Below, in pieces: positions 1 to 39,975 of a DNA stretch of 39,975 nucleotides. The first letter of the stretch is position 1; each line of letters starts with the position of its first letter. The translations under genes and the position numbers were made by a program. The DNA lies in NCBI GenBank assembly GCA_913056175.1, contig CAJXLM010000023.1, positions 1-39,975 on the forward strand, written 5' to 3'. Origin of the DNA: an uncultured Opitutia bacterium. GTDB taxonomy: Bacteria; Verrucomicrobiota; Verrucomicrobiia; Opitutales; Puniceicoccaceae. The notes beneath the pieces are model-generated. The model ran no database searches, was not told the DNA's origin, and saw only the letters and a list, made by a program, of their open reading frames with translations.

Positions 1-158
1 CGCGCGGGGCGGCGGGGCGTTCGGGGTGCCTTTGGGGGTCGGGGCGTTGCGGGCCTGTGGGCATGGGAAGCGTCTGCCGCGCATCAGGGGAGTGGGCGGA
101 GCCCATGGCGGGGGAGCGGGCGGGGGCCCGCAGCAGGGGAGGGGTTCGGGTTTTTTCG
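1..158. repeat. 158-bp G-rich direct repeat, copy 1
   Basis: Base-by-base comparison at an offset of 351 shows that 1-158 matches 352-509 with about seven to eight substitutions and no indels, roughly 95% identity. The block ends with a run of six T (151-156), after which the copies diverge. It is G-rich on the plus strand with several runs of four or five G. The copy begins at the window edge and may extend further left. Confidence 0.9.
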
Positions 159-189
159 AGGAGTTCAACGAGCCTTCGCCTTGCGGCGT

Positions 190-348
190 TTCTCTGTCGG
201 GCCTCCCGGCAGATCCCGGCCGCGCTTTGCAGCGCTTCCCTGCCGTGCCTCACGGCATATCCATGTGGCGCCTTTCAACGTTTCCATCCCGTGCACCAAC
301 CCATCCATGCCACGCCTTTTGGCGCTTCCCTGCGCTTCGGCTCGGGGT
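190..348. repeat. Hairpin minisatellite array, block A (about seven 21-23 bp units)
   Basis: Units begin at about 190, 213, 236, 259, 282, 303 and 326, giving a period of mostly 23 bp. Each starts with a pyrimidine-rich or ATCC-type spacer (TTCCCTG, ATCCATG, ATCCCGG). Most continue with a short GC-rich inverted repeat closed by a 3-4 base loop, for example TGCCGTG-cct-CACGGCA at 241-257 and CGCC-tttt-GGCG at 315-324. Units are degenerate in sequence but several preserve pairing by compensating changes, as expected if the hairpin matters more than the exact bases. Confidence 0.75.
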
Positions 349-351
349 AGT

Positions 352-509
352 CGCGCGGGGCGGCGGGGCGTTCGGGGTGCCTTTGGGGGTCGGGGCGTTG
401 CGGGCCTGTGGGCATGGGAAGCGTCTGCGGCGCATCATGGGAGTGGGCGGGGCCCATGGCGGGGGAGCGGGCTGAGGCCCGCGGCAGGGGATGGGTTCGG
501 GTTTTTTCG
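352..509. repeat. 158-bp G-rich direct repeat, copy 2
   Basis: This is the second copy of the block at 1-158, shifted by exactly 351 bp. It is identical for the first ~77 positions and has scattered single substitutions afterwards. It is followed directly by the second hairpin array, so block and array were probably duplicated together. Confidence 0.9.
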
Positions 510-519
510 GGGAATCATG

Positions 520-629
520 CCCAGACGGCGCCTTTCGGCGCATCCATGCGATGCTCCCGGCACATCCACGCTGCGCCTCTGGCGCTTCCCTGCGGTGCCT
601 TCGGCACTTCCCGGGCCTGCCTTCGCGCG
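520..629. repeat. Hairpin minisatellite array, block B (five 22-bp units)
   Basis: Units start at 520, 542, 564, 586 and 608, an exact 22-bp period. The hairpin cores differ but pair well: GCGCC-tttc-GGCGC (528-541), GCGCC-tct-GGCGC (573-585) and GTGCC-ttc-GGCAC (595-607). The spacers are ATCCATG, ATCCACG and TTCCCTG. The array decays after ~629. Block B is one base shorter per unit than block A, so the two arrays have drifted or expanded separately since the compound unit was duplicated. Confidence 0.78.
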
Positions 630-716
630 CACCGCTGTCCCTCGGCTGTGAATTCCGTTTGGCGTTCCGCTTGGCGTTGTCAAACTTCCCTCGTTCGCGG
701 GGAGGGGGCAGGGGAA

Positions 717-1046
717 TCAGGGGAGGATCCAGAGGGCGAGGTAGAGGGTGGCCATCCCGCCGAGGATGGAGGCGAGGACGTTGCGGGTGGTGCAGCCAAG
801 GGCGAGAGTGACGAGGGCGGCGGCGAGCCGGGCGGGATCGGGCTCCCCGCCGGTGGCCTCGGGCCAGAGGACCAGCGGAGCGACCAACCCGGGGAGCACG
901 GCCACGGGGGTATAGCGGAGGTGGCGGAGCACCCATTCGGGAAAGGTTTTCCGGCCGAAGAGCCCGAGAAAGGACCAGCGGATCAGGTAGGTCCCGAGGG
1001 CGAGAAGGACAATGACCAGCCAGACCTTGCCGCCGTTCAGCTCCAC
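717..1046 (-). CDS. azlD: AzlD family branched-chain amino acid exporter subunit
   Basis: Small membrane subunit (109 residues) of the AzlCD exporter, which in characterised bacteria exports branched-chain amino acids or their analogues. Three to four hydrophobic segments are visible: residues ~7-20, ~47-60, ~72-85 and ~95-107. The family-typical early stretch TYLIRWSFL is present, as is the segment PVAVLPGLVAPLVL. The start is taken as GTG because a strong ribosome site (AAAGGGGG) lies just upstream. The start overlaps the end of azlC by about 10 bases, as expected for translationally coupled partners. It is the last gene of pyrD-azlC-azlD. The substrate is inferred from the family only. Confidence 0.85.
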   Translation of the reverse strand: MELNGGKVWLVIVLLALGTYLIRWSFLGLFGRKTFPEWVLRHLRYTPVAVLPGLVAPLVLWPEATGGEPDPARLAAALVTLALGCTTRNVLASILGGMATLYLALWILP

Positions 1047-1762
1047 GCCACCCCCTTTCCGCGCCGTCGGCGCAGGGCCTGTTCGGTGGCGGCCCCGGCA
1101 CACATGGCGAGGAGGGCCGCTCCGAGCAGGCCGATCTGGTAAGGAAGGAACGCGAGAAGCAGGGCTGCTCCCACCGAGACCAGGGCCGCGACCACGTGCG
1201 GAATCGTCCGCAAGGCGGGGGCCACCATGGCGAGGAACGTGATGGGGAGGGCGAAATCGAGGGCGAAGGCATCCGGGATCCTTGCGCCGACGAGGGCACC
1301 GACCAGGGTAAAGCCGTGCCAGACCGGCATGATGGGCACGACCACTCCAAAGTAGAAGCCAAGCCGCTCGGCGATCCCCTGCTCCGGGCGTTTCTCGTAC
1401 TCGAGCAGCCCGAGGGCGTAGTTCTGGTCGACGAGGCAATAGGCAGCGAGGGCCCGCTGCCAGTGGCTGGCCCCGCGCAGGTAGGGGGCGATGGAGGCGG
1501 AGTACATGGCCATGCGCAGGTTCACGGTGAGGGCGGCGGCGAGCAGGATGAGGACGGGGGTCTGCTCGGCGAGGAGTTGCACCGCGGTGAACTGTCCGGC
1601 CCCAGCCAGCACCAGCACGCTCATCACGAAAGTCTCCAGCACCGGAAGTCCCGCCTCGGTGGCCACCACCCCGAAGAGCAGGGCGAAGGGCCCGAGCACG
1701 AGGATGAAAGGCAAGCCCGCCGCGGCACCGCGCCGGAACGCCCTGGACACCTCGGGTCTCAT
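1037..1762 (-). CDS. azlC: AzlC family branched-chain amino acid exporter, large subunit
   Basis: A 241-residue integral membrane protein and partner of AzlD. The AzlC family (also YgaZ in E. coli) forms the main channel of a branched-chain amino acid exporter. The sequence shows the family opening (an FRRGAAAGLPF-like segment, then a long hydrophobic helix), the region AGAGQFTAVQLL (about residues 53-64), and the conserved NLRMAMYSASIAPYL stretch (about 81-95). Further hydrophobic helices follow to the C-terminus, which ends in a basic RRRR tail. The ATG lies 22 bp after the pyrD stop. It overlaps azlD, so the pair is almost certainly co-translated. Expression would follow the pyrD promoter unless an internal one exists. 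Confidence 0.88.
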   Translation of the reverse strand: MRPEVSRAFRRGAAAGLPFILVLGPFALLFGVVATEAGLPVLETFVMSVLVLAGAGQFTAVQLLAEQTPVLILLAAALTVNLRMAMYSASIAPYLRGASHWQRALAAYCLVDQNYALGLLEYEKRPEQGIAERLGFYFGVVVPIMPVWHGFTLVGALVGARIPDAFALDFALPITFLAMVAPALRTIPHVVAALVSVGAALLLAFLPYQIGLLGAALLAMCAGAATEQALRRRRGKGVAWS

Positions 1763-1784
1763 GCCAACGGGCCCGCGAGGGGCC

Positions 1785-2837
1785 TCAGCGGGGCAGCGGG
1801 GCTTCCTCGTGGCGGCGGAGGGAACGAGCAAGGGTGCGGGGAAAGAAGGGTCCCCGGTAGACCCATCCCGTGTAGACCTGAACCAGGGAGGCGCCCGCTT
1901 CGAGCTTGGCTGCCGCGGTCGCCGCGTCCACCACTCCCCCAACCCCGATGAGCGGCAGCCGTCCCCCCGTGGTCTCGTGGACGAAGCGGAGAAGATCCGT
2001 GGAGCGCCGGAGGAGCGGCTTCCCGGAGAGCCCACCCCGTTCCCATGCGCCCGCGGGCAGCATGTCGCGGTCGACGGTGGTGTTGGCGACAATCAGGCCG
2101 TCGATGCCCATTGCCTCCACAGTGGTGAGCAGTTCTTCCGCCTCCGCAAAGGTGAGGTCCGGGGAAATTTTCAGGAGCAGAGGGAGGCGGTGGGCACCGC
2201 GGGCCGCGTTTGCCTCCTGCACGCCCCGCAGCGAAGCCCGCAAACGCTCACTCTCCTGGAGCTGCCGGAGTCCCTCCGTGTTCGGGCTGCTCACATTCAC
2301 GGCGAAATAATCGGCGAGGTCGGCGAGCTGGCGGAAACAATACTCGTAATCGCGGCCCGCGTCCTCCAGCGCGGTGCTCTTGTTCTTGCCAATATTGATC
2401 CCGACCGGGACCGGGCGCCGGCCGGGGGGAGGCAGCTTCTCCAGCCGCACCCGCATCGCACCCACTCCCTTGTTGTTGAAACCCATCCGATTGATGAGGG
2501 CCTCGTGTTCCGGCAGCCGAAACATCCGCGGCTGCGGTTGGCCCGGCTGGGCCTCCGGAGTCACCGTGCCCACCTCCACATGGCCGAATCCGCAAGCGGC
2601 CGACCCCAGAACGAACTCGGCATCCTTGTCCATCCCCGCCGCGAGCCCCACCCGGTTCGGGAATTGCAGCCCCCACAGGCTGACGCCCTCCCCCACCTGG
2701 GAACGCCGGCTCATCCAGGTACAGACTGGGCGCAAACGGCTGGCGTTCTGCAACAGGTTACGGGCGTACTCGTGGGCACGCTCGGGATCGAGGTGGAAGA
2801 GCAGAGGCCGCAGCAGTCGTTCGTAGAGGAAGTCCAT
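1785..2837 (-). CDS. pyrD: Dihydroorotate dehydrogenase, quinone-dependent (class 2)
   Basis: Membrane-associated flavoprotein that oxidises dihydroorotate to orotate in pyrimidine synthesis and passes electrons to quinone. It has 350 residues, close to E. coli PyrD (336). The N-terminal ~40 residues form the amphipathic membrane-docking helices typical of class 2. Next come GLAAGMDK (about 64-71), EVGTVTP, NRMGFNNKG, the INIGKNK segment, and NVSSPNT (181-187), whose second serine is the class 2 catalytic base. LLLKISPDL and IGVGGV complete the FMN barrel. The ATG gives a standard N-terminus. It is the first gene of the pyrD-azlC-azlD run and is divergent from the gene at 2925. The electron acceptor here is probably menaquinone, given menC and menE elsewhere in the window. 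Confidence 0.95.
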   Translation of the reverse strand: MDFLYERLLRPLLFHLDPERAHEYARNLLQNASRLRPVCTWMSRRSQVGEGVSLWGLQFPNRVGLAAGMDKDAEFVLGSAACGFGHVEVGTVTPEAQPGQPQPRMFRLPEHEALINRMGFNNKGVGAMRVRLEKLPPPGRRPVPVGINIGKNKSTALEDAGRDYEYCFRQLADLADYFAVNVSSPNTEGLRQLQESERLRASLRGVQEANAARGAHRLPLLLKISPDLTFAEAEELLTTVEAMGIDGLIVANTTVDRDMLPAGAWERGGLSGKPLLRRSTDLLRFVHETTGGRLPLIGVGGVVDAATAAAKLEAGASLVQVYTGWVYRGPFFPRTLARSLRRHEEAPLPR

Positions 2838-2924
2838 CACCGGGGGGCAGTCGCCCCGGGGAAAATCGGTGCCCCAACTGTTTTTGGTTTGCAAGTGCCC
2901 AAAAAAACGACCGACGAAAGGACG

Positions 2925-3632
2925 ATGGCGCAAGCAACTCCCAATCTGGACTGGTGCACCGTCCGGCTCGGCAACGACATGAACTGGTGGGTGGAGGAGA
3001 TCAGTGACGAGATTCACTGGGACGTGGACGGGTTGGGGATTCTCGACCCCCGCCAATTCTCCCACATCACCGATCTCCTCGAGCCCCTCCAGGCCTATGA
3101 TTTCGAGCCCCAGATCGTGGAGAACGCCTTCTACGGCTTCGCCATCGACAAGGAACTCAAGAAGGAGCGCGTCCGGCTCACCCGCAGCAACAATTCCCTG
3201 CTCGATTCCGAGGAAGTACTCTTTGCACTGCCGGACGTGATCGACGAGGAGAAGGGGCCCTACGCCGACTTCCTCACGCACATCACCCGCCTGCGGGTCC
3301 GCCTGCTCAACGATCTCATCGACTTCAACGAGGCGCTCACCGTCGAGGAGTTGGAGGAGGAGATCCGGGACCGCCAGAACGCCGATTTCCTCGAGGGCCG
3401 GGCCACCCATTTCTTCCAGGAGATCACCTCGATCCTTGAGTACGTGCCCGAGGGTTTCGAGCTGGATATGGCGGAGGAGAGCAGCGCGCGGAACACCGAG
3501 TCCGCAGTCGCCGACGAGCTGGCCGACCTCGAGGGAGCGGAGGAGGAGACCCTCGAGGAAGACGACACCATGCGCTGGGACGACGGGGACGAGCGGGAGG
3601 AAGTGGAGGCCGCCGAGGAGGAACGCCTTTAG
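2925..3632 (+). CDS. Acidic conserved-looking protein of unknown function
   Basis: A 235-residue soluble protein that I do not recognise. There is no signal peptide and no membrane helix. Residues 1-165 look like a folded, mostly helical domain with many Trp and aromatic residues near the start (DMNWWVEEISDEIHWDVDG). From about 170 to the end the chain is very rich in Glu and Asp, ending in runs such as EEETLEEDD and EEVEAAEEERL, probably a disordered acidic tail. The ATG has a modest ribosome site (GAAAGGA). It is divergent from pyrD with 87 bp between starts, and the PIN-like gene follows 92 bp downstream on the same strand. Codon use matches its neighbours. Smooth coding composition and the clean start support a real gene. 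Confidence 0.8.
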   Translation: MAQATPNLDWCTVRLGNDMNWWVEEISDEIHWDVDGLGILDPRQFSHITDLLEPLQAYDFEPQIVENAFYGFAIDKELKKERVRLTRSNNSLLDSEEVLFALPDVIDEEKGPYADFLTHITRLRVRLLNDLIDFNEALTVEELEEEIRDRQNADFLEGRATHFFQEITSILEYVPEGFELDMAEESSARNTESAVADELADLEGAEEETLEEDDTMRWDDGDEREEVEAAEEERL

Positions 3633-3724
3633 GGCTCCAAATCCGCCGGAGGCGCAGCCCCCATCCCCCCGGCTCCTCGCGTCGCGTCCACGGTTCGCCG
3701 GTTTCCCCCCAACACCTCCCGCTC

Positions 3725-4135
3725 GTGAGCCACTTCCTTGCCGACATTGATTTCGTGGAGAGCCTCTGGCGCGAGGCCCTCTCCGGGGAAACCGGGGATG
3801 CGCGGCGCTTTGCCGAAGCCCACCGCCGCGCCTCCTTCGCGATCAGCGTGGACACCAGCATCCGCCTCCTCGCGGCGGCCGGGGCCCACGACGAGGAAGC
3901 CGGCAACCGTTTCCTCGAAGCCTTTCCCGTGCTCCCCCTCGACGGGGCCGTGCTCACCCGGGCCGCATCCCTCTTCCGCACCCTTGACCTTCCCCTGGAG
4001 ACCGCCATCGAGGGGGCCCTTGCCACCGTGCACCAGCTCCGGATCCTCACCGGAAACCCCGCCCGCTACCACCTTCTCCCCGGGATTGCCGTGGTCGACT
4101 TCCGACCCCGTCCGGATGAGGAGTCGGCCGAATAG
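3725..4135 (+). CDS. Degenerate PIN-domain-like protein
   Basis: A 136-residue protein whose layout resembles the PIN ribonuclease fold of VapC-type toxins. It opens with FLADIDF (4-10), then an ISVDTSIRLLAAA helix (40-52). The central stretch ending in LPLETAIEGALATVHQL (89-105) sits where VapC has its DALIAATA helix. RILTGNPARYHLLPGIAVVDF (106-126) matches the typical LLTRN..HF....GL.V end. However, the usual acidic positions are altered: the Glu of the second motif is Arg47 and the Asp of the third is Glu92. Nuclease activity is therefore doubtful. No recognisable VapB-type antitoxin is adjacent. The start is GTG with no clear ribosome site, so the exact N-terminus is uncertain. Fold assignment is by pattern resemblance only. 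Confidence 0.55.
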   Translation: MSHFLADIDFVESLWREALSGETGDARRFAEAHRRASFAISVDTSIRLLAAAGAHDEEAGNRFLEAFPVLPLDGAVLTRAASLFRTLDLPLETAIEGALATVHQLRILTGNPARYHLLPGIAVVDFRPRPDEESAE

Positions 4136-4155
4136 GCGGACTCCCCCCGCGGGAT

Positions 4156-4196
4156 TCGCCGGGGCCGGGAAAAAGCGGAGAACGCCCCGCCGGCGA
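4156..4196. terminator. Possible bidirectional hairpin between converging genes
   Basis: TCGCCG with GGGC pairs with GCCC and CGGCGA across an 18-base A-rich loop, with a small bulge on the right arm. It lies between the ends of the PIN-like gene and the minus-strand gene at 4272. There is no T-run, so this is only a candidate. Confidence 0.3.
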
Positions 4197-4271
4197 CCGC
4201 CACCGGCGAACCCGCCCCCGACCCCCGGCGCGGACCGGGTCGAGGCACCTCCTCAAGAGGGGCGGCGACCT

Positions 4272-4970
4272 TCAGGGATCGCCCGGACCGCTCCGACCGC
4301 CCGGCGTCCCCTCTCCCGGGCGGTCCGGGCGGTCGGCCTCCAGCTCAGCAAGGATCCTCCATCGACGGAAGCGGGAGGCCCGCCCTCCCTCGGCCAGCCG
4401 CTCCGCCTCTGCGAGAAAGCGGACCGCCCGTTCCGGATTCCCCAGCCGCTGCCAATACAGCCGCCCGATCTCCCCCGGGAGGACGGGGTCCTCCGGTCGA
4501 TGGAGCCGGCCGCGGGCGAGCAGGGCGACGGCCTCCCGGGCCCCCTCCCCCTTCCAGCGACGGTAAGACCGCTCTCCTCCGCTCCCGAGAGCGCGGCCCG
4601 CCCGCCACACCGGAAGGTCGTAGGCCAGGATACGGGCTCCCTCCCGCCAGAAGAAGGACTCCTCCGGGCAGAGCGTCACCGTCTGCCGAATCCGCTTGCG
4701 GACCGCTTCCGGCTCGCGCGCCAACCAGGCCTCGTACACCCGCAACCAGGAGAGGTCTCCCGCGAGGGGACGAAAACCGCCGAGGGCCCTCCCGAGCGAA
4801 GCAGGCCTTTCCCGCGGGACAAAATCCTCCTCCCGACCGTCCTCCGCCTCCGGACCAGCACCGGCTGATTGCCGGTCCTGCACCCCGGGGACGACCCCTC
4901 CGAGAACCCCCAACAGGAACACCCCGATGGCAAGGCGCAGGGCCGGGTCGCGTCCGCCCCACCCTCTCAC
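4272..4970 (-). CDS. Membrane-anchored TPR-like partner of the ABC transporter
   Basis: A 232-residue protein with one N-terminal membrane helix (about 11-29), a short acidic linker, then a helical domain. The segment FRPLAGDLSWLRVYEAW (about 66-82), followed by CPEESFFWREGARILAYDLPVW (101-122, where the chain forms paired helices), resembles TPR-like proteins I recall beside ABC-2 transporters in Planctomycetes, Verrucomicrobia and deltaproteobacterial genomes. That resemblance is from memory. A second helical pair lies at about 150-200. The C-terminus is Gly/Arg/Pro-rich. The GTG start overlaps the permease stop (GTGA) and has a clear GGAGGG site upstream, so it is translated with the transporter. 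The helical domain probably sits outside the membrane on the far side from the ATPase. Function unknown. Confidence 0.75.
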   Translation of the reverse strand: MRGWGGRDPALRLAIGVFLLGVLGGVVPGVQDRQSAGAGPEAEDGREEDFVPRERPASLGRALGGFRPLAGDLSWLRVYEAWLAREPEAVRKRIRQTVTLCPEESFFWREGARILAYDLPVWRAGRALGSGGERSYRRWKGEGAREAVALLARGRLHRPEDPVLPGEIGRLYWQRLGNPERAVRFLAEAERLAEGGRASRFRRWRILAELEADRPDRPGEGTPGGRSGPGDP

Positions 4971-5743
4971 AGGTCCCTCCCGGCAAAAGCCAACCACGCG
5001 AGGACAGCGTAGCCCAGCCCGTAGAGCAATCCGTAGGCGACAAGACTCCCCGGTTCGTCCGCCAACGCCGCCTCGCTGAATTGCTGCAGGTCCGGCAGGA
5101 TCCGCAGGACGACCGTATCCCGCAGCCAGCCCGCCACTCCCTCCGCCGGGGGCAGGGCGGCCCGGGCGAGCCCGACGAGGTGCCCGCCGAGGACCAGCGC
5201 CGCCGAGAGCACGAGGAGCAAGGGAGTGGAGCGCACCACCACCGCCAGTGCCGTCACCATCGCGGCGACCACCGCGAAGAGCAGCAGCTGCGAGAATCCG
5301 AAACCGCAGAGCTCTCCGAGACCTCCGGCCCCCGTCAAGCCCAGGGCCGCCCGCCGCCCGGCGAGCAGTCCCGCGAGGACGAGGAGCAGTCCGGCGGTAA
5401 AGAAACCGAGCACGAGGACGATCCCGAGGAGACGACCGGCCAGGTAGGAACCGCGCGGCAGCTCCCCACCGAGGAGCCACGCGGCCATCCCGTTCTCCTC
5501 CGCGCGGTGAAGGATCGTGGCCGGAAGGAGGACCGCAAGGACCGTCCCGAACAGCGCCACCGTGCCCCTCCCGACATTGGCGAGGAAGCGGAGCTCCGAA
5601 TCCCCGAAGTGGTACCCGGCCAGCGGTACGGAGAGGACCAGCAGGAAACCCGCGGCCAGGAGGGCGGCGAGGAGCGCCCGGTTGCGCCCGGCCTCCCGCA
5701 GCGTCAGGCCCGTCACGACCCAGAGGCCCCGCCCACCCCTCAC
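4967..5743 (-). CDS. ABC-2 type transporter permease
   Basis: A 258-residue integral membrane protein with about six hydrophobic helices (roughly 23-43, 62-78, 103-128, 150-170, 174-195 and 235-252). The layout is that of ABC-2 exporters: an N-terminal cytoplasmic piece, a first helix, and a periplasmic loop. A cytoplasmic stretch, ILHRAEENGMAAWLLGGELPRGSYLAGR, is of the kind that couples to the ATPase. The GTG start overlaps the ATPase stop by four bases and is preceded by GAGGAGG. The downstream partner also overlaps by a GTGA junction. Substrate cannot be told from sequence. Similar ABC-2 pairs export drugs, polysaccharide or lipoproteins, or act in membrane-protein maturation. Confidence 0.88.
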   Translation of the reverse strand: MRGGRGLWVVTGLTLREAGRNRALLAALLAAGFLLVLSVPLAGYHFGDSELRFLANVGRGTVALFGTVLAVLLPATILHRAEENGMAAWLLGGELPRGSYLAGRLLGIVLVLGFFTAGLLLVLAGLLAGRRAALGLTGAGGLGELCGFGFSQLLLFAVVAAMVTALAVVVRSTPLLLVLSAALVLGGHLVGLARAALPPAEGVAGWLRDTVVLRILPDLQQFSEAALADEPGSLVAYGLLYGLGYAVLAWLAFAGRDL

Positions 5744-6615
5744 GGATCGCCCTCCTCGCCGGATCCCGACTCCCGGCAGAGCCTCTTGAAAAGATTCTCA
5801 AGAAAATCCTCGCCCGGCTCGACGGCCTCCGCCGCGACCCCGGCGCCGGCAACCAGGCCCGCCGCCCGGTCCCGTTCCGCCCGGCTCCGGAAAACCAACC
5901 CCGGACGCCCTCCCACTCCCCTCGCCTCCACTTCCGCCGGGGATCCCTCCCAGCAGGCCTTTCCCTCCCAGAGGATCACCACCCGATCGGAGGCCCGTTC
6001 CAACCGTCCCCAGCGGTGCGAGGCCATCAGCAGGGTCCGCCCTCCCGCCTGCCACGATTCGAGAAGTTCGCCGGCCTGTTCCCGGCCGGCGGCATCGAGG
6101 CCCGCGCAGGGTTCGTCGAGGACCAGCAGGTCCGGTCCTGCCGCGAGTACGGCGGCGAGGACCGCGCGTTGCCGCAGGCCCCGGGAAAGGGAGCGCAGCG
6201 GTGCCCGCGCCGTGCCGACCATCCCCAGCGCTTCGAGAGCAGCCTCCCGCTCCCCAGCCCCCCTTCCCCGACGACCGGCCGCGGCGAGGCGCGCACTGGC
6301 CCGGACCAGTTCCCGCGCCGGTGCCTGCGGATCGCCCGGGGGCAGTTCCGGAAGATAACCGACGCCCCGCCGTGCCCGGGCCCTCCGGGGATCGAGCCCC
6401 CGCAGGCGTACGGTTCCCCGGTCGGGGTGAACGAGGCCCACCGCCAACCGCAGCAGGGTACTCTTCCCGGACCCGTTCGGCCCGAGCAGGACGACCCGCT
6501 CGCCCGCCCGGATTGCCAGGTCCACCCCCGCAAGAGCCGGGCGACGGGCCCGGGACAGGCCCGGCAACGGAAAATCCTTCCCGACGCCCGCCCACGACAA
6601 GACCACGCCCGCCAT
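5740..6615 (-). CDS. ABC transporter ATP-binding protein
   Basis: A 291-residue ATPase that drives the adjacent permease. Walker A is GPNGSGKST (about residues 45-53). The Q-loop region lies near GVGYLPELPPGD. The signature motif is LSRGLRQR in place of LSGGQ, as is common in ABC-2 ATPases. Walker B is LLVLDEP, followed by AGLD and the H-loop MASHRW. A C-terminal extension of about 70 residues follows the nucleotide domain and ends in GEDFLENLFKRL, a pattern often seen in ABC-2 ATPases. The ATG chosen begins the natural first strand (MAGVVLSWAGVGK). The ribosome site is weak, and an upstream in-frame extension is possible but low-complexity. It is divergent from nadD. Confidence 0.9.
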   Translation of the reverse strand: MAGVVLSWAGVGKDFPLPGLSRARRPALAGVDLAIRAGERVVLLGPNGSGKSTLLRLAVGLVHPDRGTVRLRGLDPRRARARRGVGYLPELPPGDPQAPARELVRASARLAAAGRRGRGAGEREAALEALGMVGTARAPLRSLSRGLRQRAVLAAVLAAGPDLLVLDEPCAGLDAAGREQAGELLESWQAGGRTLLMASHRWGRLERASDRVVILWEGKACWEGSPAEVEARGVGGRPGLVFRSRAERDRAAGLVAGAGVAAEAVEPGEDFLENLFKRLCRESGSGEEGDP

Positions 6616-6731
6616 GGCGCGGGAGCCAAGCGCACAGCGGCCTTCGGCGCAAAAAGGAATTTTCTCAACATTCCCTAAACCCACAACTTTTCCCGTTGCC
6701 GGACTCCCGCAGCGCTCCCTTCCTTCCCCGC

Positions 6732-7328
6732 ATGTCCGCCACACCGCGTATCGGGCTCCTCGGGGGAACCTTCGACCCCGTCCACTTCGGCCATCTCATC
6801 CTCGCCGAGGACGCCCAGCGCCACGCCGGGCTCGACCGCGTCCATTTCCTGCCCGCCTACTCGGCCCCCCTCCGCTGGACCGAGGCGGTTGCCGGGCCGG
6901 AGCAGCGGCTCGACCTCCTCGCCCGGGCCATCGCCGAGTTCCCCCGGTTCCAGGTGGACGACTTCGAGGTCCGGCAGGGTCGGCGGGTCTACTCGGTGGA
7001 AACCGCCCGCCACTTCCGGACGCTTTTCCCCCAGGCGAGGCTCTACTTCCTCATCGGGGCCGACCAGCTCGAGCGGCTCCCCGAGTGGAAGGACATCGGG
7101 GAGCTCCGCCAGCTCGTCGTCTTCCTGTGTGCCCAGCGCTACGAGGACGAGCCCCTGCGCCCGCCGGAGGGTTGCGAGATCGAGTTCGAGGTCCTTCCCG
7201 CGCGGAGGATCGACATTTCCGCGACGGAGATCCGCCAACTCTTCGCGAACGGCCAACCCTGCCGCTCCCTCCTCCCCCGCTCGGTCGCCGATGCGATCGA
7301 GGCCCGGAACCTCTACCGGCCGGACTGA
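6732..7328 (+). CDS. nadD: Nicotinate-nucleotide adenylyltransferase
   Basis: Cytoplasmic enzyme joining nicotinate mononucleotide and ATP to form deamido-NAD in NAD synthesis. It has 198 residues, the normal size. The nucleotidyltransferase signature GGTFDPVHFGHL lies at residues 10-21, directly after the start, and the second motif ISATEIR (about 164-170) corresponds to the ISSTxIR that binds ATP phosphates. FLIGADQLERLPEWKDIGEL is the family's substrate region. The ATG is preceded by a pyrimidine-rich tract with no Shine-Dalgarno sequence. It starts 116 bp from the divergent ABC ATPase. The usual companion rsfS does not follow directly, so nadD appears to be on its own here. Confidence 0.95.
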   Translation: MSATPRIGLLGGTFDPVHFGHLILAEDAQRHAGLDRVHFLPAYSAPLRWTEAVAGPEQRLDLLARAIAEFPRFQVDDFEVRQGRRVYSVETARHFRTLFPQARLYFLIGADQLERLPEWKDIGELRQLVVFLCAQRYEDEPLRPPEGCEIEFEVLPARRIDISATEIRQLFANGQPCRSLLPRSVADAIEARNLYRPD

Positions 7329-7395
7329 GGCAGGCCGCCGCCGTCGAGGATTTCCGGACCGGGTGTGGGCGGGCGGAGCCGATGCCGACGGGAGA

Positions 7396-7424
7396 GCCTG
7401 CTTGCCTCCCGCCTGCTTGCCTCC
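7396..7424. repeat. Short tandem duplication
   Basis: GCCTGCTTGCCTCC occurs twice, at 7396-7409 and 7411-7424 (period 15), in the gap between nadD and the gene at 7517. No function is evident. Confidence 0.8.
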
Positions 7425-7442
7425 TGCCCGCCGCCCGCGGTG

Positions 7443-7460
7443 TGTGACGGGATTGTCACA
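7443..7460. promoter_or_regulatory. Inverted repeat, possible operator upstream of the secreted propeller gene
   Basis: TGTGAC and GTCACA form a perfect 6+6 inverted repeat with a 6-base spacer, centred about 65 bp upstream of the ATG at 7517. The half-sites resemble those of CRP/FNR-family dimers, but the spacing is two bases longer than the E. coli CRP site. TGTCAC is also a Pho-box-like half-site, but Pho boxes are direct repeats. A dimeric regulator site is plausible, but its identity is unknown. Confidence 0.4.
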
Positions 7461-7516
7461 TTCCCGGCCGACTTCCCGGTTGTTGTTTCCACCTGAATCG
7501 GGGAAGCCTCCTCGCC

Positions 7517-9175
7517 ATGATCCCACGAATGCTGATCCTCCCCGCGGCGGCTCTCGCCGTCGGCATCCTCTCCCCGGCCCACGCCGCCCTCGAGCTCGAC
7601 CGGCTCGGCTCCTACGAGTCGCGGGTCTTCGACGAGTCCGCCACCGAGATCGCCGCCTACGATCCCTCCACCCGGCAGGTCTACGTGACCAACGGCAACG
7701 AGGACACGGTGGATATCATCGACCTCACCGACCCCTCCGCACCCGCAAAGACCGGGAGCCTGCGCTTCGACGCGCTGCCCGGACACCCCGGTGAATTCGC
7801 TTCCAACAGCGTCTCCCTCGCCCGTGGGATCCTCGCCGTCTCCCTGGAGGCCCCGGAAACCGGTCAAAGCGGGCTCATCGCCTTCTACCGCGCGTGCCGC
7901 CCCCTCGCTGACTGTGCCGAGCCCCTCGCTCTCGTACCGGCCGGATTCCTCCCGGACGCCGTCGCCTTCTCCCCCGATGGCACGAAGGTGCTCTCCGCCA
8001 ACGAGGGAGAGGCCAGTGAGGTCGAAGACGGCGCGGGCCTTCCCGCGATCAACCCCCCCGGCTCCTTCACGCTCGTGGAGGTCGCCCATCGGCCCTTCCG
8101 GGTCCTCCGCACGACCCAGCTCAGCTTCGGAGCCTTCGAGCCGGGTGGTGCCAAGGCCCTCGGTCCCGACATGGCCACGATCTCCGCCCCCCGCTCGGCG
8201 AGGGGTGCCCCCTACGTCCGCATCCACCCGCAGGCTCCCTCCGTGGCCGCCGACCTCGAGCCGGAATACGTCACCTTCTCCCCCGACGGCACCCTCGCCT
8301 ACGGAACCCTGCAGGAGAACAACGCGGTCGCCGTCATCGACATCCGCACCCGCGAGGTCGACCGCATCCTCCCGCTCGGCTGGAAGAACCACGCCAATCC
8401 CCGGAACGCCCTCGACGCGAACAAGAACGACGGGGTCGCCCGCCTCGAGACCCAGCCCTTCCACGGACTCTTCCTCCCGGACGCCATCGCCGCCTACTCC
8501 GTCGACGGAGTTCCCTTCCTCGTGACCGCCAACGAAGGGGACGCCCGCGACCCGGCGGACTTTGGTGACTACGGCGACGAAATCGCCCTCGAGGAGATCG
8601 ACCTCGACGATGCGGTCTTCCCCCAAGAGGACGAGCTGCGCGACGGCGAGGGCCTCGGCGACAAGAACGTCTCCCGGATCGACGGGAACCTCGACGGGGA
8701 CGGCCAGTACGAGGAGATCGTTATCTTTGGGGCCCGCTCCTTCTCGATCTGGGACGCCCGCCAGGGGAACCTCGTCTTCGATTCCGGCTCCGCCCTCGAG
8801 CAGATCACCGCGGAGGCCCTGCCCGGGCACTTCAACGCGAGCAACGACGACAACTCCCTCGACGACCGCTCCGACAACAAAGGTCCGGAGCCCGAGGCGC
8901 TCGCCCTCGGCATCCTCGAAGGGCGCACCTACGCCTTCATCGGTCTCGAGCGGGTCAGCGGGATCGTGGTGTACGACATCAGCAACCCGCATCGCCCCCA
9001 GTTCGTCACCTACCGCAACGACCGGGACTTTTCCCTGCCGGTCGAGGAACAGGAGGACCTCGGACCGGAGGGAATCGTTTTCGTCCCGGCCGCCCACAGC
9101 CCCAACGGCGATCCCCTCCTGCTCGTCTCCAGCGAGGTAAGCGGGTCCCTCACCGTCTACGGAATCCGCCACTGA
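7517..9175 (+). CDS. Choice-of-anchor I family secreted beta-propeller protein
   Basis: A 552-residue exported protein. Signal peptide at 1-23 (MIPR then a hydrophobic core, cleavage after AHA). The mature part is a single long beta-propeller-like domain with repeated motifs such as VYVTNGNEDTVDIIDLTDPSAP, PDAVAFSPDGTKVLSANEGE, PEYVTFSPDGTLAYGTLQENN and FLVTANEGDARD. These fit the choice-of-anchor I family, often annotated as alkaline phosphatase or phytase-like and related to mesenchyme-specific glycoproteins. Family members usually carry a variable C-terminal anchor. Here the protein ends at SGSLTVYGIRH with no PEP-CTERM, LPXTG or type IX signal, so it is probably released. Acidic loops (DLDDAVFPQEDELRDGEGLGD) suggest calcium binding. 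It is a single gene between an inverted repeat and a strong terminator. Enzymatic role unproven. Confidence 0.85.
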   Translation: MIPRMLILPAAALAVGILSPAHAALELDRLGSYESRVFDESATEIAAYDPSTRQVYVTNGNEDTVDIIDLTDPSAPAKTGSLRFDALPGHPGEFASNSVSLARGILAVSLEAPETGQSGLIAFYRACRPLADCAEPLALVPAGFLPDAVAFSPDGTKVLSANEGEASEVEDGAGLPAINPPGSFTLVEVAHRPFRVLRTTQLSFGAFEPGGAKALGPDMATISAPRSARGAPYVRIHPQAPSVAADLEPEYVTFSPDGTLAYGTLQENNAVAVIDIRTREVDRILPLGWKNHANPRNALDANKNDGVARLETQPFHGLFLPDAIAAYSVDGVPFLVTANEGDARDPADFGDYGDEIALEEIDLDDAVFPQEDELRDGEGLGDKNVSRIDGNLDGDGQYEEIVIFGARSFSIWDARQGNLVFDSGSALEQITAEALPGHFNASNDDNSLDDRSDNKGPEPEALALGILEGRTYAFIGLERVSGIVVYDISNPHRPQFVTYRNDRDFSLPVEEQEDLGPEGIVFVPAAHSPNGDPLLLVSSEVSGSLTVYGIRH

Positions 9176-9277
9176 TCCCCGCACCCCACGTCCGCCCGAG
9201 CGGTGGCGCGGCGCGGAACCCCGGCACCGCTGCCCCGCCCTCTCCGCCCTCGGCCGGAAACGCGGTCCGTTCCTGCC

Positions 9278-9317
9278 CCGGTCCGCGGGCGATCGACCCG
9301 ATCGCCCGCCGGACCGG
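9278..9317. terminator. Strong bidirectional hairpin terminator
   Basis: An almost perfect 18-bp stem: left arm 9278-9295, loop ACC, right arm 9299-9317 with a single unpaired base. The loop-proximal part pairs CGGGCGATCG with CGATCGCCCG. It sits in the 148-bp gap between two converging genes (ends 9175 and 9324), with no T-run on either side. Position and stem strength fit a shared terminator. Confidence 0.7.
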
Positions 9318-9323
9318 CGGCTG

Positions 9324-11840
9324 TCACCGTCCGGGGAACGCCACCCGCAGGCGGTCCACTTCCAGCCAGTCGCCCGTCTCCTGGCGGACCGCCTCCACCT
9401 GAAGGACGCCGGCCGCGGTTCCCTCCGGCGCCCGGCCGGCGACCGCCACGGTCCCGCGGTAGTCCTCGCCCACTCCGCCCCCGCCCGGCAGGCGGACCGG
9501 CGTGCTCCGGGCGAGGCGATTCCCGCGGGCATCCTCCCAGTAGAGCGCCACCCGGGTGCGGTTGCCCCAACTGCACCGCGCGGACAGCTCCACCTCCCCG
9601 AAAGCCCGGTCGCCGGGCCGGGCCGGAAAACGCAGGCCCACCCCCGCAGCGTACGCATCGCGGATCCGGAGCGCGCCGCCCTCCGCCCGCTCCACCCGTA
9701 CCCGTTCCGAGGGCCGCACGGAGAGCCCGAGGGGCGCCGCCAGGCGATACTCCCAGGGCTCCGGGCCCGTTCGCACGAGAAACCGTCCCGGTCCCGCCAC
9801 CTCCTCCACCTTTCCGGCCCCCAGGGCGTCCTCCCCGAGCAACGCCCAGCCGAGCAGGAGCGCGGTGGCCCCGTCCCCCGCCTCCCGGGCCCGGCGCCAC
9901 GAGGAGGTCAGCGCCGCCCGGGCCACCGCCGGATCCTCCCCCGCGAGCACCTGCCGCGCCGCGGGGTAGGTGGGATTGGCCCGGACAAAGTCGAGCCGAC
10001 GAGCCGCCCCCCTCGTCCACTCCTCCCCGCGGAACGCCTCCCGGACCTCCCGCCACTCCCGCCGTGCCTCCAGGAAGGCAGGAAAGACTTCTTCCCAGTC
10101 CCCGACCGTGCGCACCCGCAGCAGGGCGGCCGCCAACGCTTCCCGGTCCGCGGCCGCCTCCACCAGCCGCCAGGCCCGCACCACCGCCGCGACCCGCCGG
10201 GCTTCCACGCTGCCGGGGGCCGTGCGGCGCTCCGCCTCGGCCAGCCATTCCCTCATCCGCCCGCGGTCCTCCTCCGTGAACAAGCGCACGCCCGCCTGGT
10301 TCCGGTAGTACTTCAGCCAAGTGGCCCGCCCCCCCTGTCGCGACCAAACCGCCTCCGCCCACCCGTAGAACCGCCCCATGGGCTCCGCGGCGGGCCCGAA
10401 GAATCGCTGCAGGAACACCCGCCGCAACACCTCCGGGTCCTCCTCCGCATCCCAGAGCATCCGCGCCATCCGCCAGGGAAATCCGCCCTGGAAGGGCCAC
10501 ACCGGGGAGACCCGCCCATAGTAGGCCCGGATCCCGGCCCGGCGGGAGTCCCGCACCCGCTCCAGCCACTCCCGATCCGCCCGCCGGGGGAACTCGTAGG
10601 TACCCGGGGACGGATACTCCCAGAGTCCGAGCAGGCGGGGACCCGCCTCCGCCCACGCCTCCACGAGGGCCCGGTCCCCGGCCGCGAAGGCCCGGTCGTA
10701 GGCCCCCTGCGCCCGGTCGGCGGTCAGGTAGGGCAACACCTGCGGATGCACGGGAAAGGAGGGCACGTTTTCCGTCCACATGTAGGCGAGAGCCCCGAGG
10801 TAACGGTCCGGGAACTCCCCGGCCACCCGGTCGGCCACCCGGTTGAGCCAGCCGAAGTAGAGGTCGCTGTAGTCCGGCTGGTCCCGGAAGTACCGGAGGG
10901 GACGGACCGCGGTCCGGAGCCCGGCGCTGTCGCCGTAGCGGCGATTGTCGTTCGTCCCGAGGGGAAAACTGAGGGCTTGCGGATTCTCCCGGAAGTAGGC
11001 GATCGCCGCCTCCGCCGCGCGCTCCACGGTGACCTCCTCCGTGAAGTCCGGCTGCGACCGCCAGAGGGGATCGCCGGGCGGCGGGGGATCGGCCGGGTCC
11101 CACTCCTCCCCGAGAGCCTCCGGGTGGGCGAGGAAGAACTCCCGGTCGAAGAGATTCCGCAAGTGATGCGAGTACCGGTAGCGGAAGACGAGGCGGTTCC
11201 GCCGTTCCCAGAGGCGCCCGTCCTCGCCCCCGCCCACCCGCAGGCCCCGGGAGACATAGGAGGGGCGCTCCGCCCGGCGGCCGAGGGGAATCCGCCAGGC
11301 CTCCCCCTCCGGCACGGACCGCCCCCACTGCCCCGGCCAGAACCAGTGCACGCCCCCGGCCTCCTCAAGGAAGGCGTACAGCCCGAATTCCCACCCGAGC
11401 GCGTCGGCCGCCTCGATGCGGATCCCGTCGCGCCGGACCACCCAGTCGAAACGGTCGTCCGCCCCCTCCGGCCGCAGGCCCCGCGCCGGGAAGGATCGCT
11501 TGCGGAAACGGAGGTCGGCCGGAGGTCCCGACCCGGCACCATCGGTCTCCACCCAACGCAGATCACCTCCCGCGCGCTCTGCCAGCACCGAGCGGAGCTC
11601 GTCCAGCGCCGCCCGCAGGGTCGGCGGCAGCGGGTCGGGCAGCTCCACCACAAAAGCGCGCTCCCGCGGGAGCAGCGCCCAAGTGTCCCCGCGGCCGCCC
11701 CCGTCGAGCAGGCGGTGCTCCGGACCGGCCCGGCCCTCGGGGAAACCGAGGCAAAGACCGAGCAGGAGAAGGCCTATCACGCCGAGGATTCGGTTCTTTC
11801 CTCGCGCTGCCCGGAATGGTTGGAATTCGGTGTTTCCCAC
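9324..11840 (-). CDS. DUF4838 domain protein, putative secreted glycoside hydrolase-like
   Basis: An 838-residue protein with a basic N-terminus and hydrophobic core (about 18-33, ending near EGRAG), so it is probably exported. Residues ~60-170 form an N-terminal alpha/beta domain of the type preceding family 67/20 glycosidases, with GWEFGLYAFLEEAGGVHWFWPG typical of DUF4838 proteins. The central ~200-520 region is a barrel-like domain with YRYSHHLRNLF, YFRENPQALSFPLGTNDN and LGALAYMWTENVPSFPVHPQVLPYLTAD split across motifs. About 530-690 is helical. The last ~140 residues look like a carbohydrate-binding jelly roll (RFPARPGDRAFGEVELSARC). The start is GTG, chosen to keep the basic signal region. 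Divergent from the RND operon, 83 bp apart. Substrate unknown. Confidence 0.82.
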   Translation of the reverse strand: MGNTEFQPFRAARGKNRILGVIGLLLLGLCLGFPEGRAGPEHRLLDGGGRGDTWALLPRERAFVVELPDPLPPTLRAALDELRSVLAERAGGDLRWVETDGAGSGPPADLRFRKRSFPARGLRPEGADDRFDWVVRRDGIRIEAADALGWEFGLYAFLEEAGGVHWFWPGQWGRSVPEGEAWRIPLGRRAERPSYVSRGLRVGGGEDGRLWERRNRLVFRYRYSHHLRNLFDREFFLAHPEALGEEWDPADPPPPGDPLWRSQPDFTEEVTVERAAEAAIAYFRENPQALSFPLGTNDNRRYGDSAGLRTAVRPLRYFRDQPDYSDLYFGWLNRVADRVAGEFPDRYLGALAYMWTENVPSFPVHPQVLPYLTADRAQGAYDRAFAAGDRALVEAWAEAGPRLLGLWEYPSPGTYEFPRRADREWLERVRDSRRAGIRAYYGRVSPVWPFQGGFPWRMARMLWDAEEDPEVLRRVFLQRFFGPAAEPMGRFYGWAEAVWSRQGGRATWLKYYRNQAGVRLFTEEDRGRMREWLAEAERRTAPGSVEARRVAAVVRAWRLVEAAADREALAAALLRVRTVGDWEEVFPAFLEARREWREVREAFRGEEWTRGAARRLDFVRANPTYPAARQVLAGEDPAVARAALTSSWRRAREAGDGATALLLGWALLGEDALGAGKVEEVAGPGRFLVRTGPEPWEYRLAAPLGLSVRPSERVRVERAEGGALRIRDAYAAGVGLRFPARPGDRAFGEVELSARCSWGNRTRVALYWEDARGNRLARSTPVRLPGGGGVGEDYRGTVAVAGRAPEGTAAGVLQVEAVRQETGDWLEVDRLRVAFPGR

Positions 11841-11923
11841 AAAGGCTTTGGTCCCCTACGGTCTCGGTTCCCGTCGATGAAAACAAGCGAACTTCTTCCT
11901 CCCGATCCCGTCCCCCCGCGCGA

Positions 11924-13459
11924 ATGACCCGCACCCGGCACCCGCTTCGCTCCCCCCGCCTTCCGGGACTCCTCGCCGTACTCGTCGGGCTCACGCTCGC
12001 CGCCTGCCGCTCCCAGCCCCCGGAAATGGCCGCCTCCCTCGGCGCGGACACCCCGCCCACGGGCTGGACGGCCGACGCCACCGCAGGACCCGTCCCCGAC
12101 AACTGGCTGGCCAGTTTCGACGATCCCACCCTGACCGCTCTCGTCGAGGAGGCCCTCGCCTCCAACCCGGACCTCGCCGCCTCCGCCGCCCGGCTTGAGG
12201 CCGCCCTCGCCCAGTCCCGCCAGTCCCGTGCCCGCCTCTTCCCGGTGCTGAACGCCACCGCCTCGGCCGATCGCACCACCTATGCGGAGTCCCCGCCCCT
12301 CCCCGTGGAAATCGACGGCGAGGTCCCCACCCAGCCCGCCAACCAGGACACCCTCGGCATGGGACTGCAGTCCCAGTGGGAGGTCGACCTCTGGCAGCGG
12401 CTCTCCAACGCCGCCCGCGCCTCCGCCCGCAGCGCCCAGGCCACCGCCGCCGACTACGCCTACGCCCGCCAGAGCCTCGCCGCCCAGGTCGCCAAGGCGT
12501 ATTTCCAGGTCCTCGTCGCCCGCGACCAGCTCGCCCTCAGCCGGCAGTTCGTGAAGAACGCCCGCGAGTCCGACCAGATTGCCCGGCTCCGCTTCCGCGC
12601 CGGCGACGTCTCCGCCCAGGACACCTTCACCGCCGAGGCCGATCTCGCGGACGCCCGCAGCCGCGAGGAGGAAACCCTCCAGGCCTACCGGGAGGCCGTC
12701 CGGGCCCTGGAAATCCTTGTGGGGCGCTACCCGTCGGATGCCCTCCAGCCCACGGCCGACCTCGACACGCAGATCTCCCCGGTCCCCGCCGGCCAGCCCG
12801 CCCAGATCCTCGAGCGCCGGCCCGATCTCGTCGCCGCGGAGCGCCGCGTCCAGGCCGCCTTCCGCCTCGCCCGGTCCGCCTCCGCCGCCCGGCTTCCCCA
12901 GATCACCCTCACCGCCGAGGCCAGCACCAGCGGAGAAGGGATCGGTGACCTCTTCGATCCCACGACCAGCCTCGCCCGGCTCGGCTCGAGCCTTTTCCAG
13001 CCCCTCTTCGACGCCGGCCTGCTCCAGGCCCAGTTCGAGGAGGCCACCGCAGAGCAGCGCGCGTCCATGGAGTCCTACCGGACCGCCGCCCTCCGTGCTT
13101 TCCTTGAGGCCGAGGACGCCCTCAGCGCGGAAGAGACCCTCCGCTCCCGGCAGGATTCCCTCCGGAAGGCGGCCAACGCCTACGAGAAGGCCACGGCCAT
13201 CGCCCGGCAGCGCTACCAGCAGGGGGATACCAGCCTGACCGCCTTTCTCGACAGCCAACGGCAGAGCCTCCGGGCCCGCTCCAGCCTGATCACCGTCTCC
13301 GGTACCCGGCTGACCAACCGCGTCGATCTCTTCCTCGCCCTCGGCGGCAATTTCGCGCCCGGTCCGATCCCCTCCCAGCCCTCGCCCCCGCCCGCTGCTG
13401 CCGCCGCCGCGAACAACCCGTCCGCTTCCCCGGGAGACCCCGCCGCTCCCTCCTCCTGA
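11924..13459 (+). CDS. RND efflux outer-membrane lipoprotein, NodT/OprM type
   Basis: A 511-residue outer-membrane factor forming the exit duct of a tripartite efflux pump. Residues 1-28 are a lipoprotein signal with the lipobox LTLAAC, Cys28 being the lipidated residue. Two OEP repeats follow (roughly 55-245 and 265-455), each with long alanine-rich coiled helices (AQATAADYAYARQSLAAQVAKAYFQ in part; ERRPDLVAAERRVQAA). DNWLASFDDPTLTALVEEAL is the standard opening. The Pro/Ala-rich tail after ~470 is extra. The ATG has no ribosome site. It is the first gene of the operon, and the stop overlaps the next start by one base (TGATG). Confidence 0.92.
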   Translation: MTRTRHPLRSPRLPGLLAVLVGLTLAACRSQPPEMAASLGADTPPTGWTADATAGPVPDNWLASFDDPTLTALVEEALASNPDLAASAARLEAALAQSRQSRARLFPVLNATASADRTTYAESPPLPVEIDGEVPTQPANQDTLGMGLQSQWEVDLWQRLSNAARASARSAQATAADYAYARQSLAAQVAKAYFQVLVARDQLALSRQFVKNARESDQIARLRFRAGDVSAQDTFTAEADLADARSREEETLQAYREAVRALEILVGRYPSDALQPTADLDTQISPVPAGQPAQILERRPDLVAAERRVQAAFRLARSASAARLPQITLTAEASTSGEGIGDLFDPTTSLARLGSSLFQPLFDAGLLQAQFEEATAEQRASMESYRTAALRAFLEAEDALSAEETLRSRQDSLRKAANAYEKATAIARQRYQQGDTSLTAFLDSQRQSLRARSSLITVSGTRLTNRVDLFLALGGNFAPGPIPSQPSPPPAAAAAANNPSASPGDPAAPSS

Positions 13460-14658
13460 TGACCATGAAGACCTCCCCGTTCCTTCTCGCCCTCGCCCCG
13501 TCGTCCCTCCTGCTCCTCGCCGCCTGCGGGGGCGGTGGCTCCTCGGCGAGCTCGCCCCCCCCTCCCCCCGAGGTGGAGGTGATGACCGTGCAAACGGAAT
13601 CCTTTCCGGTGTACCGGGAGGTGGTGGCCACCCTCGAGGGAGTGATCGATACCAAGGTGCGCCCGCGTGTGCAGGGCTACCTCGACGAGCAGGTCTACGA
13701 GAACGGGACCTTCGTGGAGAAGGGGGACATCCTCTTCCGGATCGACCAAGCCCCCTACGAGATCGACCTGCAACGGGCCGAGGCCGACCTTGCCCGGGCC
13801 CGGGCGGAACTGACCCGCAACGAGATCAACGTCCAGCGCGACGAGGAACTGATCAAGGGGGACGCCATCAGCCAACGCCAGCTCGACAACTCCCGCCAGG
13901 CCCTCGCGGCCGCCCGGGCCAACGTGAAGGCCGCCGAGACCGAGGTGGAGCAGGCCGAGCTCAACCTCTCCTACACCACGGTCCGTGCCCGGATCGATGG
14001 CCTCGTCGGCGAGGCCGAGGCCCAGGTCGGCGACCTCGTGGGTGCCTCCGACACGCTCGCCGAAATCTCCCGGATCGACGAGGTCAAGGCCCGCTTCTCC
14101 ATTCCCGACCGCTACTATCTCGAGCGGGCCGCCGAGATCCGCCAGGCCCTCGCCGAGCCCGCCGACCAGCGCCCGGCCAATGTCGAACTGATCCTCAGCG
14201 ACGGCACCACCTATCCCCGGAAGGGGCGGATCAACGCGGTCGACCGCGCGGTCAACGCCGGCACGGGCTCCCTCTCGGTCTTCGCCCTCTTCCCGAATCC
14301 GGACGACCTCCTCCGGCCGGGACAGTTCGCCCGGGTCCGGGTCCTCGCCCGCACCATCGACAAGGCCATCCTCATCCCCCAGCGCGCCTTCCACGAGGTG
14401 CAGGGATCCTACCAGGTCTACACCGTGAAGAGCGATGGCACCATCGCGGTGACCGACGTCGTCCTCGGCGTGACCGACGGGCCCCGCGTGGTCGTCCGCT
14501 CGGGGTTGCGGGCCGGCGAGACCATCGTGGTCGAGGGCTGGCAGAAGGCTTCCGCCGGCAAGAAGGTACGCACGAAGCCTTGGCAACCGCCCGCCTCCTA
14601 CCCGTCCGGCTCCGGTTCCTCCGGCGCCTCCTCGGGAAATTCGTCCTCCGCGAGCTGA
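13459..14658 (+). CDS. RND efflux periplasmic adaptor (AcrA/MexA family)
   Basis: A 399-residue membrane-fusion protein bridging the pump and the outer-membrane duct. Lipobox LLAAC with Cys23 follows a short signal sequence, and a Gly/Ser/Pro linker comes next. Barrel-sandwich halves flank a helical hairpin (about 93-160) with ILFRIDQAPYEIDLQRAEADL and the return strand LSYTTVRARIDGLVGEAEAQVGDLV, which is typical of HlyD/AcrA adaptors. The beta-barrel and membrane-proximal domains follow (AILIPQRAFHEVQGSYQVYTV, about 304-324). The ATG at 13459 overlaps the previous stop; an alternative ATG two codons later is equally possible. The Ser-rich C-terminal tail is unusual but low-complexity. The pump gene is 28 bp downstream. 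Confidence 0.93.
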   Translation: MTMKTSPFLLALAPSSLLLLAACGGGGSSASSPPPPPEVEVMTVQTESFPVYREVVATLEGVIDTKVRPRVQGYLDEQVYENGTFVEKGDILFRIDQAPYEIDLQRAEADLARARAELTRNEINVQRDEELIKGDAISQRQLDNSRQALAAARANVKAAETEVEQAELNLSYTTVRARIDGLVGEAEAQVGDLVGASDTLAEISRIDEVKARFSIPDRYYLERAAEIRQALAEPADQRPANVELILSDGTTYPRKGRINAVDRAVNAGTGSLSVFALFPNPDDLLRPGQFARVRVLARTIDKAILIPQRAFHEVQGSYQVYTVKSDGTIAVTDVVLGVTDGPRVVVRSGLRAGETIVVEGWQKASAGKKVRTKPWQPPASYPSGSGSSGASSGNSSSAS

Positions 14659-14686
14659 GCTCGGCCCCCGCCCGTTCCTTTTTTTC

Positions 14687-17600
14687 ATGTACAAGTTTTT
14701 TGTCGACCGGCCCGTCTTCGCCATGGTCCTCGCCATCCTCACGGTCATCGTGGGGCTGGTGGTGATGTCGACCCTGCCGATCACCCAGTACCCGAACATG
14801 GTGCCGCCCCAGATCAGCGTGACCGCCACCTACCCGGGGGCGGACGCGGAGACGGTGGCCAACTCGGTGGCCTCCCCCATCGAGCAATCCATGGCCGGGG
14901 TCGAGGGCATGACCTACCAGGAGTCGACGAGCTCGAACAACGGGCGGATGGGCCTCACCGTGAACTTCGAGATCGGGACCGAGCCGGACATCGACCAGAT
15001 CCTCACCCAGCTGCGCACCGACCAGGCCAACCCCCAGCTTCCCCAGTCCGTCCGCGAGCAGGGCATCACCGTGGAGCAGTCCCTCGCCTCGCCGCTCATG
15101 GTGGTCACCCTGACCTCCCCGGACGGTTCCCGCGATTCGCTGTTCCTCGGGAACTACGCGGTGATCAACCTCAATGACGCCTTCACCCGCATCAACGGGA
15201 TCTCCCGCGTGGTCATGCAGGGCGTTGGGGACTACGCCATGCGCGTCTGGATCGATCCCACCGAGCTGGCTGCCCGCGGGCTGACCGTCTCCGAGGTGAT
15301 CAACACGATCAACGAGCAGAACCAGGTGAACCCGGCCGGCAAGATCGGGGCCCAGCCAGTCCCGCCCGGGCAGGAGTACACCTACACGGTGCAGGCGCAG
15401 GGCCGCCTGAAGGATCCCCGCGAGTTCGAGAAGATCATCCTCCGCCTCGAGGACGACGGCTCCGTCCTCCGCCTCGGCGATGTCGCCCGGGTCGAGCTGG
15501 GAGCCAGCTCCTACGGATTCAGCGCCCGCTACAACGGCGACCCCTCCGCCGTCCTCATCCTCTACCAATCCCCGGGCTCGAATGCCCTCAAGGCCGCCCA
15601 GGACGCCCGCGACCTCCTCGGGGAACTCTCCGCCAATTTCCCCGACGGCATGGCCGCGCAGGTCTCCCTCGACACCACCGACGCCGTTTCCGCCGGGGTC
15701 GAGGAGGTGGTCAAGACCCTCCTCATCGCGCTGGTCCTCGTCCTCCTCGTGGTCTTCCTCTTCCTGCAGGGCTTCCGGGCGACCCTCATCCCGGCCGTGG
15801 CCGTGCCGGTCGCCCTCATCGGCACCTTCATCCTCTTCCCGGTCCTCGGCTTCACCATCAACACCCTCTCCCTCTTCGGCCTGGTCCTCGCCATCGGGCT
15901 GGTCGTCGACGACGCCATCGTCGTGGTGGAGGCGGTCGAGCGACAGATCGAGAACGGCCTGGCGCCCCGCGAGGCGACCCTCAAGGCGATGAGCGAGGTC
16001 AGCGGTCCCATCGCCGCGACCTCCGTCATCCTCGCGGCGGTCTTCATCCCCACGGTCTTCCTGCCGGGGATCACCGGGCAACTCTACCAGCAGTTCGCCG
16101 TGACCATCGCGGTCTCCGTACTGATCTCCTCCTTCAACGCCCTTACCCTCAGCCCGGCCCTCGCCGCCCTCCTCCTCCGTCCGAAGAAGAAGGAGGCCCG
16201 CGGCCCCCTCGCCGCCTTCTTCCGTTGGTTCAACCGCGTCTTCGAACGGGCGACCAACGGGTATGTCGCCGTCTGCGGGGGACTCGTCCGGAAGACCTTC
16301 CTCGCGATGCTCGCCCTGCTGGTCGCGGCGGTGGCCGCCTGGTTCACCGGGGCCAAGCTTCCCTCCGGATTCATCCCCCAGGAGGACCAGGGCTACCTCT
16401 TCGCCACCCTCACCCTCCCTCCGGCCTCCTCCCTCGAGCGCACCGAAGTGATCACCGCCGAGGCGGAAAAGGAATTGATGGCCATCCCGGGGGTCGATGC
16501 GGTCACCTCGGTCTCCGGCTACAACCTGCTCACCAATGTGCAGAGCTCCTACAACGCCTTCTTCTTCGTCACCCTGACCCCCTGGTCCGAGCGCTACTCC
16601 CTCAAGAACATTTCCTCGCAGAACCTCCTCTCCATCTATGGCAAGGCGCAGGGGGAACTCAGCGGGATCATCGGATCCACGGCCCTGGTCAGCCCGCCCC
16701 CCGCGGTTCCCGGCCTCGGGTCCTCCGGCGGGGTCAACTTCGCCCTCCGCGACCGGCAGAGCCGGGGGCCCCAGTTCCTCGCCGAGCAGGTCCGGACGAT
16801 GACCGAGGCCCTCGAGGCACGGCCGGAGGTCATGGCCGCCCTCTCCTTCTACCGCGCGGACATCCCCCAGTACTACGCCGATGTCGACCGCGCCCAGGTC
16901 CTCCGCCAGGATGTTCCCCTGGACACGGTCTACCAGACGCTCCAGACCTTTCTCGGGGGCGCCTTCGTCAACTACTTCAACCGCTTCGGCCGCCAGTGGC
17001 AGGTCTACATGCAAGCCGAGCCGGAGTTCCGCCAGAGCGCGGAGGACCTCCAATCCTTCTACGTGCTCAACCGGGAGGGCGACACCGTGCCGCTCTCCAG
17101 CTTCACGACCTTCGAGAGGCGACAGGGACCCGAGTACGTGAAGCGCTACGACCTCTTCCCCTCCGCCTCCTTCAACGTGGTGGCCGCCTCCGGCTACTCG
17201 ACCGGTGAAGTCATGGGGGCCATCGAGACGATTGCCGGCACCAAGCTGCCCCCGGGCACCGACATCGCCTACAGCGGGCTCTCCTTCGAGCAGCGCAAGG
17301 CCGCCGAGGGCGTCCCGCCGGCCGCCATCTTCGGTCTCTCCCTCGTCTTTGCCTACCTGATCCTCGCCGCCCTCTACGAATCGTGGAGCCTTCCCTTCAG
17401 CGTGCTCCTCTCCCTCCCGGTGGCCATCCTCGGCGCCTTCCTCTTCCTCTTCGTGCGCGGATTCGAGGACAACATCTACACCCAGATCGGGCTGATTCTC
17501 CTCATCGGGCTGGCCGCGAAAAACGCCATCCTCATCGTGGAGTACGCCCGCCAGCAGAAGGAACAGGAGGGGCTCTCCATCCGGGACGCCGCCCTCACCG

Positions 17601-17854
17601 CCGCCCGGCTCCGCCTCCGGCCGATCCTGATGACCTCGATCGCCTTCATCCTCGGCTGCGTCCCGCTGGCCATCGCCCTCGGGGCCGGCATGGTCTCCCG
17701 CCAGATCCTCGGCACCGCGGTCATCGGGGGCATGGTCTTCGCCACCGGGATCGCCATCTTCCTCATCCCGGCGATCTTTGCCCTCGTCGAACGAATCATC
17801 GACCGCTCCCATCGGCACAGCGGGGGCGACGGAAGCACCGGGAACCCTTCGTGA
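14687..17854 (+). CDS. RND efflux pump, HAE-1 family (AcrB/MexB type)
   Basis: A 1055-residue inner-membrane proton-driven exporter, matching AcrB (1049). Twelve membrane helices in two halves, each half opening with one helix (VFAMVLAILTVIVGLVVM, about 10-27) before a large periplasmic domain. The proton-relay residues are present: the Asp pair in GLVVDDAIVVVEAV (about 399-412) and Lys in GLAAKNAILIVEYARQQKEQ (about 943-962). YPGADAETVANSVASPIEQ and GFIPQEDQGYLF are family signatures. It starts with the typical MYKFFVDRPVF. The upstream sequence is a T-run with no Shine-Dalgarno. Third gene of the operon. Substrate range is unknown, although HAE-1 pumps usually export hydrophobic drugs, dyes or detergents. 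No local TetR-type regulator is seen. Confidence 0.96.
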   Translation: MYKFFVDRPVFAMVLAILTVIVGLVVMSTLPITQYPNMVPPQISVTATYPGADAETVANSVASPIEQSMAGVEGMTYQESTSSNNGRMGLTVNFEIGTEPDIDQILTQLRTDQANPQLPQSVREQGITVEQSLASPLMVVTLTSPDGSRDSLFLGNYAVINLNDAFTRINGISRVVMQGVGDYAMRVWIDPTELAARGLTVSEVINTINEQNQVNPAGKIGAQPVPPGQEYTYTVQAQGRLKDPREFEKIILRLEDDGSVLRLGDVARVELGASSYGFSARYNGDPSAVLILYQSPGSNALKAAQDARDLLGELSANFPDGMAAQVSLDTTDAVSAGVEEVVKTLLIALVLVLLVVFLFLQGFRATLIPAVAVPVALIGTFILFPVLGFTINTLSLFGLVLAIGLVVDDAIVVVEAVERQIENGLAPREATLKAMSEVSGPIAATSVILAAVFIPTVFLPGITGQLYQQFAVTIAVSVLISSFNALTLSPALAALLLRPKKKEARGPLAAFFRWFNRVFERATNGYVAVCGGLVRKTFLAMLALLVAAVAAWFTGAKLPSGFIPQEDQGYLFATLTLPPASSLERTEVITAEAEKELMAIPGVDAVTSVSGYNLLTNVQSSYNAFFFVTLTPWSERYSLKNISSQNLLSIYGKAQGELSGIIGSTALVSPPPAVPGLGSSGGVNFALRDRQSRGPQFLAEQVRTMTEALEARPEVMAALSFYRADIPQYYADVDRAQVLRQDVPLDTVYQTLQTFLGGAFVNYFNRFGRQWQVYMQAEPEFRQSAEDLQSFYVLNREGDTVPLSSFTTFERRQGPEYVKRYDLFPSASFNVVAASGYSTGEVMGAIETIAGTKLPPGTDIAYSGLSFEQRKAAEGVPPAAIFGLSLVFAYLILAALYESWSLPFSVLLSLPVAILGAFLFLFVRGFEDNIYTQIGLILLIGLAAKNAILIVEYARQQKEQEGLSIRDAALTAARLRLRPILMTSIAFILGCVPLAIALGAGMVSRQILGTAVIGGMVFATGIAIFLIPAIFALVERIIDRSHRHSGGDGSTGNPS

Positions 17855-17880
17855 GTAGGGGGGTCGGTCCAGCCGCGGCG

Positions 17881-17909
17881 GGCCGGGCGAACCACTTCCT
17901 GGCCCGGCC
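17881..17909. terminator. Candidate terminator between RND pump and folC
   Basis: GGCCGGGC at 17881-17888 pairs perfectly with GCCCGGCC at 17902-17909 across a 13-base loop. An alternative smaller hairpin (CCTGGC with GCCAGG, 17898-17912) competes with it. It lies in the 70-bp gap between converging genes. No T-run. Confidence 0.45.
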
Positions 17910-17924
17910 AGGACCGCCGGCTCC

Positions 17925-19253
17925 CTAGATCCGGTCCTGCAGGGTCACCGTGGAGGGCCCCGGCTGGCCGGGGTCCGGCTCGAGTCGCTCGAGGACTTCC
18001 GCGAGGAGGTAGAGGGAGCCGGTGAGGAGGACGGGGGCGGGTGCCCCGGGCAGGCCACAGGTCTCCGGCGACGGGAAAATCTCCTCGAGACGGGCCGCCC
18101 GCACCTCACCAGCAAAGGACAACGGCACGAGGGTGGCGATCTCCTCGGCGGGGAGGGCCCGGGGCTGGTCCGGGACCACGAGGTGGAGGGACCGCGCGTA
18201 CGGGAGGAGGACCGGCAGGAGGGCCTCCACCCGGTCCCGGCCGAGCGTACCCAGCACGATCTCCAACTCTCCCCGGGGGGGGCCGAGCCGCGCCTGCAGG
18301 TTCTCGCCGAGAGCCCGCGCGCCCTCCTCGTTGTGGGTGCAGTCGAGGATGACGGGGCGGCCGCCCACGGTCCGCTCCTCCCAGCGACCGGGCCAGTGAA
18401 CGGTACGGAAGGCGGCCCGCCGGACCTCCGCGGGTACGGGAAAGCGATCGGCCACCGCGTCGAGGAGCAGCCAGGCGGTCGCCGCGTTCCGGCGCTGGTA
18501 GGCTCCGAAGAGATTCGTCTCCGGATAGTCCTCCTCGCCCCCGAAGGATTCGGCCACCGAGAGGACGGGGCTCCCGAGGGCCTCCGCCCGCCCGCGGGCC
18601 ACGGCCTCCGCGTCGGGGGCGAGGAGGCCGAGCACGACAGGACGCCCCGCCCGGAAGATGCCCGCCTTTTCCCCGGCGATCCGGGCCCGGGTGGGGCCGA
18701 GCTGCTCGCAGTGGTCGAGGCCCACCGAGGTGAGGGCGGCCGCCTCCGACTCGACCACGTTCGTCGCGTCCAGCCGGCCGCCCAACCCGGTCTCGAGCAC
18801 CGCGCAATCCACCCCCGCCTCCGCAAAGCGAAGGAAGGCGAGCGCGGTCATCCATTCAAAGAAGGAGGGCTCCTCCCCGAGGGGCCCGGCGGCCACCGCC
18901 GCTGCCGCCGGCCGCACCCGTTCCACCAGGCGGAGGCAATCCGCCGCCCCCAGGGGAACCCGGTCCACCTGCACGCGTTCGCCGAGGTGACGGAGGTGGG
19001 GCGAGGTGTAGAGGCCAGTCCGGTAGCCGGCCCGCCGCAGGGCCGCCTCCACGAGGGCACACACCGATCCCTTCCCGTTCGTTCCGGCGACATGGAGGCA
19101 GGGGAAAGAGGCTTGGGGATGCCCGAGCTCCGCCACGAGCGCCCGCATCCGCTCGACCCCGTAGCGGGAGCCTCGGTTGCGCAGGCGGACGAGCTGGTCG
19201 TGGAGGAGGGCGTAGCGGGCCGCCGTCTCGTCGTCGGGCCGGGTCGAATGCAT
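17925..19253 (-). CDS. folC: Folylpolyglutamate synthase / dihydrofolate synthase
   Basis: A 442-residue Mur-ligase-family enzyme that adds glutamate to dihydropteroate and folates, making them active and retained. Visible motifs: HVAGTNGKGSVCALVEAAL (P-loop GTNGKGS, about 54-60), GLYTSPHL, EEPSFFEWMTALAF (the substrate loop), VLETGLGGRLDATN, GLDHCEQLG, AGEKAGIFR, and ILDCTHNEEGA in the C-terminal domain. The ATG used gives a normal N-terminus (HDQLVRLRNRGSRYG follows shortly). No ribosome site. It lies 52 bp downstream of a gamma-glutamylcyclotransferase-like gene on the same strand, probably one transcript. Whether it has both synthase activities cannot be judged from this sequence. Confidence 0.94.
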   Translation of the reverse strand: MHSTRPDDETAARYALLHDQLVRLRNRGSRYGVERMRALVAELGHPQASFPCLHVAGTNGKGSVCALVEAALRRAGYRTGLYTSPHLRHLGERVQVDRVPLGAADCLRLVERVRPAAAAVAAGPLGEEPSFFEWMTALAFLRFAEAGVDCAVLETGLGGRLDATNVVESEAAALTSVGLDHCEQLGPTRARIAGEKAGIFRAGRPVVLGLLAPDAEAVARGRAEALGSPVLSVAESFGGEEDYPETNLFGAYQRRNAATAWLLLDAVADRFPVPAEVRRAAFRTVHWPGRWEERTVGGRPVILDCTHNEEGARALGENLQARLGPPRGELEIVLGTLGRDRVEALLPVLLPYARSLHLVVPDQPRALPAEEIATLVPLSFAGEVRAARLEEIFPSPETCGLPGAPAPVLLTGSLYLLAEVLERLEPDPGQPGPSTVTLQDRI

Positions 19254-19305
19254 GGCGGCAAGCTGGCCCGCACCCCCGGGCCTGACGAGCCGATTCGGCC
19301 GCCGG

Positions 19306-19746
19306 TCAGCCGCTTTTTTCGGGGGGCCAGGATCCCCCGGGGACGGGCTCACCGCCCAGCGCCACGATCCGGTCCTCACTCATCTCATAGATCCACGCCT
19401 CGCCAAGGGCGGCGCCGGTCCGGTCCTCGCAGGCCACGCGGATGCGGTTGTACTCGTTCTCCTCGGCGGCCCGGCCCTCCTCGTAGCCCTCGAGGTCGTC
19501 AAAGGCGGCGAGGGCTTCCGGGTCGGCGAGCTGGAGAAGGCTCCCGTAGACCCAGCTCTCACCTCCGGTCCGCACGGCCGGGTAGCGGCCGAAACTGTAG
19601 AGCCGCCCGCGAATCCGGGCCGGGGTCGCCTCCACCACCCGGCCCTCGCAGAGGCTGGGCCAGGCGGCCTCGCCGGGCTGGAGGATGCCGTACACAAAGA
19701 CGCGGAGATCCTTCGCTCCCCGCTCGCTGCTTGCCCCTTCGCTCAT
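19306..19746 (-). CDS. Gamma-glutamylcyclotransferase-like (GGCT/AIG2 fold) protein
   Basis: A 146-residue protein of the AIG2/GGCT-like family, whose members cleave gamma-glutamyl bonds with release of 5-oxoproline. The phosphate-like binding turn VFVYGILQPG (about 16-25) opens the domain, and RGRLYSFGRYPAV and VYGSLLQL follow. LEGYEE carries the probable catalytic Glu86, and EYNRI (98-102) provides the conserved Tyr and Arg. GEAWIYEM is the last core strand, and the final ~25 residues are a tail. The ATG has GGTGGAGG immediately upstream. It lies upstream of folC on the same strand. Its substrate is unknown. Gamma-glutamyl compounds including polyglutamylated folate are an obvious idea, but only from context. 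Confidence 0.82.
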   Translation of the reverse strand: MSEGASSERGAKDLRVFVYGILQPGEAAWPSLCEGRVVEATPARIRGRLYSFGRYPAVRTGGESWVYGSLLQLADPEALAAFDDLEGYEEGRAAEENEYNRIRVACEDRTGAALGEAWIYEMSEDRIVALGGEPVPGGSWPPEKSG

Positions 19747-19822
19747 GCCTCCACCCAAGGCGGATGCGACCGGTTTGTAAATAGGCCATTGACCCGACTC
19801 CGGGCACCCCAACCATTCCGGC

Positions 19823-20503
19823 ATGAAAGCGCGTGAGCTCTTTCCCCTGCCCCCGGAGCATCCCCTTGCGGAATCCCTCGACCCGGAGGCACCGCTGCAC
19901 GCGTGGCTGGACCAGCTGGGTGCCGCCCTCGAGCGGCTGGTGCCGAAATTTCCCGAGGACCCACCGCCGGGACTGCACATGGCCGGTCGGGTGCGCATCG
20001 AGGACGGGGTCCAGCTGCCTCCCTACGGGACGATCCTCGGGCCGGCCTGGATCTTTCCGGGCTGTGAGCTGCGCCCGGGGGTTTACCTGCGCGGCAATGT
20101 CTTCGCCGGGCCGGGCTGCGTGCTCGGCAATAGCTGCGAGTACAAGAACGCCCTCCTCCTCGGCCATGTGGAGACCCCCCACTACAACTATGTCGGCGAT
20201 TCCATCCTCGGGGAGGGGGCCCACCTCGGCGCGGGGGTGATCCTCTCCAACCTGCGCCTGGACCGCGGGGAGGTCACCCTGCGCCTGCCCGCGGGTCGGA
20301 TTCCCACCGGGCGCCGGAAGGTCGGTGCCTTCCTCGGGGCGGGGGCGGAAGTCGGGTGCAACGCGGTACTGCAGCCTGGCACGGTGCTCGCAGCCGGGGC
20401 GAAAGTCGGGCCCAACCTTCCCTTCGGTGGCTACCTCGCGCCGGGCGCGACCGCTCGCTGGGCTCCGGGAAGCGTCGAGGTGCGCGAGGCACCGGCGGAC
20501 TGA
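19823..20503 (+). CDS. Left-handed beta-helix acyltransferase-like protein (GlmU C-terminal type)
   Basis: A 226-residue protein. After an N-terminal ~50-residue helical piece comes a hexapeptide-repeat beta-helix. The stretch SCEYKNALLLGHVETPHYNYVGDSILGEG with GAHLGAGVILSN mirrors the GlmU C-terminal region (EVKN, then SYIGD, then GAGTI-CN), where acetyl-CoA and glucosamine-1-phosphate bind. The uridylyltransferase half of GlmU is absent. In many bacteria such shortened proteins are annotated as UDP-N-acetylglucosamine-related acyltransferases. GTLA-type repeats continue to VLQPGTVLAAGAKVG. It is divergent from the GGCT gene, with 76 bp between. It ends only 7 bp from rpsP on the other strand. 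Substrate unproven; GlmM in the same window makes an amino-sugar role plausible. Confidence 0.78.
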   Translation: MKARELFPLPPEHPLAESLDPEAPLHAWLDQLGAALERLVPKFPEDPPPGLHMAGRVRIEDGVQLPPYGTILGPAWIFPGCELRPGVYLRGNVFAGPGCVLGNSCEYKNALLLGHVETPHYNYVGDSILGEGAHLGAGVILSNLRLDRGEVTLRLPAGRIPTGRRKVGAFLGAGAEVGCNAVLQPGTVLAAGAKVGPNLPFGGYLAPGATARWAPGSVEVREAPAD

Positions 20504-20510
20504 GTTCCCC

Positions 20511-20936
20511 TCAGGATTCGGGGTGCGGCTCGTCCGCAGGGGTGGCGGAGTCTTCCCCAACCGGAGCCTCCGCCCCAGCGGGAGCTCCTTCTTCCGCGGC
20601 GGGCGCGGGAGCCGGGCCCGCCTCGGCAGCGGGGGTCGCGGGGGAGGCCACCGCTGTCTGCGCCGCCCCTTCCTCCGGGCTCCCGCCACCGTGGCGACGG
20701 GCCTTCCGGATGAGCGAGCGCACGGTCTCGGAGGGCTTCGCGCCCACCTTTTCCCAGTAGTCCACGCGCTCCAGGTTTACCTGGTACTCGTGCTGCGAAT
20801 TCTTGCGCCGGGGATCGTAGGTGCCGATCCACTCGACAAAGCGGCCGTCCCGGCGCGCGGAACTCTCCGCGACCACGATGCGGTAGTAAGGGTTGTGGCG
20901 ATTGCCGTGACGCTGCAGACGAATTCGAAGAGCCAT
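20511..20936 (-). CDS. rpsP: 30S ribosomal protein S16 with extended tail
   Basis: Small-subunit ribosomal protein needed for 30S assembly. Residues 1-82 are a standard S16: MALRIRLQRHGNRHNPYYRIVV split as RIRLQRHG and PYYRIVVAES, then RFVEWIGTYDP, VNLERVDYWEKVGAKPSETVRSLIRKA. The usual length is 80-90, but here the protein is 141 residues because of a ~55-residue tail made largely of Ala, Pro, Glu and Gly, likely disordered and acidic. The start ATG is the conserved one. The usual neighbours rimM, trmD and rplS are not next to it: an SDR gene lies upstream on the same strand (77 bp) and a converging gene lies 7 bp downstream. Confidence 0.96.
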   Translation of the reverse strand: MALRIRLQRHGNRHNPYYRIVVAESSARRDGRFVEWIGTYDPRRKNSQHEYQVNLERVDYWEKVGAKPSETVRSLIRKARRHGGGSPEEGAAQTAVASPATPAAEAGPAPAPAAEEGAPAGAEAPVGEDSATPADEPHPES

Positions 20937-21013
20937 AGGAAAACCCTTAAGCATGGACGCCCGGGATCCGGTGTCAATCCCGGTTCCACCCCGCCCCACC
21001 GGGAACCCCGCCC

Positions 21014-21727
21014 TCAATCCGCCCCGCGGCGGGGGACCACGATCTCGGTGGGCCAGGCCGCCGGGCTCAGCCGCAAGAGATAGTCGACCGTCTCGGCAAG
21101 ATCCTCCGGCTGGATCGCCTCCGGCCCGTTCGCCCCGGACAGCGGAGTGGCCACGAGGGCCGGGCAGAGCGCGCACACCCGGATGAGGTCCTCGGCTCCC
21201 TCGTCGGCCATGGCCCGGGTCAGGCCCATCATGCCGTGCTTGGTCGCCGAGTAGAGCCCGGTGCCCGCCCAGGCGTCGACCCCACACACCGAGGACATCT
21301 GCAGGATCGCTCCCCGCACGCCCTCCGGCCCGATTTCCTGCTCGCGCAGCACCCGGTAGGCCTCGCGGGAGCACCAATAGACGGAGGAAAGGTTGGTGCG
21401 GAGGAGGTCCTCCCACTCCTCGGTGGTCGAGTCCGCCACCCGCGAGCGGTTGATCTTCCCGGCGTTGTTCAGGACGAGGTCGATCCGCCCAAAGGCTTCC
21501 CGCGCGGTTCCCACAAGGGTCCGGCAATCCTCCTCCCGGGAAAGATCGAGGGCGAGGGGCAGCACCTCCGCCGCCCCGTCCTCCCGGGCGAGGGCCGCCA
21601 CCCGCTCGTTTTCCGCGGCACGGCGGCCGGCGAGGGCCACCCGCCACCCCCGGGAGGCCAGCCGCCGGACGACCGCCTCCCCAATCCCGCTGTTCCCCCC
21701 GGTAATGATCGCCGCTCGCTGGTCCAT
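21014..21727 (-). CDS. Short-chain dehydrogenase/reductase (SDR)
   Basis: A 237-residue classical SDR oxidoreductase. The cofactor motif TGGNSGIGEAV (9-19) corresponds to TGxxxGIG. NNAG follows, then NLSSVYWCSREA with the structural Asn. The catalytic Ser is in ILQMSSVCG and Tyr-Lys in GLYSATKHGMMGL. AGRR after the second strand (about 33-36) suggests NADP preference because a basic pair follows, but this is only inference. The start is ATG next to the conserved RAAIITGG strand. Upstream of rpsP on the same strand, divergent from the TlpA-like gene. The substrate cannot be read from sequence. Confidence 0.9.
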   Translation of the reverse strand: MDQRAAIITGGNSGIGEAVVRRLASRGWRVALAGRRAAENERVAALAREDGAAEVLPLALDLSREEDCRTLVGTAREAFGRIDLVLNNAGKINRSRVADSTTEEWEDLLRTNLSSVYWCSREAYRVLREQEIGPEGVRGAILQMSSVCGVDAWAGTGLYSATKHGMMGLTRAMADEGAEDLIRVCALCPALVATPLSGANGPEAIQPEDLAETVDYLLRLSPAAWPTEIVVPRRGAD

Positions 21728-21826
21728 GGGAGCCAGTCGATGCCCACCGGGACGCGCCTGTCAAACCGGCTTTCCCCGGGGCCGGGCCCGATTGACCGGG
21801 CGGAGTCCCGCCCCTACGCTCCTCCC

Positions 21827-22378
21827 ATGACCGAGTCCCGTCCGTCCTCCCGCCGCATCCGGCCCCACCGGGCGGTCCTCCCCCTTCTCTTCGGGCTCCT
21901 TGTCGTCGTGGGGGTCTTCACCTTTGGGCCGACGGTCGCGAGCAGCCACGAGACCGAACTCTCCCCGGAGGGCCCCGCCCCGGGCTGGAGCTTTCCCCGC
22001 AGTGACGGGAGCTTCCTCCACCACACCGATCTCGCCGGGGAGGTCGTCGTCCTGAACTTCTGGGCGACCTGGTGTCCACCCTGCCGCAAGGAGATCCCGG
22101 AATTCGTCGAGCTGTCCCGGGAATTCGCCGACGACGGGGTCACCTTCGTGGGAGTCTCCCTCGACGAGAAGGGCTGGGAGGCCGTCCGGCCCTTCGTGCG
22201 GAAGGAAGGAATCCCCTACCCGATCGTCCTCGGCACGGCCAGCGAAGTGCAGGCCTTCGGCGGGATCCGGGCCATCCCGGTCACCCTGCTCATCGACCGG
22301 GAGGGCACCATCGCCGATCGCATGGTGGGCTACACCTCGCGGGAGGAACTGGAGGCGAAGATCGAACAGGTGCTCTGA
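21827..22378 (+). CDS. TlpA/ResA-like membrane-anchored thioredoxin
   Basis: A 183-residue thiol-disulfide oxidoreductase held in the inner membrane by one helix (about 17-34) with its thioredoxin domain in the periplasm. The active site is WCPPC (Cys83, Cys86) within VVLNFWATWCPPCRKEIPEF. The FVGVSLDE strand and cis-proline (AIPVTLLID) follow. VSLDEKGWEAVRPFVRKEGIPYPIV is the insertion typical of TlpA/ResA proteins that keep apocytochrome thiols reduced. No cytochrome c biogenesis genes lie nearby, so the client is unknown. The ATG has no ribosome site. It converges with the thioesterase gene, 49 bp apart. Confidence 0.9.
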   Translation: MTESRPSSRRIRPHRAVLPLLFGLLVVVGVFTFGPTVASSHETELSPEGPAPGWSFPRSDGSFLHHTDLAGEVVVLNFWATWCPPCRKEIPEFVELSREFADDGVTFVGVSLDEKGWEAVRPFVRKEGIPYPIVLGTASEVQAFGGIRAIPVTLLIDREGTIADRMVGYTSREELEAKIEQVL

Positions 22379-22427
22379 GGACCGGGGAAGGCAGCCTGCA
22401 GCCCGGCGACCGACCCGCGATGCCGCC

Positions 22428-22829
22428 TCAGAGCCCGACTCTCTCCAGCGCGGCGAGGAAGAATTCCGGGGGGCGCACGGGACGGCCGGAGTCGTCGACG
22501 ACCGCGTGCACGGTCCACGCCCGCGCGAGGAGACGCTCCCCGCAGTGAATCTCATACGCGAGGGTCACCCGGGCCCGCGGACGCTCCGTGATCCGGGCGA
22601 GCACCTCGAGCCGGTCGTCGAACCGGCAGGACTGGCGGTATTCACAGCGCAGGTCCACCACGGGCAGGTGGAACCCGCGCTCCTCCATCTTCCGGTACGG
22701 CAGGCCGAGGTCGTCGAGCAGCTGGACCCGGGCCATTTCCAGCCAGGGAATGTACGACCCGTGGTAGGCGACTCCCATGGCGTCCGTCTCGGCATAGCGG
22801 ACCCGTGTCTCCGTGCGGCTTTCCATCAT
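22428..22829 (-). CDS. Acyl-CoA thioesterase, YbgC/FadM hotdog type
   Basis: A 133-residue single hotdog-fold enzyme that hydrolyses acyl-CoA thioesters. The catalytic loop RYAETDAMGVAYHGSYIPWLE (11-31 overall) contains Asp16 and the family YH...Y pattern. PVVDLRCEYRQSCRFDDRLEV and VTLAYEIHC are the core strands. Two ATG codons stand in tandem at the start, and the ribosome site AAAGGGGG just upstream supports either. YbgC proteins are often encoded beside tol-pal genes, but none occur here. The next gene upstream on the same strand is gmhA, with 177 bp between. Chain-length preference unknown. Confidence 0.87.
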   Translation of the reverse strand: MMESRTETRVRYAETDAMGVAYHGSYIPWLEMARVQLLDDLGLPYRKMEERGFHLPVVDLRCEYRQSCRFDDRLEVLARITERPRARVTLAYEIHCGERLLARAWTVHAVVDDSGRPVRPPEFFLAALERVGL

Positions 22830-23006
22830 GCCCCCTTTTCTCGGGTGGGCACCGCCGAAACGAGCCCGAATCGCCGCGCGCCGGAGATTTTTCCCGAGAG
22901 GTTCCCGGCGCCCGGGCGCGCTCGGTCCCGGTCGGCGTCCCCTGCTCGGCGGACGATCCCTCGCCCGGGGCGGCCGTTGTCCCCCTGCGGGTACCCGACC
23001 CCCGCC

Positions 23007-23564
23007 TCAGGATTCCTCGCGGCCGAAGAGCACCTCCTCGATCCGCTCCAGCCAGCTGTGCAGGACAAAGGTGTGCACCTCCTGGACGCGGGCACTGTTC
23101 TCCGCCGGTACGAGGATCGACAGGTCGGCCAGATCCGCGAGGTCGCCGGCGCTCCGTCCGGAGGCCGCGATCGTCCCCACGCCCGCCGCCCGGGCCACCC
23201 GGGCCGCCTGGACGAGATTGCGGGAGCGGCCGCTGGTGGTAAAGAGCACGAGGAGGTCGCCCGGCCGGGCGAGGGCTTCCACCTGGCGCGCGAAGACCTG
23301 CTCGAAACCGTAGTCATTGCCGATGCAGGTGAGCGCGGCCGGGTCCGCGTTCAGGCAGAGGGCCGCCAGCGGCCGCCGCTCCCGCCGGTAGCGCCCGGTC
23401 AACTCCTCGCAGAGGTGCAGGGCGTCGCAGGCGCTGCCCCCGTTGCCAGCCGCCAGGACTTTGCCCCCCTCGGCAAGAGTCGCGGCCAGTCGGTCCCCGG
23501 CCGCGCGCACGCCTGCCATTTGCTCGCGAAAGGCCTCGAGGACACTGATCAGGGAATCCGGCAT
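23007..23564 (-). CDS. gmhA: Sedoheptulose-7-phosphate isomerase (SIS domain)
   Basis: A 185-residue SIS-domain isomerase converting sedoheptulose 7-phosphate to D-glycero-D-manno-heptose 7-phosphate, the first step of LPS heptose synthesis. GNGGSACDALHLCEELTGRY (about 40-59) carries the phosphate-binding loop and catalytic Glu. NDYGFEQVFARQVEAL and FTTSGRSRNLVQAA (phosphate site) follow, and VHTFVLHSWLERIEEVLF near the C-terminus has the second His. Length matches E. coli GmhA (192). The start ATG (MPDSLISVLEAF) is natural and lacks a ribosome site. It is divergent from mutL, 113 bp apart. Later pathway genes are not in the window. DiaA-like SIS proteins are the main alternative. Confidence 0.85.
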   Translation of the reverse strand: MPDSLISVLEAFREQMAGVRAAGDRLAATLAEGGKVLAAGNGGSACDALHLCEELTGRYRRERRPLAALCLNADPAALTCIGNDYGFEQVFARQVEALARPGDLLVLFTTSGRSRNLVQAARVARAAGVGTIAASGRSAGDLADLADLSILVPAENSARVQEVHTFVLHSWLERIEEVLFGREES

Positions 23565-23677
23565 AACCGAGGCGTTACGCTGCAGGCCGGCGATTCCCGG
23601 TGGCAACCGAATTGTCCTTCCCGCTCCCTCCCTTGCCGCCCACACCTCGCCCGGATATCCTCTCCGGTCTTCGATCC

Positions 23678-25573
23678 ATGAGCCGCATCGCCATCCTCAC
23701 CGAAACCGTCGCCAACCGTATTGCCGCGGGCGAAGTCGTGGAGCGGCCCGTGGCGGTGGTCAAGGAACTGGTCGAGAACAGCCTGGACGCGGGGGCGGAC
23801 CGCATCGAGGTCGAGGCCAACCGCGGGGGCAAGGGTTACCTGCGGGTCACCGACAATGGCGCGGGAATGGAGGCGGGGGAGGCCGAGCTCTGCCTGCAGC
23901 GGCACGCCACGAGCAAGATCCGCGAGGCCAGCGACCTGCACCGCATCACCTCCTTCGGCTTCCGCGGGGAGGCCCTGCCCTCCATCGCGAGTGTTTCCGA
24001 TCTCACCCTGAAGACCCGGCCGGCCGGGGCCGGGGAGGGCACCCTCGTCCGCTGCGAGCAGGGCCGCCTGCTCGGCCGGGAGAGCGCCGGGCTGCCGGTC
24101 GGGACCACCGTCGAAGTCAGCCGGCTCTTCCAGTCCGTCCCCGCCCGCCGCAAGTTCCTCAAGACCGACGCCACCGAGACCGCCCATATCGTCCAGTGTG
24201 TCCGCCTCTTTGCCCTCGCCCACCCGGGCGTGGGTTTCCGCCTGCTGCTGGACGGTCGGGAATCCCTCTCCACTCCTCCCTGCGGCGGACCCGAGGATCG
24301 TATTGGCGAGATCTGGGGCCGGCGGATCCTCGACCGCACCCTCCCCTTCGCCCGTCGCTCGGGGGATCTCCACCTGCACGGTTTTCTCGGGGAACCTCCC
24401 CTCAGCCGCTCCACCCGCCACGACCTCGTCTGCATTGTCAACGGGCGCCCGGTCGAGAACCGCACCCTGCAGTATGGGGTGCTCGAGGCCTGCACGGGTT
24501 TTCTGCCACGCGGACGCTACCCGGTGGCCTTTGTTTTCCTCGGGATCGACCCGCAGGCGGTCGATGTCAATGTCCACCCGACCAAGCGCGAGGTCCGCTT
24601 CCGCGACGAGGCCCGCGTGCGCAAGCTGGTCGTGGAAACGGTCATGGACCTCCTCCTCGCCCGGGCCCGCTCCCTCGGGAACCAGGACCTGCCCCTCGGC
24701 TCGGGGGACGACCGGCGCGAGCCGGTCCCCGCCCGCCCCACCGACCCGGCCGCCTCCCAGGCCGCGGAAATTCTCGATCGAAAGGCGTCGCCGGGAGCCA
24801 CCCCCGGTCCGCACCCCTCGCCGCCGTCCTCGGACCTTGCGGTGCCGCCCGGGCCCGGCAATGGCGCGGCCGACCCGGCACGGGCCTCCGATGGATCGCC
24901 CGCGCCCGGCGGGGCGTACCCGGAGGCGCCCACCGCTCCGGCCCGGCCCTCCCCCACCCCGGACTCCTCCACCCCCCGCCCCCGGCCCAGCCCGGGCTGG
25001 GAATGGATCGGGCCGCTCGTCGACCAGGCGGTCCTGCTGCGCTCGCCGCGCGGGCTGGTGATCCTCCACCCGCGCGCCGCTCGCGAACGCATCCTCTACG
25101 AACAATTCCTCGGGGAGGGTCGCCATGGCGAGGACCGGCCGGTGCAGCCCCTCCTCCTCCCCCAGACCTTCGAGTGGGATCCTCTCCCCTCCCAGTGCCT
25201 CTCCGAGAACCTCCCGGTCTTCGCGGAGCACGGATTCACGGTCGAAGCCTTCGGGCGCAACTTCTTCCGGGTCCACACCGTGCCGGAATGGTTTGAGCCG
25301 GGCCGGGCCGAGGGCTTCCTCCGCGATGCGGTCGAGGGGATCCGCGAGGGACGGCTCCGACCGGAGACGGTTCAGCCCTTCCGCGAACGACTCGCCGAGC
25401 TGGCCGTGCGCCACGCCCCCCGCTCCGAGGGCCCACTCTCCCCCGCGGCCGTCCGCGCACTGGTCCGCCAACTGCTCGCCACCTCGGTACCCCACTCCTG
25501 CCCGGCGGGCCGCCCCACCTTCGTGGAGATCGAGAAGGCCGAGCTGGAGGAGCGCTTCGGCCGATCGCTCTGA
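23678..25573 (+). CDS. mutL: DNA mismatch repair protein MutL
   Basis: A 631-residue GHKL ATPase that links mismatch recognition by MutS to strand removal. The ATP site is complete: ELVENSLDAGA (31-41), DNGAGM (59-64), HATSK (76-80), GFRGEAL (94-100) and VPARRKFLK. DVNVHPTKREVRF closes the N-terminal domain. A Pro/Ala-rich linker of about 115 residues follows (about 350-465). In the dimerisation domain the endonuclease signature is lost: where DQHA(X)2E(X)4E should be there is HPRAARERILYE, and the second metal motif CPHGRP is CPAGRP. The ATG starts the conserved RIAIL.ETVANRIAAGEV block. No ribosome site. MutS and MutH are not in the window. Confidence 0.95.
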   Translation: MSRIAILTETVANRIAAGEVVERPVAVVKELVENSLDAGADRIEVEANRGGKGYLRVTDNGAGMEAGEAELCLQRHATSKIREASDLHRITSFGFRGEALPSIASVSDLTLKTRPAGAGEGTLVRCEQGRLLGRESAGLPVGTTVEVSRLFQSVPARRKFLKTDATETAHIVQCVRLFALAHPGVGFRLLLDGRESLSTPPCGGPEDRIGEIWGRRILDRTLPFARRSGDLHLHGFLGEPPLSRSTRHDLVCIVNGRPVENRTLQYGVLEACTGFLPRGRYPVAFVFLGIDPQAVDVNVHPTKREVRFRDEARVRKLVVETVMDLLLARARSLGNQDLPLGSGDDRREPVPARPTDPAASQAAEILDRKASPGATPGPHPSPPSSDLAVPPGPGNGAADPARASDGSPAPGGAYPEAPTAPARPSPTPDSSTPRPRPSPGWEWIGPLVDQAVLLRSPRGLVILHPRAARERILYEQFLGEGRHGEDRPVQPLLLPQTFEWDPLPSQCLSENLPVFAEHGFTVEAFGRNFFRVHTVPEWFEPGRAEGFLRDAVEGIREGRLRPETVQPFRERLAELAVRHAPRSEGPLSPAAVRALVRQLLATSVPHSCPAGRPTFVEIEKAELEERFGRSL

Positions 25574-25631
25574 GCGGGCCGCGGGGCGCCCCTGCCCGGA
25601 TCGGGGGCCGCCTCTTTCCGCTCGCCCCTCC

Positions 25632-27329
25632 TCAGGGCCGCGGACGGTAGACCTCCACCTCCACCCAGCTGGTCCGGGCCGGATTGAAACCGGCGAGGGT
25701 CTCCTTCCGCCAACGGTCCGGCGGGAAGGCCCCCTCCGGAAGCTCCTCCTCCCCGCTGGGCACGTAGGTTTCCCGGCTCCCCGCCAGCTTCTCCAGCCAC
25801 TGGCCGAGGAGATCGTCGAACCGGTACTCGCGTCGCTCCACCACCACGGGACCGTCCGTCGACAGCGGAAGGTCCTCCGGCCGGATGCGCTTGCCGAACT
25901 CGATCCCGCTCCCCCCGTAGAAGACAAGGCTGGGCTCCTGGAAACCGTAGGCCCGGGCACCCTCCGCGGCCCGACCGGGGGTCTCCCCGGCGAGGGCGGG
26001 CGCCAGCTGCCGCGAAAGGTGGTCCGCCCGCATCCGGTCCGCAAAGAGCCAGCTCCCCCCGAGCAGGAGGACAAGGCCGGCGAGGAGAGGCGCGCCTGCC
26101 TGCCGGGCGATTCCGGTTCGCAGGAAGAGGAGACCGGTGCCGAGGCCGGCGAGGCCGAGCACGGCCAGCCCGAGACCGCGACCGGGCCCGGCCGTGGCCA
26201 GGAGGACGCCCCCTCCCACCCCCAGCACCCCGAGGAGAACCACCGCCACCCGCAGGTACCAGCGTTGCCACGCGGTCCGCAGACCGCGCGCGTCCGGCAG
26301 GCGGGGGCGCGCGAAGAGGAGGAGGAAAAAGGCCGGGAAACCGGGCAGGATGTAGTGCGGCAACTGGGTCGCGTAGAACGAAAAGAGGATGACCGGGCTG
26401 ACGAACCAGGCCAGCAGGAAGCGGGTGAGGGGCCGCCCCCATTCCCGGCGCACCCGCCGCACGGCAATCCAGAGCCCGGCCATCCATGGAAAGAGGCTGA
26501 GGAGGACGGACAGGAAGTAGAAGAAGGGAAGGGTGATTCGCTCGTTGAAGGCATCCGTCCCCCGCTCGATCACATGGTAGCCCATACCGACGTCCCAGTA
26601 GAGCCCATCCGTCCGCACGAGGGCCGGGAGGCCCCAGGCCGCGATTGGCGCGAGGAAGACGAGGAGTCCCCGCAGGGGCCGCAACCGACCCCACGGGTAC
26701 CCGCGGCCGGCGAGGAGGCGGAAGAGCGCCAGGGCCAGCACGAGCACGAAGAGGCCCACGGGTCCCTTCGCCAGGAAGGACACGGACAGGCTCAGCCAGA
26801 GCACCCAGAACCAGCCCCACTGCGCCCGCCGGGACAAGCCCGGGACGAGGAGGAGCCGCGCCGCCCCGAGAAAGGCGAAGAGCACCCCCGCCACCATCGG
26901 CATGTCGGCCAGCGCCAGCCGCCCGTGGATCTGCATCTGCAGGCAGGTGAGGAAGGCGAGGCTCGCCCCGAGACCGCTGCGGGCCGAGTGAAAGAGGCGG
27001 CCGAAGGTGAAGATCCCGAGGGCCGCCGCCGCGCTGGCCAGGACCCCGGGCAACCGGGCCGCCCATTCCACGGCGCCCCCGAGCGCGTAGAAGGGCATCA
27101 TCATCCAGTAGATGAGCGGGGGCTTGTCGAAGCGGTACTGGTCGTTGAACCAGGGGATCACCCAGTCGGGCCGTTCCAGCATCTCCCGGGTCGCCGTGGC
27201 AAAGCGGGGCTCGTCCCGGTCGAGAAGGGGAAGCTCGGAGATGCCGGGGAGGAGGAGCACGAGGCTCGCCGCCAGCACGATCCACGGGCCCCAGCGCCGG
27301 GCGGTGGCCTCTCCCGGGGAAGGATTCAT
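25632..27329 (-). CDS. ArnT-like lipid-linked sugar glycosyltransferase (first)
   Basis: A 565-residue integral membrane GT-C enzyme of the ArnT/PMT type, which moves sugars from polyprenyl-phosphate carriers onto lipid or protein on the periplasmic side. LDRDEPRFA (36-44) is the acidic catalytic loop after the first helix, and DKPPLIYW (68-75) is the family's second motif. About ten to twelve hydrophobic helices follow, with LAKGPVGLF on the fifth loop and QLPHYILPGFPA near residue 325. The C-terminal ~120 residues are a periplasmic domain. The ATG overlaps the stop of the preceding transferase gene. It is the last gene of the men-hem-GT run and converges with mutL. The acceptor is unknown; lipid A is one possibility. 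Confidence 0.87.
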   Translation of the reverse strand: MNPSPGEATARRWGPWIVLAASLVLLLPGISELPLLDRDEPRFATATREMLERPDWVIPWFNDQYRFDKPPLIYWMMMPFYALGGAVEWAARLPGVLASAAAALGIFTFGRLFHSARSGLGASLAFLTCLQMQIHGRLALADMPMVAGVLFAFLGAARLLLVPGLSRRAQWGWFWVLWLSLSVSFLAKGPVGLFVLVLALALFRLLAGRGYPWGRLRPLRGLLVFLAPIAAWGLPALVRTDGLYWDVGMGYHVIERGTDAFNERITLPFFYFLSVLLSLFPWMAGLWIAVRRVRREWGRPLTRFLLAWFVSPVILFSFYATQLPHYILPGFPAFFLLLFARPRLPDARGLRTAWQRWYLRVAVVLLGVLGVGGGVLLATAGPGRGLGLAVLGLAGLGTGLLFLRTGIARQAGAPLLAGLVLLLGGSWLFADRMRADHLSRQLAPALAGETPGRAAEGARAYGFQEPSLVFYGGSGIEFGKRIRPEDLPLSTDGPVVVERREYRFDDLLGQWLEKLAGSRETYVPSGEEELPEGAFPPDRWRKETLAGFNPARTSWVEVEVYRPRP

Positions 27330-28882
27330 CGGCGGGTCCCGGGGGGAGCGAGGAGAGTGTAGTGGCGAACGGTCCCGTCCGGCAGGGGGAGCACGAGGGA
27401 GTCGACCCGGCGGTGGGAGGCAAACTCCGCGGGCGGTTCGCGGTCCTCCCCCACGAGGACGAGCAGGGCGGAGCCGGGCTCGTTCCCTTCCTCCCACAAT
27501 TCGTACTGGCTGTTCGGCTTGTCCCCCCGCTTCCACTGCCGGACCCGCGGCTGGCCCTCCCCGTAGAAGGCGAGCGCCGACACGTGCGAGCGGTGGCCGT
27601 CGACCACCACGGTCGAGCCCTCGAACCCTCCCGCCCGTTCCGATACCCACGCGGCGAAGGGCTCCCAACCCCGCAGGCGCCGGAAGGGATCGACGCCCGT
27701 CGCTTCCACGACCCGGGGCAGCGCCAGGAAGGGACCGAGGAGGAGGACGGCGGCAAGGCCCAGGCCGGTCACGGCCGTCGGGGTCAGCCAGCCGCGGCCC
27801 CACCGGAGGTGCCCCTCGGCCCCGGCCAACTCGAGACCCTCGCGCGCCATTCCCGCCACGAGGACGATTCCGGAAGCGACAAAGACGAGGGGCCAGTTCG
27901 GGAGGACGCGCTCGGTCAGGGCAAAGAGGAAGTATCCGAGAATGCCGGGGGCGGAGAGGGCCCAGAGGAAGAGGGGACCGTCCGACAGGCGGCGCGCGAC
28001 CACCCCCGCCCGGATGAGGGCCGCGAGGAGCAGGACGAGCAGCAGGGGGCCCACGAGGAAGAGCTCGCTGGCGAGCAGTTCCACGAGGTACCGGAACCGG
28101 AGCTGGGGTCCGGACCCATCCACATAGCCCCACAGGTGCCCGAACATGGGCCAGCCGTGGGCCGCATTCCAAGCGAGGTTCGGAAGGAGGAAAAGGTAGG
28201 AGGCCGCGAAGGGCCACCACCGGCCCTCCCGCCACAGCCTTGATCGCCAGGCGGGTACGGCCAGCGCCGGAGCCAGCGCCAGCAGGGGGAAGACCCACAG
28301 GATTTGCTTGGTGAGGTGTCCGAGCCCGAGCACGAGGGCCACGCCCAGGCCGGTGGCGAGGGAGGACCTCGGGGCCTGCAGGAAGCACCAGGTAAGGGTG
28401 AGCCCGGCCGACCAGAAGAAGAAGGTGGGAGCGTCGATGGTGAGGAGGTGGTGGAGCGGCCCGAGACCGGGCATCGCCACGAGAAGCAGGAGGGCCCACA
28501 GGCCGGTTCGCGGAGAGAAGATCGACCGTCCGAGAAGGTAAAGAGACGCGAGCGCGCCGACCCCGAAAAGGGCCGCGAAGGACCGCAGGAGCCTCTCGCC
28601 CCCGCCGAGGGCCTCGCCGAGGGCGTACATCCATCCGATGAGCGGTGGCTTGCTGTAGTAGCCCCAGGCGAGCCGGCGACCCCAGTCCCAGTAGTAGGCC
28701 TCGTCCATGGTGAGGCCGAGGGGAAAGACCCCGAGGTAGATCATCCGAAAGGCAAGCACACCGCCGAGCAGGAAGATTGCCACGGTGTCCTCTCGGCACC
28801 AGCGGGCGCCGCGACTTCCCCCGGATTCCCCGCTTCCCCTCCCGCGCGGTTGCCCGCGCCCGGCCGTCCCGTCCTCGCCCAT
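27326..28882 (-). CDS. ArnT-like lipid-linked sugar glycosyltransferase (second)
   Basis: A 518-residue membrane GT-C protein, related to but clearly different from its neighbour. A ~30-residue Gly/Arg-rich leader precedes the first helix. LTMDEAYYWDW (57-67) is the acidic loop and SKPPLIGWMYA (77-87) the second motif. LTIDAPTFFFW and HLTKQILWVFPLL follow, with about ten helices overall. The C-terminal part (DGHRSHVSALAFYGEG, VLVLVGEDREPP) is extracytoplasmic. ATG at 28882 is chosen for its GGAGG and GGGGA upstream; a GTG 24 bases earlier is possible. Its last codon overlaps the next gene (ATGA). It is 49 bp downstream of hemB. The pattern resembles the Dol-P-Man/undecaprenyl-phosphate mannosyltransferase group. 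Confidence 0.84.
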   Translation of the reverse strand: MGEDGTAGRGQPRGRGSGESGGSRGARWCREDTVAIFLLGGVLAFRMIYLGVFPLGLTMDEAYYWDWGRRLAWGYYSKPPLIGWMYALGEALGGGERLLRSFAALFGVGALASLYLLGRSIFSPRTGLWALLLLVAMPGLGPLHHLLTIDAPTFFFWSAGLTLTWCFLQAPRSSLATGLGVALVLGLGHLTKQILWVFPLLALAPALAVPAWRSRLWREGRWWPFAASYLFLLPNLAWNAAHGWPMFGHLWGYVDGSGPQLRFRYLVELLASELFLVGPLLLVLLLAALIRAGVVARRLSDGPLFLWALSAPGILGYFLFALTERVLPNWPLVFVASGIVLVAGMAREGLELAGAEGHLRWGRGWLTPTAVTGLGLAAVLLLGPFLALPRVVEATGVDPFRRLRGWEPFAAWVSERAGGFEGSTVVVDGHRSHVSALAFYGEGQPRVRQWKRGDKPNSQYELWEEGNEPGSALLVLVGEDREPPAEFASHRRVDSLVLPLPDGTVRHYTLLAPPGTRR

Positions 28883-28931
28883 TTCGTCCCCGCCTCCGCG
28901 GCCCACTTCCCCCCGACCGGACCCGCGGGAC

Positions 28932-29951
28932 TCAGGAAGCCATCCGCCCGGCGACCTCCGCGGCGAAGTAGGTCAGAATGAGGTCCGCCCCGGCCCTTCG
29001 GATGGCGAGGAGCGACTCGTCCCGGACGGCCTCGTACTCGAGCCAGCCGGCCCGCGCCGCCGCATGCAGGCAGGCGTACTCCCCGGAGACCTGGTACGCC
29101 GCCAGGGGAATCCCGCAGCGCTCCCGCACCCGCGCGAGAATGTCGAGATAGGGACCGGCGGGCTTCACCATGACGAGGTCCGCCCCCTCCTCGCAGTCGA
29201 GATCCACCTCGAGGAGGGCCTCCCGCGCGTTGGCGGGGGACACCTGGTAGGTGGACTTGTCCACGCCGGGACCCTTCCCGGACTTGCTGCCCACGGCGTC
29301 GCGGAACGGGCCGTAGAAGGCGGAGGCGAATTTGGCGGAATAGGCGAGGATGACGGTGTCCTCGAAGCCCGCCGCGTCGAGGCCCTGCCGGATCGCGCCG
29401 ACCCGGCCGTCCATCATGTCGGAGGGGGCCACCCAGTCGATTCCGGCTTCCGCGTAGCACAGCGCCATCTCCACGAGGATGGCCACGGTCTCATCGTTGA
29501 GCACCCGGCCGCTCTCCGGATCGACCACCCCGTCGTGCCCGTGCTCGGTGTACGGATCGAGGGCGAGATCCGCGATCAGGTTGATCCCGACACCCCGGCG
29601 GCGGGCCTCCCGCGCAAGGGAGGGCACGAGGCCGCCGGGATCGAGGGCGGCTTCCCGACCGGTCCGCGACTTGCGGGCCGGGTCGACCCGCGGAAAGACG
29701 GCCACTCCCCGGATGCCGAGGCCCTCGAGGCGCTCGAGCTCCGCAAGGAAATCCTCCCGGCCGAGCCGGAACTGGCCGGGCAGGGAGGGGATCTCCTCGC
29801 GGGCCCGGTCCGCGTCTACCACGAAGAGGGGCTGGATGAGATCGGCGGGATGCAGGCGGGTCTCCCGGACCATTTCCCGAATCGCCGCCGACTGGCGCAG
29901 GCGACGGGGACGGCGCGGCAGGGACAGGGGGATCTCCGGGGAAAAATCCAT
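28932..29951 (-). CDS. hemB: Delta-aminolevulinic acid dehydratase (porphobilinogen synthase)
   Basis: A 339-residue cytoplasmic enzyme condensing two 5-aminolevulinate molecules into porphobilinogen for heme. The Schiff-base lysines are in AYSAKFASAFYGPFRDA (Lys207) and MVKPAGPYLD (Lys263). The metal loop is DLALDPYTEHGHDG, where the zinc-binding cysteines of the E. coli/human type are replaced, so this is a magnesium/potassium-dependent, non-zinc class. RRPRRLRQSAAIREMVRE is the expected N-terminal arm. The start ATG has no ribosome site and begins 9 bp after the menE stop, so the two are likely co-transcribed. Confidence 0.96.
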   Translation of the reverse strand: MDFSPEIPLSLPRRPRRLRQSAAIREMVRETRLHPADLIQPLFVVDADRAREEIPSLPGQFRLGREDFLAELERLEGLGIRGVAVFPRVDPARKSRTGREAALDPGGLVPSLAREARRRGVGINLIADLALDPYTEHGHDGVVDPESGRVLNDETVAILVEMALCYAEAGIDWVAPSDMMDGRVGAIRQGLDAAGFEDTVILAYSAKFASAFYGPFRDAVGSKSGKGPGVDKSTYQVSPANAREALLEVDLDCEEGADLVMVKPAGPYLDILARVRERCGIPLAAYQVSGEYACLHAAARAGWLEYEAVRDESLLAIRRAGADLILTYFAAEVAGRMAS

Positions 29952-29960
29952 CGAGGCAGC

Positions 29961-31241
29961 TCACGGGAAAAGACGATCGGAATCAACTTTTCCCGCCGCC
30001 GTGCGGGGCAATTCGGGATGCACGGCGATCCGCGCAGGTCGCTCCGCGGGGTCGAGGCGGGAGCGCAGCTGAGCGGCCACCTCCGCCGCGGTCATCCCGC
30101 TCTCCCCCACACCTACCGCCAGCCAGACGCGCTCGCCCCAGGCCGGATCCGGACGGGCCACCGCCACAGCCTCCCCCACCCCGGGCAGGGTGGCCGCGGT
30201 TTGCTCCACGTGCTCCAGGGAGACGGTCTCCCCACCGCTCTGCAGGAAGCGGCCGAGCCGGCCGAGGATCTCGAGCCTCCCGCGCTCGTCCCACCGCCCG
30301 CGGTCCCCGGTCCCCCACCCCTCCCCGCCGGGCGCGGGAGCACCGAGATAACCGGCAAAGAGCTGGTCGGAAACGACCCGGATCTCCCCGTCCTCCCCGA
30401 GGGTGATCCGGTTGCCGGGAAGGGCTTCCAGCCGGGGAACACCCGCCTCCCGGAAGGATTCCGGCCGCTGCAGGGCGATCATCCCGGCGGTCTCCGTCTG
30501 CCCGTAGACAGGGGCGAGGGGCCAGCCCCGCGCCCGCGCCTCCGCAAGGAGGGCGGCCGGGAAGGCGGCCCCACCCGCGAAGAGAAGGGTCGCCCTCGCC
30601 ACGAGTTCCGCCGGGGATTCCCCCGCCAGGGCCCGCTGCAGGTGGGTGGGCACGATGGAAAGCAAGCGGTGGCCGGGCAGCTCGCCGGCCGAGGCCGGGT
30701 CGCCGGGTCGGCAGAGTTGTCCCCCACTCTCCCGGGCCCGCACGACGGGGAGGAGCCCGCCGACGTGCCAGAGGGGGAGGAGAAGGGCCGCGGAGAGGGG
30801 ACCGCCCCCGAGAGCGGTCGCCAGGTGTCCCGCCGCCGCCCGCAGGGCGGGCACGGTCTGCCGGGCGAACCGGGGCACCCCGCTGCTCCCGCCCGTCCGC
30901 ACGAGTACGGTTTCCCCGGGAAGCGGTGCCGGGTCCGCCGCCCACGCGAGATCCTCCGGCACCGGCCCGCGGGCGAGCGCGGGCCGGAGGTGACGGGCGA
31001 GCGCTCGCCAGGTCTCCGCTGCCCAGCTGCCCGACCCGAGGAGGAGGGGCACGGCGGAATTCTCGAGGGCTGCCACGATCCAGCCGACATCCGCTGGATC
31101 CCCGTCGCGCGGAAGCACGAGGAGGCCGCGCCGGGCCTCCTTCCCGGCCGCGGCCATGCGCTCCCGGGCCTCCGCCCTGCCCTGCCGGTAGAGCGCCTCG
31201 TCCGCCGGCCGCGAAAACAGGGGAGCCGGACCCGCCGTCAT
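29961..31241 (-). CDS. menE: O-succinylbenzoate-CoA ligase (menaquinone synthesis)
   Basis: A 426-residue AMP-forming acyl-CoA synthetase that activates o-succinylbenzoate. The P-loop VRTGGSSGVPR (about 114-124) is a variant of TSGTTGxPK with Arg for Lys. LLPLWHVGGLL, VPTHLQRAL, LFAGGAAFP and PVYGQTETAG follow, then GTGDRGRWDERGRLEILGR and the C-terminal catalytic lysine in PRTAAGKVD (Lys418). The N-terminus is short compared with other acyl-CoA synthetases, as usual for MenE. The ATG overlaps the menC stop (ATGA) and has GAGGACGGG upstream. The MenE call rests on motif class plus coupling to menC. Confidence 0.88.
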   Translation of the reverse strand: MTAGPAPLFSRPADEALYRQGRAEARERMAAAGKEARRGLLVLPRDGDPADVGWIVAALENSAVPLLLGSGSWAAETWRALARHLRPALARGPVPEDLAWAADPAPLPGETVLVRTGGSSGVPRFARQTVPALRAAAGHLATALGGGPLSAALLLPLWHVGGLLPVVRARESGGQLCRPGDPASAGELPGHRLLSIVPTHLQRALAGESPAELVARATLLFAGGAAFPAALLAEARARGWPLAPVYGQTETAGMIALQRPESFREAGVPRLEALPGNRITLGEDGEIRVVSDQLFAGYLGAPAPGGEGWGTGDRGRWDERGRLEILGRLGRFLQSGGETVSLEHVEQTAATLPGVGEAVAVARPDPAWGERVWLAVGVGESGMTAAEVAAQLRSRLDPAERPARIAVHPELPRTAAGKVDSDRLFP

Positions 31242-32164
31242 CCCGTCCTCCCCACCGCCCGCTGATAGATCGCCTCGGCCTCCGCCCCTCCCAACGGGGC
31301 CCGGTAGAGCGGGGCCGGCGACCACCCGTCCAACCCGTCCTCCCCGAAGAATCCGCGCGTGCCCAGCCCGTGCACCCGGTCTTCCCCGAGTTCCAGAGCC
31401 AACTGGAGGACCCCGCCAAACCCGATCCCGCTCTCAAAGGCGGAGGAGAGGATCAGGCGCGAGCGTACCTCCGGCGGCAGCTCCCCGAGGAGATCCGCTC
31501 CCCCGCAAAGGGCCGGTTTGACGACCCACCAGCCGGCCCACCCCTCCTCCACCCAATGCGGGAGGGCCCCGGCCAGCTCGAGCGACTCGTCGAGGGCCAG
31601 GCGGGCCTCCGCTCCCCCGGCCACCCGCCGGAGGTTCGCTTCCTCGCCCGGGGGAAAGGGCTGCTCGAGGAATTCGACCCACGGACGCGCGTCCATCCAC
31701 GCCAGCCAAGACCGCAGGCCGGAGGCATCGAGCCGACCGTTCGCGTCGAGGCGCACGCCGAGGGGGCTCCCCTCGCCCCGTTCCCACCACGCGTCGAGAA
31801 GGCTCTGCTCCCGCCCGGGGGATCCTCCACCGATCTTCGCCTTGACCACCCGGTAGCCGTGGCCGATCCACTCCGCCGGGGATCGCTCGGGAACGCCGGC
31901 CGGCAACAAGCCCGCCGAGCAGACCGTCCCCTGCCTTTTCTCCCCCGCTGTCAGCATCCACCGGGCGAAGGCGGTCGACCCTTCCCCGCCGCCCGGACGG
32001 CCAGGCCAGTCCACCCACTCGGCCCAGCGGGGCGGATCACCCGCAACCCGCAACAACCACCCGCGGCGCTCGGTCCACCGACCCGCCGCCGTCTGCAGGG
32101 GCACGCGGAAACGGCGCCGGTACTGCGTCCAGGCACCGGGAATTCCTGTCGGGGGCCCGCCCAT
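31238..32164 (-). CDS. menC: O-succinylbenzoate synthase (enolase superfamily)
   Basis: A 308-residue dehydratase making o-succinylbenzoate from SHCHC in menaquinone synthesis. Enolase-superfamily residues are visible in order: KAK (Lys108/Lys110, acid-base), RLDANGRL (metal Asp140), EQPF (Glu167), LALDES (Asp192), and VVKPALCGG (Lys216), then SSAFESGIG. The ATG is taken as start; an upstream TTG would add 12 residues. It is first of the five-gene minus-strand run and divergent from trpD (88 bp). The other men genes (menF, menD, menB, menA) are not within the window. Confidence 0.9.
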   Translation of the reverse strand: MGGPPTGIPGAWTQYRRRFRVPLQTAAGRWTERRGWLLRVAGDPPRWAEWVDWPGRPGGGEGSTAFARWMLTAGEKRQGTVCSAGLLPAGVPERSPAEWIGHGYRVVKAKIGGGSPGREQSLLDAWWERGEGSPLGVRLDANGRLDASGLRSWLAWMDARPWVEFLEQPFPPGEEANLRRVAGGAEARLALDESLELAGALPHWVEEGWAGWWVVKPALCGGADLLGELPPEVRSRLILSSAFESGIGFGGVLQLALELGEDRVHGLGTRGFFGEDGLDGWSPAPLYRAPLGGAEAEAIYQRAVGRTG

Positions 32165-32252
32165 CGGAGAGCCCCTACACCGGGCGGTTCCCGGGGTCAA
32201 CGCGGGCTCCCCGAACTTGCCACCCCTCCCGCCCTTCCCAAGACTCCGCCCG

Positions 32253-33347
32253 ATGGCTGACCCGAACCCACCGCCGGTGGAGAATCCGCCCCCGCACCTC
32301 CTGCCCGAGCTGACCTACCAGCTGGAGGGCGGGCGGGACCTGTCCACCGCCGAGGCCGAGAGCGCCGCCCTCGCCATGACGGGCAGCGCGCCCTCCCCCG
32401 ACGTCAAGGGGGCCTTCCTCCGCGCTCTGGTCGCCAAGGGGGAAACCCCGGCCGAGGTGGGGGCCTTCGCCCGGGTCTTCCGCGGCCTCGCCCTCCGGCC
32501 GGAGCTGGGGCCGGAGGCCGACAACGCCATCGATGTGGTCGGCACGGGCGGGGATGGGAGCGGCACCTTCAATTTTTCCACGGCCACCGCCCTCTTCCTC
32601 GCCGCCCTCGGCCAGCCGGTCATCAAGCACGGGAACCGCTCGGTCACCTCCCGCAGCGGCAGTGCCGACCTGCTCCGCTCCCTCGGGGTCCCGCTGGAGA
32701 ATGATCCGACCCACCTCTGCGAATCCTTCGACCGCTTCCGCTTCTGCTTCCTCTTCGCCCCGGCTTTCCACCCGGCCTTCAAGGAAGTCATGCCGGTGCG
32801 GCAGCAGCTTGCCGAGGAAGGCACGCGGACGATCTTCAACATCCTCGGGCCCCTCATCAACCCCGCCCAACCCCCCTACGCCCTCCTCGGGGTCTTCTCC
32901 CACGCCTGGGTCCGGCCGCTCGCCGCCGCGCTCGACGAGCTGGGGACCAAGGCCGCCCTGGTGGTCCACTGCCGCACGAGTGAGGGCGGGGATGTCGACG
33001 AGCTGACGGTCTCCGGGCAGAACGAGGGGGTCGGCAGCGGGCGGCTCCGCGGGACCATCTTCCCCTCCGATCCCGCCGCCCTCGGGCTGGAACCAGCCCC
33101 ACTCTCCGCCCTCCGCGGGGGCGACGCCGGGGAAAACCTGCGGCTGCTCGAGGATCTCGCCGCGGGCCGTGCTTCCGCGCCCTTCGAGGACACGCTCTGC
33201 CTGAACACGGGGGCCGGCCTCTGGATCAGCGGGAAGGTGCCAACCCTCGCCGAGGGCATCACCCTCGCCCGCCAGGAACTGCGGCGGGGCACCTTCCAGG
33301 ACTGGTTGACCGCCTTCCGCAACTACCTCCGCTCCCTCCCCGCATGA
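32253..33347 (+). CDS. trpD: Anthranilate phosphoribosyltransferase
   Basis: A 364-residue enzyme attaching the phosphoribosyl group to anthranilate in tryptophan synthesis. The PRPP motif DVVGTGGDGSGTFNFSTATA (94-113) and KHGNRSVTSRSGSADLL (from 125) are diagnostic, followed by FLFAPAFHPAFK, RTIFNILGPLINPA and GGDVDELT. The first ~20 residues are Pro-rich and unusual. The ATG is preferred over an upstream TTG; no ribosome site. It overlaps glmM by four bases, so expression is coupled to cell-wall precursor synthesis. No other trp gene is present, so tryptophan genes are scattered in this genome. Confidence 0.95.
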   Translation: MADPNPPPVENPPPHLLPELTYQLEGGRDLSTAEAESAALAMTGSAPSPDVKGAFLRALVAKGETPAEVGAFARVFRGLALRPELGPEADNAIDVVGTGGDGSGTFNFSTATALFLAALGQPVIKHGNRSVTSRSGSADLLRSLGVPLENDPTHLCESFDRFRFCFLFAPAFHPAFKEVMPVRQQLAEEGTRTIFNILGPLINPAQPPYALLGVFSHAWVRPLAAALDELGTKAALVVHCRTSEGGDVDELTVSGQNEGVGSGRLRGTIFPSDPAALGLEPAPLSALRGGDAGENLRLLEDLAAGRASAPFEDTLCLNTGAGLWISGKVPTLAEGITLARQELRRGTFQDWLTAFRNYLRSLPA

Positions 33348-34702
33348 CCGCCCTCTTCGGCACGGACGGCATCCGCGCGCGGGACGGCGATCCGGTGCTC
33401 GCCGACGCGGCGGTCGAGCAGCTCGCCGCCGCGCTCCGCACTTTCCTCGCCCGCCGCGGGGGCCCGGAGCGGCCCCGCTTGCTGGTCGGCCGTGACCCGC
33501 GGGAGAGCGGACCGCGGATCGTCGAGGCCCTCCGCCGGGGATGGGCCCGCGGGCCGGGAACCTTTCTCGAGGCGGGCATCCTGCCTACCCCGGCCATCGC
33601 CGTGCTCCTCCTCGAGGAGGAGGCCGACCTCGCGGTGAGCGTGACCGCTTCCCACAACCCGGCCTCCGACAACGGGATCAAGGTCTTTCGCGCCGGGGGC
33701 CACAAGCTTTCCCCCTCCGAGGAGCGGGAGATCGAAGCCATCCTCGCGGAGGGGCCCACCGGCCAGAGCTCCGCTCCCGTCCATCCGGAGGCCTCCCACG
33801 AGGAACTGGCGGGCGGCGCGGAGCGCTACCTGGACTGGCTGCGGGAGCGCGAGGAACTCCCGGACCTCTCCGGCTGGCGGATCGTCGGCGATACGGCCCA
33901 CGGGGCCACCGTCCAAACCACCCCGGCCCTCCTCGGGGCCTGCGGTGCCGAGTGGATCGCGCGGGGGGACGCGCCCGACGGCTTGAACATTAACCGGAAC
34001 TGCGGCTCGGAGCACCCGGAGGCCCTCGCCGGAGAGGTCCGCCGCCACGGCGCGCACCTGGGCATCGCCCACGACGGGGACGGGGACCGGGTGGTCTTCG
34101 TCGACGAGCAGGGCGAGACGGTCGCCGGCGAACAGGTGCTCGGCCTCCTCGCCCTGGAACGCCTCCGTCCGGGCCAGGTCCCGGAACCGACCCTGGTCAC
34201 TACGGTGCAGAGCAACCGGGGGCTCGATCGCGCCCTCGCCGGGGTCGGGGGCACGGTCGATCGCTGCGAGGTCGGCGACCGCGAGGTGGCCCGCCGCATG
34301 GAGGAAACGGGCTGCCCGCTCGGGGGCGAATCCTCGGGCCATTACATCCTCGCCCAACCGCCCTTCTCCGGCGACGGGCTCCGCTCCGCCCTCCGCCTGC
34401 TGCGCTTGCTGGTCCGGCAGGAGCAGCCCCTCTCCGCGCTGCGGCGCGCGATCCCGCTGCTGCCCCAGGCCACCGGTAAGGTGCCGGTCCGCGAACGGCG
34501 GGCGCTGGAGGAGTGCCGGGAATTGGCCGCCGCCCGCGCGAGCCTCGAGGGGGAGCTGGGCGGGGACGGGCGGGTCCACCTGCGCTACTCGGGCACGGAG
34601 CCGCTCCTCCGCCTGCTGGTCGAGGCGCCCCTCCAGGAACAGGCGGACGACGGCCTGCAGCGGCTCGCCACGGCCGCCCGGGCGGATCTCGCCGGGGCGT
34701 GA
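33344..34702 (+). CDS. glmM: Phosphoglucosamine mutase
   Basis: A 452-residue mutase turning glucosamine-6-phosphate into glucosamine-1-phosphate for peptidoglycan and LPS. The active phosphoserine is Ser103 in TASHNPASDNGIK. The metal loop is DGDGDR (244-249), the sugar-binding loop GGESSGHYIL, and the phosphate site RYSGTEPLLR. FGTDGIR at the very start is typical of GlmM rather than phosphomannomutase. Its ATG is inside the trpD stop (ATGA), with no separate ribosome site. Converges with the outer-membrane protein gene at 34753. Confidence 0.93.
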   Translation: MTALFGTDGIRARDGDPVLADAAVEQLAAALRTFLARRGGPERPRLLVGRDPRESGPRIVEALRRGWARGPGTFLEAGILPTPAIAVLLLEEEADLAVSVTASHNPASDNGIKVFRAGGHKLSPSEEREIEAILAEGPTGQSSAPVHPEASHEELAGGAERYLDWLREREELPDLSGWRIVGDTAHGATVQTTPALLGACGAEWIARGDAPDGLNINRNCGSEHPEALAGEVRRHGAHLGIAHDGDGDRVVFVDEQGETVAGEQVLGLLALERLRPGQVPEPTLVTTVQSNRGLDRALAGVGGTVDRCEVGDREVARRMEETGCPLGGESSGHYILAQPPFSGDGLRSALRLLRLLVRQEQPLSALRRAIPLLPQATGKVPVRERRALEECRELAAARASLEGELGGDGRVHLRYSGTEPLLRLLVEAPLQEQADDGLQRLATAARADLAGA

Positions 34703-34752
34703 GGCGGGAGGTGCCCCGGCCCGGCGCGCGATGCGCAAGGCCAAGGGGATTC

Positions 34753-35658
34753 TCAGAACCGGTAGGTCGCCCCGAGGTCGAGCCCCACGGAGGGGTCCAC
34801 CTTGAACTCGGCGAACTTGTTCCCGTCGTCGAGATAGCGGAACTTCCGCCCGAATTTCCCGGTCACCCCGGCAGTGACCACCCACTGGCGGAACAGGGTG
34901 CGCTCCACCTTCAGGTTGAGGTTGTAGCTGCGGTCCTCCACCACCCCGCGGGTCTTCCCCCCGGGGAAGTTCTTCAGGTTGTCCACCGCGAAAACAAAGG
35001 TGGTGAAGGTCGCCGAGGACACGAGCTTCCAATTCCGCTGCCCGCCCGCCTCGTAGCTGGCGAACACGCCGTTGCGGGTGTAGAAGGTGAAGCGGTCGGT
35101 CGGGCGCCACTCCACGCCGAGATACGGGAAGAGGAAGGGGTCCTCGTTGGCCCGGAATTCACCGAGCAGCCCGAGGCCGAGCTTGAACTCCTTGCTGAAG
35201 GTGTAGCCGACCCCCGCGAGGAAGGGCACGTTCCAGCCGCGGCCGAGATGCTCGCTGTTGTCCGCCGCCAGCAGCCCCCCCCCGGATACGAGCCCGTTCC
35301 AACGGTCCACGAGGGGAAATTGCCAGGTTCCGCCCAGCTGGAGCTGGAGGACGTTGTTGAAGGAGTGGCGATAGAGGCTGTCCCCGCTGAACTCGAAGTG
35401 GCTGTTCCGGACCTCGAAGGAAACCTGCCGGAAGCTGTCCGCCCCCGCGAAGTCGGTCCACGCGGCGGTCGCCCCGTAGGTCGACTCCTGCAGCTTCCCG
35501 TCCGCATCCTTAAGGTCGGCCCGCGTGTAGGCCGATCCCTTCGCGGAGAAGGAGATCACCGGGTCTTCGGGAGGGTCCTGCTGTGCGACCAGGGCGGCCG
35601 GTGCGAGGCCGAGGAGGAGGAGAAGGGATGCCGGACGGAGGAGACGGAGGGATGCCAT
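34753..35658 (-). CDS. Outer-membrane beta-barrel protein of unknown role
   Basis: A 301-residue exported protein. A signal peptide with cleavage near ALVA-QQ (about residue 25) precedes a chain of alternating amphipathic strands, many with aromatic ends (YGATAAWTDF, FRQVSFEVRNSHFEF, VVTAGVTGKFGRKFRYL). It terminates in a final Phe (DLGATYRF), the usual outer-membrane assembly signal. It resembles DUF6268-like barrels, but this is only an impression. It lies downstream of dodecin on the same strand, 43 bp apart. The upstream tract (CTTCCTTCC) lacks a ribosome site. Transport role, if any, is unknown. Confidence 0.85.
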   Translation of the reverse strand: MASLRLLRPASLLLLLGLAPAALVAQQDPPEDPVISFSAKGSAYTRADLKDADGKLQESTYGATAAWTDFAGADSFRQVSFEVRNSHFEFSGDSLYRHSFNNVLQLQLGGTWQFPLVDRWNGLVSGGGLLAADNSEHLGRGWNVPFLAGVGYTFSKEFKLGLGLLGEFRANEDPFLFPYLGVEWRPTDRFTFYTRNGVFASYEAGGQRNWKLVSSATFTTFVFAVDNLKNFPGGKTRGVVEDRSYNLNLKVERTLFRQWVVTAGVTGKFGRKFRYLDDGNKFAEFKVDPSVGLDLGATYRF

Positions 35659-35701
35659 GGGAAGGAAGGAAGTGCGCGGTGAAGACTGGGCCGGCCCGAC
35701 C

Positions 35702-35908
35702 TCAGTCGTCGAGGGTGAAACCGATCTTTACCGTCACCTGCCAGTGGGCCACCCGTCCGCCCTCAATCTGGCCGCGGCTGTCCACGACCTCGAACCAGCG
35801 GAGATTGCGCAGGCTCTCCCCGGCCTTGGCCACCGCGTTCTCCACGGCCTTTTCCATCGACTCGGGCGAGGACCCGGTCAGCTCGATCTTCTTGTATACG
35901 TGGTCCAT
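35702..35908 (-). CDS. Dodecin flavin-binding protein
   Basis: A 68-residue subunit of the dodecameric flavin storage/buffering protein. The strand-helix-strand pattern is textbook: [27 protein letters not shown] in pieces, then [19 protein letters not shown] with the flavin-stacking Trp38, and [16 protein letters not shown]. Length is normal (65-71). It is too short for many gene finders yet is unmistakable. Same strand as the outer-membrane gene after it; 107 bp separate it from the preceding Minf_1886 gene. Flavin binding may connect with the flavoprotein PyrD and others, but no regulatory link is visible. Confidence 0.95.
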
Positions 35909-36015
35909 GCCGCGGAGACCACCAGAGGTCCTCCCCCGCAACAAGAACAAAGGACCGCTCGCCCCCGCCGAAGCCACGGCCGCCCCCGGGCGGGAAAACC
36001 TGTCCGCCACCCGGC

Positions 36016-36411
36016 TCAGGAAACCGCCCGGGGCTCGAAGGGCTGCTCGAAGGCCTCGGCGAAATCGTAGCCGCCCTCGAAATCCTCGATCCGGTCCTCC
36101 TCCGTCTTCCCGAGCACCCCGTAGTCCACGAGCTCGAAGACAATCTCCCCGAAATCCCGGCAGGAATGCACGCCCCAATGTTCGAGGACGAGGCGCGCCA
36201 GCGGTCCGTACTGCTCGAGGGCGTACTCCCGCAGCCCGTCCAGGAGCATGGGGCCACTGATGTGGGCGGCGCCCTCGATCTTCCCGCTCTTCCGCAGGCG
36301 GTGCAGGGTGGAGTCGAGACCCCGCCGGAGGAACGCATAGGCCGCCGGCTGGTAGCGGCCGTTCGCCGCGCAGATTCGTTCGACGACTTCCTGGAATTCG
36401 TTGGTGCTCAT
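36016..36411 (-). CDS. Minf_1886 family protein
   Basis: A 131-residue soluble protein of the small conserved family named after Methylacidiphilum locus Minf_1886, found mainly in Verrucomicrobia and Planctomycetes. Recognised by [28 protein letters not shown] (split 5-32), [23 protein letters not shown] and [25 protein letters not shown]. The family has no established function. Strong ribosome site GGGAGGGA directly before the ATG. It is first of the minus-strand run that ends with the outer-membrane protein, and divergent from carB with 110 bp between. Its presence supports the proposed lineage. Confidence 0.88.
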
Positions 36412-36521
36412 TCCCTCCCGCCACGATTGCCCGCGCGGCCGCCGAGTCAATCGCGCGACCCTTCGCGCGCCCCGGCGTTTTTCGTTCACCCGGCTGGCTC
36501 CTTTCGTCATCTTCCCGTCCC

Positions 36522-39746
<3,225 letters not shown>

Positions 39747-39975
39747 GCCCGCATCCCCCGCTACCCCCCCTCCCGCCCACGCAACCCACCCCACACCCCT
39801 CAACCCGCCACCCCGTCCAGCCCAACAACACCCCTCAACCCGCCACCCCAACACACACCCAGAACCCACCCCGCACCCCCTCCGTCCACCCATCTCCGCC
39901 CCTCCCCGTCCCCTCCCACGCAGGCTCGCCCCGCATCCCCCACAACCCCCCATCCCCGCCTCCTCCCACCAAGGC
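39747..39975 (+). terminator. C-rich, G-poor tail; candidate Rho-dependent termination region
   Basis: By hand count, this 229-base stretch has about 147 C (64%) and only 22 G (10%), and no open gene. A long, unstructured C-rich, G-poor transcript directly after a stop codon is the classical form of a Rho utilisation site. No hairpin with a T-run is found after carB, so a Rho-type end would fill that role. The minus strand carries many runs of three or more G and could form G-quadruplexes. The region runs to the window edge. Confidence 0.45.
39793..39849. repeat. 22-bp direct repeat in the C-rich tail
   Basis: An identical 22-bp sequence beginning ACACCCCTCAACCC appears at 39793-39814 and at 39828-39849, a 35-bp offset. 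No coding function is seen. Confidence 0.85.

Follow-up and report, generated by a model that had tools for sequence, protein, structure and literature searches.

The first 629 bases of the window (the whole stretch of 39,975 nucleotides analysed, which is the complete contig C23 of an 84-contig, 2.61-Mb genome) are the 3' tail of a long hairpin array, about two dozen of which are present in this uncultured Opitutales-type bacterium. They are BIME-type arrays belonging to a multi-copy gene-plus-array module, in which a conserved RAYT-fold gene lacks the catalytic tyrosine and the HUH motif; its protein would probably now serve as a hairpin-DNA binder. The system belongs with the REP/BIME-RAYT systems, as a variant for which no earlier description has been found in the open-access literature searched. 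Because the window contig begins within its array, we infer that the RAYT-type gene of this array lies off the contig edge, out of sight. For the same reason, the REP/RAYT layout was invisible to the sequence-only reading of the window.

Anatomy and distribution of the arrays

The array in the window and the opposite contig end comprise the following features.

1..158, plus strand: G-rich block copy 1; a lead region, then REP-like hairpins in plus orientation
93-105 (TGGGCggaGCCCA) and 116-131 (GCGGGCggggGCCCGC): best-kept hairpins of block copy 1, with a GGGGA-type head before each
159..351, minus strand: first set of 22-23-bp units behind the block, whose REP-like hairpins (222-235, 241-257) point the other way; the linker CTGCGCTTCGGCTCGGGGTAGT follows
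352..509, plus strand: second copy of the G-rich block (96% identity with the first), with hairpins at 444-456 and 467-482
510..629, minus strand: final inverted hairpin units (528-541, 573-585, 595-607); the array ends at ~610-629, with single-copy sequence beyond
39675..39975, no strand: C-rich end of the contig, with C at 0.63 and G at 0.09, resembling the C-rich 5' flanks of other gene copies

The two blocks differ at 7 of 158 positions and recur with a tandem period of 351 bp, which bears out the compound repeat of near-identical blocks and 22-23-bp hairpin units described in the sequence-only reading. The downstream units occupy 159-351 and 510 to about 610, and their exact hairpins have stems of 5-7 bp. 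The units at 159..351 have been assigned minus orientation because that is the strand on which their head consensus reads. Across the arrays, the compound unit measures roughly 200-376 bp and consists, in order, of a G-rich lead, two to three hairpins on a GGCA(G/T)GGGA head, a linker like ATGGGTTCGGGTTTTTTCGGGGAATTCAACC, and several hairpins in the opposite orientation. The stems of the block hairpins are GCGCC, GTGGGC, and GCGGGC. Since the head lies on the plus strand in the block and the same kind of head lies on the minus strand in the downstream units, the G-rich block and the tiny hairpins are one kind of hairpin in two orientations. A coding repeat has been ruled out, as the block spacing is distributed over all three frames. 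A search of Rfam gives no match within the window. The extremely C-rich contig end at 39675-39975 contains short tandem repeats, and it may lie near the next gene copy, itself outside the window.

The genome has been read as stretches amounting to ~1.53 of its 2.61 Mb, both ends of every contig included. The 158-bp block has 46 blastn matches in this genome, and an HMM built from them gives 108 matches in array stretches, a few of which are minus-strand matches to downstream units. More than 100 diverged block copies are thus found in 27 array stretches at more than 20 distinct loci, so the wider block search that had been proposed shows that the repeat is not local. Almost every array sits where a contig ends, and the plus strand of its block is directed into unique sequence. 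In pattern and HMM scans, the REP-like hairpins are almost confined to the arrays, the exceptions being an array on C36 and a single unit on C65. The C36 array (C36:600-1500, L132) has no RAYT-like gene before it and is located ~600 bp ahead of the 5' end of a different copy of the gene. The C65 unit (C65:2972-2995, L058) is a lone REP-like hairpin directly behind a gene and is followed by GGGGTCAG-type short repeats. At C9:1-900 and at the right end of C27, an IS-transposase-like sequence abuts or lies within the array.

The hairpins are far more frequent than the base composition predicts. Counting exact stems of at least 5 with loops of 3-5, the 27 array stretches (24.3 kb) hold 246 hairpins versus 94 +/- 9 in dinucleotide shuffles, a 2.6-fold excess (z = 16). 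In DNA folding of five typical units, the expected hairpins form at -6 to -8.7 kcal/mol. RNA folding of the whole unit in window 1-351 is unexceptional (z -0.96 and -1.45). The proposal of a structured minisatellite family holds: the repeats occupy multiple loci, are enriched in hairpins, and travel with a mobile-type gene.

The kept pairing of varying stems has been measured in 156 distinct downstream units, which form 711 standard pairs versus 630 +/- 8 when their 3' halves are shuffled. Double changes that compensate each other number 51 in these units, and single changes that break a pair number 61. The excess sits in pairs 5:16 (CG 88, TA 35) and 8:13 (CG 121, TA 14), and weakly in 3:18, and its limitation to three pairs points to a few inherited founder stem types. 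The homologous second and third hairpins of the block covary hardly at all (z 0.5 and 1.3) and show decay, not compensation. The covariation of the downstream units is therefore real but rests on few stem types; the noted stem variation with kept pairing holds to this extent, while pair-by-pair compensation throughout does not.

The gene in front of the arrays

One shared gene, whose 3' end encodes ...VPVEEVDIPLWGAQPWRRTMLK followed by the stop, precedes the array at 19 contig ends, and only a few tens of bases separate its stop codon from the array. The 5' end of this gene is present at 26 contig ends, and the genome therefore carries at least 26 copies. The identity of the arrays and their linkage to the gene are solid. 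No copy of the amplified family has been assembled end to end, as the contigs break within the gene; the junction of gene and array is thus known at the 3' side only, and ~17 residues in the middle of the protein (~300 aa) are unseen. Full-length diverged paralogues are encoded on C24, C19, C39, C40, C9, C1, C55, and C6.

Most of the 5' ends carry the motif GGAATATAATGACAGGCTTT..CTTGAC, ~75 nt ahead of the ATG. The 200 bases preceding this motif are very rich in C (C 0.50, G 0.16), with a median at the 99th percentile of skew. No block is found in the 5' flanks of the gene copies, except for the C36 array ~600 bp away. A hairpin at the left end (AAGCCYG..CAGGCTT) has been considered as a feature of the element and rejected, since it is conserved only in part across the 26 copies. 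A motif like GGGACAGGCTAA..TTGAC is observed 40-80 nt ahead of many Opitutales RAYT genes (for example, L242, L246, L252, L260, and L261), and the HUH-less copies carry the similar upstream motif TGACAGGCTTT..CTTGAC.

Compared with the PDB, the predicted structure of the full-length C24 paralogue (pLDDT 86.7, pTM 0.86) is closest to the hairpin-bound E. coli RAYT in 4ER8, a complex with REP DNA (Z 12.8, 156 residues), and next closest to IS608 at Z 8.7. The model thus assigns the paralogue to the Y1 transposase/RAYT fold, and the protein is also alignable with HUH-positive relatives. The same protein scores below the profile cut-offs, with 22.8 bits against NF047646 (REP_Tyr_transpos; cut-off 80) and 14.9 bits against PF01797 (Y1_Tnp; cut-off 23), versus 58 and 43.2 for an HUH-positive relative. 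A search of the genome with the Pfam Y1_Tnp profile gives nothing at E 0.001. The paralogues, together with two distant HxH/Tyr proteins, have been recovered by a protein search with the RAYT of a relative.

The HUH motif, SNHFH in the relatives, is replaced with TGIQ, RGIQ, EREVQ, or similar in the paralogues. It is absent from seven full-length paralogues and from the amplified 5' parts long enough to cover it, and it is retained in the C6 paralogue and the sampled relatives. The YIDLNPVRAG of the relatives reads YRASVQ(S/T)APVRAG, so that the catalytic tyrosine is replaced; the aligned position is non-Tyr in all eight paralogues and in the amplified copy on C29. In the tree, the genome's own paralogues form one clade (99/95) and the HUH-less ones another within it (100/98), with the HUH-positive, Tyr-less C6 protein as sister. 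This topology suggests that the tyrosine was lost before the HUH motif, an order that the long branches keep at the level of a suggestion.

All of the gene fragments are open, and no broken copies are found. Nearly all copies end in an identical stretch of 26 residues, encoded by differing codons. Among the copies, pS is 0.16-0.18, and dN/dS is 0.014-0.026 for the 3' parts and 0.12 for the 5' parts, values taken from non-independent pairs and short stretches. Within these limits, strong purifying selection on a gene lineage without HUH and tyrosine is solid, and the copies are neither newly made nor degenerating.

Relatives and known systems

The sequence-only reading recognised no CRISPR, IS element, or REP layout. 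The CRISPR part has stood, as the units are diverged, there is no spacer pattern, and the neighbouring gene is RAYT-like. The REP part has been overturned: the layout is BIME-like, with REP-like hairpins in both orientations and linkers, attached to a RAYT-type gene. In known systems, inverted REPs that carry GT(A/G)G heads flank the RAYT gene, and one third of the RAYTs are tied to BIMEs (Nunvar 2010, PMC2817692). The present arrays resemble these REPtrons (E. coli TnpA-REP, Pseudomonas REPs; also NAR 2021, PMC8266576) in their high-copy, short, GC-rich, imperfect palindromes, each with a conserved head to one side of its stem, in the use of both orientations with linkers (two to three plus hairpins, then several minus hairpins per unit), and in the linkage to a RAYT-fold gene. 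The Pseudomonas REP TGTGGGAGCGGGC..GCCCGCGAA (PMC2817692) is close in format to the array units. However, the head is (G/T)GGGA, within the consensus GGCA(G/T)GGGA, instead of GT(A/G)G. The hairpins are also almost confined to the arrays behind the gene instead of being dispersed between genes, and none has been seen in front of the gene, so that the array is 3' only and the gene does not lie between two inverted REPs. Finally, the gene is present in at least 26 copies and has lost HUH and tyrosine. The IS200/IS605 transposases (IS608, ISDra2) share the Y1 core fold at lower similarity (Z 8.7 and below), but the present module has no defined right end seen and no catalytic residues.

Across the order, 38 of 177 genomes contain homologues at E 1e-10, frequently as many copies, and those examined mostly keep HUH and tyrosine. 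A RAYT protein of one genome in the same family matches a protein of Opitutia bacterium UBA4506 at 100% identity. The arrays are restricted to this genome among those searched. In 52 genomes (its own and relatives from beyond its genus), the block DNA gives elsewhere only one 25-base match, in G037. No array of the hairpin-block kind is found in the flanks of some 70 genes of relatives, or at the loci read behind their HUH-positive RAYTs. In the related Opitutus terrae, GTAG repeats are abundant (De Nocera 2013, PMC3733652). The Opitutaceae MAG Gx485_bin97 likewise has many RAYT copies with downstream palindromic repeats (L271, L266, L257, and L256), but these are inverted palindromes with the classic GTAG head, and its RAYT keeps HUH and tyrosine. 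A previous survey set aside proteins without the core motifs as probably non-functional (PMC6006769), and in TnpA-REP, mutating the tyrosine to phenylalanine abolishes cleavage (PMC8266576). In the open-access literature searched, no report of a multiplied, conserved RAYT lineage without HUH and tyrosine has been found.

Proposed function and spread of the module

Based on these observations, we propose that the protein would bind hairpin DNA, with the oriented hairpins directly behind its own gene as cognate sites, and that binding would occur while the strand is single and the hairpins are exposed. Array growth may come from slippage of the ~300-bp compound unit or its unequal exchange, and gene and array would spread jointly, through recombination or the aid of a helper nuclease, and not by self-catalysed transposition. 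Hairpin binding, this route of spread, and any benefit are what we infer. Tentatively, a catalysis-dead transposase lineage may have become a hairpin-binding protein present in tens of copies, each with its own array of binding sites, forming a domesticated chromosome-wide system that multiplies without a nuclease of its own. Counted against the preferred reading are a head that is neither GTAG nor GTGG, a junction of gene and array known at the 3' side only, the C36 array with no gene ahead, and the low dN/dS, which is also typical of a cis-acting mobile element; as such an element would give equally low values, dN/dS alone is no proof of domestication.

It is unlikely that the module moves itself, with the RAYT-like protein transposing through a non-canonical active site and the low dN/dS reflecting selection for movable copies. 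The copies at different sites share the left motif, lie in mostly unrelated flanks, and include no broken gene, all of which would fit self-mobility. However, both histidines and the tyrosine are swapped for non-equivalent residues in the whole lineage, the pS values leave no room for a very recent burst, and some pairs of flanks show patchy upstream similarity over 50-150 bp, as in segmental duplication. It is quite improbable that the arrays are cis-acting intergenic elements kept by the host as transcript ends, mRNA stabilisers, or sites for host DNA-binding proteins, with passive linkage to the gene. Their position directly past a stop codon agrees with such roles, which have been proposed for REPs generally (PMC3733652), but there is no terminator-like site in window 1-900, and the arrays are absent from ordinary operons, occurring only by the RAYT-type gene, with the C36 array and the C65 unit as exceptions. 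In favour of a chance local duplication or an assembly artefact, the assembly is fragmented, the window array lies where a contig ends, and the order within arrays may be wrong; for the array family as a whole, this reading is already refuted by the diverged multi-locus copies and the hairpin excess.

If the protein is a hairpin binder as preferred here, a conserved lineage free of nuclease residues (dN/dS 0.01-0.12, at least 26 copies by hairpin arrays) would separate cutting from binding in nature. It bears on what RAYTs do for their hosts and renders the domestication hypothesis directly testable. A possible source of the helper nuclease is the pair of distant HxH-and-Tyr proteins encoded elsewhere in the genome, on C7 and C8, which retain NHSH and YVDLNPVRA. 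They could be candidate trans-acting helpers; the flanks of their genes contain none of the array's hairpin units. On C8, the RAYT-like gene retaining HxH and tyrosine is followed by unrelated repeats of the form GGGGACGAGGAGAGGGCGCTTTTCCG..ATGGGTGTCTGTG (L303:2771-3554).
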